Shown here in pieces: positions 1-64,000 of a DNA stretch of 64,000 nt; the first letter of the stretch is position 1, and the number at the start of each line of letters is the position of its first letter. Below the pieces are notes generated by a model. The model saw nothing but the letters and a program-made list of their open reading frames with translations. It was not told the origin of the DNA and ran no database searches. The DNA is taken from contig JAAYLX010000027.1 in NCBI GenBank assembly GCA_012521705.1, positions 1 to 64,000 of the forward strand. Direction: 5' to 3'. The position numbers were made by a program, and so were the translations under genes. This DNA comes from Clostridiaceae bacterium. GTDB lineage: Bacteria; Bacillota; Clostridia; DSM-8532.

Positions 1-2140
1 CAACAAGTACAAAATTAGTACCCGAAAACGACATTTTCAAAAGGCCCTTTTTATGCATTTTGGTATTGACTTTTACAGTAACAATAGATTCAGCATAAGA
101 GGCTGCATTTTCTATTGAAGAAATCAGCATTTCCCACTTTTGCTTATATCCAGCCCCCTTATACCCGTCAACAGCCGCTTGTACCATCCACCCATCTATC
201 GAACTAAACGAGTTTAAATAATTAGTTAAATCTTCGATAGCTCCCTCAGAGGGATTATCTGCAAGAATGAACGTTTTTGAATCATGTTCAGCTATAATAC
301 AACCTTTGGAATAATCACATTTAATCAATATAGACAATGCTTTTCCAATCCTGTCAAGATCAAAATAACATTCAGCTTCTTTATATATATCTTCAGAAAA
401 AGTAGCCGGTAATAATATTGATTCTGGGTTTGGTATTTCTAAAGCTAATTCGATTTCATCTTCAAGAGTTATATCTGCATTACTTTGATATAGGAGATTC
501 AGCTCATCGATACTCGCCGGAAGTGGGTGGTAAAGGCGTACTTTTCCAGGAATGTAGGATAATTTATCCGCATACCTGTTAACAAATTCTGCTACTTTGG
601 CAGGTGAAAAACTTTCACCATTATAAACGATAGGCTCAAATTCACGATACTTGATAGCATATATCTTGCGTCGAATTTCTGCCAATTGCCTAATTATTTC
701 TTCTCTCTGTCTTGCAGAAATTTCTACTATTTTTTTAAGCTCGTTTGAGGTATGCCTTGACAAAAAGTCTGTAATTCCATCAATCGAGCGCATCATATCA
801 AGATTGGTATCATCCAACACAGAAACACATAGGTCTTGTATCGCTTCAGGTACATGATTTTTAAGAACTGACAATGCTTTCTTGGTTTGACTCGTAACTA
901 AAACACTTTTCCCTTGAGCGAGAAAGTGCCCCAATAGATTTGCTATAGTATGCGTCTTTCCCGTCCCAGGAGGTCCCTGTACCAATACAGCATTGTAAAG
1001 CTCAATCCTCTCTGCTATTTCAAGCTGTTCACGATTGGCTTCTTTTGAAAGAAGGATATCAACATTTTCTCCATTTAAAGCAGCTAACTGCTCGTCAATC
1101 GTCAATTCACGATCATCATCTGGTATCTCTATAGTGCCTGCGTCCACAAGATCAATCAAATGTTCCGGTATATAACCTGTCTTCTCAATATTTGCGATTA
1201 TTTCCTCGAGTGCCTTAAGTGTACCATCAAGTCTTCTACGAATAAAATACACTGGAGACCATTGAGTTATTATCTTATCACCGCGATCTGGCTGTTCATA
1301 CTCGTCCTTAATAAACTTACTGTCAGGACATAGACGATGTGTCAGAATTTTTAAGTAATCTGGTGTATTATGTCGGTCTAATGGATGGTAATAATTCTCA
1401 CGCAAATCATCTTTTAGTTCCCTAATAACGCCATAATTAATATCGGTCATTTCTTGTAACAAAAGTGTGTAGAGCTCAGGCTCGACATCCGTATCACTTA
1501 TTCTAATGACGTTTTCCTTTGCATCAAAATCAAATTTTACTCTCTTCAATATAACTGGATGAAATATAGATTCGTTACTTAATTCACGCATTAAGCCGTT
1601 TCCTACCATAAACTCGAGAGTTTCAGATTCACGCTCAATGTCAGTATATGCCTGAAAAAGGCGTGTAAAGAATTGCCGTGTTTCATTAATAATTCGCTGC
1701 TTATCCACCCATTTATTTCGTAATTCAATCCACCTCTCGAATGCTTGAACTCGAATAGTTGAATTTTCAAAGTACTCAATATTCTGAAGTGTATCTTCAT
1801 CATCAGATAATACTTGATCTGGCTCAACTAAAGTTTTTTTCAAAATAGGAGTGTTTGTGAATTTATCCCACCCTGGTTCAAGCCATTTAGCTATTATATT
1901 TGGGGGTTCAGGGCAGCGTTGGAAATCTGGTTTTCTTACTTCCAACAACACCATATTGTCATTCACATCTTCTTCAACGCTATCGCGAAAGAAAATAGTT
2001 ATATTTTCTGGGTCATTTGGAATATCCTTCAGAAAGCAAGTCCAAGGCTGTTTTCTGATGTCAGTAACGACTGTATATTTAAGAGCGCAAAGCTCTCTAA
2101 TGTATCTATATAGAGATAATATTTTTTCGGTATTAGTCAT
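1..2140 (-). CDS. Superfamily 1 (DNA2/NAM7-like) AAA ATPase/helicase, 3' end beyond window
   Basis: An open frame of about 713 codons runs leftward off the window without a stop, so the C-terminal part is missing. It starts at ATG (2138-2140) behind a GAGGTG ribosome-binding site. A textbook Walker A, GPPGTGKT, lies at residues 389-396 and is followed by a helicase Ia-like stretch (VLVTSQTKKAL). This is typical of AAA_11/UvrD-like superfamily 1 nucleic-acid ATPases with a long N-terminal extension. The Walker B and later motifs would lie outside the window. A small Cro/CI-type regulator sits 57 bp upstream on the same strand, so the two probably form one transcription unit. Such large helicases with a small HTH partner are common in defence or mobile loci; that role is inference. 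Base composition is more AT-rich than lysA next door. Confidence 0.85.
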   Translation of the reverse strand, partial: MTNTEKILSLYRYIRELCALKYTVVTDIRKQPWTCFLKDIPNDPENITIFFRDSVEEDVNDNMVLLEVRKPDFQRCPEPPNIIAKWLEPGWDKFTNTPILKKTLVEPDQVLSDDEDTLQNIEYFENSTIRVQAFERWIELRNKWVDKQRIINETRQFFTRLFQAYTDIERESETLEFMVGNGLMRELSNESIFHPVILKRVKFDFDAKENVIRISDTDVEPELYTLLLQEMTDINYGVIRELKDDLRENYYHPLDRHNTPDYLKILTHRLCPDSKFIKDEYEQPDRGDKIITQWSPVYFIRRRLDGTLKALEEIIANIEKTGYIPEHLIDLVDAGTIEIPDDDRELTIDEQLAALNGENVDILLSKEANREQLEIAERIELYNAVLVQGPPGTGKTHTIANLLGHFLAQGKSVLVTSQTKKALSVLKNHVPEAIQDLCVSVLDDTNLDMMRSIDGITDFLSRHTSNELKKIVEISARQREEIIRQLAEIRRKIYAIKYREFEPIVYNGESFSPAKVAEFVNRYADKLSYIPGKVRLYHPLPASIDELNLLYQSNADITLEDEIELALEIPNPESILLPATFSEDIYKEAECYFDLDRIGKALSILIKCDYSKGCIIAEHDSKTFILADNPSEGAIEDLTNYLNSFSSIDGWMVQAAVDGYKGAGYKQKWEMLISSIENAASYAESIVTVKVNTKMHKKGLLKMSFSGTNFVLV

Positions 2141-2197
2141 TCAAAACACCTCAACTGTAGCATTTGTAGTGAAACTTTATATTAATTTTGTTTTCAA

Positions 2198-2419
2198 TTA
2201 ACATTTATCTTCCATCTTATTAGGCACAAATTCCATAATATCTTTAAAATCGACACCAAGAGCTGAACAAATCTTTGCAAGAACATCCATACTTACGTAT
2301 TCATTTTTAGAAAGTTTTGAAACTGACGATGGACTGATACTTGCAACTGTCTGCAAATCTTTCTTCTTCATATCTCGGTCAATCAACAATTTCCAGAGTT
2401 TTTTATAGCTGACGGACAT
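2198..2419 (-). CDS. Small Cro/CI-type (XRE, HTH_26-like) transcriptional regulator
   Basis: A protein of 73 residues starting MSVSYKKLWKLL. An in-frame ATG 11 codons upstream has no ribosome-binding site, whereas the ATG chosen here follows GGAGAGGTG with 6-base spacing. The body is a single helix-turn-helix with the SPSSVSKLSKNEYVS recognition region and the VLAKICSALGVDFKDI tail typical of the short Cro/CI family found beside restriction, toxin and other accessory genes. It is upstream of and co-directional with the helicase gene and likely autoregulates the pair, although no operator was identified. Confidence 0.85.
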   Translation of the reverse strand: MSVSYKKLWKLLIDRDMKKKDLQTVASISPSSVSKLSKNEYVSMDVLAKICSALGVDFKDIMEFVPNKMEDKC

Positions 2420-2827
2420 TCCTGTCACCTCTCCACTTGATATATTTTCCATTTTAGCAGAAATTATTCATAATTGCAATTATAACACTGTGATCGTGAA
2501 GATTTATTACATTTTTTAAATAATTATTGTAATATTTTTATGATTCTTCATAGAAGGGAAAGACAAAAAATTTGCTTTACGTTGTAATGAACTATAAGTT
2601 TTTAAAAAAACTCAGGACAATACTAACATCATCAAGGTCGCATGAACTTAATTGCAAACTATAGTACTACACATTAAGATATACCTTTTTATATAGTTAA
2701 CTCGCAATAACAATTATCTGATAGAAAAATAAAAATCGGCATAGTTATACCAAACTATGTCGATTTTTTCAGCATTTTTTTCTATGAAGCTTCTAAAAAT
2801 TAAATGGTTTTCAAGCTAAAAAGTATA
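2420..2827. other. AT-rich intergenic region between the helicase locus and lysA
   Basis: About 400 bp without a convincing ORF. It holds the lysA terminator at its right end and presumably the promoter of the HTH-helicase unit at its left end. No attachment site, insertion sequence or RNA gene was recognised. It marks the junction between an accessory-looking locus and conserved chromosomal genes. Confidence 0.5.
2730..2770 (-). terminator. Rho-independent terminator after lysA
   Basis: Near-perfect inverted repeat: ATCGGCATAGTT pairs with AACTATGTCGAT around a six-base loop, flanked by A5 on one side and T6 on the other. It can work in both directions and lies about 60 bp beyond the lysA stop. 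Confidence 0.8.
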
Positions 2828-4141
2828 TCATAGGTCCTCAGGGATTATATCATTACGGACAATGTCCTCGTAATCCTCACCTTTTACTATTACCCTTGCC
2901 TTTCCGTCCTTCACAAGAACAACTGGCGGACGGCCGGTCCTGTTATAATTCATGGACATTGAATAGTTGTATGCCCCGGTATCCAATACTGCCAAAATAT
3001 CTCCAGGCTTGACATCAGCAAGCGGAACATCTTTTCCAAGAAGGTCGCCGGATTCACAGTGCTTGCCTGCAACAGTTACAATCTGATCTTTTGGAGCGCT
3101 CATTCTGTTTGCCAGAACAAAAGTATATTTGGATTCATAAAGAGCGTAACGGGGATTATCGCTCATGCCGCCGTCAATGGCAACATATTTGCGGACATTC
3201 TTTATATCCTTTACCGGGCCCACGGTATACAGGGTAATACCTGCGTTTGCAACAATTGCGCGGCCGGGTTCCATTAAGATAAAAGGTGTTTCAAGACCGT
3301 ATTCACCGCAAATCTTCTTTACAGTGTCGGATACTGACTTAATATATTTTGCATAATGGATGTAATCATCTTCTTCGGTATACTGAACACCATATCCACC
3401 ACCCAGGTTCAGCTCTGTAATGACAATCCCGTATCTTTCTTTAAGGTCAGCCATTACTTTCAACATAACCTGAACTGTTTTCTCGAATGGTTCCAGCTCA
3501 AATATCTGTGAGCCTATATGGCAATGCAGCCCGACCAGTTCAATATTCTCAAAACATTTTGCCATCCGGGCAAATTCAAAAATTTCTCCATTCTCCACTG
3601 CTACTCCGAACTTTGAATCAATTTGCCCGGTCAATATATAATCATGGGTATGAGCTTCAATGCCGGGTTTGACTCTTACAGAGATCCTGGCATTCACACC
3701 TTTTTCCTGACACAAACTGTTCAATACAGTAAGCTCATGAACACTGTCAACTACTATCCTTCCAATGCCGGAATCCAAAGCTTCGGACAATTCTTTAGGG
3801 GATTTGTTGTTGCCATGGAAATATACCTTCTCCATGGGGAAACCGGCTTTTTTTGCCGTATAAAGTTCGCCGCCCGAAACTACGTCAAGGCCGAGGCCTT
3901 CCTGATGAGCAATCCTGCATATTGCAGTGGTACAGAAAGCTTTGCTTGCGTAAAGAACCAGTCCTTTTCCTTCATAGAATTCATCAAAAGCATTCTTGAA
4001 GATTCGCATATTATTGCGGATTGTATACTCGTCCATCACATAGAGCGGGGTTCCGAACTCCTTTACAAGTTCAACACTGTCACATCCCCCGATTACAAGA
4101 TGATCTTTTTCGTTCACATAAATGTTTCTGTTTTCTGCCAT
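2828..4141 (-). CDS. lysA: Diaminopimelate decarboxylase
   Basis: Converts meso-diaminopimelate to lysine and CO2 using PLP, the last step of lysine synthesis. The 437-residue protein has the usual length. Visible signatures are the PLP lysine in LYASKAF (K67), HCHIGSQ, the glycine-rich GGGYG and the CESGDLLGKD motif that completes the dimeric active site. The gene stands alone between two terminators. No lysine riboswitch was recognised in the 270 bp upstream. Confidence 0.96.
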   Translation of the reverse strand: MAENRNIYVNEKDHLVIGGCDSVELVKEFGTPLYVMDEYTIRNNMRIFKNAFDEFYEGKGLVLYASKAFCTTAICRIAHQEGLGLDVVSGGELYTAKKAGFPMEKVYFHGNNKSPKELSEALDSGIGRIVVDSVHELTVLNSLCQEKGVNARISVRVKPGIEAHTHDYILTGQIDSKFGVAVENGEIFEFARMAKCFENIELVGLHCHIGSQIFELEPFEKTVQVMLKVMADLKERYGIVITELNLGGGYGVQYTEEDDYIHYAKYIKSVSDTVKKICGEYGLETPFILMEPGRAIVANAGITLYTVGPVKDIKNVRKYVAIDGGMSDNPRYALYESKYTFVLANRMSAPKDQIVTVAGKHCESGDLLGKDVPLADVKPGDILAVLDTGAYNYSMSMNYNRTGRPPVVLVKDGKARVIVKGEDYEDIVRNDIIPEDL

Positions 4142-4303
4142 TCTACCATCTCCGGAAAAAGTATGTGTAAATTCTTCTGAATATGCATTGAAGCTTATTT
4201 ACATATTACTTCGCTTTAACTTTTTATGTTACAAAAGTTTATCATTCCAACATAACTTTTGCAAGTTTCACTTTTCAATTATGCAAAATTTATTTCACTT
4301 AGT

Positions 4304-4335
4304 TATAAAAAAAGAGCAGTATGCTCTGCTCTTAC
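4304..4335 (-). terminator. Terminator after the iorA-iorB-aminotransferase operon
   Basis: AAGAGCAG and CTGCTCTT pair across a six-base loop. On the minus strand the stem is followed by seven T residues, which fits the end of the operon transcribed from about 8070. Confidence 0.8.
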
Positions 4336-4414
4336 TTTCATAAAAATCCAATTCAATGAAATCTGTTCTGCATAAACCTGCATTCCGCATACTTCAAATA
4401 TTATGATATTTTAC

Positions 4415-5605
4415 TCAGCCACACAAACCATATTCTCCGGCAAGTTTTGTAAATGCCTGCAGGCTGTTTTCAATTACAGTCATGTCGGTACAAAAGGCAA
4501 TTCTCACATAGCCGGGGCAGCCGAATCCGCTTCCGGGAACCAGGAGAAGATTGTATTTCGTCGCAGTTTTGCAGAATTCTTTGTCATCCTCAATTGGTGA
4601 TTTCATAAACAGATAGAAAGTACCCTGGGGCTTGACACATTTAAAACCAATTCCGGTTAAATGATTATAAAGTATATCGCGCTTTTTCCTGTAATTATCT
4701 ATGCCCACCGCGGTCTCAAGATTATCTGCAACAACTTTCTGGAATAGTGAAGGAGCGTTTACAAAGCCCAAAGTTCTGTTTAAAGTCACCATAACGGATA
4801 TAAGCGTTTCCACGTCGGGTATTCTGCTTGATGCTGCAATATACCCGATTCTTTCACCCGGAAGGGCCAGGGACTTACTGAAAGAATTAATTGAAATGCT
4901 TTTGGGGAAAATGGAAAGGACCTCCGGAACCTCAGCTCCGTCGTAAACAAGGCTTGTATACGGCTCATCTGAAATTATAAATATATTTGTTCCAAGTTCC
5001 TTTTCTTTGCGTTCAAGAACTTCCCTTAATTTTTCAAGGTTTTCCCTGCTATAGATAACACCTGTGGGATTATTGGGCGAATTAAGGATAATGGCCTTGG
5101 TTTTATCAGTAATAGCTTTTTCAACAGCCACCTCATCAATCAAAAAAGTATCCTTGGCAGTGTTAACAATTACAGGTGTCCCCCCTGCATTGTCTATATA
5201 GGACAAATACTCTACAAAGAAAGGAGCCAGGACAATAACTTCCTCCCCGGGATTTAACAGGGATTTTAAAACCACGTTAAGCCCCGCAGCGGCGCCGCAA
5301 ACCATAATAATATTGTTCTGGGTAAGCTCAACTCCAGTTTTCTTTGTCATGTATTTTGCGACTTTTTCCCTCACATCAGGAAAGCCGGCGTTGTTCATAT
5401 ATTTATGAAGATTCGGCTCATTGCTGTTGACGTATCCTTTAAGAGAGTCCAAAACCTCTTTGGGAGGTTCGATTTCAGGGTTTCCAAGGCTGAAATCGTA
5501 GACATTTTCTTCACCGTATAACTTTTTAAGACGTGCGCCTTCTTCAAACATGGCACGAATCATGGATGATTTTGACAGGCTTGCGACTATTTTTTCATTA
5601 AACAT
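4415..5605 (-). CDS. Class I PLP aminotransferase, probably aromatic or broad specificity
   Basis: A fold-type I aminotransferase of 396 residues with the PLP lysine in SFSKSLALPGERIGY (K244), NSPNNPTG near 175-182 and the cofactor-binding ISDEPY (D213). Its start codon overlaps the stop of iorB by one base (TAATG), so the two are translationally coupled. Context suggests it interconverts aromatic amino acids and the 2-oxo acids (indolepyruvate, phenylpyruvate) used by IorAB. The substrate itself cannot be read from the sequence, and an aspartate aminotransferase activity remains possible. Confidence 0.88.
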   Translation of the reverse strand: MFNEKIVASLSKSSMIRAMFEEGARLKKLYGEENVYDFSLGNPEIEPPKEVLDSLKGYVNSNEPNLHKYMNNAGFPDVREKVAKYMTKKTGVELTQNNIIMVCGAAAGLNVVLKSLLNPGEEVIVLAPFFVEYLSYIDNAGGTPVIVNTAKDTFLIDEVAVEKAITDKTKAIILNSPNNPTGVIYSRENLEKLREVLERKEKELGTNIFIISDEPYTSLVYDGAEVPEVLSIFPKSISINSFSKSLALPGERIGYIAASSRIPDVETLISVMVTLNRTLGFVNAPSLFQKVVADNLETAVGIDNYRKKRDILYNHLTGIGFKCVKPQGTFYLFMKSPIEDDKEFCKTATKYNLLLVPGSGFGCPGYVRIAFCTDMTVIENSLQAFTKLAGEYGLCG

Positions 5606-6189
5606 TACTTTACCTCCTCAAAATCATAGCCCATATTGAAGGCTTTTATATTCATTTCGATAAACTGGGGCTTTACATTCCTCTCTATGGCTTTTATCCA
5701 GATATCTCTGTCAATGTCGGTATGTTTTGCCATAACCCCTATCATAACCATATTCACTGCTTTTATATTCCCGCAGGACCTGGCGATGTCAAGAGCAGGC
5801 ACCGAAATGGCCTGAGGGTAATCGGCCTTGATTTTATCAATAATGTTCTCAGGATAGACAGCTTTGCCGGTTATTACAGGCATAGGGTCAATTCTCTGGG
5901 AGTTTACTATTATGGAGCCGTCCTTTTTGGCATAGTCTATCCATCTTAAGGCTTCAAGCTGTTCAAAACAGAGAAGAATATCTGCCTCATTCTTCTCAAC
6001 AATTGGTGAATATACGACTTCACCCATTTTTACATAAGTTACAACACTTCCGCCCCTTTGGGACATTCCGTGAACTTCCGATACTTTAACGTCCAGACCC
6101 AAACTTACTGCTACATCGCCCAAAACACGGCTTGTGAGAAGTGTTCCCTGTCCACCTACTCCTACTATCATAATTGATCTGTTTATCAT
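5605..6189 (-). CDS. iorB: Indolepyruvate:ferredoxin oxidoreductase, beta subunit
   Basis: Gamma-domain-type subunit (194 residues, usual length) with the N-terminal GVGGQGTLL signature and the SEVHGMSQRGGSV motif of 2-oxoacid:ferredoxin oxidoreductases. With IorA it oxidatively decarboxylates aryl pyruvates to acyl-CoA, reducing ferredoxin. It overlaps iorA by four bases and the aminotransferase by one, a tightly coupled three-gene operon for fermentation of aromatic amino acids. Confidence 0.93.
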   Translation of the reverse strand: MINRSIMIVGVGGQGTLLTSRVLGDVAVSLGLDVKVSEVHGMSQRGGSVVTYVKMGEVVYSPIVEKNEADILLCFEQLEALRWIDYAKKDGSIIVNSQRIDPMPVITGKAVYPENIIDKIKADYPQAISVPALDIARSCGNIKAVNMVMIGVMAKHTDIDRDIWIKAIERNVKPQFIEMNIKAFNMGYDFEEVK

Positions 6190-7928
6190 TCTACGCCACC
6201 TGCCTTTTCTATTGCGTTAAAACGGCATACCTTTGTGCACAGGTTACAGCCGACACAAAGGGCGCTGTTAATTTCTATATGTCCGCCCTTGTCAACAATA
6301 GCAGGGCAGCCCAGCCTCATGCACATACGGCAGGTTGTGCATTTATCAGAATTAATGGTTAAAGGCTTGCCATGTTTTACATACTTCAGCAATGCGCAGG
6401 GTCTTTGGGCTATTATAACTGAGGGTTCTTCTGCAGCAATTTCTTCCCTGACAACCTTCTCAAATTCTGAAAGATCGAATGGATCGCAGATTCTGACCCG
6501 CTCTATGCCAATTGCCTGGCATAGTTTTTCAAGATCAACCTGTTTTGTGGGTTCTCCCTTTATTGTATATCCTGTCGTCGGGTTGTCCTGATGTCCTGTC
6601 ATTCCTGTAATAGAGTTGTCAAGTATGATTACAGTACTTGTTCCTTTGTTATAGACTATATCAATGAGGCCTGTAATACCTGAATGGATGAAAGTTGAGT
6701 CCCCAATAACCGCAACGGTCTTTCTTGCTGCGTCAGTACCGCGCGCCTTCTCCATACCATGGGCCATGCCAATGCTGGCACCCATACATACAGTGGTATC
6801 AACTGATTCAAGAGGTGCAATAGCGCCCAGTGTATAGCAGCCTATATCTCCCATTACGTTGAGTTTTAATTTTTTCAGAACATAGTATGTACCCCTGTGT
6901 GGACATCCCGGACAGAGTACGGGTGGTCTTGCCGGCACATCCTCATTGAGATTGTTAAGCTTTTCTTCCTTAATACCCAAAAGTCTTTCTTTTATGAGAC
7001 CGGCGCTGTATTCACCGATTACAGGAAGGAGTTCCTTACCGATGACTTTGATTTCCATTTTAAGGCACTGATTCTCAATAAATGGCTCCAATTCCTCGAT
7101 AACATACAGGGTTTCAACTTCTTTGGCAAAATCCCTGATTAGCCCTTCAGGAAGAGGATGAACCATGCCCAGCTTGAGGAACGAAGCATCCGGGAAAACT
7201 TCTTTTGAATACTGGTATGATATTCCACTGGTAATAATACCGATCTTTTTATCTCCCCACTCAATACGGTTCAGCCCTGAATTATTGGAATACTCCCTTA
7301 ATTTCTTCATTCGCTCTTCAACAAGAGGATGTCGTCTTTTGGCATAACCAGGCATCATAACATATTTTGCGGGATTCTTTACATAGGGTTTTAGCTCATA
7401 ATTAATTCTGTCATTCAGCTCCACAAGTCCTCTGGAGTGTGAAACCCTTGTTGAAAGCCTTACAATAACAGGTGTATCAAATTCTTCACTTATTTCAAAG
7501 GCGATTTTGGTAAATTCCTTGCATTCCCTGCTGTCAGACGGCTCTAAAACGGGAACCTTTGCCCCGCGTGCGATAATTCTTGTGTCCTGTTCGTTCTGGG
7601 AGCTGTGCATTCCGGGATCGTCAGCAACAAACAGCACAAGACCGCCGTTCACCCCCGTGTAAGATGCGGTAAAAAGCGGATCGGCAGCAACATTAAGGCC
7701 TACATGCTTCATGGAGCAGCAGGATCTCGCCCCGGCAACAGAAGCACCTATTGCTACCTCAAGGGCAACCTTCTCATTTGGCGCCCATTCAGCAAAAATC
7801 TCATCATATTGGGCTATACATTCGGTAATTTCAGTACTGGGTGTACCGGGATAAGCAGTGGCAACGCCGACTCCCGCCTCATAGACACCGCGCGCGATGG
7901 CCTCGTTACCAAGTAACAGCTTCTTCAT
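6186..7928 (-). CDS. iorA: Indolepyruvate:ferredoxin oxidoreductase, alpha subunit
   Basis: Catalytic subunit of 580 residues. It begins with the pyrimidine-binding domain (AYPGTPSTEITE) and continues with a thiamine diphosphate domain (CPGCPHRGTYY, GDIGCYTLG, GDSTFIHSG). It ends in two ferredoxin-type 4Fe-4S motifs with cysteines at 530, 533, 536, 541 and 558, 561, 564, 568. The enzyme is cytoplasmic and oxygen-sensitive, fitting an obligate anaerobe. Translation starts behind AGAAGGAG. A sigma-A promoter lies about 150 bp upstream. Confidence 0.96.
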   Translation of the reverse strand: MKKLLLGNEAIARGVYEAGVGVATAYPGTPSTEITECIAQYDEIFAEWAPNEKVALEVAIGASVAGARSCCSMKHVGLNVAADPLFTASYTGVNGGLVLFVADDPGMHSSQNEQDTRIIARGAKVPVLEPSDSRECKEFTKIAFEISEEFDTPVIVRLSTRVSHSRGLVELNDRINYELKPYVKNPAKYVMMPGYAKRRHPLVEERMKKLREYSNNSGLNRIEWGDKKIGIITSGISYQYSKEVFPDASFLKLGMVHPLPEGLIRDFAKEVETLYVIEELEPFIENQCLKMEIKVIGKELLPVIGEYSAGLIKERLLGIKEEKLNNLNEDVPARPPVLCPGCPHRGTYYVLKKLKLNVMGDIGCYTLGAIAPLESVDTTVCMGASIGMAHGMEKARGTDAARKTVAVIGDSTFIHSGITGLIDIVYNKGTSTVIILDNSITGMTGHQDNPTTGYTIKGEPTKQVDLEKLCQAIGIERVRICDPFDLSEFEKVVREEIAAEEPSVIIAQRPCALLKYVKHGKPLTINSDKCTTCRMCMRLGCPAIVDKGGHIEINSALCVGCNLCTKVCRFNAIEKAGGVE

Positions 7929-8077
7929 CTACTTCGTCTCCTTCTGCTTTTAAATACAAAACTTAAGCAAAGCCAATAACATATCAGAGCTTAAGCAACA
8001 ATACCAAACGATTATGCATCGAAATGCCTGTCATAAATGTCTTCGATCTATGTATTGTCTTTCAACCAATTATTCTA

Positions 8078-8107
8078 ATTATAACAGTGATGCATGTATA
8101 AAATCAA
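8078..8107 (-). promoter_or_regulatory. Sigma-A type promoter of the ior operon
   Basis: On the minus strand TTGATT (8102-8107) and TATAAT (8078-8083) are separated by 18 bp, giving a leader of about 140 bases before iorA. The -35 box lies only about 25 bp from the inverted-repeat end of the GC-rich element. Confidence 0.65.
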
Positions 8108-8132
8108 TTAAAATACTATTCTGCTTTATCAT

Positions 8133-8492
8133 AGTGCAGTTGAGTGTTTACTCGTCTCCGGCTCAGGAAAGATTTTTAGTGCAAAGGCTCTGCCTTTCAC
8201 GCGTCCTCAGCTCAGGAAAGCTGTAAGGCTCAACGCTCGTTCTCTTGGGGTACGCGGGCGAACTTGCCATCCGGGCAAGCGCCGCTCGCTCGACATCCTG
8301 TCGATCGCCCCCAATCGAACTTCGCATTTCGCCAACAGCTTTTTGCCTTCGCTTGCGGATTGCTCAAAGACAGATCCATTTGCACTAAAAAAGTGATCAA
8401 AAAAGCAAGTGCCGCAAAGACTGCGCCGCTTGCACTTGAAAAACTGTTAATAAACTTCTCCCGAAAGGCAATAATTGTTCTCAAACTGCACT
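8133..8492. repeat. GC-rich, structured element with terminal inverted repeats (MITE-like or RNA-like)
   Basis: A 360-bp block between iorA and the chemotaxis gene is bounded by inverted copies of AGTGCAGTT(T)GAG (8133-8144 and 8480-8492). A second, longer imperfect inverted match pairs about 8172-8197 with 8366-8390. The core is much richer in G+C than its flanks and can fold into a three-way arrangement: TTGGGG (8245-8250) with CCCCAA (8309-8314), enclosing CTTGCC/GGCAAG (8263-8279) and CGACA/TGTCG (8291-8303). The right end supplies the last three codons and stop of the neighbouring gene. No transposase is present. A non-autonomous mobile element or an intergenic structured repeat are both possible; the overlapping short ORFs on each strand look like by-products. 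Confidence 0.55.
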
Positions 8493-9560
8493 GATGCTGC
8501 CTGACAGTGAGCTCTTAAGATCATTTACTATTTCGGATATCTGCTCATCCACAATTTTGATTTGTTTAGCCTGCTCGGAACTCTTTACGGCATCATCATG
8601 TATTGTAATAGTGAATTCGCTAAGTTTTTCAGCATCACGGCTTGATGATTCCATTGCTTTGTTTATTTCTTCAGCAGAGATCCTGATACTGTTGATGGAG
8701 TCGTTAATTTCAGTAAAGTCGTAAATAGTCCTGTTCAGTATCTCTGTGTTTTCTTCCATGGTTTTATTTATCAGATCAAGTTTCTCGCTCATTACCTTTG
8801 TGGAATTAATGGTTTTGTTCATACTGTCCTGACCGCTGCTCGCCGCATTCTGTATCTTGTCAACAAACCCTGTCATTCCTTCAAGGTTCTTTTTGGTGTC
8901 ATCGGCAAGTTTTCTGATTTCTTCGGCTACCACTGCGAAACCACGGCCGTTTTCCCCTGCCCTTGCAGCTTCAATGGAGGCGTTGAGTGCAAGAAGATTT
9001 GTTTGCTCGGCAATGGCGCTTACGCCGTTGACAATATTGAACACATTATTGGCCAGTTCAACCAGTTTTCCAATTTGCTGATTCATTAATTCCGCGTATT
9101 CAAGAACAGATTCCTTGAGCTCATTAACTTCTTTTAACTGTTCAAGGCTCTCATTGTTCCTGTGCATAAGTTCAGTTGAGGTTTCTGTAAGATTGTTCAA
9201 TGATTCCGAAGTCTTTGCTATGATGTCGGTTACCTGGTTCATGCTTGCTGTTGTCTCTTCAACAATTGCAAGATTTGACTGGCTAAGGGAAGCAATGTCT
9301 TCAGAAAAACTAATCAAATTCTGTGACATATCGGCCAGTTTAATATCCAGATCACTTAATACGGCATGAGTATCCGTTAGCTTTTTGGTTGCCTCGGCCA
9401 TCTTGTTTTCGCCTGACAACAGCTTTTTGAAATGATTAAGAATACTTTCATGGATTGGCGACGTTACCTTCGGTTCCTCAGCATCTGTTCCGTTTAGCCT
9501 TTGTTCCACATACCTCAGGATTTGACTTGCTTCATCGTACTTCTTCTTAACTTTGAACAT
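8481..9560 (-). CDS. Soluble methyl-accepting chemotaxis-type signalling protein
   Basis: A 359-residue transducer with no membrane segment: a short N-terminal region (RYVEQRL) followed by a long coiled coil. It carries the conserved kinase-contact tip EQTNLLALNASIEAARAGE and FAVVAEEIRKLA. It would signal to CheA/CheW from the cytoplasm. The start chosen follows GGAGG by eight bases; longer upstream ATG choices have no ribosome-binding site. The last codons (Ser-Ala-Val-stop) lie inside the terminal repeat of the adjacent GC-rich element, so the C-terminus may have been altered by an insertion. The signal sensed is unknown. Confidence 0.88.
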   Translation of the reverse strand: MFKVKKKYDEASQILRYVEQRLNGTDAEEPKVTSPIHESILNHFKKLLSGENKMAEATKKLTDTHAVLSDLDIKLADMSQNLISFSEDIASLSQSNLAIVEETTASMNQVTDIIAKTSESLNNLTETSTELMHRNNESLEQLKEVNELKESVLEYAELMNQQIGKLVELANNVFNIVNGVSAIAEQTNLLALNASIEAARAGENGRGFAVVAEEIRKLADDTKKNLEGMTGFVDKIQNAASSGQDSMNKTINSTKVMSEKLDLINKTMEENTEILNRTIYDFTEINDSINSIRISAEEINKAMESSSRDAEKLSEFTITIHDDAVKSSEQAKQIKIVDEQISEIVNDLKSSLSGSISAV

Positions 9561-9700
9561 ATCCATGGCCTCCTTATCTTTAGCAAATATAAATGCAAAA
9601 TATTCGCACATATTTAAAATACTACCATATTTCGACATTTTGGTACAAGATGGTTTTGCATGTACATATTCAAAATTTTCAGGAAGTACGAAGAAGATAA

Positions 9701-10429
9701 TTACTTAAAAAGACCATACAGAACACTGAAAACAAGGGGAAGGAAAATGGCCGGAAGCATGTTGCCTACACTAATCTTTTTAATCTCCAGCAAGTTGATT
9801 CCTATCGCAAGAATCAATACGCTCCCAACCACGGACATCTGACTTACCACGCTGTCAGTCAGAACGGGTTTAAGGGTACTTGCAAGAAAAGTAATAGCAC
9901 CCTGATACGCGAATACGGGAATTACTGAAAAGACAACACCCCATCCAAGGGTTGCCGAGAAGATTACGGCACTGATACCGTCAAGCATAGCCTTTGCCAC
10001 CAGAGTATCAATCTTTCCATATAGCCCGTCCTCAAGGGAACCCACAATTGCCATAGCTCCGACACAATAGACAAGGCTGGCTGTGACAAAACCTCTGGCA
10101 AAAGTAGATTCGCCTTTGGCAAACCTGCTCTGAAACCAGGCTCCAAGCTTGTCCAGTCTTTCCTCAATTCTCAGTACCTCACCTAATAATCCTCCAATGG
10201 CAAGGCTGAGAATCATCCCTGTAATAAAAGACCTGTCAATTCGTCCGCTTTCATTTATGTAAAAGATGCCCTGCAGTGTTCCTGATATGCCTACAATTAC
10301 CACTGCAAGACTGATAGCCTGCATTATTGTGTTTTTGAACCGTTCCGGGATTCCCTTTTTCAGTACGATACCGAAAAGACCGCCTGCTGCAATAGCTGCG
10401 ATGTTTATAACCGTGCCCATACCTGCCAT
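9701..10429 (-). CDS. DUF554 family multi-pass membrane protein
   Basis: A 242-residue hydrophobic protein matching the DUF554 (YdfK/YqgA-like) family: N-terminal GTVINIAAIAAGGLFG, several glycine-rich transmembrane segments and the conserved ARGFVTASLVYCVGAMAIVG stretch. About six or seven membrane spans. Function is not established. The start follows AAGGAG with nine-base spacing. It is downstream of mutS2 on the same strand with a gap of about 40 bp, so co-transcription is likely. Confidence 0.85.
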   Translation of the reverse strand: MAGMGTVINIAAIAAGGLFGIVLKKGIPERFKNTIMQAISLAVVIVGISGTLQGIFYINESGRIDRSFITGMILSLAIGGLLGEVLRIEERLDKLGAWFQSRFAKGESTFARGFVTASLVYCVGAMAIVGSLEDGLYGKIDTLVAKAMLDGISAVIFSATLGWGVVFSVIPVFAYQGAITFLASTLKPVLTDSVVSQMSVVGSVLILAIGINLLEIKKISVGNMLPAIFLPLVFSVLYGLFK

Positions 10430-10470
10430 GGCAAAATTCTCCTTGGTAATTTTATTGTATTTTACAACTC

Positions 10471-12849
10471 TTAGCGCTGAAGTTCAACTACAGTAACACC
10501 CGTTTCGCCTTCACCATATTTACCGAGCCGGAAGGTTTTTACATGGGCATGCCCTTTAAGAAAATCCTGTACGGCCTTTCTCAAAATACCTGTTCCCTTG
10601 CCGTGGATAATTGTAACTTCGTTCAGTCCTGCAATTACAGCATCATCAATATATTTATCCACTTTGACAAGTGCTTCTTCCACATTGAGACCTCTGATGT
10701 CCAGCTCAGTTTTTACACTGTGGGTTTTTACTCCCGCGACACGGGCACGGGTCATTTTCTCCAAAGATTCCTTCTGCTCATCCACCCGTTTTAATTGGGA
10801 AATATGGACATTAACCTTCATAATGCCTGCCTGAACCAGAACCTGTCCGTCTTTGTCCGGTTTATCCAGAACCACAGCCCTCTGATTGAGATTGAGCATT
10901 ATTACGCTTTCACCGGGCTTCAAATCCTCCGGAGGCTCCACAAACTCCCTGACTTTATATGATTCCACCATGGACTCTTCGAGGCTGTCAAGCCTGCGAA
11001 GTCCTGTACGCGCTTCATTGAGCTCCTTATCAAGGCTCTCTTTGTAACCCTTTTCATATAAATCTTTTAATTGTTGCAAAAGTTCTTCTGCCTGATATCT
11101 TGCGTCAATAATTATGCTCCTGGCTTCTTCCTTGGCTTTGGAGATTATCTTGCTCTTTTCCTTTTCAAGCTTTTCTCTCTCCATTTCAATTTCTGCCTTC
11201 AGGGCCTCTATTTCCTTTTTGGAAACCTGAGCTGATTCCTTGTCTTTCTCAGCTTTTATTCTGTTTTTCTCAATCTCGCTTAAGACATCCTCAAACTTTA
11301 TATTGTCTTTTGTCAGGAACTCCTTTGCCCTGTCTATAAGTGAGGAATCCAGTCCCAGCTTCTGTGAAATGGCAAAAGCATTGCTCTTTCCCGGTATTCC
11401 TATCAGAAGCCTGTAAGTCGGACGCAGAGTCTCCACGTCAAACTCACAGCTTGCATTTTGCACACCTTTTGTTGTCATGGCATAAATCTTAAGCTCACTG
11501 TAATGGGTTGTTGCCATGGTTCGTATTCCTCTTGCGGTGAGCCGTTCCAGTATGGATATGGCAAGAGCAGCTCCTTCTGTAGGATCGGTTCCAGCTCCCA
11601 GTTCGTCAAGCAGTACCAGGGAGTCTTCATCGGCATTTTTCAGGATGGAGACAATATTTTTCATATGGGATGAGAAAGTGCTCAAAGATTGTTCAATACT
11701 CTGTTCATCACCTATATCCGCATATACATTCCCGAATATACCGAACTCAGTGCCTGTCTCACAGGGTATATGGAGTCCTGATTGGAGCATGAGCACAAAC
11801 AAGCCTGCAGTCTTGAGGGTTACGGTCTTACCGCCCGTGTTGGGGCCTGTTACCACTAAAGTCGTGTAATCTGTTCCCAGCTCTAAATCGATTGGCACAA
11901 CCTTGATCCGGTCCAAGAGAGGATGGCGTCCTTTTTTAATTTTAATAACCTTTTCGGAAACAAGGCGGGGTGAAATGGCGTCCATGTCCATTGCAAGTTT
12001 GGCTTTGGCAAAAATAAAGTCCAGCCGTGCAAGGATTTCAAGATTTACTGAAAGCTCATTCCGGATTTCTGCAACCATGGAAGAAAGCTGGGCAAGAATT
12101 CTTTCAATCTCCCGCTGCTCTTTTATGAGTAAAGCTTTTATTTCATTATTTGCCTCAACCACAGACAAAGGCTCAATAAACACTGTTGCCCCTGATGAAG
12201 AAATATCATGGACGAGACCGGGCACCTGGCTTCTGTGTTCCTGTTTGACAGGTATGACATAGCGGTCCCCCCTTAATGTTACAACCGCGTCCTGCATTAG
12301 CTTTCTGTATTCTGCTGAACGGATGATTGAGGACAATTTGTCTTTAATTTCATCCTGCTTATTGCGTATGCTTCTTCTTATGGAATACAGTTCAGGACTT
12401 GCATGGTCCGAAATTTCTTCTTCGCTTATAATAGCGTTCGAGATAGCATCTTCCACATGTCTGAAAACCGAAATCTGCCGTCCAAGCTCAAGAACTATAT
12501 TGCCTTCCCATTCATTGGGAATATCATTTGTGAGGAATTGTCTTATGATCCTGCCGCATCTTAATACATCACCTGTCCTCATCAGTTCCCCGATTCCTAA
12601 GACCGAGCCTAATTCCACACGCTTTAATGAGGACCGTATATCATGGATCCCTCCGAAAGGAACACTGCCTTTTCGCCACAGGTATGCTGCAGCATCCAAT
12701 GTTTCCTTTTGCCTTGCTTTCACTTCGTAGAAGTCAGCGACAGGCCTCAGACTGTCAACATGCTCTTGTCCCAACGTGGACACAGTTCTTTCCCTGAGTT
12801 TGTCGAATATTTTATCCAGTTCAAGGACTCTGATTGCTCTTCCGTCCAT
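10471..12849 (-). CDS. mutS2: Endonuclease MutS2 / ribosome-rescue type MutS paralogue
   Basis: A 792-residue protein with a MutS core, Walker A GPNTGGKT, the ABC-type signature near STFSSHMKNI, Walker B LVLLDELGAGTDP, a long Glu/Lys coiled coil, a KOW-like segment and a C-terminal Smr domain (LDIRGLNVEEA, HGKGTGILR). It lacks the mismatch-recognition domain I of MutS. Family members suppress homologous recombination and/or split collided ribosomes. The start at 12849 is chosen because AAGGAG lies seven bases upstream and inside the longer TTG-initiated frame. Confidence 0.95.
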   Translation of the reverse strand: MDGRAIRVLELDKIFDKLRERTVSTLGQEHVDSLRPVADFYEVKARQKETLDAAAYLWRKGSVPFGGIHDIRSSLKRVELGSVLGIGELMRTGDVLRCGRIIRQFLTNDIPNEWEGNIVLELGRQISVFRHVEDAISNAIISEEEISDHASPELYSIRRSIRNKQDEIKDKLSSIIRSAEYRKLMQDAVVTLRGDRYVIPVKQEHRSQVPGLVHDISSSGATVFIEPLSVVEANNEIKALLIKEQREIERILAQLSSMVAEIRNELSVNLEILARLDFIFAKAKLAMDMDAISPRLVSEKVIKIKKGRHPLLDRIKVVPIDLELGTDYTTLVVTGPNTGGKTVTLKTAGLFVLMLQSGLHIPCETGTEFGIFGNVYADIGDEQSIEQSLSTFSSHMKNIVSILKNADEDSLVLLDELGAGTDPTEGAALAISILERLTARGIRTMATTHYSELKIYAMTTKGVQNASCEFDVETLRPTYRLLIGIPGKSNAFAISQKLGLDSSLIDRAKEFLTKDNIKFEDVLSEIEKNRIKAEKDKESAQVSKKEIEALKAEIEMEREKLEKEKSKIISKAKEEARSIIIDARYQAEELLQQLKDLYEKGYKESLDKELNEARTGLRRLDSLEESMVESYKVREFVEPPEDLKPGESVIMLNLNQRAVVLDKPDKDGQVLVQAGIMKVNVHISQLKRVDEQKESLEKMTRARVAGVKTHSVKTELDIRGLNVEEALVKVDKYIDDAVIAGLNEVTIIHGKGTGILRKAVQDFLKGHAHVKTFRLGKYGEGETGVTVVELQR

Positions 12850-13067
12850 TTTTTGTCTCCTTACCAATTCAACTTACTGATTCTCCAACAATATTGCCTG
12901 TTTTTTCTTCCAGTATCAAGCATACATGATTGGAGCCTATTATTCAATTTCATATACAGATAGATTTTCCGGAAATATTCATTATCATATATCCTGATAC
13001 AAATTTGTGCCTTATAAGCACAGACTAATTATGGAATCATTCATTTGCGAAACTTAGGCGGAAACTG

Positions 13068-13093
13068 AAAAAAAGCTGCGGGCATGCCGCAGC
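13068..13093 (-). terminator. Intrinsic terminator (minus strand)
   Basis: A seven-pair stem GCTGCGG/CCGCAGC, five-base loop and seven T residues on the minus strand. It ends either the 13244-13795 transcript or the candidate RNA. Confidence 0.85.
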
Positions 13094-13218
13094 CTGGAGT
13101 ATGAAGAGGTGATAACATAAGGGTGCCGTAAAACCCTTATGCGTTAATAATTGCTAAGACTTCTGTCGTCCTATGCAGAAGGCTTTCGCCTGACTTCTTT
13201 AGTTTACAAAAAATTAAC
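13068..13218 (-). ncRNA. Candidate structured RNA ending in an intrinsic terminator (unidentified)
   Basis: Read on the minus strand, nested closing stems GTTAAT/ATTAAC (13213-13218 with 13143-13148) and CTAA/TTAG (13199-13202 with 13154-13157) enclose two hairpins: AGGC-GAAA-GCCT and CTTCTG/CAGAAG. Then comes a nine-pair hairpin (13116-13124 with 13133-13141), and last a GC-rich stem GCTGCGG/CCGCAGC (13075-13093) with a run of T. No match to tmRNA, 6S, SRP, RNase P or a familiar riboswitch was recognised. It could be an independent small RNA or the structured 3' end of the upstream gene's message. Confidence 0.4.
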
Positions 13219-13243
13219 CTTTGAAACAATGGCAATGGTTGGC

Positions 13244-13795
13244 TCATCCTTTTCTTATACGCGGTGCCAACTTTACAGAATAGTAGCGTATCCATGCCGT
13301 AAACAAGAAATCATATAGTATAAAAGCGGCCTGCAGCAGAACTGCACCTGCAATAACCCAGACACCACGGGTCAAATAATCCGGCAGAAAAGTTTTGGCA
13401 ATATTCCATACCGGCCACAGGAAGAGATTAAAAGCTGCAAGCTTCAGCATAATTTCCACCCAGGTCTTGCGGAGTTTCTCAATATGGAATTTTATTATGG
13501 TATAAATCCCGAAAAACATAATATAGGGTAGTAAATTAAGTTTTTCAGGAACAATCAGGAATCCGGCCGCACAAGTCACAAAATATGATGCCCATGCAAA
13601 ACCTATTCCCGCTTCCATCAGCACAACCGAAAGGATGAAGGCAGAAAGCACATAAAATCCAAGTCTTCCGGTCGGGACCAGGGACTCTGCAACGAGAGCA
13701 ATTACTATCAGTGCCGACAATATGCCTGACAGAGTAATTTTCCTTGTCCTATTGCCTGATGAGCTTTCATTAGCGGATCCGGTCTTGTTCTCCAA
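13244..13795 (-). CDS. Multi-pass membrane protein of unknown function
   Basis: 183 residues: a hydrophilic Asn/Ser-rich N-terminus of about 20 residues followed by about five hydrophobic segments and a short basic C-terminus (RIRKG). The general layout resembles small integral proteins such as S-components of ECF transporters, but no diagnostic motif was seen. It lies just downstream of the DnaJ-type gene on the same strand, so it may share that operon. Confidence 0.7.
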   Translation of the reverse strand: MENKTGSANESSSGNRTRKITLSGILSALIVIALVAESLVPTGRLGFYVLSAFILSVVLMEAGIGFAWASYFVTCAAGFLIVPEKLNLLPYIMFFGIYTIIKFHIEKLRKTWVEIMLKLAAFNLFLWPVWNIAKTFLPDYLTRGVWVIAGAVLLQAAFILYDFLFTAWIRYYSVKLAPRIRKG

Positions 13796-13825
13796 TTCCA
13801 GTTCCCTCCGTCATATTTCTTACAA

Positions 13826-14506
13826 TCAGCAGCAACCGATGAGATCTCCGCCGAGACATTCGCAGAGTGAATCGGCGCACCAAAGATTTATGCAAAGATT
13901 GCACATATCCGGGTCTCTGTAATAGGTGTTTCTGTAATAATAATTCTGCCTGTATCCTGCAGACTGCTGGTGAAGATTGTTCAGAGTATTGCGGTACTCA
14001 AAATTTGAGGGATCCATGTTCACTGCTTTCTGAATATTGGTAAATCCTCTGTCATACCAGCCCCTTCTCAAAAATACAAGCCCCTGAAGATAATACCAAC
14101 TCGCGCCTTTGTTGCGCATTTTGTCCAGAAGTTTCTGGGCCTCATTCAGATTGCCCATGTTAATATAGTTTCTTATCCTGTACTCCAAATCCGATTCATC
14201 CTGATACTGATACTGATACTGGTTTTGGTTCTGGCTCTGCTGGCTGTATGAACTTTTGTATGAACCACTGTTTTCATAGGACTGGTCATAACTTTCCTGA
14301 TATTGATATGCCCCGCCTGCATTTTTCATCAATGTTTCGTATGCTTCATTTATTTCGCGCATTTTTTCTTCTGCCAGATCGGATAAAGGATTGTCCCGAT
14401 ATCTGTCAGGATGATATTTCTTAACAAGCTCACGATAAGCTCGTTTTATTTCGTCATAACTCGCCCCTTCTTTAATGCCCAGGACCTTGTATGGATTTTT
14501 CTTCAT
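13826..14506 (-). CDS. DnaJ-domain protein with Cys-rich tail
   Basis: A J-domain fills residues 1-65 ([11 protein letters not shown], the HPD tripeptide in KKYHPDRY, then INEAYETL). A Gln/Tyr/Ser-rich linker follows, then a TPR-like stretch (about 105-175), and a C-terminal tail dense in cysteine ([17 protein letters not shown]). The J-domain should stimulate an Hsp70 ATPase; the cysteines suggest a metal site or membrane-associated thiols. The start overlaps the end of the DUF5685 gene by 35 bases, and this pairing recurs in Clostridia as far as I recall. Confidence 0.88.
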
Positions 14507-15368
14507 TTTCTCTTCCTCTCCCCTGAAGAACCTTGTCTGTTTTTACAATCAGACCTGAATAAATAATATTATCAAGTAAGCCTTTATTCTTCTCTATATT
14601 CAGAAGTGAATATGCTTTTTCCACTTCACTCAATGAATATGTCAGACTGAAGTTTACAGGTTCTTTCACTTTCTCTTTAAATGCAGTTATATCATTATTA
14701 TACTGATATTGTCTTAAAATTGGATTAAAATTGTGCTCTTTAACGTCCTTTTCAATATCATCGTATGCATCCAGTATATATATCCAGCGTCCCAGATTAT
14801 ATCCCATCCAGCCAAGAGCCTTATTTTGAACATCATCCTCAATATGTTCGAATTGAAAAAGTTCCCTCATAATACTGGCAAAAGGCTCCGCAGCTTCATC
14901 AATTATTTCGCAGCCACTTTTTTCAAGAGCATTCAGTTCAGCAAGATATTTTTCTATGGCCTCACATTTCTCAGGATATTTTTTTCTGGCTTTTTTATAC
15001 GCCAATTTGAGAGCAATATATCCTGTCCCTCCGGCAATATTTTTTTCATCCTGCCATTTATCTTTAAGATTGTAATATGTCAGGATAATATTCATGGCCG
15101 CAGCATATTCTGTTATTATATTGGAAAAGATTACAAACCTCTTTTTGAGAGGATGCACCAGGCACCGTTCACTCTTCCCTTTGACCAGTTCAGAATTCAG
15201 TGAATCCAAGAGAAGATAGAGAAAAGTCAGATCATAATTAAGAGAGAGTCTTGCAAGCTGGCCGTAATTCCTGCCAATTGTTTTGCACAAACTGCAGTAA
15301 TAGCCGCGAAATACTTCAAACTCCCTCATTTTAAGTTCCGGTTTATCCGGTTCCACATATCCGAACAT
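14472..15368 (-). CDS. DUF5685 family protein
   Basis: 298 residues with the family's N-terminal features: [13 protein letters not shown] and [14 protein letters not shown] (a CxxC pair), then a mostly helical body ([36 protein letters not shown]) reminiscent of DUF5685 members. Biochemical role unknown. The gene overlaps the downstream DnaJ-type gene and lies two bases from the Asp23-family gene, giving a compact operon. The Asp-rich helix DAYDDIEKD might bind metal, but that is speculative. Confidence 0.82.
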
Positions 15369-15370
15369 TA

Positions 15371-15793
15371 TTACCTCAATTCAGTCTGTTCCTCTTCTGT
15401 GCCAGATTCCTTGTTTTTCTCAAAACTTACTCCCTGAACATGAATATTAATTGAAGCGACATTCATGCCCGTCATGCTTTCAACAGCAGTCTTAACCCTT
15501 TCCTGGATCTTCCAGGCAACTTCCGGAATCCGGGCACCATAGTTAACAATTATGTAGAGATCTATGGTAACATCATTATCATCAATTTCGACCTTAACAC
15601 CCTTTGGGACATTTTTGCGACCTAAAACAGAGGAAATGTTGTCAGCAATATTGGCATTCATTGCTGCCACTCCCTCAACCTCGCTTGCTACTGTGTGAGC
15701 TATCACAACTATTACATCAGAGCTGATTTTTACCTGGCCTGTATTGTCAGTATTGGAAACAGTCATATCGTTTTCGGTCATAAGTTCCACCAT
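15371..15793 (-). CDS. Asp23/Gls24 family envelope stress protein
   Basis: 140 residues. The core VKISSDVIVVIAHTVASEVEGVAAM is the Asp23 signature, followed by VEIDDNDVTIDLYIIVNYGARIPEVAWKIQERVK. Members form membrane-proximal assemblies linked to cell-envelope stress and, in YloU/YqhY relatives, lipid metabolism. Translation may start at the first ATG or four codons later, where GGTGG lies upstream. Divergent from ylbJ. Confidence 0.92.
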   Translation of the reverse strand: MVELMTENDMTVSNTDNTGQVKISSDVIVVIAHTVASEVEGVAAMNANIADNISSVLGRKNVPKGVKVEIDDNDVTIDLYIIVNYGARIPEVAWKIQERVKTAVESMTGMNVASINIHVQGVSFEKNKESGTEEEQTELR

Positions 15794-15929
15794 CCCGTTC
15801 CGATTAATTAAACCAAAATGTGGGTTCAGCCTAAATTAAAATTATTATATCATTCAACCACATTTAAGTGCAACTTTCGTCCTTCTATGAATATGTATTC
15901 TAATACGAAGCATTATTATGAGGGAATTT

Positions 15930-17108
15930 ATGAGCAGTCCCGGTAAACTTATCAGAAACGCGGCAATATATGCATTTCCCATTATTGCATTTATACTTTC
16001 CCTGTTTGCAAAGGAAACATCCCAGGCAGCCAGAAATGCGTTGTACTTATCACTGGATGTTGTAATCCCATCATTATTTCCTTACTTTGTATTATCGAGA
16101 CTGACAGTTCCCTTCCTTTCCGGGTTCAGATGTCCCAGGTTTTTGAAAAAGCTTATTGAGAGATTCTTCAAGCTTCCTTATTATACAATTGTTATAATCA
16201 TACTTGGTTATTTAAGCGGTTATCCGACAGGCGCAAAACTTACGGCCGACATGTTGGACGAGGGTCTTATTGATGCACAGCAGGCAAGCAGATTAATTGC
16301 CGTTGCCAATAACTGCAGTCCGCTTTTTGTTATAGGAACCATAGGCGCAGGACTTTTTGGAAGCATAAAAATAGGATTCCTTCTTTTAATAATTCACTGG
16401 CTTTCAGGAATTATTGCAGCTTTTTTGACCGGACGTTTTGTAAATTACACCAGTTCCAAACAGGAGCCATCTGAGTTCCCATACAGAACGGGAATAAGTT
16501 CCAATGAAAAGCCTCATATTATTAGTCTTCTTCCCTCGGCAGTAGAAGACGCAGCCATATTAAGCATTAAAGTGACGGGATACATTGTCCTTTTCGCAGT
16601 TCTTTCAGAACTCCTGTCACGTCTGGGTGTTTTTGCGATTTTTGGTTCTTTGGCCGGAATGATAACCGGAAGCCTTGCCCAAAGAAATCATGATGGTTTT
16701 ATCTCTGCTTTCCTGAAAGGAGTGCTTGAAATTACCTCCGGCTCCCAGGCTATAAGTCAGCTCACCAATTACCCGATGAACGTAAAACTGTCAATGATAT
16801 CCTTGATATGCGGTTTTGCAGGGTTTTCTGTCCACTCACAAATTATGGGTATCATGAAGGGATCCGGGGCAAAATACAGGGTTTTGATTGCAGGGAAAAC
16901 CCTGCACGGACTTATTGCATGCCTTTTGACATTCATAGTCACAAGTCTTTCACCTATGACTTTGCAGGCTTCCAAAGTTGCAGGTTTATCCATTCCCGAC
17001 TTTTCATGGCTCAGGATTATTATCATAGGAGTACTTATAATCTCCCTTCTGATTGCGCCATACGAATCAGAAAGCAGGAAAAACTACAGGAAAGTCTGTA
17101 AAAGGTAG
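15930..17108 (+). CDS. ylbJ: Sporulation integral membrane protein YlbJ
   Basis: About 392 residues of hydrophobic protein with a nucleoside-recognition/gate-like fold. The segment GYLSGYPTGAKLTADM followed by ANNCSPLFVIGTIG identifies YlbJ. In Bacillus it is a sigma-E-dependent mother-cell protein needed for spore cortex and envelope maturation. GAGGG lies five bases before the ATG chosen; another in-frame ATG is four codons upstream. Only a few genes in this part of the window are on the plus strand, and this one converges on the coaD cluster. Confidence 0.92.
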   Translation: MSSPGKLIRNAAIYAFPIIAFILSLFAKETSQAARNALYLSLDVVIPSLFPYFVLSRLTVPFLSGFRCPRFLKKLIERFFKLPYYTIVIIILGYLSGYPTGAKLTADMLDEGLIDAQQASRLIAVANNCSPLFVIGTIGAGLFGSIKIGFLLLIIHWLSGIIAAFLTGRFVNYTSSKQEPSEFPYRTGISSNEKPHIISLLPSAVEDAAILSIKVTGYIVLFAVLSELLSRLGVFAIFGSLAGMITGSLAQRNHDGFISAFLKGVLEITSGSQAISQLTNYPMNVKLSMISLICGFAGFSVHSQIMGIMKGSGAKYRVLIAGKTLHGLIACLLTFIVTSLSPMTLQASKVAGLSIPDFSWLRIIIIGVLIISLLIAPYESESRKNYRKVCKR

Positions 17109-17210
17109 GATAAGAATTAAGTTTAAAATCCGGCTTTATTAACCGGATAATACTGTGAAAACCCATTTACTTATATTGGTTTATTTAACAATATCATAAG
17201 AAAAACAATT

Positions 17211-17248
17211 AAACGCCTTAATTCTGACAGATAGAATTAAGGCGTTTT
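17211..17248. terminator. Bidirectional terminator between ylbJ and the coaD operon
   Basis: A perfect 14-pair stem (AACGCCTTAATTCT and its complement) with a seven-base loop, flanked by A and T runs, sits between two convergent genes and can serve both. Confidence 0.92.
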
Positions 17249-17267
17249 CAGTTTATTCTATTTAATT

Positions 17268-17708
17268 TCATTTCAATTCCTGTCTGTTAACCTTGATTAC
17301 ATCCAGAGTATCTTCAAGAATTTCCTCAACCTTGTTTAAGATACTGTCTGCATATTCCCTGGTGCCAAGACGGATTTCCCTTGCATTTTTCTTGGCATTT
17401 GCAATGATAATTTCTGCCTGCTCGTAAGCTTTTTTGGTGATCTCATTTTCATCAACCAGTGCAGCGATACGTGATTCAGCGTTGTTAATAATACTTTGGG
17501 CTTCTTCCTGGGCTTCTGCCAGATACCTCTGTTTTTCTTCAGTTATCCTCTTAGCCATTTTCAGATCTTCAGGAAGTTTCAGCCTGATTTCCTGAATCAA
17601 ATCCAGAAGCACTTCTCTGTCAACTATGCATTTGCCCCCCGAAAAGGGAACGCTTACCCCGCTCTCAACAATATCTTCTATCTGTTCCAATAGTTCTAAC
17701 AGTTCCAT
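17268..17708 (-). CDS. Coiled-coil protein (DivIVA/ATP-synthase-b-like), function unknown
   Basis: 146 residues, almost entirely helical: a heptad-rich segment from about residue 55 to 125 with alanine/glutamate content like ATP synthase subunit b (YLAEAQEEAQSIINNAESRI, IIIANAKKNAREI). Databases often call such proteins ATPase, but there is no nucleotide-binding motif. It is 22 bases downstream of coaD. A scaffold role at the membrane or in division is possible but unproven. Confidence 0.75.
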   Translation of the reverse strand: MELLELLEQIEDIVESGVSVPFSGGKCIVDREVLLDLIQEIRLKLPEDLKMAKRITEEKQRYLAEAQEEAQSIINNAESRIAALVDENEITKKAYEQAEIIIANAKKNAREIRLGTREYADSILNKVEEILEDTLDVIKVNRQELK

Positions 17709-17730
17709 TTAGCGACCTCCAATATTGAAA

Positions 17731-18210
17731 TCATTTTCTGAGTTTACTGACAATAATATCGACAATTTGTTCAGGGACCAAATCATCAATCTTTCCGCCG
17801 AATTTTGCCAGTTCCCTGACTGCACTTGAGCTTAAAAAAGAGTTCTGGATGCTTGTCATCATAAACAGGGTGTCAATATCGTTGTCAAGGTTCCTGTTCA
17901 GCAATGCCATCTGCATCTCGGATTCAAAATCTGATACCGCCCTGAGTCCTTTAATAATTGTTTTGGCATTGACTTTTTTCATGAAATCCACAAGCAGTCC
18001 TGAGAAGCTTGCGATTTCAACATTGTCTCGTTTTCCTATTGCAAGTTCAAGCATCTTGATTCTTTCTTCAACAGAAAACACGGGAGTTTTGGATATATTA
18101 ACAGAAACAAGCACTATAAGCTTGTCACATATCTTTGATGCCCTGTTTATTATGTCCAGATGTCCATTGGTTACCGGATCAAAGCTGCCAGGATATACAA
18201 AAGTCACCAA
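17731..18210 (-). CDS. coaD: Phosphopantetheine adenylyltransferase
   Basis: Transfers AMP from ATP to 4'-phosphopantetheine, the penultimate step of coenzyme A synthesis. 159 residues, standard length, with the nucleotidyltransferase T/HxGH-type motif in TNGHLDII, the GLRAVSDFE phosphopantetheine loop and the ISS/SSS motif ([11 protein letters not shown]). The start appears to be GTG behind GAGGTGG. It lies directly downstream of rsmD, the usual bacterial arrangement. Confidence 0.96.
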
Positions 18211-18233
18211 TTAAGCCCACCTCATTTTTAAAC

Positions 18234-18788
18234 TTAAACACGTTCATAGAATGAAAAAAGGGTATCTCCATAAGTTCTTGTCCTGACTTTTTTAAGTCTT
18301 CCGGACTCTTCAGGAGCTTTTTCATCCTCATGATGTTCGCAGGCAACAATACCATCTTCACTTATTATATCAAAATCATCCAACAATTGAATAGTTTTGG
18401 CAAGAAAATTCATATTGTATGGAGGATCCATAAAAACAATGTCGAATTTTTCTCCCTTTTCAGCCAGATATTTTATTGCACGGCTGACCTCCATATTTAG
18501 TACAGTCGCCTTATCTGTGAATTTAGTCTTTACAAGATTTTCATTAATGATATTTATACACTTTCTGCTCTGGTCTACAAATACCGCTCTTGATGCACCC
18601 CGGCTCAAAGCTTCAATGCCAAGGTTGCCCGACCCTGAAAAAAGGTCCAGAACAACGGTGTCTGTTATATATGGCATCAGAATATTGAAGACTGATTCTT
18701 TTACCCTGTCCAGAGTGGGACGGGTTTTATCTGTATCCGGAGTCAATATCCTTGTCCCCCGGGCAGTACCTCCTATAATACGAAGCAT
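18234..18788 (-). CDS. rsmD: 16S rRNA (guanine(966)-N2)-methyltransferase
   Basis: 184 residues with a Rossmann methyltransferase core: RIIGGTARG N-terminus, SAM-binding LDLFSGSGNLGIEALSRGA and the catalytic DPPY motif in FMDPPYN. It methylates G966 of 16S rRNA in the assembled 30S subunit. It is placed between recG and coaD in the classic recG-rsmD-coaD order. Confidence 0.95.
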   Translation of the reverse strand: MLRIIGGTARGTRILTPDTDKTRPTLDRVKESVFNILMPYITDTVVLDLFSGSGNLGIEALSRGASRAVFVDQSRKCINIINENLVKTKFTDKATVLNMEVSRAIKYLAEKGEKFDIVFMDPPYNMNFLAKTIQLLDDFDIISEDGIVACEHHEDEKAPEESGRLKKVRTRTYGDTLFSFYERV

Positions 18789-18810
18789 ATACTCTCCTCT
18801 TTAACAAACT

Positions 18811-20874
18811 TTAATTCAGCGAAAGCTCCTTTACCCTCTTATTATATATCTCAATAAGCCTTTCTTTAATGGGTCTATAGTCACAGTCCTCATTGAGAAG
18901 ATTGTTGTCAATAATCTTCCTGACCGCACTTTGAACCTCTTTTAATATTTCCATGTCCCTGTAAAGATTGGCTATTTTAAATTCGGGAAGGCCATGCTGG
19001 CGGACCCCGAAAACATCACCAGGTCCTCTTAATTCCAGATCTTTTTCGGAGATTTCAAATCCGTCATTGCTTTTTACCATTATCTCCATTCGCTGTTTGG
19101 ATATTTCACTTTTACTTTGGTTAAACAGTATACAGTAGGACTGATGGCTTCCGCGGCCCACGCGTCCCCTTAACTGATGGAGCTGCGCAAGTCCAAAACG
19201 CTCGGCATTTTCAATAACCATGATATTTGCATTGGGCACATTTACACCAACCTCAATCACTGTCGTGGATACAAGAACATCAAGGCTTCCATCCACAAAT
19301 TGTCTCATAACTTCTTCTTTTTCCGATGGCCTCAATTTGCCGTGAATAAGTCCGACCCTGAGGCCTTTAAGCTCATTCTCCCTGATTCTTTCGGCAAGTT
19401 CTTCGGCAGATTCGGCTTCTATCTGTTCAGACTCTTCCACAAGTGGGCAGACTATATACGCCTGCCTTCCTTCTGCAACATTTTTACGGATGAAATTATA
19501 TATTCTTTCACGCATAGCGTCATTTACAGCATAGGTTTTAATGGGCTTCCGGTCTGGTGGCAGTGCATCGATTACAGAGACGTCAAGGTCCCCATAAAGT
19601 ACAAGTGACAGGGTTCTCGGAATGGGTGTGGCTGTCATGACAAGCAAATCCGGGTTCTCACCCTTGATGGACAGCTTTGCTCTCTGGCGGACTCCGAAAC
19701 GATGCTGCTCATCAGTTATTACCAGGCCCAAATTGTAGAATTCCGCATCCTCTTCCAAAACCGCATGGGTACCCAGGACAATATCTATTTTTCCATCTTT
19801 GGTTAATTTCTTTACTTCATCCTTTTCTCTCTTTTTCATGCTGCCTGTAAGTAGTCTTACAGTGATTCCGAGATCATCAAAAAGTTTTGATGCGCTTTTA
19901 TAGTGCTGCTCGGCGAGTATTTCGGTAGGCACCATAAACACACCCTGATAACCGTTCTTAACAGCTTTATACAGAGCCAAGAAGGCAATAATGGTTTTAC
20001 CCGATCCCACATCCCCCTGTATTAAACGATTCATTCGTTTTTCGGATTCCATATCGGCTTCAATTTCCCTGAACACTTTTTTCTGGGCATCGGTCAATTT
20101 AAAAGGCAACTTATCCAATAGAGGCGACATGTCAACCGGACTGTACTTTATTCCTTTCTGGGCAGTGTTCTCCCCTTTGGTATGAATCATGGCAAGTTGC
20201 AAAAGCAATAATTCTTCAAATACAAGGCGTTTTCTGGCCTCGTTCAGGTTTGAAAAACTTGAGGGAAAGTGTATTTGTTCATAGGAAAAATTGACTTCAC
20301 TGAGCTTGTATTCCCTTCTTAAGCTGGCGGGCAGGATTTCCTGGAATTTGCCCCTGACCATATTCAGCGCATTCTCGGTGATTTTTCTGAGGTTATTCTG
20401 GGTAAGTCCTTTCGTAAGGGGATAGACTGGAAGGATTCTACCGGTTATTTTCTGCTCCGAATCGACCTTTTCCACAACAGGATTGTGCATTTCAAGGAGC
20501 ATTCCCGTTCTTTTGATTTTCCCGTAGAAATAATACTCGGAGCCGGTTTTGATGCTATTTGCAATGTATTTCTGGTTAAACCAGGTCAGATTCAAAAAAG
20601 CCGATCCATCTGAAACCATAACTTTTGTGATGGTAAGGTTTCTGCGGGGTCGCGATTCGGTAATGTCAGAAACAAGGCTGGCCTTAATTAAAATATCCTC
20701 TCCGTCCGAAGCCTCCGAAATCTTTCTGAACGTGCTACGGTCTTCATAATCCCGTGGAAACCAGGACAGAATATCCGAAACATTGTATATTCCAAGTTTC
20801 GAAAGAATTTTGGCCCTGGCCTCACCAACACCCTTCACATATTTTATTGGCTGATAAAAAATACTTTCCGGCAT
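18811..20874 (-). CDS. recG: ATP-dependent DNA helicase RecG
   Basis: 687 residues, typical length. An N-terminal helix-hairpin-helix-like wedge region (VGEARAKILSKLGI) and OB fold come first. The superfamily 2 motor follows with Walker A GDVGSGKT, the DEQH box (ITDEQHRFGVRQR), motif III TATPIPRTL and the C-terminal QLRGRVGRG of motif VI. It remodels stalled forks and Holliday junctions. First gene of the recG-rsmD-coaD run. Confidence 0.97.
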   Translation of the reverse strand: MPESIFYQPIKYVKGVGEARAKILSKLGIYNVSDILSWFPRDYEDRSTFRKISEASDGEDILIKASLVSDITESRPRRNLTITKVMVSDGSAFLNLTWFNQKYIANSIKTGSEYYFYGKIKRTGMLLEMHNPVVEKVDSEQKITGRILPVYPLTKGLTQNNLRKITENALNMVRGKFQEILPASLRREYKLSEVNFSYEQIHFPSSFSNLNEARKRLVFEELLLLQLAMIHTKGENTAQKGIKYSPVDMSPLLDKLPFKLTDAQKKVFREIEADMESEKRMNRLIQGDVGSGKTIIAFLALYKAVKNGYQGVFMVPTEILAEQHYKSASKLFDDLGITVRLLTGSMKKREKDEVKKLTKDGKIDIVLGTHAVLEEDAEFYNLGLVITDEQHRFGVRQRAKLSIKGENPDLLVMTATPIPRTLSLVLYGDLDVSVIDALPPDRKPIKTYAVNDAMRERIYNFIRKNVAEGRQAYIVCPLVEESEQIEAESAEELAERIRENELKGLRVGLIHGKLRPSEKEEVMRQFVDGSLDVLVSTTVIEVGVNVPNANIMVIENAERFGLAQLHQLRGRVGRGSHQSYCILFNQSKSEISKQRMEIMVKSNDGFEISEKDLELRGPGDVFGVRQHGLPEFKIANLYRDMEILKEVQSAVRKIIDNNLLNEDCDYRPIKERLIEIYNKRVKELSLN

Positions 20875-21002
20875 CCAACCAATCCTCCGATAACCATCAG
20901 GCTTGTCCGGGATTATCTTCTTCGAATCCGGATGATTTCTGAGTCAAAGTTACAAGTAAACATGCATGTTTATTGGATTATAACACAGTAAACCTAAATA
21001 TT

Positions 21003-21695
21003 CTATTCGCAATAAGATTTCAGGGCGTCAACATCAAGTATTTTAAAAGTGGAAAGGTAATAGTCAATAATGCCCTCTTCCTTCATTCTTGAAAGTTCTC
21101 TTGACATTGAGGGGCGGGAAACATTCAGGAATTCCGCCATCTGCTCCCTGTTCATCGGAAGTTTGAAGATAGTTTTGCCATTTCGCAAATAATTCTCGTA
21201 CAGGAAAGTGCAGAGTTTGGAACGCATGGTCTTAATGGATATGTATTCAATTTTCTTGTTCAGCATCATCGCCCTTTCTGATACAACCCGGAGCATGTTG
21301 GTTATAAGGGTCTTATGGAATTGGCAGAGATTCTTGCATTCGCTTACTAATCTGTCCTGACGGATAAAACATACAGTAAGCGGAGTATTAGCCTGCACAA
21401 GGGCAGGCCATTTGTTCTGACTTGCAAAGGCTGCTATTTCACCGAACATTTCCCCTGGCCCCAGATTCTTTATTAAAATCCGGTTGCCCGAAATGCTCTC
21501 CTTAAACACCGAAGCCTCTCCCTCAAGCACAATCCCGAAAGAGTTCAGGGCGTCTCCGTCCCGTACCACAAAATCATTTTTCTTAAAGTTCTGGATATTT
21601 AAATCCAGACAAGGAACCATTGAATTTATATTATCTATTTCAATATTGTCAAAAAGTTCACATTTTTTCAGAGCCATAAGGTATTTCCTTTCCAT
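21003..21695 (-). CDS. Crp/Fnr family transcriptional regulator
   Basis: 230 residues from the ATG that follows AAGGAGG; a longer frame exists but lacks such a site. The N-terminal cyclic-nucleotide-binding fold (GPGEMFGEIAAFA) is followed by a dimerisation helix and a C-terminal winged helix (MNREQMAEFLNVSRPSMSRE). No cysteine cluster for an Fe-S centre was seen, so it is not a canonical Fnr oxygen sensor. Effector and targets unknown. The oligopeptidase gene diverges about 210 bp away. Confidence 0.9.
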   Translation of the reverse strand: MERKYLMALKKCELFDNIEIDNINSMVPCLDLNIQNFKKNDFVVRDGDALNSFGIVLEGEASVFKESISGNRILIKNLGPGEMFGEIAAFASQNKWPALVQANTPLTVCFIRQDRLVSECKNLCQFHKTLITNMLRVVSERAMMLNKKIEYISIKTMRSKLCTFLYENYLRNGKTIFKLPMNREQMAEFLNVSRPSMSRELSRMKEEGIIDYYLSTFKILDVDALKSYCE

Positions 21696-21908
21696 AAGCT
21701 CCTCCTTATCTATTGTAAACATCAGTCTTTTTTTGTTGTTTATTGAATTAATTATAAACCATTGGAATCCTAAATCAAAGTAATGGGACGAAATTAACCC
21801 GCCATAAGTTATGGGTTAATAAAATAAATTAATATAAACAAAAAATTGGTGAATGATATAATATTATCTATGTGAATTTAAGAATGTAAAATAGCAGGGG
21901 GTTTTATT

Positions 21909-23600
21909 ATGAAGTTCAGCAATATGCCCTATGAAAGAGTTGATCTTGAGTCTTTTTCAAATGACTGGAACAATCTTGTAAAGCATTTTGAGGCTGCAAA
22001 ATCCGGCAGTGAACAATTCAAAATACACCGGATGCTTACCGAATTAATAAAGAAATATCATACAATGCGGAGCCTTGCATACATCCGCCATTCCCTGAAC
22101 ACCAATGATGAGTTTTATTCCAAAGAGCAGGATTATTATGATGAAAACGGCCCCAAATTCGTAAAGCTTGTAATGGATTATTATAAAAAGCTTGTCGCTT
22201 CCCCCTGTCGTGAAGAACTTGAAAAGCACCTTGGTTCTTTGGTTTTTGAAAACATAGAGCTCCAGTTAAAGGGTTTTGACGAGAGAATTATTCCATTTAT
22301 GCAGGAGGAAGGAAAGCTTACAACAACCTATCAGAAGCTCATGGCCTCGGCTGAGTTTGAATTTGACGGCAAGACTCTTAATCTTCCCATGCTGGGCTTC
22401 TATCTTCAGCATCCTGACAGGGAAATCAGGCGGGCTGCGAGCAAAAAGCGTACCGAATTCTTTATGGAACATGCCAGGGAGCTTAATGAAATCTTCGACA
22501 AGCTCGTAAAACTCAGAACTTCAATGGCTAAAGAGCTCGGGATGAATAATTTTGTTCCTCTGGGATATATACTTATGGAACGGAACGATTATGACAAAGA
22601 TAAAGTGGCTAACTTCAGAAAACAGGTTAAGGATTATCTTGTCCCCCTCGCCTCAAAGATTCATGAAAAGAGGCGTGAACATTTGGGTCTGGACCGGCTT
22701 AGCTTTATAGATGAACCGGTATTTTTCAGGGATGGCAATCCCGTACCCCAGGGCACTCCCGAACAAATTTTTGAAAACGGCAAAAAGATGTATTCAGAGC
22801 TTTCCCCTGAGACCAAAGAGTTCTTTAATTATATGCTTGAGCGTGAGCTTTTTGATGTGCTGAGCAAAAAAGGCAAAGCCGGTGGCGGCTACTGTGATTT
22901 CCTGCCCCTATATAAATCACCTTTTGTCTTTGCCAACTTCAACGGCACAAGCGGGGATATTGACGTTCTCACCCATGAATGCGGCCATGCCTTTGAAGCC
23001 TATGTTACAAGGGATATGGAAATATATGAGCACACCTCCATTGGCATGGAAACCGCCGAGATACATTCCATGTCCATGGAATTCTTTACTGAAAACTGGA
23101 TGCACCTCTTCTTCGGCAAGGATACCGACAGATATCTTTATATGCACCTTGCATCCGCTCTTACCTTCATACCCTATGGCTGCATGGTTGATGAATTCCA
23201 GCATATTGTATATGAAAACCCTGATATGACTCCTGCGGAAAGAAAGGAGGCATGGAGGGAACTTGAAGCGCAGTATAAACCACATCTCAACTATGAAGAT
23301 GACCCCTTCTTCGGTAAGGGTGGTTACTGGCAAAGACAGGCACATATTTATGAACGCCCCTTCTACTACATTGACTACTGTCTTGCCCAGACCTGCGCCC
23401 TCCAATACAAAATAAAAATGGAGGAAGATTTCAAATCTGCATGGGAAAGCTATCTCAACCTTTGCAGGCAAGGCGGAAAACTGAAATTTACACAGCTTAT
23501 CAAGGAAGCCGGTTTGGATTCCCCCTTTGAAGACAATTGTATAAAACATCTGATTAAAGCTGTGGAACCCTTGCTTGAAAAGTACGCCGAAAAGATTTAG
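21909..23600 (+). CDS. M3 family oligoendopeptidase (PepF-like)
   Basis: 563 residues, a zinc metallopeptidase of family M3 that degrades cytoplasmic oligopeptides. The zinc motif HECGH is at residues 356-360 (family form HExGH), and the third ligand region MSMEFF follows. N-terminal helices form the lid of the closed cavity. It has its own terminator and no signal peptide. Confidence 0.95.
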   Translation: MKFSNMPYERVDLESFSNDWNNLVKHFEAAKSGSEQFKIHRMLTELIKKYHTMRSLAYIRHSLNTNDEFYSKEQDYYDENGPKFVKLVMDYYKKLVASPCREELEKHLGSLVFENIELQLKGFDERIIPFMQEEGKLTTTYQKLMASAEFEFDGKTLNLPMLGFYLQHPDREIRRAASKKRTEFFMEHARELNEIFDKLVKLRTSMAKELGMNNFVPLGYILMERNDYDKDKVANFRKQVKDYLVPLASKIHEKRREHLGLDRLSFIDEPVFFRDGNPVPQGTPEQIFENGKKMYSELSPETKEFFNYMLERELFDVLSKKGKAGGGYCDFLPLYKSPFVFANFNGTSGDIDVLTHECGHAFEAYVTRDMEIYEHTSIGMETAEIHSMSMEFFTENWMHLFFGKDTDRYLYMHLASALTFIPYGCMVDEFQHIVYENPDMTPAERKEAWRELEAQYKPHLNYEDDPFFGKGGYWQRQAHIYERPFYYIDYCLAQTCALQYKIKMEEDFKSAWESYLNLCRQGGKLKFTQLIKEAGLDSPFEDNCIKHLIKAVEPLLEKYAEKI

Positions 23601-23711
23601 GGCTTTTCCTATCCTCTGAAAATATAAAAAGCAATAATTCAATATTTTTCTTAAACCATTTTTCTGAAATTCGTTTTGTGCTTTAACACAGATTTTCATA
23701 AAATCAATAAA

Positions 23712-23756
23712 TATAAGCGTCTGATTATGGTGCTGCATAAATCAGACGCTTTTTAC
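23712..23756 (+). terminator. Terminator after the M3 oligopeptidase gene
   Basis: AAGCGTCTGATT pairs with AATCAGACGCTT around a 14-base loop and is followed by a T run. It lies about 110 bp past the stop codon. Confidence 0.85.
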
Positions 23757-23834
23757 TTTGATTTTGAATTATATTTTTGTGCTAATTACCATTTTTCAAG
23801 GATATGTATATGACAGGGGATTTTTGGGGAGAGC

Positions 23835-24875
23835 ATGGACTTGAAAAAGAGAATTACAGTTGCGAAAGTTGCCGGAACCTACATTGGCACGGTAGTAGGT
23901 GCCGGTTTTGCATCAGGTCAGGAAATACTTCAGTTCTTTGTTGTATTTGGCAGAAAGGGACTTTGGGGACTTTTAACTGTTACTTTCCTCTTTATTCTTT
24001 TCGGGTACATAGCAATGGAATTGGGATATATCCTTAAAGCCGACAACCATTTGCCGGTTGTCAGAAAGACAGGCGGCCGCATATTGGGGGCATTCTCCGA
24101 TATTATCATCACATTCTTTCTTTTTGGGGCCCTGACTGCCATGATCGCAGGATCGGGAGCGCTCTTTGCGCAGGAATTTAAACTTCATCCCCTTGTGGGA
24201 AGCCTGTTTATGGCTTTAATAAGTATTGCCACTGTGATGGGGGGTTTTCAGGGAACAGTTGACTCCATCAGTTTTGTTGTTCCGTTTCTAATTCTGGCTG
24301 CAATTGGCCTTAGTATCGCCTCCCTCTTTGTTACTCCCGTCGCAGCCGTGGCAAAAGAACTACCCCGTTCCGGGTTTTTAAGGAACTGGCTCTGGTCCGC
24401 AATTTTATATACCTCATATAACAGCGTAACTGCAATTTCCATTCTGGCGCCCCTGGGACGCGAGGCAAATGATTTAAAAGTCCTTCGTAAAGGTGCGCTT
24501 TTGGGCGGGTTAGGTCTTGGATTGGGCGGTCTTGCCATATTCATAGCACTTTATGTAAATTCAGCTTCTGTCGTGAATCTGGAAGTCCCCATGATTTTTG
24601 TGGCAGGACGAATTTCTCCTGCTATAAAGCTCCTTTATGCCGTTGTTCTTCTTGCTGAAATATATACGACAGCAGTAAGTGATTTGTACGGGTTTACAGC
24701 AAGGATTTGCCCAAAAGAAAAAAGCAAGGACTTCGTAATTATTCTAACAACTGCAACTGCTTTTTTACTGAGCCTTGCCGGTTTCTCCAACCTTGTCCGA
24801 TATCTGTATCCTGCGGTAGGATACTGCGGTGTATTGACTCTTATGTCACTCATATACCACAAATTTAAACCATAG
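23835..24875 (+). CDS. YkvI family membrane transporter-like protein
   Basis: 346 residues with about ten hydrophobic segments in the LeuT-like arrangement. The N-terminal KVAGTYIGTVVGAGFASGQEI resembles the unwound first helix of APC-superfamily transporters and is diagnostic of the YkvI family. Substrate unknown, probably an amino acid or related compound. It converges on the FRG-domain gene. Confidence 0.85.
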   Translation: MDLKKRITVAKVAGTYIGTVVGAGFASGQEILQFFVVFGRKGLWGLLTVTFLFILFGYIAMELGYILKADNHLPVVRKTGGRILGAFSDIIITFFLFGALTAMIAGSGALFAQEFKLHPLVGSLFMALISIATVMGGFQGTVDSISFVVPFLILAAIGLSIASLFVTPVAAVAKELPRSGFLRNWLWSAILYTSYNSVTAISILAPLGREANDLKVLRKGALLGGLGLGLGGLAIFIALYVNSASVVNLEVPMIFVAGRISPAIKLLYAVVLLAEIYTTAVSDLYGFTARICPKEKSKDFVIILTTATAFLLSLAGFSNLVRYLYPAVGYCGVLTLMSLIYHKFKP

Positions 24876-24935
24876 CCAAATGGTCTATGAATAATTCGCA
24901 TGAAGCAGGTCTGGAATTTGAAAGAAGTTTATGGT

Positions 24936-25787
24936 CTAAAAATCCTGGTCAACAATAGTCTGTGCCAGAGCAGAGAGCTCGGGCATCAGCTGGCTCTTGT
25001 TTATTCCATACCTTTTTAACTGCTTCACTATGGAATCCTTAGCGTCCTTATCCACTGTTATTTTGTAAAGATATTTACTGTGGTCTGACAAGTTCCTCAT
25101 ATCGGTCAGCGGAACATTGTACGGGAATAATGTGTGGGCTATTCTTTGGACTATGCTTTTTGCGTTGTTCATGGGGCCATAAACTGCAGCGGGCTTTTTA
25201 TTCTGGAAGGAGTTCCTGAACGGGCCGAACATGTCATATACACCCTTCTCATGAACATTGGGAATATATCCGGAAGGATAATATTCATGGAAGGTGAAAG
25301 CAGTATTCAATACAACGGGATTTAAACACCACACTGCAGCGTCATTTTCTTTTTCTTCTTCAGTGGCATCCTGGTCAACAGCAAAGACAAGCGCTACCAA
25401 AGCATCTTCGGTCCAGTCCAGCAGGCGTGTGGGAACTCCGTAATACTGCATCAGAAAAAGCCATTCCCAGTATTCACTCACCTCGTCTTTTCCTCTTATG
25501 GGAATCTGATCCATACAGTTAAACGCCCTTGCCTTGAACTTTGATAAAAACATCAGCTCATATTCAACATTGAGACCTTTCCGGCCGATGGACGGAATCA
25601 AGGGATAATCAGCGTTTTTTAAACCCCTGAACCACAATTTCTGGCTGTATTGCACATCTTCGCTGTCATCAATCAACACTCTGCAGGCATAATCCACTGC
25701 CCGGATATATTGCTCTACTGTTGAGATTTTTTGCTCCATCCCGCATAGAGCAGGATAGAATTCCTTGAAACTTGACCGTTCTGCCAT
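24936..25787 (-). CDS. FRG domain-containing protein
   Basis: 283 residues. It carries the FRG domain hallmarks: LWFRGLKNADYPLIPSIGR near the start and HYGVPTRLLDW-like YYGVPTRLLDWTEDALVALVFAV in the middle. FRG proteins are found in bacteria and phages, sometimes beside defence genes, and are suspected to have nucleotide-linked catalytic activity, but no function is proven here. The start selected follows AGGAAGG by nine bases; the long upstream extension in the same frame has no site and overlaps the T-box promoter side. It stands alone, opposite in direction to its neighbours. Confidence 0.88.
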   Translation of the reverse strand: MAERSSFKEFYPALCGMEQKISTVEQYIRAVDYACRVLIDDSEDVQYSQKLWFRGLKNADYPLIPSIGRKGLNVEYELMFLSKFKARAFNCMDQIPIRGKDEVSEYWEWLFLMQYYGVPTRLLDWTEDALVALVFAVDQDATEEEKENDAAVWCLNPVVLNTAFTFHEYYPSGYIPNVHEKGVYDMFGPFRNSFQNKKPAAVYGPMNNAKSIVQRIAHTLFPYNVPLTDMRNLSDHSKYLYKITVDKDAKDSIVKQLKRYGINKSQLMPELSALAQTIVDQDF

Positions 25788-25886
25788 TTGAAAATACCTT
25801 CCTGCAGGAATCTCACTATATATTATTAAATAAGATGCCTGTATTGTTACAGAACATGAATTTCCCCTGAACTTCAAAAAGGGGTA

Positions 25887-25915
25887 TTGACAAAAAATCG
25901 ATGACAGCATATTAT
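25887..25915 (+). promoter_or_regulatory. Sigma-A promoter of the T-box/DAHP synthase transcript
   Basis: TTGACA (25887-25892) and TATTAT (25910-25915) with an ideal 17-bp spacer directly upstream of the T-box leader; transcription should begin near 25922. Confidence 0.85.
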
Positions 25916-25921
25916 ATAAAA

Positions 25922-26210
25922 AATTGCAAAATGCGATGACGGGGAAAAGTAAGGAGTTATTACCTTACAGGGAGAAGCCATCATGGACTGAGAGTGGCTT
26001 TATGAAGTAAAACTTGCTGAAGTTCTCCCCTTAGCACACGAGCTGAAGAACGATAGTTTTGTAGGCAAGTGCGTCGGCCCAACGTTACATGGGCAGAATA
26101 TCGGAGAAATCCCGTATTCGGCAGAGCAGCATCGATTTATTCGATGAAATTGGGTGGTACCGCGGAAGCTTATTCAGCCTTCGTCCCTTTGGGGATGAAG
26201 GCTTTTTTGA
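25922..26210 (+). promoter_or_regulatory. T-box leader, probably tRNA-Phe responsive
   Basis: All T-box landmarks are visible: a long stem I with AGTA (25948-25951) opposite the specifier loop, the 14-base T-box GGGTGGTACCGCGG (26152-26165), and a terminator at the end. A lower helix GGGGA/TCCCC leaves GAA-G-TTC on the 3' side of the loop, matching the usual GAA-N-specifier spacing, so the specifier is read as TTC (Phe) at 26023-26025. The bulge TGGT suits a tRNA with discriminator A, as tRNA-Phe has. Uncharged tRNA-Phe would favour read-through into the aromatic synthesis gene. Confidence 0.92.
26176..26208 (+). terminator. Conditional terminator of the T-box
   Basis: GCCTTCGTCCC and GGGATGAAGGC form an 11-pair stem (one mismatch-free arm each) followed by six T. 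Its left arm lies just after the T-box sequence, so antiterminator formation would compete with it. Confidence 0.93.
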
Positions 26211-26296
26211 TGCAAATTTTAGTAGAGCAGTATGAAAAAAATCTCTGAATAACTTTTTTGAATAAACAAAATTTAACACAGAATGGAGGCATAAGT

Positions 26297-27862
26297 ATGA
26301 TAATTGTGCTGAAACAAGGAATTTCTGATGAAAAAGTAGATTCATTGAAGAGATGGCTTATGGAAAAAGGTTTGGACGTAGCTCCCATCTACGGTACCGA
26401 AAAAACCGTATTGGGACTGGTTGGCGATACCTCCCACCTGTCGGTGGATGAAGTCAGCATGCATGACGCCGTGGAAAAGGTACTCAAAGTCCAGGAACCT
26501 TTTAAGAAGGCAAACCGAAAGTTCCATCCTGAAAATACAATAATAAAGGTCGGCAATCTGGAAATTGGAGGAAAGGATCTTGCTATTATCGCCGGACCCT
26601 GCTCAGTGGAAAGCGAGGAACAGATTACAAAAATAGCCCAGAGTGTCAAGAAAGCCGGCGCTAACCTTCTTCGTGGCGGCGCTTTCAAACCCCGTACCTC
26701 CCCCTACTCTTTCCAGGGGTTAAAAACAGAAGGGCTTATAATGCTGAAAAGGGCCGGCGAAGCCACAGGACTTCCGATTGTCTCAGAGATAACCAATATA
26801 AACTACATTGAGATTTTTGAACAGTATGTTGACATTATTCAGGTTGGCGCAAGAAACATGCAGAACTTTGAGCTCCTGAAGGAATTGGGTCGCTTCAAAA
26901 AGCCCATCCTGTTAAAAAGAGGCTTCGCAAACACCCTCGAAGAATTATTGATGGCCTGCGAATACATTATGAGCGAAGGGAACCAGAATATCATCCTGTG
27001 TGAGCGCGGAATAAGGACTCTGGAGAATTATACACGAAACACCCTTGACTTAAGTGCCGTTCCTGCACTCAAGCGCCTGAGCCATTTGCCCGTAATAGTT
27101 GACCCAAGTCACGGATGCGGTCTGGCATGGATGGTTGAGCCCCTTTCCAAGGCCGCTATTGCGGCTGGCGCCGACGGACTTATTATCGAGGTCCACAACA
27201 ATCCGGCCAAAGCCTTGTCTGACGGCCCACAGTCCATTACACCATCCGAATTCTCCTATATCATGCCCAAGCTCAGGGAGTATGCAAAGCTTGAAGGAAG
27301 GCATATAAACATTCCTCATACTATTGCGTATGCCGGAACACCGGGTTCATTTGCCAATGAAGCCGCTGAAAAGCTGTATCCGAATTCAGCCCATACAGGC
27401 CTTGAACATTTTGAAGACGTCTTCAATGCTGTTCTTAACGGTAGTGCGGAAATAGGCATCGTCCCGGTTGAAAACACACTTGCCGGTAAAGTCAGTGATG
27501 TCATTGAAACACTTGAAAACGGAAATTTTGAAGTAATAGACAGAATAAAGATCAAAATAAATCAGATGCTGGTTGCGCCAGCCGGAACGGAACTTTCGGC
27601 TGTGAGGAAGATATATTCCCATAATAAAGCCCTGGAACAATGCAAGAAGTTCTTAAGCACCATGCCTGATTGCAGGATTATACCCTATTCAACCACATCT
27701 GCAGCCGCAGCGGCCGTAGCGGCTCTGAACGACAAGTGCTCTGCCGCTATCGCCAGTGAGAATGCGGCGAAACTGAACAGACTAATTATTCTGAAGGATA
27801 ATATTCAGGATAAAGACGAAAACTATACAGAATTCGTTGCATTTAAACTTGCGACAAAATAA
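26297..27862 (+). CDS. Bifunctional DAHP synthase / prephenate dehydratase fusion
   Basis: 521 residues from the ATG behind GGAGG (seven bases). Residues 1-70 form a ferredoxin-like regulatory domain and about 75-335 the class I-beta type DAHP synthase barrel ([30 protein letters not shown]). This condenses PEP and erythrose 4-phosphate. From about 339 a prephenate dehydratase catalytic domain begins ([30 protein letters not shown]), making phenylpyruvate. The protein ends right after that domain, without the usual ACT domain. The first committed and a phenylalanine-branch step are thus joined under T-box control. Confidence 0.92.
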
Positions 27863-27938
27863 TTTCCATTTCTCTGGTATAATTTTCACTTTCCTGGCAA
27901 TAATAACGGATACCAAAACCAGGAAAGGAGCAGAGCCT

Positions 27939-28076
27939 ATGTCCAAAAAGAATAACCCGAAAAACCTGAAGATGGCTGGGCATACAAAAGAATCTGAGAG
28001 CCAGGAGAACGAGAAAAGGCTGAATCAGGTACCAAACAGCAAAAACCCGAAAGTTCCGGGTAATGAAGCACCTTAA
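27939..28076 (+). CDS. Small hydrophilic protein, 45 residues
   Basis: A short ORF with a convincing ribosome-binding site (AAAGGAG about nine bases before ATG). The product is Lys/Asn/Pro/Glu-rich with no hydrophobic segment. It lies between the DAHP synthase fusion and a terminator, directly before a second tiny ORF of similar composition. Such proteins resemble minor small spore proteins, but no signature was recognised and it may be specific to this lineage. Confidence 0.5.
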   Translation: MSKKNNPKNLKMAGHTKESESQENEKRLNQVPNSKNPKVPGNEAP

Positions 28077-28146
28077 CGACGGCTGAACACAGGGTAAAAG
28101 AATAATTCACGCAAAACTGAAAATAATAATAAACGGGTGAAGAGAA

Positions 28147-28251
28147 ATGGCAAAGAACAAGAATAATGCGCCCAAATCAAAAAAGAAATCACAAAAGCAA
28201 GGCAATGCAAACAACGTAGAAGTGGGCGCAGATGAAACACAAACTCAGTGA
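28147..28251 (+). CDS. Small basic protein, 34 residues
   Basis: The ORF starts MAKNKNNAPKSKKK and ends in an acidic stretch. A GGTGAAGAG sequence precedes the ATG. Composition is similar to the preceding 45-residue ORF, and a strong terminator follows at 28274. It is likely the last gene of the same transcript. Function unknown; a spore-type or nucleic-acid-binding role is only a guess. Confidence 0.45.
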   Translation: MAKNKNNAPKSKKKSQKQGNANNVEVGADETQTQ

Positions 28252-28273
28252 CCTGAGTGAACCTCAAAATTAT

Positions 28274-28310
28274 CCAAAAGAAGGCTGCCGATGAGGCAGC
28301 CTTCTTTTGG
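28274..28310. terminator. Strong bidirectional terminator
   Basis: A perfect 16-pair stem (CCAAAAGAAGGCTGCC and complement) with a five-base loop separates the plus-strand small ORFs from the convergent membrane-protein gene. Confidence 0.92.
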
Positions 28311-28343
28311 TTCAGAATGGCTAATTATTAATCAAAAGCAATG

Positions 28344-29249
28344 TCATTTATCATTGTTAAAATTGTTGGAGTCATAGTCATTGGAACGGTCAAAACCTTC
28401 CGAAGAATCACTCCACCCATCCCCGTCAAAGTTGTCAGGTCCTGCAGAACTGTCATAATGGCGGGAAGATCTGTTCAATATAGTTGTCAAACCGGCAAGC
28501 ACCAAAATGCCCCCTACTATATATCTGAAAAACCATAACAAATGCCTGAGGGCAAACAGTGAAAAGAATGTTACCGATATGGCAGTCAGCACAAAAATAG
28601 GTAACAGAAGGCTTGAATCCCTGTTCCCTGCAATATATAAAAGAAACAGTCCCACAGCCGGAGCCATTATGAAGCCGGGCCATACAATGCGCCAGGCATT
28701 GAAAAGCGATGCAAAGGAGCTAAGTCCGGCAATTGTAAGCAATATCCCTATAGGCACAAGCAAACCGGGATTCCTGCTTCCTCTGAGGTAATAAAGAAGT
28801 AATCCTACCGCAGGGGATGCGATAAAGCCAGGCCAAACCAGATACCATATGCCAAATATTTCTCCAAGGAAAAAAGTACTTGCAAGTGTCAGCAATATGC
28901 CGATGGGAACCAACAGGCCGGGACTTCTCTTCCCGAATATATAAAGCAGCAGAAGCCCGACAGCAGGCGCCGCTATAAAACTGGGCCAAATTAAGTTATA
29001 TGAGAATACTTCCCCAATTAAGAATGTCACTCCTATGGCGAACAATGTCCCGGCAGGCACAAGATAACCTGTTCCATAAGGACGCTTTGAATAGTATCCC
29101 AGAAAGAGCAAAAAAGAAATTCCAATGATAATTGTTGGCCATGAAAGCCTGAATATCCAGGACAAATTCAGTTCTATACTGCCGAAAATAACCAGTACAC
29201 CTATAACCACCAAGAAGGCGCCGAGTATATATTTAGTACCATTACGCAT
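28344..29249 (-). CDS. Membrane protein built of about five 50-residue repeats
   Basis: 301 residues. Three clear copies (about residues 61-109, 110-160, 161-211) each hold two membrane segments with the patterns LLVPIGILLT and IVWPGFIxAPAVGLLLLY. Weaker copies flank them at 9-56 and 212-260. The C-terminal 40 residues are hydrophilic, rich in Asp, Ser and Asn. The spans resemble the LiaI/LiaF-type transmembrane domain of envelope-stress proteins, but the soluble LiaF domain is missing. Function unknown. Confidence 0.75.
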   Translation of the reverse strand: MRNGTKYILGAFLVVIGVLVIFGSIELNLSWIFRLSWPTIIIGISFLLFLGYYSKRPYGTGYLVPAGTLFAIGVTFLIGEVFSYNLIWPSFIAAPAVGLLLLYIFGKRSPGLLVPIGILLTLASTFFLGEIFGIWYLVWPGFIASPAVGLLLYYLRGSRNPGLLVPIGILLTIAGLSSFASLFNAWRIVWPGFIMAPAVGLFLLYIAGNRDSSLLLPIFVLTAISVTFFSLFALRHLLWFFRYIVGGILVLAGLTTILNRSSRHYDSSAGPDNFDGDGWSDSSEGFDRSNDYDSNNFNNDK

Positions 29250-29351
29250 AATATGCAGCCTCCCTTATTTTCTATTCAGCATTATATAGAACCAGTATGA
29301 TAATACAATATGGCAGCAATTAGAATTTGATTAGAAATTCGCCCGGATATT

Positions 29352-30377
29352 TCAAAGGATCAGCATTGCATCCCCGAAGCTGAAAAATCTGTACTCTTTT
29401 GAGATGGCTTCTTTATAGGCCTCCATTATCCTGTCCTTCCCGGCAAAAGCGCTTACAAGCATTATTAAAGTGGATTCAGGAAGATGAAAATTGGTGATTA
29501 AAGCATCCACCATTTTAAATTTATAGCCGGGGTAAATAAATATGTCGGTTTCACCCGATGCAGGAGAAATCCTGCCGTTTTCGCCGGAAACAGTCTCCAA
29601 AACTCTTACGCTGGTAGTCCCAACAGCAACTACCCTTTTGCCCTTTTCCTTTGTTTCATTGATAACTGCGCAGGCTTCAGGGCCTATGCTGTAATACTCC
29701 TTGTGCATGTGATGTTCGTGGATATTCTGTGTTTTAACCGGCCTGAAAGTGCCCAGGCCTACATGGAGCGTGACCTCGGCCACTTTTATACCCTTTTGTT
29801 TCAAAACTTCAAAAAGTTCGGGGGTAAAATGAAGACCTGCTGTAGGAGCAGCAGCCGAGCCGTTTATTTTTGAATAGACGGTCTGATACCGCTCTTTGTC
29901 CTCCAGAGTGGCATGAATATACGGAGGAAGAGGTACTATTCCCACTTTGTCGAGAACCTCTTCAAAAACTCCATCGTAATAGAATTTAACAATACGGTTG
30001 CCTTCTTCAACAATTTCAAGGATTTCAGCCTTCAAAATGCCATTTCCAAAAACAAACCGGGCGCCAGGTTTCGCCCTGCGACCCGGTTTCAAAATAACTT
30101 CCCATACATCCTGGTCAATCCTCTTAAGGAGGACAAACTCAATTTTTCCGCCGCTGTTCTCCTTTTCCCCAAGAAGTCTTGCCGGAATTACTCTTGTATT
30201 ATTGATGACAATACAGTCACCCGGCTCCAGATATTCAGGTAAATCCTTAAACAATCTGTGTTCAAATGCATCCTTTTTCCTGTCCACCACCAAAAGTCTT
30301 GACATATCACGCTTTTCCAGCGGATTCTGCGCAATCAGGCGTTCAGGAAGGTCATACCAAAAGTCTTTTAAATTCAT
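29352..30377 (-). CDS. queA: S-adenosylmethionine:tRNA ribosyltransferase-isomerase
   Basis: Transfers the ribosyl part of SAM to preQ1 in tRNA, giving epoxyqueuosine. 341 residues, normal length, with [16 protein letters not shown] at the N-terminus, [20 protein letters not shown] and [13 protein letters not shown]. The start overlaps the htpG stop by four bases and GAGGT lies inside htpG, so translation is coupled to htpG, an uncommon pairing. No tgt is adjacent. Confidence 0.96.
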
Positions 30378-32242
30378 AGTAACCTCATTAACAGTTCATT
30401 GCTTCTTGCAAAGAATTTAGTCATTGATTCGGGTTCAAGAGTTCTCTGGCTCATGGCTGCCAAATCATATACATGGGCCGCCGCCAGCTTTACATCTTCT
30501 TTTCTATTATCCTCTTCAAGGAGGGCTGCTATCCGTTTAATTATGTTATTATTGCTGTTCAGTACCAGTGTTTCTTCATCCGGGAAAAGATCGGCTGTAT
30601 TGAAGTTAGTGCCGAAAGTGCGGCTCATATCCTTAAAGCGCCTTGCCTCTTCAGAAATGAGAACTATAGCCGGTGTAGATTCATTTTTAAGAGCCTCAAC
30701 CTTGATTTTAAGCTTCTCTTTATTTGTCGACTCCCTGAAGATTTTCTCAAGTTTTTCAGCCAGCTTTTTATTGTCCTCTTCATTGGAATCCTCGGATTTC
30801 ATGCTTCCAGTAATGTCAGCGTCGACACGCCTGAATTTAACTTCGCGATTGTTGGATTCCATGAAGCTGATAAAATGCGTATCAATAAGAGTATTAAGGA
30901 TAACAGCATCCAGCCCCTGTTCTTTGAACATCTGGATGTATTGGGCCTGCTGTTTCTCATCATTGACATAATAGATTGTCTTGTCGGTATCTTTGTTTTG
31001 TTCAAGATACTCCGACTGGGTAACGTACTTGCCGTTAATGGTTTTATATATGATTATGTCCTTAACCCTTTCAAAGAACTTGGGTTCTCTCAGGCAGCCA
31101 TACTTGACAAAGGGGTTAATATCGTCCCAGTATTTTTCATAATTTTCTTTTTCTTTATTGAATAAAAGTTTGAGCTTGTCAGCCACTTTCTTGATTATGT
31201 GGTTGGATATTTTGTCCACATAACCTTCATTTTGCAAAAAGCTTCTGGAAACATTGAGGGGCAGCTCAGGACAATCCAGGCAGCCTTTTAACAGCATGAG
31301 AAACTCAGGAATTACTTCCTTAATATTGTCCGCAACAAAAACCTGATTATAAAAGAGTTTTATTTTGCCTTCAAGGGGTTCAAACTCATGCTTTAATTTT
31401 GGGAAGTAAATAATACCTTTCATGTTGAAAGGATAATCCATGTTAATGTGTATCCAGAAGAGAGGATCATTGAAATCCAGGAACACTTCATGATAGAAAT
31501 CTTTGTACTCCTCATCGGTGCAGTCCCTGGGATTTTTAAGCCACAAAGGGCTGGTGTTGTTTATAGGCTTGTCCTCTTCTTTTTCGTCCTTCTTCTCATC
31601 CTTCTTCTTGTTTTCATCTATTAGATAGATTTCATACTGCAAAAACGCAAAGTATTTTTTAAGGATTTCACGGATTTTCCACACATCCAGAAACTCTTTG
31701 GAGTCTTCTGCTATATGGAGTGTTACAACCGTACCCAAAGTATTCTTTTCAGACTGCTTCATGGAGTATTCGGTATTGCCGGTGCTTTCCCAGTATACAG
31801 CATCTGCTCCTTCCCTGTAGGAAAGGGTATCAATGGTAACCTTATCGCTTACCATAAAGGAAGAATAAAAACCGAGTCCGAAATGTCCAATAATCTGCTG
31901 ATCGTCAGTTTTATCTTTATATTTTTCAATAAAGTCCTTTACACCTGAAAATGCTATTTGATTGATATATTTCTTTACTTCCTCGTCAGTCATTCCTATG
32001 CCGTTGTCCGAAACGGCGATTGTCCCATTTTCCTTGTTGACTCTAACTTCAATGCGGGGTTTGTATCCTTCAGGAAGGGACGCCTCACCTATGTCATGAA
32101 GCTTTTTCAGCTTGCTGATAGCATCAGATGCATTGGAAACTATTTCTCTAAGGAATATATCTTTGTCTGAATAAAGCCATTTCTTAATAATAGGAAAAAT
32201 ATTTTCAGTTTCAATAGATATATAACCTTTTTCGTTTACCAA
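30374..32242 (-). CDS. htpG: Chaperone HtpG (Hsp90)
   Basis: 622 residues starting at TTG, chosen because GGAGG is eight bases upstream and the product then begins [17 protein letters not shown] as in other HtpG proteins; an upstream ATG would add 34 poorly conserved residues. The GHKL ATPase domain shows [18 protein letters not shown] and [14 protein letters not shown] middle domain and C-terminal dimerisation domain follow. Controlled by a CIRCE operator and an ideal sigma-A promoter. Confidence 0.96.
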
Positions 32243-32276
32243 AGCAAATACCTCCATTTCCAAAAATTCTATGGAT

Positions 32277-32305
32277 ATAATAATATTAAGGTCAGGGAAT
32301 GTCAA
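32277..32305 (-). promoter_or_regulatory. Sigma-A promoter of htpG
   Basis: On the minus strand TTGACA (32300-32305) and TATTAT (32277-32282) have a 17-bp spacer. The CIRCE element begins nine bases upstream of the -35 box. Confidence 0.9.
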
Positions 32306-32313
32306 GACAATAC

Positions 32314-32340
32314 TTAGCACTCTCCGGAGGAGAGTGCTAA
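32314..32340. promoter_or_regulatory. CIRCE operator (HrcA-binding site)
   Basis: TTAGCACTC, nine bases, GAGTGCTAA: an exact match to the CIRCE consensus. HrcA bound here would repress htpG until heat stress. CIRCE more often precedes dnaK and groE operons. Confidence 0.97.
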
Positions 32341-32378
32341 GCAATTAAGAATAATTATTCTTTTAAATTCAGAATAAA

Positions 32379-32400
32379 AAAGCTGTAATTATACAGCTTT
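32379..32400 (-). terminator. Terminator overlapping the divIVA-like stop codon
   Basis: AAAGCTGTA and TACAGCTTT pair around a four-base loop and are followed on the minus strand by T6. The upstream arm is the last three codons (Lys-Ala-Val) of the gene and the stop is in the loop. Confidence 0.8.
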
Positions 32401-32874
32401 AATATCTTTAATATTTACAGGTTCATTTACTTCGTCCAGGTTCTGCATGGACCTCAACTGGGCGCGAATAATGCTTTCCACCTTCATTCTGTAGGCTTCG
32501 ACATCTCGTTTTACACGCTCATATTCTTTTCTGGTGTCCAATACATCCCTATTGGCTTCTTCAATAATCTGTTTTGCCTGTAATTCAGCCTCTTTGATTA
32601 TATTTTCAGCACTTTTCTTGGCATTGGCTATTATCTCGTCACTTGTCTGCTGGGCTACGACCAGACTATTATGCAGTGAGGTTTCTATGCCTTTATAGTA
32701 ATTGATTTTTTCCAGGCTGTCTTCAAGCTTATCTTTAAGTTTTGCATTATCTTTAATATGTTCGGCAAGATCTTCTGCAACCTTGGCTAATAAATCTTCC
32801 ACCTGAAGAATGTTGTAGCCCATGAGAGATTTTTTCAGCACAATGTTTTGCAGATCATTAGGCATAAAATTCAC
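32389..32874 (-). CDS. DivIVA-family cell division/polarity protein
   Basis: 161 residues. The N-terminal DLQNIVLKKSLMGYNILQVEDLL matches the membrane-binding DivIVA domain (family pattern KxFxxxxxGYxxxxVDxFL, here a divergent form). A long coiled coil follows. Start appears to be GTG five bases after GGGGGTG. Last gene of the yggS-sepF-yggT-divIVA division cluster; it likely marks poles or the septum. Confidence 0.9.
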   Translation of the reverse strand: MNFMPNDLQNIVLKKSLMGYNILQVEDLLAKVAEDLAEHIKDNAKLKDKLEDSLEKINYYKGIETSLHNSLVVAQQTSDEIIANAKKSAENIIKEAELQAKQIIEEANRDVLDTRKEYERVKRDVEAYRMKVESIIRAQLRSMQNLDEVNEPVNIKDIKAV

Positions 32875-32905
32875 TTGATCACCCCCGGATCAAAAAATAA
32901 CACTA

Positions 32906-33175
32906 TCAATTCTTTAAAATAATATTAAGTGAATAAAGTATTACCATTACTATAAAAGGCGACAAATCAAAATTCATTTTTCTATCTTTATTCTGCTTTG
33001 AAAGCAGCTTGCGAACAGGTTCCAATAAAGGTTCCGAAATGGAAAACAGGAATTTGAATGGTTTAGAGTCCCTTCTGACAACTTTCAGCTCGCAAAAAAC
33101 TCTAAACAAAATCGCTATTTCCATGGCACCTATAACAGCTCTAAGTGAAACAATAAATATCTGAGTGACAGACAT
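32906..33175 (-). CDS. YggT family membrane protein
   Basis: 89 residues with two hydrophobic segments and the family core IAILFRVFCEL, plus PLLEPVRKLL between them. YggT proteins sit beside sepF in many Firmicutes and affect envelope or osmotic homeostasis. It starts at the base after the sepF stop. Confidence 0.9.
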   Translation of the reverse strand: MSVTQIFIVSLRAVIGAMEIAILFRVFCELKVVRRDSKPFKFLFSISEPLLEPVRKLLSKQNKDRKMNFDLSPFIVMVILYSLNIILKN

Positions 33176-33640
33176 TTATTTCACCCAGGAAAATACACCC
33201 TTATTTCTGATATCGTCTTTAAGGTCGCCAGTGATTTCAATACTTGCAGGAGTCGCCAGGAAAATACCGGCTGAAATTTTCTGAATGTCGCCATCAAGAC
33301 AATAAACTGCACCACTCAGGAAATCTACCATTCTCTGAGCTACGGGAGTATCAACTCCTTCGACATTCATAATGACAGGTTTGTTGGTACGCAGGTGATC
33401 GACCAATTCCCGGGCTTCCAGAATATTCTGCGGAGAGAGAACAACAACTTTATAACCGTTGCTGTTGTTCATGTTAAGAACTTTGCCCTGAGGATTCTTT
33501 TTGCTGAAGTTGGAACGATCGCGTTGAGTTTTTGGAGATGCTTCAGTTAATTCCTCTTCTTCGTAGATATCCTCTTCATCTTCGTCGTAGTTTGTTTCCC
33601 AGCCGAAAAAATCAAGTGCCTTCTCAAGCAATTTAGCCAT
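33176..33640 (-). CDS. sepF: Cell division protein SepF
   Basis: 154 residues: an N-terminal amphipathic helix (LLEKALDFFGW) for membrane contact, an acidic linker, and the C-terminal polymerising domain (VVVLSPQNILEARELVDHL, VAQRMVDFLSGAVY). SepF tethers FtsZ to the membrane and shapes the septum. Lies in the classic order yggS-sepF-yggT-divIVA. Confidence 0.95.
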   Translation of the reverse strand: MAKLLEKALDFFGWETNYDEDEEDIYEEEELTEASPKTQRDRSNFSKKNPQGKVLNMNNSNGYKVVVLSPQNILEARELVDHLRTNKPVIMNVEGVDTPVAQRMVDFLSGAVYCLDGDIQKISAGIFLATPASIEITGDLKDDIRNKGVFSWVK

Positions 33641-33688
33641 AGTGTATTCCTCCAGTTTTCATTAGTAAAAACAACGGTAGCCTATTGG

Positions 33689-34399
33689 CTAATATATCCT
33701 TTCTCCAAAAATGGCGGTGCCGATTCTTACAATAGTCGAGCCTTCTTCAATCGCCACAGTATAGTCACCGCTCATACCCATGGAGAGTTCTTCCATACTG
33801 ATATTTTCCACCCTTTCCCTAATAATGTCAACAGAAAGGTTTTTTAATTTTTTAAAAACTTCTCTGACTTTTTCAGGATTGTCGGTGTAAGGTGCTATGG
33901 TCATCAGCCCTTTTACTTGAATATTACCCATTTTTGAAAGGGCTAATATGAAATATTTAAGTTTTTCAGGTTCAACTCCGGCTTTTGATTCTTCTCCCGA
34001 AACATTTACCTGTACCAGAACCGGAAATCTGTAATTAATCTGCTCTCCTCTTTTCTGAAGGGCTTCCGCCAGTTCCGGCCTGTCCAGGGAATGAATCAGG
34101 CTCACTCTTTCGTCCAGGTATTTGACTTTGTTTGTCTGTAGCCTTCCGATTAAATGCCACCTGCACTCTCTGTCTAATATATCGGATTTTCTTAAAAATT
34201 CCTGAACCCTGTTTTCGCCAAAATTACAAATTCCCAGATCAAAAGCTGCTCTCATGGCATCAATATCTACATTCTTGGTAACCCCAAGAAGTTTTACATC
34301 TTTCGGGTCCCTTCCTGCCCTAAGAGCGGCAGCTTCAATATTGCTTCTGATAACATCCAAAGACTGCTTAATCCTTTGTTTATCAGTGATATTTGTCAT
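33689..34399 (-). CDS. YggS-type PLP homeostasis protein
   Basis: 236 residues, PLP-binding alanine-racemase-like barrel. The PLP lysine is in LLGVTKNVD; other signatures are NFGENRVQE, WHLIGRLQTNK and LSMGMSGD. These proteins buffer free PLP. The start overlaps the upstream HlyD-like gene by four bases (ATGA). Confidence 0.95.
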   Translation of the reverse strand: MTNITDKQRIKQSLDVIRSNIEAAALRAGRDPKDVKLLGVTKNVDIDAMRAAFDLGICNFGENRVQEFLRKSDILDRECRWHLIGRLQTNKVKYLDERVSLIHSLDRPELAEALQKRGEQINYRFPVLVQVNVSGEESKAGVEPEKLKYFILALSKMGNIQVKGLMTIAPYTDNPEKVREVFKKLKNLSVDIIRERVENISMEELSMGMSGDYTVAIEEGSTIVRIGTAIFGERIY

Positions 34400-35724
34400 T
34401 TCTCAACCACCTGACCTTCAACAACATTCTTCGGATTTACCAGGTATATGTCAAAAACATTAACGTGTTCTTCTTCCCTGGTCGGATCTATGTTCTCGAT
34501 GATTGCATAGGAATCCTGTTGCCCTATAATTTTAACCCTTTTGAAAACAGCTTTGTCCATCTCTACAACTGCAAGATCGGCAGTATTGTCCACGCTGTTT
34601 ACATTGAAAAGGCTCCTCAAAGGAACTACCATTCCTGAAACATTCTGGACTATCAGATTCCCTTTGAATCCTCTGATATCTATTGTTCTGTCAATGTATT
34701 TTGTGAGCCGTGCGAACATTTTATAAGTTCCTTCCACCGGCTCCCCGATACTCTCTATGGTCACAGGGATTCGCTGGTCTAAACCGTCAATTTCAATGGC
34801 ATACTCAAGTTTTGATCCTGCAAGTTTTGCCCTTTCAAAGGAAACCAATATTTCTTTTCCTTCTTTTTCTGGTACAGTCAAAGCGATCAAAGCCTCATCA
34901 TTATCAATGACTTTACAGAATGGCTCGTCTTTGCGCACTTCTATCTCTGTGGATGTAATCCAGTCATTATCGTTTGCCGAGGCTGAAGCAGCTTCATTAA
35001 TTTGTTCAATGGTAATATTCTGGCTGTTTTCGAAAGTAAAGCTTTCTTCCTGACCGTCCAGACTGTATGAAACTATGCCCGAAACCGGAGAGTATACCTT
35101 TTTAACTGATTTCTCAATGCTGCTTCTGTATCTGTCCAGTTCATCTTTTTCCTTGCCAAGCTTGTTCATTACAGAGTTGCTTTCGAGCATGTATCTTGCC
35201 TTGGCTTCAAGGATATTGTCTATTGATTTCCTGACAGAACCAGCATCGCTTAAGTCTCCGTTTTCAGAAATATTTGTAAGTTTATTAATCTGCTGCTCAA
35301 TGGCGCTTTCCCACATTGCCCTTTCAGTTCCGGAAGTCTTGTCAAACTCAGCCACAACCCTTTTTAATATTTCAATCTCCATCTGTTTGTAGTTCTCAAC
35401 AACTTCCCGCATGTCATTCTGGATAAATGACACAACTTCATTGCCTTTGCCAACCCGTTCTCCGTATTGTACGGCAGGTATCAGTATCCCGTCACCGGGA
35501 GACTTCAGAACGAATTCCTTGCGAAGAAACAACCCATTGACCGGGACTTTGATTTCCAGTGTAGAGGTACCTATTGACGCAATCTCATAATTAACAGAAA
35601 AGAACCAGTTCCATAATGCAGGGATATAAATGAGCATCAAAATAAAACCTAAAAAACTCAAAAATCTTCTGCGTACTCTTCTGGCTCTTCGCTTTTTTCT
35701 TCTTTCTTCAATTTCATTTGTCAT
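34396..35724 (-). CDS. HlyD-like membrane fusion/adaptor protein
   Basis: 442 residues. A very basic N-terminus (KKRRARRVRRR) precedes one membrane helix (about 24-45). A large extracytoplasmic part with a split biotinyl-lipoyl-like beta domain (SPGDGILIPAV; YSPVSGIVSYS) follows, with a coiled coil between the halves. No ABC or RND transporter gene is adjacent. In clostridia this gene often heads the yggS-sepF cluster, hinting at a role in division or wall assembly. Confidence 0.82.
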   Translation of the reverse strand: MTNEIEERRKKRRARRVRRRFLSFLGFILMLIYIPALWNWFFSVNYEIASIGTSTLEIKVPVNGLFLRKEFVLKSPGDGILIPAVQYGERVGKGNEVVSFIQNDMREVVENYKQMEIEILKRVVAEFDKTSGTERAMWESAIEQQINKLTNISENGDLSDAGSVRKSIDNILEAKARYMLESNSVMNKLGKEKDELDRYRSSIEKSVKKVYSPVSGIVSYSLDGQEESFTFENSQNITIEQINEAASASANDNDWITSTEIEVRKDEPFCKVIDNDEALIALTVPEKEGKEILVSFERAKLAGSKLEYAIEIDGLDQRIPVTIESIGEPVEGTYKMFARLTKYIDRTIDIRGFKGNLIVQNVSGMVVPLRSLFNVNSVDNTADLAVVEMDKAVFKRVKIIGQQDSYAIIENIDPTREEEHVNVFDIYLVNPKNVVEGQVVEK

Positions 35725-35748
35725 ATGTAACCTCCGGCATGGGTAGTA

Positions 35749-37068
35749 TTATAGGCTGATTATTTTTCTGTTTTTCAGCTCCTGTACTGCACACATGACA
35801 CCTAATTTTACATGTTCGTACACAAGACCACCCTGCATATATGCAGTATAAGGTGGCCTTATTGGTGCATCAGCACTCAATTCTATGGATGAACCCTGAA
35901 CAAACGCTCCGGCTGCCATAATTACCGGCGAGTCATAACCCGGCATGTCCCAGGGTTCAGGACTAACAAAAGAATCTACCGGTGAACCCTTTTGTATACC
36001 CTGGCAAAATGCAATTACAGCATCCTCCCGATTGAATTTTATTGCCTGTATCAAGTCACAGCGTGTGTCAAAGGGGCCGGGATATGTTTCAAAGCCAAGG
36101 CTTCTCATTATCTGAGCAGTAAATACAGCACCTTTCAGGCTCTCTGCAACAACATGGGGCGCCATAAAAAAGCCCTGGAAAAGAAGTCTGTTCTGACCCA
36201 AAGTTGCTCCCACTTCCCTGCCCAGCCCGGGAAGTGTCATCCTGTAAGATATTTTTTCCACCAAATCTTTTCTTCCGGCAAAATATCCACCTGATGGAAC
36301 CAATCCCCCTCCGGGGTTCTTTATAAGGGAACCTGCCATTATATCAACACCAACTTCTGTTGGCTCCCGTTCCTCTACAAATTCCCCGTAGCAGTTGTCC
36401 ACCATTACAATTACATCCGGCTTTCTTTCCTTTACGAACCTGACAACCTTTTCTATTTCAGCTATGGTAAGTGCAGGTCTCCAGGCGTAGCCCCTGGAAC
36501 GCTGGACAAATATCATTTTGGTCCTGTTATTTATGGCTTTTGAAACAGCGTCATAATCAATGACACCGTCTTCTGTGAGCTCCACTTGTTTGTATGTTAT
36601 ACCATATTCCTTCAATGAGCCGTTGCCATCAGTGCCTCTTATCCCTATTACTTCTTCAAGTGTATCATAAGGTTTTCCGGTAATGGACAAAAGCTCATCC
36701 CCCGGCCTAAGAATACCGTATAAGCAAAGAGCCAATGCATGTGAACCACAGGTTATGCTGTGCCGTACAATAGCGTCCTCAGCGTTGAAGGCGTGGGCAT
36801 AGACAGCATCAAGTATCTCCCTGCCGCGGTCATTGTATCCGTAGCCGGTTGTCCCAGAAAAATGCGTGTCACTCAGCTTTTCAAGCTGCATGGCGCGTAT
36901 TACTTTAAGCTGGTTCTGCTCCTTTACTTTATCGATATTATCAAAACCGGGCTCAACAATCTCCTCGGCTTTTTCGGCAAGTTCAATTATTTCCGGATCT
37001 ATGCCAAATAAACTGTAATAATTTCTTTTATCTTTCATTTCCACTTTCAGTACCCCGCTTTGTTGCAT
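35749..37068 (-). CDS. Methionine gamma-lyase family PLP enzyme (aluminium-resistance protein-like)
   Basis: 439 residues, fold-type I PLP enzyme. Visible are SGTTGYGYNDRGRE, MVDNCYGEF and the PLP lysine region AGSLIKNPGGG. The family has been called aluminium resistance protein, YnbB-like, or cystathionine/methionine lyase-like; its true substrate is unsettled. The frame opens at 37068, but a ribosome-binding site (GGGG) better supports a GTG near 37044 or ATG at 37038. Confidence 0.9.
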   Translation of the reverse strand: MQQSGVLKVEMKDKRNYYSLFGIDPEIIELAEKAEEIVEPGFDNIDKVKEQNQLKVIRAMQLEKLSDTHFSGTTGYGYNDRGREILDAVYAHAFNAEDAIVRHSITCGSHALALCLYGILRPGDELLSITGKPYDTLEEVIGIRGTDGNGSLKEYGITYKQVELTEDGVIDYDAVSKAINNRTKMIFVQRSRGYAWRPALTIAEIEKVVRFVKERKPDVIVMVDNCYGEFVEEREPTEVGVDIMAGSLIKNPGGGLVPSGGYFAGRKDLVEKISYRMTLPGLGREVGATLGQNRLLFQGFFMAPHVVAESLKGAVFTAQIMRSLGFETYPGPFDTRCDLIQAIKFNREDAVIAFCQGIQKGSPVDSFVSPEPWDMPGYDSPVIMAAGAFVQGSSIELSADAPIRPPYTAYMQGGLVYEHVKLGVMCAVQELKNRKIISL

Positions 37069-37069
37069 T

Positions 37070-37954
37070 TTATTTGGTTTCAGTCTGTTCAGGACTTTCC
37101 TTGTCTGTATTTTCCTTATTTCCTTGAGTATCAGTATCAGCCGTACGCTTTTTAAGCTCCTCCAGGAAAAGCTCCACCTCTTCTTTATCTGCTGCGCTGA
37201 TATGCCAGAACTTAAGTGTCAGAGCGTGCTTGGCCATTTCAATAGCTTTTTCCGTATCTCCCAATTTATCAAGCACCCTTGCATAGTTATAGAATGCTTC
37301 CGGGAAAACAGGCTTAAGTTTCATTACCCTCTCATATATCTCATTTGCTTTTTCATATTCGCCTTTGAAGTAATATGAAGCGCCCAGATTATCCAGGATC
37401 ATTGCATTACTGCCATTGAAATCCTCTGCCTGAAGATTGAACTCCAAAGCCTTGTCATAATCTCCTTTTTTTAGGTACAGTAACCCCAATACTGCATAAA
37501 CATTTGTATTCTCATAAACCTTTAAAAGGTCTTCCATTTCGCTTATAGCTTCATCAATTCTTCCCTGTTTCCATAGAATCAGGGCTTTGGTTTGTATAAG
37601 CAGGTTTTTATCAGATGGCAGTGCTGTTTTCAATGCCTCATCAATCTGCGCCGAAGCTTCTTCTGTTCTACCCAGCTTCAAAAGCAGGTAGGCGTATGTT
37701 CCCCGGACGCCTGATGATTTTGGATCAAGGGATACTGCTTTATTGAGGTCATTTAAGGCGCCGTTGAAATCGCCGTTAAGATATTTTTTGTTGGCTGAGT
37801 TCTGATAAATAATGCTTCTGTTCTTCCACACCAGGAAAGCCAATACCAAAAGCAGGGATATGATGCCTCCGACAGGTCCCAGATAAGAATATGCCATATA
37901 TACAAGAAGAAAAGAAATTAATATGCTGGCAAATGATCCATACTGATTATTCAT
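37070..37954 (-). CDS. Membrane-anchored TPR protein
   Basis: 294 residues. Two short membrane segments (about 8-42) are followed by about six tetratricopeptide repeats (for example YLNGDFNGALNDLNKAVSLDPKS, YLKKGDYDKALEFNLQAEDF). The tail is rich in Glu, Thr and Lys. TPR arrays mediate protein assembly; the partner is unknown. It ends two bases before the downstream lyase gene. Confidence 0.88.
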   Translation of the reverse strand: MNNQYGSFASILISFLLVYMAYSYLGPVGGIISLLLVLAFLVWKNRSIIYQNSANKKYLNGDFNGALNDLNKAVSLDPKSSGVRGTYAYLLLKLGRTEEASAQIDEALKTALPSDKNLLIQTKALILWKQGRIDEAISEMEDLLKVYENTNVYAVLGLLYLKKGDYDKALEFNLQAEDFNGSNAMILDNLGASYYFKGEYEKANEIYERVMKLKPVFPEAFYNYARVLDKLGDTEKAIEMAKHALTLKFWHISAADKEEVELFLEELKKRTADTDTQGNKENTDKESPEQTETK

Positions 37955-38094
37955 AATATAATACTAATTAATTCTCCTCTCAGGTTTCTTACTGCTTATC
38001 TTTTGCAAACCAAAGAAAACCTGCTCTAAATTATAGCAGGTAACTTTATATTATCATTATTGGAACTCAATTTCAATTTCATACGGAAATGAAG

Positions 38095-39540
38095 TTAAGA
38101 TAAAGGCCAGTAGACACTGATTTTTGTGCCTTTGCCTTCTTTGCTTGCAACTTTGATTTTGCCGCCATGGCGAAGCACAATGATTCGGGCTATGGACAAT
38201 CCAAGTCCGCTTCCGCCCTTTTCCCGCGCACGGGCTGTGTCCACCCTGTAGAATCGATCGAATATTTGGGGAAGATCTTCTTCGGGAATACCCATTCCCG
38301 AGTCTTTTATGACAGTAACCGCATATCCTTCTTCCTTTGTTAAGCGGAATGTGATTTTGCCTTCGGTGGGAGTGTATTTAAGGGCATTGTCTACAAATAT
38401 CCTCAGAGCCTGCTTAATGCGGTCTCTGTCGCCTATAACACTTATGCCGGGTTCTATGGAGCTATCTATTGTATGGCCTGAACCGATCATTTGAGTATCC
38501 CTTACTACTTCATTCATAAGTTCACTTAAGTCAAAACGGTCTTTGACAAGAACAAGGGAGTCCTTGTCATTCCTGGCTATGAACAATAGTTTTTCCACCA
38601 GGTCCTGCATAGCCTTGGCCTCTTTGTTTATCGCATCTATGGATTCCTGCAGAATTTCTTTGTCATCCTTCCCCCATCGTTCGAGCATCCTGGCATATCC
38701 CTGAATAACCGAAATAGGTGTCCGAAGTTCATGGGAGGCATCGGATACAAACTGATTCTGTTTTTTATAGGCATTTTCTATGCGATCCATCATCCTGTTG
38801 AAGGTGAGGGCAAATTCCACCAATTCATCTGTAGAGTCAGTGACATTGAGCCTCAGATTCAAATTTTGAGAAGAAATGCTGTTGGCTTTAAGAATTAGTT
38901 CATCCAAAACGCTGAAAGCTTTTCTGGTCAGATAGTGACCACGAACATAAACAGAAATCACTGCAATAATGAACAGAAGTACGGCCGCAGCGCCTATTAC
39001 CAGCAATTCCAGCGCAAGAAGAGTAAAATCATAATAGATATGCAGGTATAAGTTCTGCCCGTTTGTGTAAAGGGGCAGTGAGTAAATATAGTATACCTTG
39101 TAAAAAGTGAAATCTATTGTGAAAAACCTGTATTCGGTCAGAGTTGACTGTTCAGGCAAGGATGAAGCAATTAAATTCCCCCCTTCATCCTTTAAAACTG
39201 CATATATGTTTTCGGTGCTGCCGATACTATCGGCCAACTCTTCCAATGTTTCATAACCCGCAAGTTCGTTGATATAGGGAGTGGTATCAAGATATGCAAA
39301 ATAAAGATTGAATCCAATAACCAAAAGATAAATTACAACCAATGAAAGTGACATCCATCTTGCAAGCATGCCGGTATAAAAAGATGTGATGCGCATGGCA
39401 AGGGAAGAATGTTTTTTTCTTTCTTTCTGGTTGTTTACGGGGTGTTTTTTCTTCAAGCCTCTATTCAGTTTTCCGGCTTTCACTCCTTCTGCGTGAGCCG
39501 CCCCGTTACTGTTTGTCCTCAAATATATACCCCACTCCAC
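38095..39540 (-). CDS. HAMP-type sensor histidine kinase
   Basis: About 481 residues: basic N-terminus, first membrane helix (about 62-82), extracytoplasmic sensor region of about 100 residues, second helix, HAMP, then HisKA with SDASHELRTPISVIQGYARM and HATPase_c (DNALKYTP, DSGMGIPEEDL, GSGLGLSIARII). The frame overlaps the response regulator by 35 bases and its GTG start is weakly supported, so the true N-terminus may be some residues shorter. Confidence 0.92.
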   Translation of the reverse strand: MEWGIYLRTNSNGAAHAEGVKAGKLNRGLKKKHPVNNQKERKKHSSLAMRITSFYTGMLARWMSLSLVVIYLLVIGFNLYFAYLDTTPYINELAGYETLEELADSIGSTENIYAVLKDEGGNLIASSLPEQSTLTEYRFFTIDFTFYKVYYIYSLPLYTNGQNLYLHIYYDFTLLALELLVIGAAAVLLFIIAVISVYVRGHYLTRKAFSVLDELILKANSISSQNLNLRLNVTDSTDELVEFALTFNRMMDRIENAYKKQNQFVSDASHELRTPISVIQGYARMLERWGKDDKEILQESIDAINKEAKAMQDLVEKLLFIARNDKDSLVLVKDRFDLSELMNEVVRDTQMIGSGHTIDSSIEPGISVIGDRDRIKQALRIFVDNALKYTPTEGKITFRLTKEEGYAVTVIKDSGMGIPEEDLPQIFDRFYRVDTARAREKGGSGLGLSIARIIVLRHGGKIKVASKEGKGTKISVYWPLS

Positions 39541-40195
39541 GTATGGTACGGATGAAGTTTACACCGTATTTCTGGTCTATCTTGCTTCTGAGATAGCGGA
39601 TATAAACATCTGTAACATTTGTATCGCCAATAAAATCATAGCCCCAGACATTCTCTATAAGTTTTTCCCGGTCAAGGACTATGCCTTTGTTCTCCATGAG
39701 ATAAAGAAGAAGATCATATTCCTTTTTGGAAAGCAAAACTTCTTCCCCGTCGTAAGTAACCCTGTGCTGTAATTTGGAAAGAACCAGTTTCCCCGCTGTC
39801 AGCGTGTCCTTACCTGAATCCCTGAAAGCTGAGTACTTCCTTTTAAGAGCAACCCTTATACGCGCAAGAAGTTCCTCGATGGCAAAAGGTTTTGTGACAT
39901 AATCGTCAGCACCGCTGTCCAGTCCGGTGACTTTATCGGAAATATCATCTTTTGCAGTCAGCATAATTATTGGTACTTCGGAGAATTTCCTAACCCTTCT
40001 GCAGACCTCAATACCGCTCATAACAGGCAGCATAAGGTCAAGGATAATTAAATCAATATCCCCTTTTTCCGCCCTCTGAAGGCCGCTTCTGCCGTCAAAG
40101 GCAATCTCCACCTCATACCCCTCATGCTTGAGCTCCAGCTCAAGAAAGCGGGCGATCTTGCTTTCATCTTCAACTATCAATATCCGCTCAGACAT
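39506..40195 (-). CDS. OmpR-family response regulator
   Basis: 229 residues. Receiver domain with acidic pocket (VEDE), phosphoacceptor Asp in IILDLMLP and Lys in YVTKPF. The C-terminal winged helix ends in DVYIRYLRSKID and FIRTIRGVGYIFE. Partner of the overlapping histidine kinase. Targets unknown, but the adjacent DUF4342 genes are plausible members of the same unit. Confidence 0.95.
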   Translation of the reverse strand: MSERILIVEDESKIARFLELELKHEGYEVEIAFDGRSGLQRAEKGDIDLIILDLMLPVMSGIEVCRRVRKFSEVPIIMLTAKDDISDKVTGLDSGADDYVTKPFAIEELLARIRVALKRKYSAFRDSGKDTLTAGKLVLSKLQHRVTYDGEEVLLSKKEYDLLLYLMENKGIVLDREKLIENVWGYDFIGDTNVTDVYIRYLRSKIDQKYGVNFIRTIRGVGYIFEDKQ

Positions 40196-40215
40196 TTTGG
40201 TTCTTCCCCCGTATG

Positions 40216-40809
40216 TTATTCGACGGTATATTCATTATAATCCTTCTCGTCATCAATATCATCGGATTTATCAATATTTTCACTGGGAGTAACATTATTG
40301 TCCATATTCTGGGGCTCCTGCCCTTTATCTGAAGCAGGGTTGCTGCAGTTCTGTCCTGGCTGGCGTTCATTTGCGCCCTGAGTGTGATTCTGCTTCAGCT
40401 TTGAATTAATGTTATTCAAAAAATCACCGACGTCAAAACTTTTGTCCTTAAGCTCCTGAATACTGAACTTATAGCCGATTGCCGCCAAAAATACAAAGAA
40501 TAACATTACAATTGGCCACAGGGGTATAAGGATTATTAGTAACAGTACCGGGACAGTGAATAAAACCTTGTCACGGTCTTTTATCATTAATCTTATATCA
40601 AAACCCTTTTGAAGGATTTCTGTTAAGCGCTTTGCCAAATCCTCAGGCTTCTTTTTATTAAAACCGTTGAATCTTCCGGTTTTTGTCCTTTCAAAATCGA
40701 TAATGGCTTCCAATACATCCCCATTGTTTTTCTCAAGAAAGTATTTTGCGTCCCCGTAACTTGAATTGGTACGCTTTCTGAACTCATCAATCTGTTCCAT
40801 GGTAATCAA
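40216..40809 (-). CDS. DUF4342-type protein, UBA-like N-terminus plus membrane segment (copy 2)
   Basis: 197 residues if it starts at TTG, which follows GGAGGTG by seven bases. Residues 5-45 (IDEFRKRTNSSYGDAKYFLEK, DVLEAIIDFE) form a UBA/TS-N-like three-helix bundle as in DUF4342 proteins. A hydrophobic hairpin (about 95-130) and a long hydrophilic Asn/Asp/Gln-rich tail follow. Paralogue of the next upstream gene. Function unknown. Confidence 0.8.
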   Translation of the reverse strand: MITMEQIDEFRKRTNSSYGDAKYFLEKNNGDVLEAIIDFERTKTGRFNGFNKKKPEDLAKRLTEILQKGFDIRLMIKDRDKVLFTVPVLLLIILIPLWPIVMLFFVFLAAIGYKFSIQELKDKSFDVGDFLNNINSKLKQNHTQGANERQPGQNCSNPASDKGQEPQNMDNNVTPSENIDKSDDIDDEKDYNEYTVE

Positions 40810-40840
40810 GTAAAACACCTCCAGATGGCACATATTAATT

Positions 40841-41272
40841 TTACCACTGATTCATCCTGTTTCTCATTTTTTCTACAAAGGATTCAACATTTATATTTGG
40901 ATCTGGTATTTCCCGGAAAGAGAACCGATAACCAATAATATACATTACAACAGCCAAAACAAACAGGGTATGCCAAACTGGGAATAAAATCAAAGGCAGG
41001 ATTATAGGCACACTGAATGATTTGAAATTCTTGTCGGTAACAATGACCTTTATATCAAAAAGCCTTTGTATTGTTCTGATAAGCCAGTTTACAAAACGCC
41101 CCGATCTGTGCTGAGTCCTGTATTCCTTGCTATATGTTATATTCTCTCTTTCATAGGCAATAATTGCTTCAAGTAAATCCCAATTGAATCTCTCCAGATA
41201 ATACCTGGCCTGATCATAACTTGCATTGGTACGTCTTCTGAATTCATCAATAAGATTCATATTCATGAACAA
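40841..41272 (-). CDS. DUF4342-type protein, UBA-like N-terminus plus membrane segment (copy 1)
   Basis: 143 residues; the frame opens at TTG, with ATG codons at positions 3 and 5 as alternatives. The N-terminal helices (LIDEFRRRTNASYDQARYYLE, WDLLEAIIAYE) and a membrane hairpin match the neighbour at 40216-40809, but the hydrophilic tail is absent. A tandem duplication followed by divergence is likely. The pair lies directly upstream of the two-component genes. Confidence 0.8.
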   Translation of the reverse strand: MFMNMNLIDEFRRRTNASYDQARYYLERFNWDLLEAIIAYERENITYSKEYRTQHRSGRFVNWLIRTIQRLFDIKVIVTDKNFKSFSVPIILPLILFPVWHTLFVLAVVMYIIGYRFSFREIPDPNINVESFVEKMRNRMNQW

Positions 41273-41404
41273 GGAGCACCCCCATATAATTCTGTATTTC
41301 GAATACTATTCTAAAATCAGAATATTAGGCGCTCCTGTTAGATATATTAGAGTTACATTAAAAAAGTTTGTACACAGGCTTAAATAAGCTTTTCGCTTTT
41401 CAAA

Positions 41405-42373
41405 TTATGACTTTTCTTCGCGTAACCTGGAAGAGTTTCCGAAACTGTTGCATATTGCGGCATTGATACATCCTGAGGCGATAATAATTAATATATCTGC
41501 AGGGGCAAGCACAATGCCATCAAGTCCTTCAAATAAGAAACCGGAGCCGAAACGGTACAGATGGCCGCTCAAAAGAACCATCTCACCTATATACATAATG
41601 AGTACGGCCAAAGATGCAATAATTGAGGGCAGCAATACAGAAAGCACTTTCTTCCTGCTAACCAGAAAGGAGCCCACATATACGCCGGTTGTAATTCCAA
41701 TCAAAGAGAAAAATAAACTCATAAGAACAGCAGAAACAGCTGATACAGTAATCTCACCGCCTCTGAAAAAAGCGGTAAAACAGGCTAAAATGCAAAGCCC
41801 CAGGAATAATGCAGTTGCAATTGACTGAATCACCAATGCCTTTAACCTGCATTTATCATTGGATACAATTATACGTGCATAGCCGTATATACAGTTTAAT
41901 AGTGAAATTATCAGAACCACTGAAATAAAGTAAAAATGAATTTTGAAAGCAGGGCTGTAGTCTCCTATAAGTACATCAACCGCACGCCATGTTCTTGTCT
42001 TGAAGTTTTCGGGAGAAACATAGCACATATACATCTGCCAGCTCTCAAGTTTTGTTGCGGCATTGTCCGAGACAATAACCATATTTTCAAGCAATAACTC
42101 AGAAACAAAAAAGATGATCAGGGAAACTGAAGTTGCCAGAGGCAATGAGTATTTTCGGGCATGTTTCATCAGTATAGGCATAATTAAAACTGCTGTTATT
42201 ACAGCAAGACTTATGGGGGTATAAGGAATTATGTATTTTGGATAATTCTCTGCCAGGACCACTCTGTCACGTATCATGGCAGAAACAATTTGTATTCCCA
42301 TATACAGGGGATAGAACGATATTAGTAATACACCTGCCAAACTGAATATATAATACTTTTTAAGATTCTTCAT
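41405..42373 (-). CDS. Multi-pass membrane protein of unknown function
   Basis: 322 residues with about eight hydrophobic segments and one extracytoplasmic loop after the third span (NAATKLESWQMYMCYVSP). No transporter motif was recognised. It is 15 bases downstream of the lipoprotein gene, in a unit that starts with the BlaI-type repressor, so it is probably regulated by it. Confidence 0.75.
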   Translation of the reverse strand: MKNLKKYYIFSLAGVLLISFYPLYMGIQIVSAMIRDRVVLAENYPKYIIPYTPISLAVITAVLIMPILMKHARKYSLPLATSVSLIIFFVSELLLENMVIVSDNAATKLESWQMYMCYVSPENFKTRTWRAVDVLIGDYSPAFKIHFYFISVVLIISLLNCIYGYARIIVSNDKCRLKALVIQSIATALFLGLCILACFTAFFRGGEITVSAVSAVLMSLFFSLIGITTGVYVGSFLVSRKKVLSVLLPSIIASLAVLIMYIGEMVLLSGHLYRFGSGFLFEGLDGIVLAPADILIIIASGCINAAICNSFGNSSRLREEKS

Positions 42374-42388
42374 CCATATCCCCCCTTA

Positions 42389-42979
42389 TTAACCAATCAG
42401 GTCCGTGTATATCTGATAATGCGGTATATATGCACCGGAACGGGAACTAAGCATGCCCCGCATCAGTTCCTCCCAGGTAACCTTGTCATCATTAACCAGA
42501 ACATATCTTACATAGGAACTGTAAGTTGCGTTGGGTGTCTCTGCATCTCCTTCGTACTTTTTAAGAAATTTGAATTCTGACTCAATAAGTTTTCCGTCTT
42601 CATAATGGCTTACAACGAATATTCCTCCGTCATAGACAAGTTCATGGATATACATCACGGGGTACTTATCCTTGATACTTTCATAATAATCCTCATCGTA
42701 ACGGGACCGGTCATCGAGGGTGTAATAGTGTACCACCCGCACTTTGCATGGTTTCTTTTTTGCAGCAAGATTAACGAACTCCTGCCAGATTTCTTTTCCG
42801 GAGGTGACTCTTAAATCCTCAATTATTACATAACCTTCGTCTTTTGCATCCTCCAGAGAATAATTGTCAGTGACATATTTCAGGTCTTCCCATTCATAAG
42901 TTGGTGTTTTGGTGCATCCGGACAACAAGAGAACAATTGTAAGGATTGTCGCAAAATAAGCTAAAAGGGTCTTTCTCAT
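42389..42979 (-). CDS. Putative lipoprotein
   Basis: 196 residues from the ATG preceded by GGGGTG. A lipoprotein signal peptide is clear: MRKT, hydrophobic stretch, lipobox LSGC at about residue 22. The mature part is rich in Tyr, Asp and Glu and is not recognised. It lies between the M56 peptidase and the membrane protein. Confidence 0.8.
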   Translation of the reverse strand: MRKTLLAYFATILTIVLLLSGCTKTPTYEWEDLKYVTDNYSLEDAKDEGYVIIEDLRVTSGKEIWQEFVNLAAKKKPCKVRVVHYYTLDDRSRYDEDYYESIKDKYPVMYIHELVYDGGIFVVSHYEDGKLIESEFKFLKKYEGDAETPNATYSSYVRYVLVNDDKVTWEELMRGMLSSRSGAYIPHYQIYTDLIG

Positions 42980-42989
42980 ACACTCACCC

Positions 42990-43901
42990 CTAATAAGAAG
43001 CATTTGTCAGAAGCACATATCCAATTGCAAAAGCAAACATAGTGAAGCAAATAATTGATAAAACCGACAGTCTCCTGTAAGACAGGATTCGGTCGATACG
43101 CAATCTTATACCGGCTCCGCCAAAGGAAGACACAAAAACATTTCTGCTTTCGGCGCAATCAACAAGAGCTGTTGCATAAGCCTTTTTCTCATCTTCACCC
43201 AAGTCTTCAAGTACCTGTTCATCGCAAGCAAGCTCGGTTTCTTCCAGGAAATTTTTCAGAAAGAACCAACTAAGAGGATTGAACCAGTGAACTGTGGCAG
43301 TAACAAAAGCTATGATGCGCCAAAAATTGTCCCTTCGGTTGATGTGAGCCGTTTCATGGGCCAGAACGTATTTTAAATCAAGATTCACATAACCTTCGGG
43401 AATGATAATCCTTGGATTAAATACTCCGTATGTTGCTGGTATTGTTATTCTGTCAGATTTATAAATATTGTCCCGCAGTAAAACTGCATTCTTTATTTCA
43501 TTCTTTGCTGAAAAATATTGTACTGCAGAAACAACTAAAAGCGCCACAGCGACAATAACCCAGACTATAAAGGCAGCAGTGAAAAGGTCATCAAGAAGCT
43601 TCACTTTATAGGATAAAGGAGAGTACTCGCTGGCAGCCATAATATGGTTTGTTATTGTCAAATCAAGAATTCCTTCATATATCGGCACAGTCCTGGAGGT
43701 ATACTTTGAAATAAGTGTCATAAGGCTGTATTTTCCAGAAACACCTACAGGAATCCACATTCTCAAAAAAGGAATAATCCACATAAAATGGGCAAAGCGC
43801 CTCGGAAGCTTTTTAACCTTCCCGATCAAAAGAATAATAATTCCTGCAATGGATGCCGATATACTCATGTTAAAAAGCCAATAGAACAGTTCGGATAACA
43901 T
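42990..43901 (-). CDS. M56 family metallopeptidase (BlaR1/MecR1-like, no sensor domain)
   Basis: 303 residues. Membrane helices at both ends frame the zinc site: LAHETAHINRRDN (HExxH) and downstream EETELACDEQV. BlaR1 proteins cleave BlaI-type repressors when their penicillin-binding sensor is occupied. Here the C-terminal penicillin-binding domain is missing, so another signal or protein must trigger it. Four bases separate it from the BlaI-type gene. Confidence 0.92.
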   Translation of the reverse strand: MLSELFYWLFNMSISASIAGIIILLIGKVKKLPRRFAHFMWIIPFLRMWIPVGVSGKYSLMTLISKYTSRTVPIYEGILDLTITNHIMAASEYSPLSYKVKLLDDLFTAAFIVWVIVAVALLVVSAVQYFSAKNEIKNAVLLRDNIYKSDRITIPATYGVFNPRIIIPEGYVNLDLKYVLAHETAHINRRDNFWRIIAFVTATVHWFNPLSWFFLKNFLEETELACDEQVLEDLGEDEKKAYATALVDCAESRNVFVSSFGGAGIRLRIDRILSYRRLSVLSIICFTMFAFAIGYVLLTNASY

Positions 43902-43905
43902 AATG

Positions 43906-44259
43906 TCACCTCTCTTCTATCATCCTGCGCAATTCAGCCAGGTCATCAGAAGAGAGTTTTTCATCCTCGAGCAACGCTGAGAAAAGCGCCTTTTTTGAAC
44001 CTCCGAAAAACCTTTCTACGAGGCTCTGCGCTTCAAGCCTGCAGACATCCTTGCGGGAAATCAGCGATGAACAAATAAAACCCGGCTCTTCCCTCTTAAT
44101 ATAGCCCTTTGCCTCCAGCTTCTTAATAACTGTGTATGTGGTATTTTTGTTCCAGCCGATTTTTTCTGCGGCAATGAGACTTACCTGTTTAGCACTGACG
44201 GGTTCATTATCCCATATAATCTCCATTACCTTAATCTCGCTGTCGAACAATTTCTGCAT
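43906..44259 (-). CDS. BlaI/MecI/CopY family repressor
   Basis: 117 residues from the ATG seven bases after GAGGTG; two upstream in-frame ATG codons are less well placed. Winged helix: LFDSEIKVMEIIWDNEPVSAKQV, WNKNTTYTVIKKLEAKGYI. It probably represses its own unit (repressor, M56 peptidase, lipoprotein, membrane protein) until cleaved by the M56 partner. Confidence 0.93.
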   Translation of the reverse strand: MQKLFDSEIKVMEIIWDNEPVSAKQVSLIAAEKIGWNKNTTYTVIKKLEAKGYIKREEPGFICSSLISRKDVCRLEAQSLVERFFGGSKKALFSALLEDEKLSSDDLAELRRMIEER

Positions 44260-44276
44260 TGTCATGCACCTCATCC

Positions 44277-44310
44277 AGACTATTCTTATAGTCTATACTA
44301 TTGCAATAGT
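44277..44310. promoter_or_regulatory. Paired dyad operator upstream of the BlaI-type gene
   Basis: Two perfect dyads side by side: AGACTAT-TCTT-ATAGTCT (44277-44294) and ACTATTGCAATAGT (44297-44310). They share the half-site ACTAT, start 18 bp from the repressor's start codon and differ from the TACA/TGTA type of staphylococcal BlaI. Best candidate for the autoregulatory site. Confidence 0.7.
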
Positions 44311-44437
44311 CTGAAAATGTCAACCGGTATTTAAATATTTTAAATGTAAAAAGCAGAGCGCAGGATATTGACCTTATTTCTATGCTTTGATTGACCTGAT
44401 TTTTTATCAGTTTATTGAAGTTATAATCTCAGTATAA

Positions 44438-44480
44438 AAAATCAACCCTGCCGGCATTGATAAAAAGCCTGCAGGGTTTA
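44438..44480 (-). terminator. Terminator after guaA
   Basis: AACCCTGC-CGGC pairs with GCC-T-GCAGGGTT; on the minus strand the stem is followed by GATTTTTT. It sits just past the guaA stop. Confidence 0.8.
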
Positions 44481-44486
44481 TTCTCA

Positions 44487-46019
44487 TTATTCCCACTCAA
44501 TAGTTGCGGGTGGTTTGCTTGTAATGTCATATACTATACGGTTGATACTTCCAACCTCATTAATGATGCGGTTTGAAACGTTCTGAAGAACCTCATAGGG
44601 AATTCTCGCCCAGTCCGCCGTCATAAAGTCCGTTGTTGTCACCGCTCTTAAAGCAAGAGTGTAGTCGTAAGTCCTTTCATCGCCCATAACCCCAACACTT
44701 CTCATGTCGGTGAGTACAGCGAAATATTGATTTATCTCCCTGTCCAGGCCTGCTTTTGCAATTTCATCCCTGAAAATATAATCCGCATCTCTCAATATAT
44801 CAAGCTTGTGCTTTGTAATTTCACCAATTACTCTTACCGCAAGTCCCGGACCGGGGAAGGGCTGACGCCATACAAGTCCTTCTGGCAATCCCAATTCAAG
44901 TCCTACCATGCGCACTTCATCCTTGAAAAGATCCCTCAGAGGTTCAATAATCTCCTCAAAATCCACATGTTCAGGAAGTCCGCCTACATTGTGGTGGCTT
45001 TTTATCACTGCTGCATCTCCTACGCCGCTTTCAATGACATCAGGATAAATGGTTCCCTGTACAAGTAAATCAACATGCCCGATTTTTTTTGCTTCTTCTT
45101 CAAATACGCGAATAAACTCTTCGCCGATAATCTTTCTTTTCTTCTCAGGGTCGGTCACACCCTTTAACTTTTCGAGGAAACGAGCCTCAGCATCAACTCT
45201 AATAAGATTAATGTTAAACTGTTTCCTGAATACTGCCTCTACATCGTCAGCTTCATTTTTTCTCAAAAGGCCGTGATCCACGAAAATACATGTAAGCTGG
45301 TCGCCAATGGCCTTGTGCATCAAAGTGGCTGCTACAGATGAATCCACTCCTCCTGAAAGGGCACACAAAGCTTTTTTGTTTCCTACTTTGTTTCTAATAG
45401 CCTCAACTGACTCTTCAACAAAGGAACGCATCTTCCAGTCACCAGAGTATCCACAAATTCTGAAGAGGAAGTTATGGAGTATTTCTTTTCCTCTTGGAGT
45501 GTGCAAAACTTCCGGATGGAACTGAACTGCGTAAAATTTCCTCTCATCATCAGCCATGGCTGATATTGGGCAGTTTTCAGAGCTTGCAGTGGCTTTAAAT
45601 CCTTCGGGAAGCTTTGTTACCTGGTAAGTATGGCTCATCCAGCAGCTTGTTTCTCTTTCTATTCCTTCAAATAAAATATTATCACTCAACGTAATATCAG
45701 TTTTCCCGTACTCCCGGGAGTCTGCCTTGAATACTTCACCACCCAGCATGTAGCTCATAAGCTGCATACCGTAACATATCCCAAGTATGGGGATACCGAG
45801 TTCAAAAATCTCTTTGTCACATTTGGGAGCCTTTTCATCCAGAACGGATGCAGGACCGCCGGTAAAAACAATACCCTTTGGTGATTTTGCTTTGATACGC
45901 TCAATGGAAGTATTGTACGGAAGCACTTCACAATACACATTCGCCTCTCTGATCCTCCGGGCAATCAACTGGTTATACTGACCGCCAAAATCAAGGACCA
46001 GCAATAGTTCATGTTTCAA
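44487..46019 (-). CDS. guaA: GMP synthase (glutamine-hydrolysing)
   Basis: Converts XMP to GMP with glutamine and ATP. 510 residues from a TTG codon five bases after GGCGGTG. The class I glutamine amidotransferase domain shows GICYGMQLM (nucleophile Cys) and FHPE. The ATP pyrophosphatase domain has SGGVDSS, and the C-terminal dimerisation domain ends KPPATIEWE. No purine riboswitch was found in the 215 bp upstream. Confidence 0.97.
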
Positions 46020-46254
46020 AACCGCACCGCCTTTCAACCTGATAAAGATGTTTAATTTGTCCTGATATTTTATACTTTTCCGAAAAAAACAAATATATTT
46101 CAGAATAAAATAACATTGAAAATCAATCCATATGTAAAATAAATAAAAATGTTGGCATTTCGGGATAAACTTTCAATGCCGAATCATAGAAAATATTATA
46201 ATAAAAAAGAATCTGAAAGAACAGAAAAATGTTATCTTGCATCAGTCAATTATT

Positions 46255-46809
46255 TCATTCGACATTTTCGTTCAGCAATACCATGTGTATATGGTCTTCC
46301 CATTTGCCATTTATTTTTAAATATTTGAATGCCAGTCCTTCGTTATAGAATCCAAGTTTTTCGACCACCCTTAAGGAGCGTTTATTCTTTGGCATAATAT
46401 TGGCTTCAATCCTGTGCAGTCCATAATCATTGAAAATAATCTCTATTCCCTTTTTGATTGCCTCAGTCATGTAACCTTTATTGATTTCATCCTTATCAAG
46501 CTTGTAACCAAGATGACAGGATAAGAACGCACCCCAGACAATGTTGCTGAAACCTACAGTCCCTATTATTCTGTTCATATCATTCTTTTTAAAAATCCAT
46601 AACCTGAAAGACCTCTTATTTTCGAAATCAGAAAGTTCCTTGTCCAATAACTTTTCCTGGTACAATCTTGTATAAAATAATTCACTCTTAGCCGGTTCCC
46701 ACTCTTCCAAAAAGGACTTATTTCTCAAATAATAATCCAGAACCAGATTGGCATGTGACCTGTCAAGCACCTTCAATATAAGTCTCTCAGTTTCATATAC
46801 TTTTTGCAT
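46255..46809 (-). CDS. GNAT N-acetyltransferase, RimJ/RimL-like
   Basis: 184 residues from the ATG behind GGAGG. The fold shows YETERLILKVLD at the start, GTVGFSNIVWGAFLSCHLGYKLD, then the acetyl-CoA region (KGYMTEAIKKGIEIIF) and EANIMPKNKRSLRVVEKLGF. These enzymes acetylate protein N-termini or small amines, including antibiotics; the substrate is not known. Paired with a nucleotidyltransferase gene in an AT-rich stretch. Confidence 0.9.
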   Translation of the reverse strand: MQKVYETERLILKVLDRSHANLVLDYYLRNKSFLEEWEPAKSELFYTRLYQEKLLDKELSDFENKRSFRLWIFKKNDMNRIIGTVGFSNIVWGAFLSCHLGYKLDKDEINKGYMTEAIKKGIEIIFNDYGLHRIEANIMPKNKRSLRVVEKLGFYNEGLAFKYLKINGKWEDHIHMVLLNENVE

Positions 46810-46836
46810 TAATAACCTCCGGATGTCGCAGAACAA

Positions 46837-47649
46837 CTAAATGTCACACAATTTCTTCAACTCGTTAACCATATTGGACCATATTGTAAAAGACTGATTA
46901 ATTCCTTCCGGAAAACTGCCTGACCTTACAACCTCCAATAATCTTTCTTTGCATCTTTCGGGTTTAATGTTGAAGTTTTCAATTAAATCAAGCGTTCTCT
47001 TCCGGCTCGGAAAAAACGTTCTGTTAACGGCGAACAATACCTGCAGGAAGGAATCTATTGCTATATCCAAAGCAAAATGATAAAACAGAACATCTTTTCT
47101 TATTACTGCTCGCTGCAAATCTTCGGTATCTTCGAGTTTATCAATATGATATTGAATAAGTATAGTTCTTAACTTATCCGGAAAATCAGATAATCTGTTT
47201 TTCAAGTTACCTAAAAAATTGTTTTTATCAAATAAAATATTGATATTCTTAAACATGGCGCATCGCCCTGTTGGATAATAGTAGTTATCCAATTTGTCCG
47301 GATATTTTCCATCAAGTATGCATTCAATTTCTGTCAAGGTCTCGTCTACAGTAAAATACATCAACCATGTATCAACACCGTTTACAAGCAAGAAATCCGC
47401 TGTTCCCCAATGTCCTCCTTCAAAGATATTTATTTTACTTCCCTGTATCAGATTCGCCAACTGGTTTATTAAAGCCTTTCTCTTTTCAGAATCCGGTATT
47501 GTATCACAATAAATAAATATATCAATATCCCCTTCTCCTGCCTTTGGAAAAGAGGTCTTGCTTCCGGTTATCCCTATTGATTGGACTTCATCCAATTCTG
47601 AAATATTAAATAACAATTTTTCTATAATTTCCTTAGTGTCAAATACCAT
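46837..47649 (-). CDS. Pol-beta-type nucleotidyltransferase domain protein
   Basis: 270 residues. The N-terminus has the minimal nucleotidyltransferase signature GSKTSFPKAGEGDIDIFIY (GS followed by DxD); the C-terminal half is helical. The layout resembles DUF4037 or aminoglycoside-type nucleotidyltransferases. Substrate unknown. It is upstream of the acetyltransferase gene on the same strand; the two may have been acquired together. Confidence 0.82.
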   Translation of the reverse strand: MVFDTKEIIEKLLFNISELDEVQSIGITGSKTSFPKAGEGDIDIFIYCDTIPDSEKRKALINQLANLIQGSKINIFEGGHWGTADFLLVNGVDTWLMYFTVDETLTEIECILDGKYPDKLDNYYYPTGRCAMFKNINILFDKNNFLGNLKNRLSDFPDKLRTILIQYHIDKLEDTEDLQRAVIRKDVLFYHFALDIAIDSFLQVLFAVNRTFFPSRKRTLDLIENFNIKPERCKERLLEVVRSGSFPEGINQSFTIWSNMVNELKKLCDI

Positions 47650-47846
47650 GATATCGCCCTCTTAATATGCCCAATTTATGACCATGTTTTAACATTATGA
47701 ACTAAGTATATCATATAATAATTTGTAAATCGCAGAATCAAAAATCCTTTAAACCTGTTTTATATTAGATTTTTAAGTTGCTCAATCTTTCATATTGGTT
47801 GTCGATAATTGCATATTGATAGAATATACTATTATCAATAAAATAA

Positions 47847-47886
47847 AACCGCTGAAACGATGTTATCATGTTCGTTTCAGCGGTTC
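47847..47886 (-). terminator. Terminator after tRNA-Val
   Basis: A 14-pair stem AACCGCTGAAACGA with its complement, loop of about 11 bases, followed on the minus strand by TTTTATTTT. Confidence 0.85.
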
Positions 47887-47891
47887 ATATT

Positions 47892-47968
47892 TGGTGGTCG
47901 CTACTGGAATCGAACCAGTGACCCCTTGCATGTCAAGCAAGTACTCTAACCATCTGAGCTAAGCGACC
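47892..47968 (-). tRNA. tRNA-Val (anticodon GAC)
   Basis: A 77-base cloverleaf: acceptor GGTCGCT/AGCGACC, D-loop TTAGCTCAGATGGTTAGA, anticodon stem CTTGC/GCAAG with loop TTGACAT (anticodon GAC reading GUC/GUU), T-arm GGTTCGATTCC, discriminator A and an encoded CCA. Confidence 0.96.
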
Positions 47969-48017
47969 ATATTATTCATTTTAATAAATCGGTTATTGCC
48001 GTTTAACGGCGAAATAA

Positions 48018-48046
48018 ATTATAGCATCGATTATATTATTTGTAAA
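48018..48046 (-). promoter_or_regulatory. Promoter of tRNA-Val
   Basis: Minus-strand TTTACA (48041-48046), 17-bp spacer, TATAAT (48018-48023), about 50 bp upstream of the mature 5' end. Confidence 0.75.
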
Positions 48047-48117
48047 GTATTGAATTTATCTATATTTTATGATTATTCCGCCCTTAAGATATTGAGTGAT
48101 TACCACTCCTTTAATTT

Positions 48118-49791
48118 TTAAAACGGCGGCAGAACATCCAGTATCAGAAGTGTAATATCATCTGAAGGATCCGTGCCTATAAATTCTTTTACATCCCGGG
48201 TAATAGACTGGGACAGATGGTCTACTCCCCATTTATACTGGTCTTTGATTACATTCTTCAACCTGGAAAGGGAGTATTTTTCTTTTTCCTTGTTTTTAGC
48301 ATCCACAAGCCCGTCGGTATATAAAATAAGCTTGTCGTTGGGAAATAGCAGAACCTGATGATTTACGAATTTGGGCTTGTAGAAGTTCCCTAATTTGCAT
48401 ATTGCAAAACCGGTGTTGTCAAGTTCCTGAATGGAGCCGTCAGGCCGCACTCTTAACGGGGTTGTGTTGAGTCCTCCTGATGCGTAGGAGAATATTCCCG
48501 TATCGGTGTTGAATATGCCATAAATCATTACAATGTACATATTCTCATCAAAATTCGAAGCGTTCATGGATTCATATATATTCCCCAATACAACCGAAGG
48601 AATAGACATACCTTCCCGGCCTTCCTCTTCCAAAAGAGCCTGGAGCCTTTGAATAATATAAATTGAAAGCATGGCGGCAGAAACACCATGTCCTGATACA
48701 TCACCTATACAAATAGCAAAACGTGACTCATCCAGCCTGAAAACATTGTAAAAATCACCGCTCAAATTGTCTGCCGGAACATAACTTGCAGAGAAAGCGA
48801 CATAATCATTACCCGGAAGTATCTCCGGAAGCATTGAGAGCTGCATCCTTCTTGCAACCTCCTGATCTGCAAGAAGTTTTTCGTTAATTGCCCTTAATTC
48901 GGCAGTACGTTTTTCCACGAGCCTGTCCAACTCCGAAACATAGTTGTCAAGCTCTTCTTTTGTCCGTATCAACATTGAATGAGGTCTTTTAATTCCAAAT
49001 AAATAGTAAAAGTTAAGAAGAATTATACATGAATTAATCTGGAACACATAAGCAAACAAGTTCCATATATCATTCACAAACTTGATATTCGACATGGACA
49101 CAATGCTGAACAGAATCATAGCAAAAGTCAGGAATAACCTTCTGTACAGAGGCTCATTTACTTTGTAATACTTTTTAAAAACAACGAATAGTGTGACAAT
49201 AGAAATGAATATAACAGCGGCAGCCATTATTCCGGCAGGTGGAGTCAAACCCTGGAATTCTGCCAGCATCTTTGAACTAACAGTGAAGGGTCCATACAGC
49301 ACACAGGTAAAAAGAGACCCCGCACCAATTATTATAGTTAAACTTAAGAAAGATATTTTGAGATTGCTTAATTCGCCTCTCCTGTCATCACTGAACAACA
49401 GAACCAGGATAAAACCAACCGCACCCAATAGTCTTCCGATAAACCAGAGAAATATAACATTGTCTGGGTTCATTACCCCGCGTACAGAAAAATCAAAAAT
49501 CAGCGGCAGGTCAAGAACTGTTACTGTCAGAAGCACAAAGCTTGACATCAGCATACGCCTGTTTTTTATTATTTGATAAATATATATGGAAAAGATAAAA
49601 GCAGAAGCTGAGATTATTATGTTAAGAAAAATAATTATGTTGATAGCTGTTTTATTTGAATCAGAGGGACCAAAAAAAGGTTCATTCAGTTTGACAATTA
49701 AGGCTAAAGATACGCACACAGACAGAACAATGATTTCAAAGAAGGGGCTTTTCAGCTGTTTCAGGTAATTCCTGAAATCTGTTGAATTCAT
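48118..49791 (-). CDS. Membrane-bound SpoIIE/RsbU-type PP2C phosphatase
   Basis: 557 residues. About eight hydrophobic segments fill residues 18-270, then a coiled-coil linker (KEELDNYVSELDRLVEKRTAEL) and a PP2C domain of the SpoIIE type with metal-binding motifs SGDFYNV, IGDVSGHGVSAAM, LYTDGLVDA and SDDITLLIL. It probably dephosphorylates an anti-anti-sigma factor in response to a membrane signal. No such partner is adjacent. Confidence 0.92.
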   Translation of the reverse strand: MNSTDFRNYLKQLKSPFFEIIVLSVCVSLALIVKLNEPFFGPSDSNKTAINIIIFLNIIISASAFIFSIYIYQIIKNRRMLMSSFVLLTVTVLDLPLIFDFSVRGVMNPDNVIFLWFIGRLLGAVGFILVLLFSDDRRGELSNLKISFLSLTIIIGAGSLFTCVLYGPFTVSSKMLAEFQGLTPPAGIMAAAVIFISIVTLFVVFKKYYKVNEPLYRRLFLTFAMILFSIVSMSNIKFVNDIWNLFAYVFQINSCIILLNFYYLFGIKRPHSMLIRTKEELDNYVSELDRLVEKRTAELRAINEKLLADQEVARRMQLSMLPEILPGNDYVAFSASYVPADNLSGDFYNVFRLDESRFAICIGDVSGHGVSAAMLSIYIIQRLQALLEEEGREGMSIPSVVLGNIYESMNASNFDENMYIVMIYGIFNTDTGIFSYASGGLNTTPLRVRPDGSIQELDNTGFAICKLGNFYKPKFVNHQVLLFPNDKLILYTDGLVDAKNKEKEKYSLSRLKNVIKDQYKWGVDHLSQSITRDVKEFIGTDPSDDITLLILDVLPPF

Positions 49792-49991
49792 GTTAATCCT
49801 CCGGCAGTTTTATCTTTAAGTATCTCAAAAAATCTTGTGTAACCTGAAACCAAATTAATTGCATAGTTCTGCCTTTATAAGTCTATATTAACACATAAAT
49901 ATTAAGTATGACAATAAACTACAAATAATGATTACAATATTTTACTTTCTACATAGTTTCAAAGTCGATCAGATTGGAATTTATTCATAAA

Positions 49992-50022
49992 CAAAAAACC
50001 CGCCTGTTTCAGGCAGGTTTAT
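49992..50022 (-). terminator. Terminator after the DegU-like gene
   Basis: Minus strand: AACCTGCCTG, three A loop bases, CAGGCGGGTT, then TTTTTT. About 50 bp past the stop codon. Confidence 0.88.
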
Positions 50023-50072
50023 TATAATCTTTTGAGTTTTTTCAATTTGAATTGGATGACGGTATATTAACT

Positions 50073-50720
50073 TCAGGCTTCGACAATTCTGTTCTTGATG
50101 GCATATACTGCAGCCTGGGTCCTGTCCTGTACATCCAGCTTTCTGAAAATATTTGAGATGTGATTTTTAACTGTTTTTTCGCTTATGGACAGTTCTTTTG
50201 CAATTTCTTTGTTCAGCATTCCTTTTGTCAGAAGCTTTAAGACATCTGTTTCTCTGGAAGTCAGTATACTTCTTGGGTCATCGTTCCCGCTTTTTATTCT
50301 CTTGTATTCATTGACAAGTTCATTTGTCATACAGGGCTGAATGTAGGTCTGCCCATCGTATACACATCTGACCGATTCAATGAGCACTTTTGAGTCCGCA
50401 TCCTTGAGAATATATCCTAAAGCCCCAAGCTCCAGTGCTTTAAGCAGGTATTCCCTGTCCTGATGAATGGTAAGCAAAATGACTTTTGCCGAACTGTCTG
50501 ATTTCTTTATGTTTTCCAATGCCTCCAGGCCATTTAGAACCGGCATGTTAATATCCATCAGTACAATGTCGGGCTTTACAATCGCATACTCATCAACCAA
50601 TGCCTTTCCGTCAGGATAACCTGCAATTACCTTTATATCAGGCTCGAGCTCAAGAAGCTGTTTCAGTCCCTCACGGATCATTGAATGATCTTCTGCAATA
50701 GCTACTTTTATGATTTCCAT
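50073..50720 (-). CDS. NarL/LuxR-family response regulator (DegU-like)
   Basis: 215 residues. Receiver with acidic pair AEDH, phosphoacceptor in IVLMDINMP and Lys in GYILKDA. The C-terminal LuxR-type HTH has LTSRETDVLKLLTKGMLNKEIA and SEKTVKNHISNIFRKLDV. Output partner of the kinase encoded three bases upstream. Target genes unknown; DegU-type regulators govern motility, exoenzymes and biofilm in Bacillus. Confidence 0.93.
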   Translation of the reverse strand: MEIIKVAIAEDHSMIREGLKQLLELEPDIKVIAGYPDGKALVDEYAIVKPDIVLMDINMPVLNGLEALENIKKSDSSAKVILLTIHQDREYLLKALELGALGYILKDADSKVLIESVRCVYDGQTYIQPCMTNELVNEYKRIKSGNDDPRSILTSRETDVLKLLTKGMLNKEIAKELSISEKTVKNHISNIFRKLDVQDRTQAAVYAIKNRIVEA

Positions 50721-50723
50721 CCC

Positions 50724-51887
50724 TTAAGTGACCCCCTGTAGATCGTTTGGCAATTTGACACAGACCGTAGTGCCTGAACCAACCGAAGATTTAATTGAAA
50801 AAGAGCCTTCCAGCAATTCAACACGTTCTTTCATGCCCAATAATCCGAAACCGCCGTTTTCATCAAATTCAAGCTCATCCAATAACGAGGTGTCAAAACC
50901 CTTCCCGTCATCTTTAACGCGAATTGTAATGTTCTTGTCATTGCATTCCAATTGCACAGAAACAAAACTGGCTTTTGCATGTTTCCTCACATTATTGAGA
51001 CATTCCTGGACTACTCTGAAGACAGCCAGAACAATGTTGTTGTCTTTGATACGATCAATATTGCCTCGCATTTTCAATTCCAGATTCATCTGATTGTCTT
51101 CTTTGAAGTTCTCAATATACTTTTGCAATGTAGGCTTTAATCCCAAGTCGTCAATTGACATTGGTCTTAAATCATAAATGATCCGGCGGACATCTTTAAG
51201 GCAGTCCCTCACTATATCTTTTAGTTCGTTAAGTTCAGTAATAGCTTTGTTGATGTCTATTCCTGCCAGTTTACCGCAAATCTCCGCCTTCAGAACAACA
51301 TTGCTCATGGACTGGGCAGGTCCGTCGTGAATTTCCCTTGCTATACGATGGCGTTCATCCTCCTGGGCCTTAATAACACGGATTGCAAGAATCCTTTTAT
51401 TCTCGCAGTCTTCCAGGTGTTCATCAACTTTCTGCAAATCGCCGGACAGATAATCAAGAACTGTTCCTACCTGAATAACCAACTTTTCGGCTTTTTGGAC
51501 AGTCTCCAAGGCATTTTTCAGGCGTACTTCAATTTCGTTTCTTCGAATTATGACCTGTCTTTCACGTTCACGCGCCACTGCAAGCTGAACTATCAAATCC
51601 TGTGTTTTCTGGTAGGCTTCTGCCATTTCTTTCTCTGTATAGGCATCATAGTTTTTATTTATGGCAGCGAGCTTTTTTCTGCCGTTCGCAACTTTAATCT
51701 CAAGACTCTCACATTCATTCATCATCTCAGTGGCTTCATGTCTTAACTTCTTAAGTTCAGTCATGAGTTCCTGAACTTCTTTTCTCGCGCTTTCAGCAAT
51801 GTCAAAAATTGCGTCTTTACTGTCCTGAATAACGCTTATTGTATTTTTTATAATTCGATTAATTCGTATAACATCTTTATTGGCCAA
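50724..51887 (-). CDS. Cytoplasmic sensor histidine kinase (DegS-like, HisKA_3)
   Basis: 387 residues starting at TTG, seven bases after GGGAGG. There is no membrane segment. A long coiled-coil sensor region (about 15-180, as in DegS) leads to the HisKA_3 motif ERHRIAREIHDGPAQS and a HATPase_c domain (VQECLNNVRKHAKA, DDGKGFD, GGFGLLGMKERV). It pairs with the DegU-like regulator. nrdR lies upstream. Confidence 0.93.
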   Translation of the reverse strand: MANKDVIRINRIIKNTISVIQDSKDAIFDIAESARKEVQELMTELKKLRHEATEMMNECESLEIKVANGRKKLAAINKNYDAYTEKEMAEAYQKTQDLIVQLAVARERERQVIIRRNEIEVRLKNALETVQKAEKLVIQVGTVLDYLSGDLQKVDEHLEDCENKRILAIRVIKAQEDERHRIAREIHDGPAQSMSNVVLKAEICGKLAGIDINKAITELNELKDIVRDCLKDVRRIIYDLRPMSIDDLGLKPTLQKYIENFKEDNQMNLELKMRGNIDRIKDNNIVLAVFRVVQECLNNVRKHAKASFVSVQLECNDKNITIRVKDDGKGFDTSLLDELEFDENGGFGLLGMKERVELLEGSFSIKSSVGSGTTVCVKLPNDLQGVT

Positions 51888-51948
51888 GGATAAACCTCCC
51901 GGTTCCGGCAAACAACAAACAATGAATACACAAACTGTATTCTTTCAG

Positions 51949-52404
51949 TTACTTATCCAGCAATAGTTTATTTAGTTCTTCCATGAATGTATTTATATCT
52001 TTAAATTGGCGATATACCGAAGCGAACCTTACATAGGCCACTTCATCCAGTTCTTTTAATTTCTCCATTACAAGCTCACCGATAAATGAACTGGTGACTT
52101 CGCGTTCAAGAGAATTGCTGATCTGTGCTTCAATGGAATCAAGGATGGATTCAATCTGGTTGATTGATACAGAGCGTTTTTCACAGGCTCTCAGAATGCC
52201 TTTCCTGACTTTATCCCTGTCATAGGACTGGCGTGAGCCATCCTTCTTGATAACCATAATTGGCAGGTATTCTACCTTCTCATAGGTAGTATAACGTTTG
52301 TGGCAGCTTAAGCATTCACGTCTTCTTCTAATGGTCATACCTTCATCGGTTGGTCTTGAGTCAATTACCCGGTCTTCGTCATATGAACAATATGGGCAAC
52401 GCAT
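51949..52404 (-). CDS. nrdR: Transcriptional repressor NrdR
   Basis: 151 residues, standard length. An N-terminal zinc ribbon (MRCPYC and CLSCHKRY) is followed by the ATP-cone domain ([20 protein letters not shown]). It represses ribonucleotide reductase genes according to the ATP/dATP state. No nrd gene or obvious NrdR box is in the window. Proximity to sigG/sigE is common in clostridia. Confidence 0.97.
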
Positions 52405-52745
52405 ATCTCCATCCTCCGTGTTTTCTTTGTTTACAAACTTTTTATCGGCATGGCCTCTCTGTGCAAAAACACACTATAACTTTATAATACGACATTTTAA
52501 ATCATTTTGTATATTAAATATTTTAGGTATTTAGTACTATTATATTGTAATTTTTGTAAGATGTCAGTATCTATTTACAGTTTAGGATAGCAAATCCTTT
52601 AAAGTGTTAACCCGAAATTTGGTCAATATCTGTACTGTAAAAAATGCAGAAAAAGGAAGAAGGGACTCCTCCCATATCCCTTCTTCTTAAGCCTCTCTAT
52701 TATAAATTGATTGAACAATTTGAATCAAAATATAAACAACTGATT
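52405..52745. other. Intergenic region between nrdR and the anti-sigma-like gene
   Basis: 340 AT-rich bp with no supported ORF. It holds a terminator at 52650-52690 for the sigma/anti-sigma unit and must contain the nrdR promoter; no clear -35/-10 pair was chosen. Confidence 0.5.
52650..52690 (-). terminator. Terminator after the ECF sigma/anti-sigma-like unit
   Basis: AAGAAGAAGGGA pairs with TCCCTTCTTCCT, and T-rich runs follow on the minus strand, about 60 bp past the stop. Confidence 0.7.
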
Positions 52746-53957
52746 TTATTTTATATAGTTCCGAAGAAAATCTGCAAATTCCTGGGAAATTTCATATCTC
52801 GAAATAAATCCGATATTTCTGTAATAATAAGTGTCGAAAAATACTCCGCTCTGGTTATAGATCCTTATGCCAACCGGATTGTCAAGAGCATCTGTACCTG
52901 CGCCCTGACTGGGAGCAACTTGACCAACTCCGGTATTTGGAACTGTATCCCCCATATCAACCATACCGCTATCTGATGAGACCGGTGTATCGCCTGATGA
53001 ATACTCTTCCCGTTTAAGCGGCATATCATCTGCTGTTTCTGCTGTCTGTGCTTCAGGCAATATGGGCGGTACATACTTGACAGGATCAACTGCGTCCGGA
53101 GCTGTTTCAGGAGGCGGTGCCACATCCGGTGCCTGAATGTCAACTTCCACATCCCTGCCGGATACCACACCGGGCCTCTGGTTAAACAGACGTTCAAAAT
53201 ACTTGTCGCTTGAATTCTTCAATACCGAATAGAAATTATAGAAGCGTGTAATATCGTTCAGATCAGTAATTTCTCCACTTATATCCAGTCTTCCTTCAAG
53301 TTTGCTCTGTTCGGAATAAACTATAAACTGTATTTTGGCAATATCCTCAGCCTTATTGATCCCGTATAGTTTCAGGTATTCAATTGCGTCCTCATCCTGA
53401 TTGTTATTGTAGCTTTCAAATGAAAGAAACTGGAATAACAGATACGAATCATCCTTTTTGACTGCAACCACCGCTTCGCATCCGGCAGGCTTGTAGCCGT
53501 ATACCTCACGGCCAATAAGGCTTTGATCGGCGGCTTTGGTGATGGTTGCAAGTTTTTCCCCGATATCATTTTCATCTATTCGGGCAGGGAATCCAAATTC
53601 CGATCTCATTTCATCAGACATAAGGTAGTAATGCCTGTTGTTAAAAGTAAACTCATTGAGAAGTGGAGCTGCCATGTCCTCCCTTGCGTCAGAATCGGTC
53701 ACTAAACCAGGCTCCGCTAAGCCAGGCTGTGAAGTATTTGCATTTTCTCTCTGAAACAAGGGAGAAGTTTTATAAAATAAAATGCTGACCGCCATTACAA
53801 CAACCATGGTAAGCGCAGGAACAACTTTTCTGAAATTAAATCTCGCCATTGTTTTCTCCTTCCCAGTATGACTCAGAATATTGTCAAGCATCCGACTTTT
53901 TGCATATTCATCGGGCATAATTTTATCAAAGGATGCATTAAGCTCTTCTCTTTTCAC
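52746..53957 (-). CDS. Membrane-anchored partner of the ECF sigma factor (putative anti-sigma)
   Basis: 403 residues. A short cytoplasmic N-terminus (MKREELNASFDKIMPDEYAKSRM), one membrane helix at about 44-64, and a large extracytoplasmic part whose C-terminal third is rich in Pro, Ala, Asp and Thr, like a wall-spanning linker. The start overlaps the sigma gene by four bases (ATGA). Topology and coupling suggest an anti-sigma factor, though no ZAS zinc motif is present, and the cytoplasmic region looks more like the RsgI/DUF4179 style. Confidence 0.72.
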   Translation of the reverse strand: MKREELNASFDKIMPDEYAKSRMLDNILSHTGKEKTMARFNFRKVVPALTMVVVMAVSILFYKTSPLFQRENANTSQPGLAEPGLVTDSDAREDMAAPLLNEFTFNNRHYYLMSDEMRSEFGFPARIDENDIGEKLATITKAADQSLIGREVYGYKPAGCEAVVAVKKDDSYLLFQFLSFESYNNNQDEDAIEYLKLYGINKAEDIAKIQFIVYSEQSKLEGRLDISGEITDLNDITRFYNFYSVLKNSSDKYFERLFNQRPGVVSGRDVEVDIQAPDVAPPPETAPDAVDPVKYVPPILPEAQTAETADDMPLKREEYSSGDTPVSSDSGMVDMGDTVPNTGVGQVAPSQGAGTDALDNPVGIRIYNQSGVFFDTYYYRNIGFISRYEISQEFADFLRNYIK

Positions 53958-54445
53958 TCTAAATCACCCTCCATTTCCATTTTTAATAGTTTTCTTCCCT
54001 TATGGAGCAAGCTTCGTACAGTGGAATGGTTTTTCCTGAGTATTCCCGCAATCTCGGCAGTACTGTAACCTTCATAATAGTAAAGGTATATGGGAGTTTT
54101 ATATTTCGGGGGAAGAGCCAATACTTTTTCCATATTACTGTCTATATCAAATTTCTGCACAAAGCCAACATCTTTAGCCTGTTCAATGCCAACTGTTTTG
54201 GACCACCAGTTTCTGAAATGATCCTTGCACAGGTTTGTCGCAGTCCGAATCAACCAGGCCTTTTCATGTTCCTCATTTTGAAAAACAGTTCCGTCCCTCA
54301 TAAGCCGAAGAAATGTATTTTGCACCATATCCTCGGTATCATGCTGGTTTTTCATGTACATGAAGCAAACCCTGTACACCGTATTTACGTGCCGGTTATA
54401 AATCTGAGTAAGCTCTTCATCCGTACGCAATAAAGAACTCTTCAA
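53954..54445 (-). CDS. ECF-type RNA polymerase sigma factor
   Basis: 163 residues from a TTG codon seven bases after GGGGG; the longer frame has no ribosome-binding site. Region 2 (IYNRHVNTVYRVCFMYMKN, DTEDMVQNTFLRLMR) and region 4 (KYKTPIYLYYYEGYSTAEIAGIL, STVRSLLHKGRKLL) are clear. Small sigma factors of this kind answer envelope or extracytoplasmic signals, held by the membrane partner encoded downstream. Confidence 0.93.
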   Translation of the reverse strand: MKSSLLRTDEELTQIYNRHVNTVYRVCFMYMKNQHDTEDMVQNTFLRLMRDGTVFQNEEHEKAWLIRTATNLCKDHFRNWWSKTVGIEQAKDVGFVQKFDIDSNMEKVLALPPKYKTPIYLYYYEGYSTAEIAGILRKNHSTVRSLLHKGRKLLKMEMEGDLE

Positions 54446-54806
54446 TTTACTTCCCCCTTTCATATTGAATACGATTGAAGCGGCCAAAATGTTGAGGGAT
54501 ATATAAAAAATTTTATAAGATTTCATTATATACTTATACCCTTTATAAATTGCTGAAATAAGCTGACTTTCAGAGAATAACATAAAAACTTAACAATTGC
54601 AGAAAAAAACAAGAAAATTATAACAATCGCAGAGGAGGAACACGGGGAAGAAAATAATTATAATTCCATGGAGAAGCAAAGATAACAAGTGCTGCTCAAT
54701 CTTATTGAACAACCGACCAATTATTCGGCCAAATAAGAAAATAAAAAACCCTGAAAACTTAAACAGCTTTCAGGATTTTTATCTTGGCATCCCGTACATA
54801 TATATC
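54446..54806. other. Intergenic region between sigG and the ECF sigma gene
   Basis: 360 bp, very AT-rich. Holds the sigG terminator at 54743-54783 and presumably the promoter of the ECF sigma unit; nothing else recognised. Confidence 0.5.
54743..54783 (-). terminator. Terminator after sigG
   Basis: TCCTGAAAGC and a matching TTTTCAGGG arm, then six T residues on the minus strand. Located about 25 bp past the sigG stop. Confidence 0.8.
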
Positions 54807-55574
54807 TCATACATACTTTTGCATGTGTTTCAATGCCGACTTTTCAAGCCTTGATACCTGTGCCTGGGAGATTCCGATTTCATCTGCCACTTCCATCTGG
54901 GTCCTGCCCTGGAAAAATCTCAGGTCCACAATTTTCTTCTCCCGTTCTGAAAGTTTGCTCATGGCTTCGCTTATAGAAATACTTTCAAGCCATTTTTCAT
55001 CGCTGTTTTTTTCGTCCTTTACCTGGTCCATTACATAAATTGCGTCCCCACCGTCATGATAAACCGATTCGAACAATGAAATGGGATCCTGTATAGCGTC
55101 AAGAGCCATTACCACATCCTCTTTTGACATACCTATCTCTTTGGCAATATCATTGACGCTGGGTTCTCTTGATTCCTTGCCCACAAGTTTGTCTCTTGCC
55201 TGCAGTGCTTTATATGCCGTATCCTTCAGGGATCTGGATACACGTATCGGGTTGTTGTCCCGTAAATATCTTCTTATTTCACCAATTATCATTGGAACCG
55301 CATAAGTGGAGAATTTGACATTATGGCTAAGATCAAAATTATCTATTGCTTTAATGAGTCCTATACAACCCACCTGAAAAAGATCATCAGCGTTTTCTCC
55401 TCTGTTTCCGAATCTCTGGATCACACTCAAAACCAACCGGAGATTCCCCTGAATGAACTCTTCCCTTGCCGCCTTGTCCCCCTTTTTGATTCTCTTGAAA
55501 AGTTCATCCATTTTACTGCTTGAAAGTAATGGTAGACGTGATGTATTGACACCGCAAATCTCAACCTTGTTCAT
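54807..55574 (-). CDS. sigG: Sporulation sigma factor SigG
   Basis: 255 residues, forespore-specific late sigma factor. The N-terminal MNKVEICGVNTSRLPLL is typical of sigma-G; region 2 (DDLFQVGCIGLIKAIDNFDL), region 3 and region 4 (GRTQMEVADEIGISQAQVSRLE) follow. It lies downstream of sigE as in Bacillus and clostridia. The ribosome-binding site GAGAGGTG is 12 bases from the ATG, unusually far, and can be paired in a hairpin. Confidence 0.97.
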   Translation of the reverse strand: MNKVEICGVNTSRLPLLSSSKMDELFKRIKKGDKAAREEFIQGNLRLVLSVIQRFGNRGENADDLFQVGCIGLIKAIDNFDLSHNVKFSTYAVPMIIGEIRRYLRDNNPIRVSRSLKDTAYKALQARDKLVGKESREPSVNDIAKEIGMSKEDVVMALDAIQDPISLFESVYHDGGDAIYVMDQVKDEKNSDEKWLESISISEAMSKLSEREKKIVDLRFFQGRTQMEVADEIGISQAQVSRLEKSALKHMQKYV

Positions 55575-55582
55575 AAAAAATC

Positions 55583-55647
55583 AACACACCTCTCTTTGAC
55601 CGCTGCAGGAATGTCACTGTTAACATTCTTGTCTGAGGAGGTGTGTT
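55583..55647 (-). promoter_or_regulatory. Leader hairpin that can sequester the sigG ribosome-binding site
   Basis: AACACACCTC (55638-55647 on the minus strand) is complementary to GAGGTGTGTT (55583-55592), which contains the sigG Shine-Dalgarno. A second hairpin GAATGT/ACATTC (55609-55628) is nested in the loop. In read-through transcripts from sigE the site would be masked; a transcript starting inside the loop would be free. Confidence 0.7.
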
Positions 55648-55748
55648 TTATTCTGAATTTTATTCTGAAAATATTTTGAAAAGGCCTTGACAAGCGGGTT
55701 TCCCTTCGCACGTCTTGATCAGAGAACTTAAGGAATATTATGGTAAAA

Positions 55749-56456
55749 TCATAACATTCGTACTATTTCACGCTTTAATCTTCCCAAAATACGTTTTTCC
55801 AACCGGGAAATATATGACTGTGATATTCCAAGCATATCGGCCACTTCTTTTTGCGTTTTTTCAAGGTGGTTATTTAGACCAAACCGCAATTCCATGATGC
55901 GCTTTTCCCTGCCGCTCAGTTTATTCATCGCGCTGATAAGAAGTTTTCTGTCGGTTTCTTCTTCCAGATTTCTCTGGATAATATCACTGTCAGTACCCAG
56001 AATATCGGACAGAAGCAGTTCATTGCCATCCCAGTCAACATTCAGAGGCTCTTCAAACGATACTTCGGTCCTTGACCGGCTGTTTTTCCTCAGATACATA
56101 AGAATCTCATTTTCAATGCATCTTGAAGCATAGGTGGCAAGTTTGATATTCCTTCCGGGGTTATATGTATTGATTGCCTTGATAAGTCCAATGGTACCAA
56201 TTGAGGTCAAATCTTCTATATCAACACCGGTATTTTCAAATTTTCTCGCAATATATACCACAAGTCTCAGATTTCTTTCTATCAATATTCTCTTTACAGA
56301 CATATCTCCATTTTCCAAATCCTCAAGCAAGGCCGCTTCTTCTTCCGGAGGCAGGGGCGGAGGCAAAATATCATTTCCTCCTATATAGTAAACTTCATTT
56401 TCTCCCTGCTCATTATTCATAAGTGTGATAATGAAACCAAATACTTTCTTAAACAT
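55749..56456 (-). CDS. sigE: Sporulation sigma factor SigE (pro-form)
   Basis: 235 residues from the ATG seven bases after AAGGAG. An N-terminal hydrophobic pro-sequence region ([26 protein letters not shown]) precedes region 2 ([20 protein letters not shown]) and region 4 ([21 protein letters not shown]). Made as an inactive precursor, cut by SpoIIGA encoded directly upstream, and active in the mother cell. Confidence 0.97.
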
Positions 56457-56509
56457 ATTTACTCTCCTTCCAGGCATGTCATGTAAAACAAAGTTTATAT
56501 AGAATAGTT

Positions 56510-57412
56510 TTATATTTTAGGTATCATCGCAGGACCAAGAAGCGCCGAATACTTTGAATTGTGGGACAGCTTGGTGCTGCAGATACCAACAATTACATCA
56601 TTAATTTCTTTGAAAGTTCCCTCCTGGCACACCCGGACATTGTCCGGTCTGAAACCAGTCAACAGGCCGTTTTCACTTCCGATTGACTTAAACGGTATAA
56701 GGTGCAGGCGTTTAAGCCATGGTTCATATTTCTTGTTCATAGAACCTGAAAAAGTACCTATTTTGTTTGTCACAACCGAGTCATAAACCTCGGGAGGGAG
56801 TATTTCTTTCACAGTCTCTGCCTCCACCACCATGACCGGATAACCTGTTATGGGGTCCACCAAAGAGTTTCCTGTATCAATAAGGGCATTGAATCTTACT
56901 GTTTTCTCTCCAAGTCTTACAAGAACAGGTATTATGGAGCCTTCCCGCAACACCTTGCCCGACAGAATTCTCCCAATCGGCCTAATAAGGACAATACACA
57001 GCCCCACTGAGAACATAAACGCTTTAAGCGTTCCCTGAGGGCTCACATACATTAAACCTCCATAAGTTATAACCCCACCTTCGAAAATGTTTGACAGACC
57101 ATATGTACAACCTGCCAACAGAAAAGCTGTCAGCAGCATCATCCCCCACCGTTTCAGAAACTCAGAAAAATTCCTGATTTTAAATGCAATCAGAACCATC
57201 AATACTGAAACAACAATCTTAATCATGATTGATGACAGTACTGTAATTTCAGGAAATACCGTAGCAATTACCGCATAAATTGCTCCCAAGGCTGCTGCCA
57301 ACAGAACCCTGTGGATCTTGACACTGCATCCGGATATAATGCTGGCAAGTTTTAAAATAAGGCAATTAGCCAGGGCATTCTCAATAAATAACAGGTCTGC
57401 GTAGACAACCAC
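56510..57412 (-). CDS. spoIIGA: Sigma-E processing peptidase SpoIIGA
   Basis: 300 residues. About five membrane helices in residues 1-155 and a C-terminal aspartic-protease-like domain with the catalytic [18 protein letters not shown]. It cleaves pro-sigma-E after signalling from the forespore. Starts at GTG, seven bases after AAGGGAG. It leads the spoIIGA-sigE-sigG cluster, with 53 bases to sigE. Confidence 0.96.
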
Positions 57413-57693
57413 CCCGTATCTCCCTTCACATTTTTCTATAGGTTACAATTAAACTTATATGGAATAAAAAATGAATTTATGATAGGTTTATTAACTTCAT
57501 CTTCTGTAATTTATTTATGATTATAAAAGGGGCAAGGGGTTTTTTATGTCAAATAACGTTATGACCCGAAAAAATTTTTGTCAGAAATTATTAACTCCTT
57601 TGTTTTCAGTAGTTTTGAGATGCTTCAATTTCCCGTAACACCTGTGCTCTTGCGGGAATAAGATAAAGTGATAGTCTCTGCTGGAGTGGTTTT

Positions 57694-59520
57694 ATGTCCG
57701 GAATAGCCGGTATGGTTAATCCGTTTGAAGATATAGTCTATATAAGTTCAAATTTAAGTGAGATGTCCAGGCTTATTCACAGCAGGGGAACTGCTGGTGC
57801 CGGACAATTCTTGACTTCAAATGCTGTGCTGCTTCGTCGTGTGGGTTCAGAGGAGGCCTCCTTAAACCAGCCATTGATAGCTGAAGAAACTGTGAATGGA
57901 AAAGATTACGTGTTATTGCTTGACGGGGTTATTTTCAACATGGAAGAGTTGCGCACGGAATTAAGCGGGTCAATCCCCTGTTCTGATTTATCAGTCCAGC
58001 AGCTATTAATTCATGCTTTTTGCAAGTGGAATACAGATCTGTTCCGGAAATTAAACGGTATTTTTGCAATTGCATTATGGGTTAAAGAAGACAAAAACCT
58101 CATCCTGATACGGGATCAAATAGGAGTAAAACCCTTATACTATGCTCTTACAGACAAATCATTGGTTTTCTCATCTCACATTAAAGGCATAACAGGCAAC
58201 CCGATGATCAATGTAAAGATGGACAATGAAGGGTTGTCAGAGCTTATATGCTTAAGCCCCCGTCATACTCCCGGAAGTGCCGTCTTCCATGGAGTACATG
58301 AACTAAGGCCCGGGCATTTTATTATTTATTCTCCCGAAGGATTCAAGTCACAACGGTACTGGAAAATCGAAGAAAGGAAACATGAAGACGATATTGACAA
58401 GACTCTTGAAACAATACGCGAACTTATATCTGACTCGGTAAAAAGGCAAATTAAGACAAACACACCGCTCTGTGGCTATCTTTCCGGAGGCCTGTATTCA
58501 AGCATTATTACCTCCATTGTCAGCAGCAACCCGGAATTGCTGTACGGCGATGTTTACAATACATGGTCTGTGGATTATGAATCGGACAACGGCAATAAAA
58601 AGCAAAGAGCTTTTACCACAGACTCGGACACCCCATGGGTCAGGTGGATGTGCAGGAAATTCGGGACAAGGCACCACTACATAGTACTGTCTTCCGATGA
58701 TTTGGCAGGTTCTTTGCTGGATGCCGCAGAAGCGCGAGGCTTTCCAGGCATGGCCGATTATGACAGCTCCTTGCTCCTGTTAAACAGAGAAATCCAGAAA
58801 GACTTTAACATAGTTCTTTCGGGAGAGTGCCCTGATGAGATATTTGGTTCAAATCTCAGGCAGACCGGGCATTTGGCCCACTCAAAGAAAAAGCTCCCCT
58901 GGGCGACAAATCTGGCGGAAAAACTGTCGGTATTCAATACTGAGATTATTAATATGATAAAACCGTATGAATTTATAGAGAAATGCTACGAAGAGGCACT
59001 GGCGGAGTATTTGAAATTCTCTGTCAACTCCGGAAGGCTGGACAAAGAATATGAGGCTCAGTGGTTCTGTCTTTACTGGAATTTGCCAAGCCTGATGGAA
59101 AGGCTTGATACCATGGGAATGGCCTTCGGGCTTGAAACAAGAGTTCCTTTGTGCGATGTCAGGCTCATAGAGTATTTCTGGAATATACCCCAGGGACTTA
59201 AAAGATACAATAACAGAGACAGAGGTTTAATAAGAGAAGCCATGGGAGGAATCATTCCACAGGATATAGCTGCCAGGAGAAAAAACCCATGGCCTTTGAC
59301 ATTGGACCCTGAGTACGAAGTTAAAATGAAAAATATGATTATGGAAAGGATTTTTGATCCGGGAAGCCCGCTGAAAAATTTACTGAACCTTAAAACCCTT
59401 CAAAGCATGATGAACCAGAACTATGAACTGAGTAAACCATATACTGCAAGATCCCAGTTTTATGGCTGGCTGATTCAGCTTGACTATTTTTTCAGGGCCA
59501 ACGGAATCACAGCTTTTTAA
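57694..59520 (+). CDS. Asparagine synthetase-like protein with degenerate active sites
   Basis: 608 residues, full-length AsnB architecture: N-terminal glutamine amidotransferase-type domain and C-terminal synthetase-type domain. The nucleophile Cys2 is replaced by Ser (MSGIAG), the oxyanion-hole NGE motif is DGV (residues 77-79), and the ATP-binding SGGLDSS is SGGLYSS (Tyr268). The motif [11 protein letters not shown] is kept in form. GGAG lies seven bases before ATG. It diverges from spoIIGA and may have a sporulation-linked role like AsnO of Bacillus; catalysis of the usual reaction is doubtful. Its 3' end overlaps ispG by 14 bases. Confidence 0.88.
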
Positions 59521-60562
59521 TTTCATCAAGCAAGGCTTCCACAATTTCACCCTCAGGTACTTTGCGAAGAATTTCGCCTTTCCGGAATATAACCGCCGAA
59601 TCACGGCCTCCGGCTATGCCGATATCTGCCTCACGGGCCTCGCCAGGGCCATTCACAACACATCCCATAACTGCAACTTTAATTGGTTTTTCGTAATTCT
59701 CCAGAGCCTTTTCAACTTTTTCCGCAATGGAAATAAGGTCAATCTGAGTACGGCCGCAGGTGGGGCATGAAATAAAATGTACACCTTTATTGTACAAGCC
59801 GCAGGCTCTTAATATCTCCTTTGCTGCTTTTATCTCTTCAACCGGATCACCTGTTAGTGAAACACGAATTGTGTCCCCTATACCAGAGAGAAGCATTGCA
59901 CCAATTCCAACAGCGGATTTAATGGTTCCCCTGTAAACAGTTCCGGCTTCTGTAATTCCGATATGCAAGGGATAATCTGTTTTTTCGGAGATAAGCCTGT
60001 AAGCTTCAAATGCCATAGGAACATCAGTGGATTTTATTGATATGACAATATCATGGAAGTCCAGTTCCTCCAATATTCTTACATGGCCAAGGGCGCTTTC
60101 AGCAAGTCCTTCAGCGGTGACATGCCCATATTTATTAAGTATATCCTTTTCAAGAGAACCGCTGTTAACGCCTATTCTTATGGGAACACCCTTTTCTTTC
60201 GCCATGGAAACAACTTTCAAGACCTTTTCTTTTGACCCGATATTACCGGGGTTGATGCGGATTTTGTCCACACCGTTTTCCATGGATTTCAGGGCAAGTT
60301 CGTAATTAAAATGTATATCAGCCACAAGGGGTATACTGATCTGCTTCTTAATTTCTGAAATTGCTTCAGCAGCTGCCATGTCGGGAACAGCCACTCTCAC
60401 AATTTCACAGCCGGCCTCTTCAAGGGCCTTGATCTGTTTAACAGTAGCTTCGACATCACTTGTTTTGGTGTTTGTCATGGACTGTATACTAATGGGAGCA
60501 TCGCCGCCGATATATATATTTCCGACTCTCAGCTTTCGTGTTTTTTTCCTTTCAATTTGCAT
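59507..60562 (-). CDS. ispG: (E)-4-hydroxy-3-methylbut-2-enyl-diphosphate synthase
   Basis: Seventh-stage MEP pathway enzyme reducing the cyclic diphosphate to HMBPP with a 4Fe-4S cluster. 351 residues, the short bacterial form. The TIM barrel ([19 protein letters not shown]) is followed by cluster ligands in SCPTCGRTQ and [11 protein letters not shown]. Co-directional with dxr, rseP and cdsA, 11 bases downstream of rseP. Confidence 0.96.
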
Positions 60563-60573
60563 TTATTAACCCC

Positions 60574-61869
60574 CTATAACAACCATCTCGGAATATCATT
60601 GAACAGCGTTCCGATAAGCAGGAATATCATGATCACAAATCCAATCATGGAAATCAGGCCAACCTTCTCCTGAGGTATGGGCTTTCTGCGGATTTTTTCT
60701 ATCAGAAGAACTATAAGATGGCTGCCGTCCAATGCAGGGAAAGGTATCAGATTCATAACTCCCAGATTGATGCTCAAGAAAGATGTAAAGTATGTCAGGT
60801 TTAGCAATTTTACTCCCACCGGCTGCTCTGCCTGAACCACAGTTCCTACCGAGCCTATGATTCCCACAGGACCTGAAAGCTCCCTGAAGGAAACAGTGCC
60901 GTTAAACAGCCAACCCAGCGAAAGCAGAACATTGCGGATTGTAGAAATGCTGTAATTAAATGCTCCGCCAAGGGCATCAAAAATGTTGCCTTTTTTGTGT
61001 TCAAAGCTTACGCCAAGGGTATACTGAAAGTCCGAGAAGGGTTGAATATTATCAAAGGACATAACCGTACCGTTTCTTTCGACAGTAACTTTTACGGGGG
61101 CTGTCTTGTCGGTGCGGGTCACATTGAGATAATTGATAATTTCTTCGGTGTTTTTTACAGGAGTATCATCCAGCATTATTATCCTGTCTCCCCTTTTGAC
61201 TCCTGCTTTTTCGAGGGGAGAGTCAATTTCTATCATTTCAATAATATTGGAACCTACATTATCAACAACTTTCGCAGTAAAGCCCAGTCTGATGCGGGAA
61301 GCGGTTTTTCCCGGACTAATAGTTTTTTCCACTTTCCGGTTTTCGCTCGTGTCGAAATAAACAATGTTCTTCGGGCTTCCATCTTCCGCATACATGAATA
61401 TGCCTAAATCCGAAGCAGGATCGTACAATCTTTTTCCGTCATAGGATATAATCCTGTCCCCTGCTTCCACTCCAATCTGCTTTAATGGAGAATTGTCGGC
61501 AAGACTGGTAATTTTGTTTGTTATAAGACCTGATTGTGTCATAACAATGAATATCATGATGAAAGCAAAGATAATATTCAAAGCCGGCCCTGCTCCTATA
61601 ACAAGAGCCCTTTTGCCCACCGGCTGGTTTGAGAATGCCCGCGGGTCATCGGAGGATTCCTCTTCTCCTTCCATTTTTACGAAGCCACCCATTGGGATAA
61701 GTCTTAGAGAATATTCGGTTTCACCTTTCCTGAAAGAAAACAGTTTAGGTCCCATAAACAGGGAAAACTCGAGTACTTTTATGCCAACAGCCTTTGCGGC
61801 TGTAAAATGTCCAAGTTCATGAATAATTATCAATACGCTCAAAGCAATAAGCGCAATAAGTATACTCAT
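60574..61869 (-). CDS. rseP: Site-2 zinc protease RseP
   Basis: 431 residues from the ATG seven bases after GGGGG. First membrane helix holds the zinc motif HELGH; a later helix holds the third ligand in NLIPFPALDGSH. A PDZ pair lies between (about 100-260). It performs intramembrane cleavage of anti-sigma factors and signal peptides. One base from dxr. Confidence 0.95.
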   Translation of the reverse strand: MSILIALIALSVLIIIHELGHFTAAKAVGIKVLEFSLFMGPKLFSFRKGETEYSLRLIPMGGFVKMEGEEESSDDPRAFSNQPVGKRALVIGAGPALNIIFAFIMIFIVMTQSGLITNKITSLADNSPLKQIGVEAGDRIISYDGKRLYDPASDLGIFMYAEDGSPKNIVYFDTSENRKVEKTISPGKTASRIRLGFTAKVVDNVGSNIIEMIEIDSPLEKAGVKRGDRIIMLDDTPVKNTEEIINYLNVTRTDKTAPVKVTVERNGTVMSFDNIQPFSDFQYTLGVSFEHKKGNIFDALGGAFNYSISTIRNVLLSLGWLFNGTVSFRELSGPVGIIGSVGTVVQAEQPVGVKLLNLTYFTSFLSINLGVMNLIPFPALDGSHLIVLLIEKIRRKPIPQEKVGLISMIGFVIMIFLLIGTLFNDIPRWLL

Positions 61870-61870
61870 T

Positions 61871-63025
61871 TTATAACCCCCTTTTAATAAAATTAAGTGC
61901 AATTTCACGAGAAATCCTGTCAGTATCTATTATATCGCTCAGTACAGGCTGACTATTCACAGAATGTTCGTTCATAACAGATTCAATTAAATCGGTTATC
62001 TGCAGGAATGAAATTTCACCTTTCAGAAAATATTCCACAGCAATTTCGTTTGCAGCATTCATTGCACAAGGCATGGTTCCGCCAATTTCCGCCGCTTTGT
62101 AAGCCAGTTTCAACGCTCTGAATGTCTCAACATCGGGTTTTTCGAAAGTAAGGGCGTTTAATTCGTAAAAATTGACCTTATTAAACGGATTGCTCATTCT
62201 TTCAGGCCATGTCAGGGCAAGCTGGATAGGAATACGCATATCCGGCGCGCCAAGCTGAGCCATGACAGAACCGTCTTTGTAGGCTACCATGGAATGAATG
62301 ATACTCTGTGGATGAACAACCACCTCTATATCATTGACCGGAATGTCAAAAAGCCACATGGCTTCAATAACTTCCAGTCCCTTATTCATCAGGGTGGCCG
62401 AGTCGATTGTAATTTTTGAACCCATTGACCAGTTGGGATGGCTTAACGCCTGTTTTACAGTTACCTCTTTAAGCTTGTCCCTTGTATAGCCTCTGAAAGG
62501 CCCTCCTGAAGCTGTGAGAACAATTTTGTCCACGTCTTCGTGCCTGTTTCCGGCAAGGCACTGAAATATTGCCGAATGTTCACTGTCCACGGGAAAAAGC
62601 GAAACGCCTTTTTCCCTTATTGCTTTCATTACTATGTCCCCTGAAGTAACAAGTGTTTCCTTGTTGGCAAGGGCAATATTCTTGCCCGCATTAATTGCCG
62701 CCATGGTGGGAATCAAACCTGCTATCCCTACCACTGAAGTCAATACTGTATCTGCTTCGGCATGGGTAACTGTCTCTTTAACCCCTTCCATGCCTTTTAA
62801 TATTTTTGTATTTGTGTCTTTTACCGCAATACTTAATTCATCAGCCGCCTTCTCATCAAAAAGTGCTGCAACCTTTGGTTTAAAACGTCTGATCTGCTCT
62901 TCCATGAGTTTGACATTACTGTTTGCAGCCAATGCAACAACTTTTATATTTAAATTCTCGCATACAATCAGGGCCTGCACTCCGATTGAGCCGGTCGAAC
63001 CAAGTATTGAAAGCCCTTTAACCAT
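61871..63025 (-). CDS. dxr: 1-deoxy-D-xylulose 5-phosphate reductoisomerase
   Basis: 384 residues. NADPH-binding LGSTGSIGVQALIV at the start; ASGGPFRG, KITIDSATLMNKGLE and HPQSIIHSMV line the active site. Makes MEP, the committed step of the isoprenoid pathway. The ATG chosen lies nine bases after AAAGG; a TTG three codons upstream is too close to the same site. Confidence 0.97.
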   Translation of the reverse strand: MVKGLSILGSTGSIGVQALIVCENLNIKVVALAANSNVKLMEEQIRRFKPKVAALFDEKAADELSIAVKDTNTKILKGMEGVKETVTHAEADTVLTSVVGIAGLIPTMAAINAGKNIALANKETLVTSGDIVMKAIREKGVSLFPVDSEHSAIFQCLAGNRHEDVDKIVLTASGGPFRGYTRDKLKEVTVKQALSHPNWSMGSKITIDSATLMNKGLEVIEAMWLFDIPVNDIEVVVHPQSIIHSMVAYKDGSVMAQLGAPDMRIPIQLALTWPERMSNPFNKVNFYELNALTFEKPDVETFRALKLAYKAAEIGGTMPCAMNAANEIAVEYFLKGEISFLQITDLIESVMNEHSVNSQPVLSDIIDTDRISREIALNFIKRGL

Positions 63026-63039
63026 ATTATGCAACCTTT

Positions 63040-63897
63040 CTACATCAAAAATATACTAATATAAATATAAACCAAGGGAGCGACAAAGAGAATGCTGTCA
63101 ATTCTGTCCATAATTCCGCCATGACCGGGTATCAGATTTCCAAAATCCTTTATACCTGTAATTCTTTTTACAGAGGATGCAGCCCAGTCCCCCAATTGGG
63201 AAACAAACCCGCAGAGAAGGCCAAGTATTGCAAAATGGTACAGCGGAACGTCAAAGTGATGTGACTTGTTTATGAAAAAGATACCATAAAGAATCATAAC
63301 CAGCATGCATCCAAGAGCCCCTCCGATTGAACCTTCCACAGTCTTTTTGGGGCTAATATGGGGAACTATTTTAGTTTTACCCATTGTCACACCTGTGAAA
63401 TACGCAAAAGTGTCAGTTGCTACAGCGCCGATAACAACAAGCCAGATATAGGTAAATCCTCTTTCCAGATTTCTTACTGCAACTGCAAAGGATAAGAGGA
63501 AAGGAATATATGCTATTGCCAAAAGCGTATAGGCCATGTCTTCAATACAAAACTTGCCTTTTCCGAAAATAATTTTACAGAAGAAGTATACAATTAAGAT
63601 ATACATGAACGCATTTAAATATTTTGAACCAAGAATTCCGTTAAAAAATTCCGACAGTGCCGGAAACAGTTCTCTTGGCAGATTGGAGCCATAAGCCTTT
63701 GCAACTATTATTACCGCCGCGATAATGCTCACCGGCAGATCAACATGTACACCTTTTTTTGCCACAGCCCTGGAAAACTCATATAATCCTATAATACTGG
63801 CGACAAGTACGGTAAATGCTGCAACATAGGCCGGAAGCAGAAGCAATGCCGCAAGTACTGCCAGTCCGATGGCACCGCTTATTGTCCTGATCAGCAT
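63040..63897 (-). CDS. cdsA: Phosphatidate cytidylyltransferase (CDP-diacylglycerol synthase)
   Basis: 285 residues, about eight membrane helices, with the C-terminal family signature in [21 protein letters not shown] followed by [12 protein letters not shown]. It makes CDP-diacylglycerol for phospholipids. Its start overlaps the uppS end by seven bases. Confidence 0.96.
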
Positions 63898-64000
63898 ATT
63901 ACACCTCCGAACCGCCTTTGCCTGCCCTGATAGGATCTTATAGCCTCAAGAAGATGATTCTTTGTAAAATCCGGCCATAAAACATCACAAAAATACAACT
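63891..64000 (-). CDS. uppS: Isoprenyl transferase (undecaprenyl diphosphate synthase), C-terminus only
   Basis: The final 35 or so codons, running in from beyond the right edge. The encoded end, [19 protein letters not shown] then RRFGGVIC, matches the conserved C-terminus of UppS (pattern LWPDF, RRFGG). It supplies the lipid carrier for wall synthesis. Classic order uppS-cdsA-dxr-rseP-ispG. Confidence 0.93.

What the first reader, a model, noticed from the sequence alone, without database searches (positions are those of the whole stretch)
8133..8492. 360-bp GC-rich element with terminal inverted repeats and a three-way RNA-like core
Inverted AGTGCAGTT(T)GAG ends, a longer imperfect inner inverted repeat, and a core with three compatible helices in a sharply more GC-rich block. 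It carries no coding signal and sits between the ior promoter and the transducer gene. It looks like a mobile non-autonomous element or a structured intergenic RNA repeat.
Basis: seen in the sequence. Interest (0 to 1): 0.65.

Follow-up and report, generated by a model that had tools for sequence, protein, structure and literature searches.

The report
Scattered repeat with TwoAYGGAY-like RNA core
The 360-base block is one of about 33 copies of a palindromic repeat that appears to have spread through this bacterium's genome, mostly just behind genes, and its conserved heart resembles a known but unexplained bacterial RNA (TwoAYGGAY), suggesting that this orphan RNA can travel as part of mobile DNA.

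Summary
Window 8133-8492 is a mosaic of nested inverted repeats in a GC-rich block. Copies sit behind genes: 14 convergent pairs against 1 divergent. The few sites or copies that could be compared with the nearest relative are not shared. The three-way core covaries within the genome (16 of 66 pairs, 0 of 500 shuffles) and between species (24 of 57 pairs). The core recurs in four of 13 other genomes of the genus and in one genome of another clostridial family, inside different terminal repeats. On the minus strand it is a divergent relative of Rfam RF01731 (TwoAYGGAY, twin GGA-loop hairpins). Two distant copies pass Rfam's threshold; the window copy does not (19.9 against 43 bits), but two models built without this genome find it. 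Most likely: a non-autonomous BOX/MITE-like mobile repeat with a TwoAYGGAY-type core. The mobilising enzyme is unknown, no target duplication was seen, and transcription and CsrA binding are untested. New variant of a known kind.

The parts
   Evidence: copies in own genome; outer 9-bp inverted repeat; fold z-scores
8134..8178 (+). degenerate left module (type A, starts GTGCAG, contains CTCGTCTCCGGCTCAGGAAAG)
   Evidence: direct repeat of 8196-8220 at 49-base spacing; the same tandem module in other loci
8179..8385 (+). full-length unit, GTGCAAAGGCTCTGCC ... GACAGATCCATTTGCAC
   Evidence: aligned with 18 other near full-length copies
8179..8197 (+). left terminal repeat of the unit
   Evidence: pattern search: 37 sites in the genome within 3 mismatches, 0 in the reversed-pattern control
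8366..8385 (-). right terminal repeat of the unit
   Evidence: inverted repeat; arm covariation between subfamilies
8203..8359 (-). TwoAYGGAY-like RNA core (sub-threshold match to RF01731, minus strand)
   Evidence: 19.9 bits, gathering 43; matched by independent models R2 and R3
8238..8322 (.). three-way-junction core used for model R1
8263..8279 (.). hairpin CTTGCC-ATCCG-GGCAAG (GGA in the loop on the minus strand)
8291..8303 (.). hairpin CGAC-ATCCT-GTCG (GGA in the loop on the minus strand)
8386..8435 (+). shortened right module ending TTGCAC
   Evidence: compared with the other loci
8406..8438 (-). terminator-like hairpin followed by CTTTTTT on the strand of the transducer gene
   Evidence: scan; fold -17.2 kcal/mol, z -2.5
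8436..8491 (+). degenerate outer right module ending CTCAAACTGCAC; overlaps the stop codon of the transducer gene
   Evidence: sequence

Best explanation
This is one copy of a non-autonomous, BOX/MITE-like interspersed repeat. Its constant part is a structured core related to the TwoAYGGAY RNA (two adjacent hairpins with GGA in their loops on the minus strand, closed by a long stem). Its outer arms differ between species. Source elements, kept under selection for the fold, are copied into intergenic DNA. Copies survive where they do little harm, just behind stop codons, then accumulate mutations and gather further modules, giving nested palindromes. Shown: copy number, module grammar, 3'-of-gene bias, covariation, kinship to RF01731, lack of shared sites where tested. 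Inferred: active transposition, an enzyme acting in trans, and that the fold matters for mobility rather than for each host site.
For: Copies: and model matches. Module rule: none in the reversed-pattern control. Gene context: 14 convergent, 1 divergent and 16 co-directional among 31 loci, counting the window, usually within about 100 bases of the upstream stop (14 v 1 p=0.001). Species differences: two repeat sites of one G000 region have no match in the syntenic G012 region (one gap of 87 bases there against 588 here), and the neighbours of three of the four G012 copies match none of the G000 loci. Covariation. Kinship: R2, built without this genome, finds all 20 G000 copies in the searched loci (window copy 62.5 bits, E 5e-16) and the four G313 copies (E 1e-8 to 4e-6). 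R3, built from G313 only, finds the window copy (30.6 bits, E 2e-4). Two G313 copies exceed the Rfam threshold for TwoAYGGAY (51.9 and 45.0 bits). Different ends around the same core. Single-copy changes are as frequent in stems as in loops (0.36 v 0.44 per site, p=0.38), so no constraint on individual copies is detected.
Against: No enzyme was found: no Y1/RAYT-type gene in the genome, and no terminal-repeat pair bracketing an ORF was seen among the hits (not searched systematically). No target-site duplication and no clean empty site (nearest relative only about 76% identical). The window copy is below the Rfam threshold and has NGGAN five-base loops rather than AYGGAY. G-U and A-C cells are equal within the genome, so no strand is marked as the RNA strand.
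Confidence: 0.7

Rival explanations
1. The copies are host genes for a CsrA-sequestering small RNA: the twin GGA loops on the minus strand bind the two halves of a CsrA dimer, as proposed for TwoAYGGAY by Gardner and Eldai (PMC4333381).
For: Both loops carry GGA on the minus strand in nearly all copies read. csrA is present in G000, G007 and G012. The published prediction concerns Clostridia.
Against: G011 (94% complete) and G005 (86% complete) have copies but no csrA found. Loops have five bases, not the ANGGAN hexaloop of high-affinity sites (hexaloop preference from own knowledge). About two dozen scattered copies with terminal repeats and no detected constraint on single copies are unlike CsrB or RsmZ genes. 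No promoter was shown.
Confidence: 0.12
2. The repeats are host transcription terminators: palindromes behind genes that serve both neighbours and became uniform by gene conversion.
For: Position behind stop codons and between convergent genes. The window copy provides a hairpin with a T run for the transducer gene. One locus is a two-way terminator-like hairpin (L146).
Against: Terminator-like sites are only slightly enriched (20 against 13 in shuffles, largest 18) and absent from half of the loci. Terminator function would not explain a conserved three-way core shared across families.
Confidence: 0.1
3. The paired changes are a mutational product of long DNA palindromes (one arm repaired from the other), not of selection on a fold.
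For: Equal G-U and A-C cells and few wobble intermediates in the main covarying pairs.
Against: Covariation extends to short hairpins and to species with different arms, and both GGA loops stay while stems change.
Confidence: 0.08

Closest known systems
TwoAYGGAY RNA (Rfam RF01731; listed in Weinberg et al. 2010, PMC2864571)
   Same: Closing stem, three-way junction, two adjacent hairpins with GGA in the loops, both in register on the minus strand. Two of the four distant G313 copies pass Rfam's threshold.
   Different: Window copy scores 19.9 of 43 bits. Loops are NGGAN instead of AYGGAY. It is embedded in terminal repeats and repeated about 22 times; neither trait is mentioned in the passages read here (only a table row for TwoAYGGAY was found in PMC2864571).
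BOX elements of Streptococcus pneumoniae (PMC3049150)
   Same: Modular intergenic repeat with variable number of modules, stem-loop fold, inverted ends, over-represented between convergent genes, nested insertions.
   Different: Different host order; the arms are complementary nested modules around a GC-rich conserved core. Sequence kinship to boxA/B/C was not tested.
REP/BIME elements and REPINs
   Same: Palindromic, intergenic, behind genes, mosaics of units in opposite orientations.
   Different: No GTAG-tagged end, no RAYT-type transposase in this genome, unit about 207 bp rather than 20-40 bp (REP size from PMC3733652).
MITEs
   Same: Short, non-coding, terminal inverted repeats, many copies.
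   Different: Core GC-rich rather than AT-rich; the interior is conserved while the ends change between species; no target duplication or parent IS identified.

Membership tests
TwoAYGGAY RNA (RF01731) | score at or above the Rfam gathering threshold (43 bits) | tested here: not met
   window copy 19.9 bits, E 1.4; distant copies in G313 reach 51.9 and 45.0
TwoAYGGAY RNA (RF01731) | two hairpins with AYGGAY terminal loops | tested here: not met
   loops are CGGAT and AGGAT, five bases; GGA kept but one loop base missing before it (alignment)
TwoAYGGAY RNA (RF01731) | closing stem plus three-way junction with the two hairpins adjacent | tested here: met
   full-length alignment 1-168; models R2 and R3
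MITE | terminal inverted repeats, under about 600 bp, non-coding, multicopy | tested here: met
MITE | target-site duplication | tested here: inconclusive
   flanks read, none obvious; no close empty site available
MITE | ends shared with an autonomous insertion sequence | tested here: inconclusive
   end-motif hits fall in repeat loci with no terminal-repeat pair seen around an ORF, but loci were not searched for transposases and the assembly is a draft with repeat-broken contigs
MITE | AT-rich | tested here: not met
   core mostly 54-68% GC in a roughly 40% GC neighbourhood
REP/BIME with RAYT | Y1-type REP-associated transposase in the genome | tested here: not met
   PF01797: no match in G000, while the controls rang
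REP/BIME with RAYT | GTAG (or CGTC) tag at one end of a 20-40 bp palindrome | tested here: not met
   modules start GTGCAA
BOX element | modular repeat with variable numbers of a tandem internal module | tested here: met
   one to three tandem 48-50 base A modules
BOX element | sequence kinship to boxA, boxB, boxC | not tested
   no BOX sequences were compared
CsrA-binding small RNA | binds CsrA and is transcribed | not testable with these tools
   only GGA loops and the presence of csrA could be checked

The most novel reading that the evidence does not exclude
TwoAYGGAY-type RNAs are not ordinary small-RNA genes but the constant heart of a mobile element lineage in Clostridia that changes its terminal repeats between species while keeping the twin-GGA-hairpin core. 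The core itself, as RNA or as single-stranded DNA, would then be the part recognised for mobility.
Probability: 0.3. Interest if true: 0.75.

Novelty: new variant of a known kind. Interest (0 to 1): 0.55.

Why it matters
TwoAYGGAY has been an orphan RNA since 2010 with one untested idea (a CsrA sponge). Finding relatives of it as the core of multicopy repeats with terminal inverted repeats in two clostridial families gives a second, directly testable account and warns against reading it as one dedicated regulator. It also adds an unusual pattern for small bacterial repeats: conserved interior, exchangeable ends.

Tried and rejected
REP-RAYT system: no Y1 transposase. Presence in phages, plasmids or viral contigs: none (exact words or blastn only). 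General terminator function: weak enrichment only. One-strand RNA selection shown by wobble pairs: G-U equals A-C within the genome and the cross-species count gives no clear direction once two wobble columns are set aside. GGGCTGTCTNAAAA ends in G007 as an insertion-sequence end: in the loci examined the motif sits mostly as a short hairpin behind stop codons; ORFs there were mapped but not identified. Clean empty site with duplication: G012 is too diverged. First Rfam pass at gathering threshold gave nothing for the locus; the link appeared only through the distant copies. Two literature searches for such elements in Clostridia gave no description.

Full report
1. Observation. It lies between the ior promoter region and the transducer gene, both read on the minus strand.

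2. Copies. A search of the window's own assembly (2.25 Mb, 59 contigs) gave 52 matches to the 360 bases. A covariance model of the 85-base core finds 25 places, 22 of them at E below 1e-12. With terminal-repeat searches (37 sites for each of two subfamily motifs; none in the reversed-pattern control) there are about 33 loci. Two contigs end in or next to copies.

3. Anatomy. Reading the loci side by side shows a grammar. The A module (about 49 bases) begins GTGCAA. The GC-rich core C follows. The B module ends TTGCAC, and A' is A reversed. Modules left of centre almost always begin with GTGCAA, and those right of centre end with TTGCAC; A modules occur in tandem up to three times. Loci are therefore palindromes nested in palindromes. 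The window copy is degenerate A, then the full unit A-C-B (8179-8385), then a shortened B, then a degenerate A'. This explains why the outer ends look like AGTGCAGTT(T)GAG.

4. Fold. On 19 full copies, 95.5% of cells pair, and 16 of 66 pairs have changes on both sides (shuffled mean 8.4, 0 of 500 reach it). G-U and A-C cells are equal (50 and 50). Single-copy changes hit stems as often as loops (p=0.38). My reading, which is inference: the fold was maintained in source elements, while individual copies drift.

5. Position. Of 31 loci with two neighbours, 14 are convergent, 16 co-directional and 1 divergent (window locus added by reading). In co-directional pairs the repeat is usually close to the upstream stop and leaves more than 100 bases before the next start. 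Repeat orientation relative to the upstream gene is mixed. The BOX study reads the same bias as tolerance of insertions by mobile repeats (PMC3049150).

6. Relatives. By blastn only one of 60 other genomes has copies (G012; its contig 49 has the length of JAAYMA010000048.1, a Clostridiaceae MAG). Two repeat sites of one G000 region have no repeat match in the syntenic G012 region. Neighbours of three of the four G012 copies match none of the G000 loci. The core model finds divergent copies in G007 (5), G012 (4), G005 (2) and G011 (1), none in the other 18 genomes of the family. It also finds four in G313, which belongs to another family. G007-type copies have ends GGGCTGTCTNAAAA outside GCCATGCTGTTCAGA. 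G313 copies have terminal repeats of about 26 bases beginning TTAAATTAACC, with unrelated flanks. The core stays and the ends change.

7. Identity of the core. Rfam names the G313 copies TwoAYGGAY (51.9, 45.0, 41.7 and 38.2 bits; threshold 43). The window copy gives a sub-threshold match on the minus strand, 8203-8359, 19.9 bits, with both GGA loops in register. Independent models close the chain. R2, built without G000 or G313 sequences, finds all 20 G000 copies in the loci searched and the G313 copies. R3, built from G313 only, finds the window copy at E 2e-4 (E-values are rough).

8. Mechanism. The best reading is a non-autonomous mobile repeat (inferred) carrying a TwoAYGGAY-type core (shown by homology). 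No mobilising enzyme was found. An effect on the host is local: the window copy gives the transducer gene a terminator-like hairpin, but this is not general. The CsrA-sponge idea (PMC4333381) remains possible but is weakened by copies in genomes without a detected csrA and by five-base loops.

9. Limits. Draft assemblies; no transcript data; no close strains; all genome searches used, so a census of RF01731 was not possible. Gene context rests on a codon-usage ORF caller written here, not on annotation. In the two papers opened on TwoAYGGAY (PMC4333381, PMC2864571) the passages found do not mention a repeat or mobile nature; PMC2864571 holds only a table row, and supplementary notes were not available.

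Noticed in passing
window 25927-26191 (+): T-box leader (RF00230, 96.8 bits) in the intergenic region upstream of a + strand gene.
   Followed up: no
window 8078-8107 (-): Promoter-like TTGATT-18-TATAAT with TG before the second hexamer, upstream of the ior genes; the ATTATAAC stretch recurs upstream of iorA in G012, where no repeat was seen in the roughly 300 bases before the contig end.
   Followed up: partly
window 8481-8492: The last codons and stop of the transducer gene (AGT GCA GTT TGA) lie inside the right terminal repeat; the repeat may have supplied the C-terminus. The G012 homologue is cut by a contig end.
   Followed up: partly
L031 about 1560-1640: A G012 copy is interrupted by another palindromic repeat with arms GGGGACGGTTCT / AGAACCGTCCCC.
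   Followed up: no
G007, G011 and G005 loci L198-L227: GGGCTGTCTNAAAA hairpins of varied inner length (about 37-258 bp) recur behind stop codons; some carry the core, most do not.
   Followed up: partly

Follow-up and report, generated by a model that had tools for sequence, protein, structure and literature searches.

What might keep sigG from being translated out of RNA that enters it from the operon upstream? The question is raised by a stretch of 64,000 nt from a Clostridiaceae bacterium (contig JAAYLX010000027.1, positions 1 to 64,000; hereafter the window), in which three genes follow one another on the minus strand in the order spoIIGA (56513-57412), sigE (55749-56477) and sigG (54807-55574). 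sigG lies directly downstream of spoIIGA-sigE, and the gap between sigE and sigG measures 174 nt. The gene names given in an initial annotation of the window hold, as all three products match NCBIfam equivalog models above the cut-off: TIGR02854 for SpoIIGA (213.6 bits against 209.55), TIGR02835 for SigE (397 against 348.6) and TIGR02850 for SigG (474 against 457). The presumed source of read-through RNA is sigE: a spoIIGA-sigE-sigG transcript is reported in B. subtilis and C. acetobutylicum (PMC3789822), and read-through from sigE into sigG presumably occurs in this bacterium. Downstream of sigG, the region 52746-54583 of the same strand holds a gene for an ECF-type sigma factor, whose only match above cut-off is to the general sigma70-ECF model, and an overlapping ORF of 403 aa with no NCBIfam match, which perhaps encodes the partner of this factor.

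A helix over the sigG ribosome-binding site

The sequence in front of sigG folds into two nested hairpins. The minimum free energy fold of positions 55655-55575 (81 nt, minus strand) reaches -26.6 kcal/mol (z -4.2), and 1 of 200 dinucleotide shuffles folds equally well; a context of 209 nt gives the same fold (z -3.3, 0/200 shuffles). The outer helix comprises 10 uninterrupted pairs between AACACACCUC (upstream arm, 55647-55638) and GAGGUGUGUU (55592-55583), with two further pairs beyond a bulge. The downstream arm, GAGGTGTGTT (located by fold and promoter scan), holds the Shine-Dalgarno sequence (SD) GAGGTG (55592-55587) entirely within the 10-pair helix, 12 nt from the ATG at 55574. The enclosed inner hairpin (55609-55628, pairing 55628-55621 with 55616-55609) is unremarkable in the window when taken alone (z -0.9). 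The 10-pair helix over GAGGTG and the second hairpin inside it, both proposed in the initial annotation, are thus confirmed by folding and shuffling. The window has 51 non-overlapping ORFs of 150 aa or more, with start codons picked by script; of these, sigG has the SD region that pairs most strongly with the sequence upstream of it (-18.5 kcal/mol), closely followed by two ORFs with TTG and GTG starts (-18.2 and -17.2 kcal/mol). Between 54000 and 57000, no match to an Rfam family attains the gathering score.

A scan with the sigma-F/sigma-G promoter consensus places a predicted promoter of this type, GAATA-N15-GACAAGAATG, within the helix structure. Its -35 element GAATA (55649-55653) gives a pattern score of 20.0 against 14.6 for the next best position; the 15-nt spacer AAACACACCTCCTCA (55634-55648) carries the anti-SD arm, and the -10 element GACAAGAATG (55624-55633) covers 5 of the 8 nt of the 5' arm of the inner hairpin. 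The upstream arm of the outer helix therefore lies within the -35/-10 spacer of this predicted PsigG, and the duplex between spacer and SD region has an energy of -18.2 kcal/mol, matched by none of 500 shuffles. The pattern weights, a simple score, combine the consensus with tuning on the loci themselves; scores of at least 18 are reached by 158 of 171 sigG loci against 34 of 855 shuffled stretches. Transcription from PsigG would be expected to start 6-8 nt past the -10 element, at 55616-55618. The start inside the loop envisaged by the initial annotation is compatible with this position, as judged by promoter pattern.

By prediction, the 5' arms of the helices precede the PsigG start. Since the arms sit in the spacer and over the -10 element, RNA from the predicted promoter should lack both of them, and only RNA reading through from sigE could fold. 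In the mechanism we propose, read-through RNA from the spoIIG promoter would reach sigG outside the forespore; RNA of the spoIIGA-sigE operon would carry both arms, fold and hide the SD, and sigG would stay silent in it because the helix hides the SD. Forespore RNA would begin at PsigG, past the spacer and the -10 element; free of the 5' arms, its SD would be more open and would be translated. The promoter would encode its own read-through silencer, and synthesis of sigma-G would become conditional on forespore transcription. From sequence and folding models we consider it highly probable that an anti-SD strand in the promoter spacer silences sigG in sigE read-through RNA and that PsigG RNA escapes. 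The modelled helix would be expected to lower sigG translation, and its value presumably lies in timing rather than, for example, in the exclusion of sigma-G from the mother cell.

Conservation of the pairing among relatives

A search of 32 genomes of the family yielded 25 complete sigG loci from six genera. Left out of the loci as a whole, within the family and beyond, were rows from genomes already represented (L039-L041, same genomes as L011, L013 and L016), a truncated sigG (L033), paralogue loci (L002-L008 and L034-L037), a locus of only 185 bases with no promoter match (L189), and ten loci whose sigG N-terminus was unmatched by the script (L049, L083, L091, L096, L099, L104, L110, L116, L148 and L192). 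Pairing with the SD is kept in 25/25 family loci, with duplex energies of -13.5 to -24.8 kcal/mol and shuffle p of at most 0.042. The arms exist in two sequence versions: ACACACCTC/GAGGTGTGT in genera g1 and g7, and GGCACCTCC with GGAGGTGTC or GGTGCC in genera g2, g3, g4 and g6. The initial annotation had proposed looking for compensatory changes in the sigE-sigG spacers of relatives, and such covariation is present at several pairs. Across the 25 loci, pair -3 is A-U in 15, U-A in 6 and unpaired in 4; pair -2 is C-G in 14, G-C in 8, U-G in 1 and unpaired in 2; pair -1 is A-U in 15, G-U in 7 and G-C in 3; pair +5 is C-G in 13, U-G in 7, U-A in 2 and unpaired in 3. These four pairs show changes on both sides, some of which may go back to a single change when the two groups diverged. 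Standard pairs occupy 210 of 225 cells across nine columns, which are the best ones in a register set by hand with L019 shifted by one.

In all 25 family loci, exposing the SD is predicted to cost more in read-through RNA (median 11.4 kcal/mol) than in PsigG RNA (4.0 kcal/mol) or after reversal of the spacer (5.2 kcal/mol). Conservation is weaker for the inner hairpin than for the outer helix: the folding z of the inner hairpin is -1.5 or lower in 17/25 loci and near or above zero in L013, L015, L024, L029 and L031. The distance from the -10 element to the start codon ranges across the family from 31 to 128 nt.

In two species of one genus, sigE and sigG are parted by other genes, by about 9 kb in genome G001 (L198, surroundings of L010) and about 7 kb in genome G002 (L199, surroundings of L011). 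The nine ORFs scanned comprise an O-antigen ligase, a polysaccharide pyruvyl transferase, an FrhB-type protein and an opposite-strand glycosyltransferase adjoining sigG in L198, and a TRAP-transporter DctM, a sodium-solute symporter, AtuA, a GntR regulator and one ORF with no match in L199. The sigG promoter, an upstream conserved block (see below) and the helix are all retained in L010 and L011 despite the separation from sigE, with SD opening costs of 10.5 and 6.7 kcal/mol in a genus range of 5.7-17.3. Taken as natural knock-outs of read-through, the two loci are uninformative: the helix persists within the genus range, and therefore they do not show a dependence on adjacent sigE.

The conserved block, approximately TGTCAAGG-NN-TTTT-NN-AAATATTTTCA, lies at 55665-55692 of the window on the minus strand. 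It lies upstream of the sigG -35 element, at a distance of 39-41 nt from the first base of that element in 35 of the 36 TGTCAAGG-bearing loci among 171 scanned, and of 50 nt in the exception, L119. The carriers are the 25 family loci and L038, L044, L119, L123, L125, L129, L135, L142, L152, L157 and L158. In a selection of 18 genomes whose sigG carries the block or is close, 13 contain a strict version of it exactly once, in front of sigG. The block may be the binding site of a dedicated sigG regulator. For the TTGTCAAGG motif, the matches listed from the open-access literature include no paper related by title.

Masks and terminators across Clostridia

The relation between the SD mask and transcription terminators was examined in two sets of loci outside the family. 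The discovery set consists of named genomes together with L038 (56 of 70 loci usable). The hypothesis of a link arose from this set, after which a class sample was taken from other clostridial genera, one locus per genus, and scored with the same functions (79 loci, 61 usable). Loci with no adjacent sigE or a promoter score below 18 were dropped (14/70 in the non-family discovery set, 15/76 in the class sample). The class sample is biased towards sigG proteins of at least 70% identity because only the best matches among the 254 genomes with a match entered it. Masks were called at a shuffle p of 0.05 and terminators, between sigE and PsigG, at -9 kcal/mol, with simple pattern scores for promoters and terminators; as the cut-offs were applied once the class scores were visible, the class sample is separate but not blind.

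Masks are concentrated at loci that carry no terminator. In the discovery set, 15/43 loci without a terminator are masked against 0/13 with one (p 0.012); the class sample gives 33/51 against 1/10 (Fisher p 0.0033). These Fisher tests ignore relatedness, and only five families supply the terminator loci of the class sample; averaging within family and state gives a one-sided p of 0.015, again with five families on the terminator side. With two loci identical to members of the discovery set removed, the class counts are 32/50 and 1/9 (p 0.0074), and the median duplex energies are -13.8 without and -3.4 with a terminator. If a mask is also required to have a duplex of -10 kcal/mol or lower, the proportions become 31/51 against 0/10 in the class sample and 14/43 against 0/13 in the discovery set. 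The alternation is stable in both sets at terminator cut-offs from -6 to -10, and the discovery result loses significance at -12 and -14. Free of cut-offs, terminator and duplex energies are inversely correlated in both sets (Spearman -0.41, p 0.0016, and -0.44, p 0.0005). Terminator and mask are scored together in two family loci, L009 and L025; the terminator-scoring hairpin of L009 overlaps the conserved TGTCAAGG block.

Spacers also match the SD regions of their own loci. When spacers are swapped among species in 96 loci free of terminators (both sets and one locus per family genus), the own spacer pairs with a mean of -12.5 kcal/mol against -8.7 for swapped ones (z -14.9, 0/5000 permutations), whereas in 22 terminator loci the difference is z -1.3 (512/5000). 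One locus per family, drawn 40 times from 28 families, gives z of -8.4 to -10.3. The initial annotation had read the helix as a conserved device that masks the ribosome-binding site specifically in read-through RNA; the covariation and the matching of own spacers across 28 families (z about -9) support this view.

In L076, L183, L187 and L190, which represent Romboutsia (L076) and the class-sample family f53, the helix runs through the -35 element and its upstream flank, pairing AAAGTAT with ATACTTT. The arm overlaps the -35 element in all four loci, which a test limited to the spacer overlooks or scores too low; on shuffle p, L076 and L187 are still called masked despite a spacer duplex of only -3.5 kcal/mol. 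Because Romboutsia pairs via its -35 element, we introduced a wider-arm test, in which the arm begins 25 nt before the -35 and ends with the -10 element, a post hoc test defined on seeing L076. The wider-arm duplexes of the four loci lie between -14.7 and -17.9 kcal/mol. By this post hoc measure, 40/51 class loci without a terminator pass against 1/10 with one, 19/43 against 1/13 in the discovery set, and 20/23, not all, in the family. At least one of the two mask tests is passed by 2/10 class and 1/13 discovery loci with a terminator; neither a spacer nor a wider-arm mask is found in 6/51 class and 18/43 discovery loci free of terminators. In Paenibacillus, none of 8 usable loci passes the spacer test, and 5 of 7 loci without a terminator pass the wider one, largely through the -10 element.

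To judge from these sequence comparisons, many relatives seem either to retain the helix or to rely on a terminator in its place, and the two look like alternative ways of insulating sigG. The silencer is usually absent where sigE has a strong terminator, as expected if its role is to insulate sigG from sigE read-through.

Alternative readings and relation to known systems

The complementarity could serve other ends. The outer helix and the T-run behind it (55580-55575) resemble an intrinsic terminator, which would stop read-through while PsigG RNA, devoid of the upstream arm, escapes. The window has GATTTTTT (T6) after the stem, and L014, L020, L022 and L023 have T5. The longest T-run between SD and start, however, is 3 or shorter in 13/25 family loci, and L026, L028 and L030 keep the helix with T-runs of 1, 1 and 2. 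Because the T-run is not conserved alongside the stem, this interpretation was set aside as improbable. It is slightly harder still to credit that the helix is a constant brake on sigG translation, in the manner of the small B. subtilis leader hairpin, with no specificity for read-through. The predicted PsigG RNAs do retain some SD structure (the median opening cost of 4.0 kcal/mol), but the predicted start lies downstream of both 5' arms, which would be absent from PsigG RNA if the promoter is right, and constant damping does not predict an association with absent terminators. Least probable of all is that the complementarity is a DNA operator, an inverted repeat bound by a regulator, or the product of chance. 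The arms do form an inverted repeat, and the SD core alone favours matches of the CCTCC type; against an operator or chance, the -10-to-start distance spans 31 to 128 nt among family loci and pairing persists while the arm sequences change, and the shuffles and permutations argue against chance.

The preferred reading, a mask confined to read-through RNA, follows a logic that is already known, as a proposal for B. subtilis sigG (PMC5942855) and in documented form for phage T4 gene e (PMC3014915). In B. subtilis, a helix is proposed to block translation of RNA reading through from PspoIIG and cannot form in PsigG RNA (PMC5942855). As there, sigG in the window follows sigE; B. subtilis has a forespore promoter for sigG in the gap, and the window has a strong pattern match to one. 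The B. subtilis helix is described with at least 20 base pairs against 10-12 here (PMC5942855); the mask in the window is shorter and is placed in the promoter spacer. B. subtilis sigG also has a 5-bp leader hairpin at the ribosome-binding site, which shares SD sequestration with the helix described here but lies inside PsigG RNA (PMC5942855). The 5' arms in the window precede the predicted start, so that PsigG RNA would not contain both arms, and the helix was not classed as a leader hairpin of this kind. In T4, the long early RNA of the lysozyme gene e hides the ribosome-binding site, and RNA from the late promoter, free of the 5' strand, is translated; in T4 relatives the late promoter lies within the region encoding the 5' strand (PMC3014915). 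The masking logic is the same, but gene e is a phage gene under other regulators, and the likeness is offered as an analogy only.

In the available text of PMC5942855, the survey of Clostridia deals with promoter spacing, start codon and a small leader hairpin. An earlier paper on C. acetobutylicum reported that no sigma-F promoter was predicted between the two genes (PMC2530871). The open-access literature searched showed no clostridial sigE-sigG read-through hairpin; neither the placement of such a mask in the promoter spacer, nor its recurrence across the class, nor its alternation with terminators was found there, and the word hairpin is absent from the main text of three C. difficile papers.

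We consider it somewhat probable that in spore-forming Clostridia and some Bacilli sigG must stay untranslated from sigE read-through, and that a terminator and an anti-SD strand in PsigG, located in the -35/-10 spacer or in the -35 element and its flank, are interchangeable and repeatedly re-invented means to this end. The B. subtilis proposal would thereby turn into a rule with a prediction: a mask is unneeded where a terminator follows sigE and needed where none does. If this is true, the promoter spacer of a developmental sigma factor gene is under selection as RNA that is present only in the wrong transcript. This suggests that a promoter spacer can carry an RNA regulatory code, which is relevant to moving or redesigning promoters. 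It would also explain why, in Clostridia, sigG-containing RNA that appears early need not imply early sigma-G.
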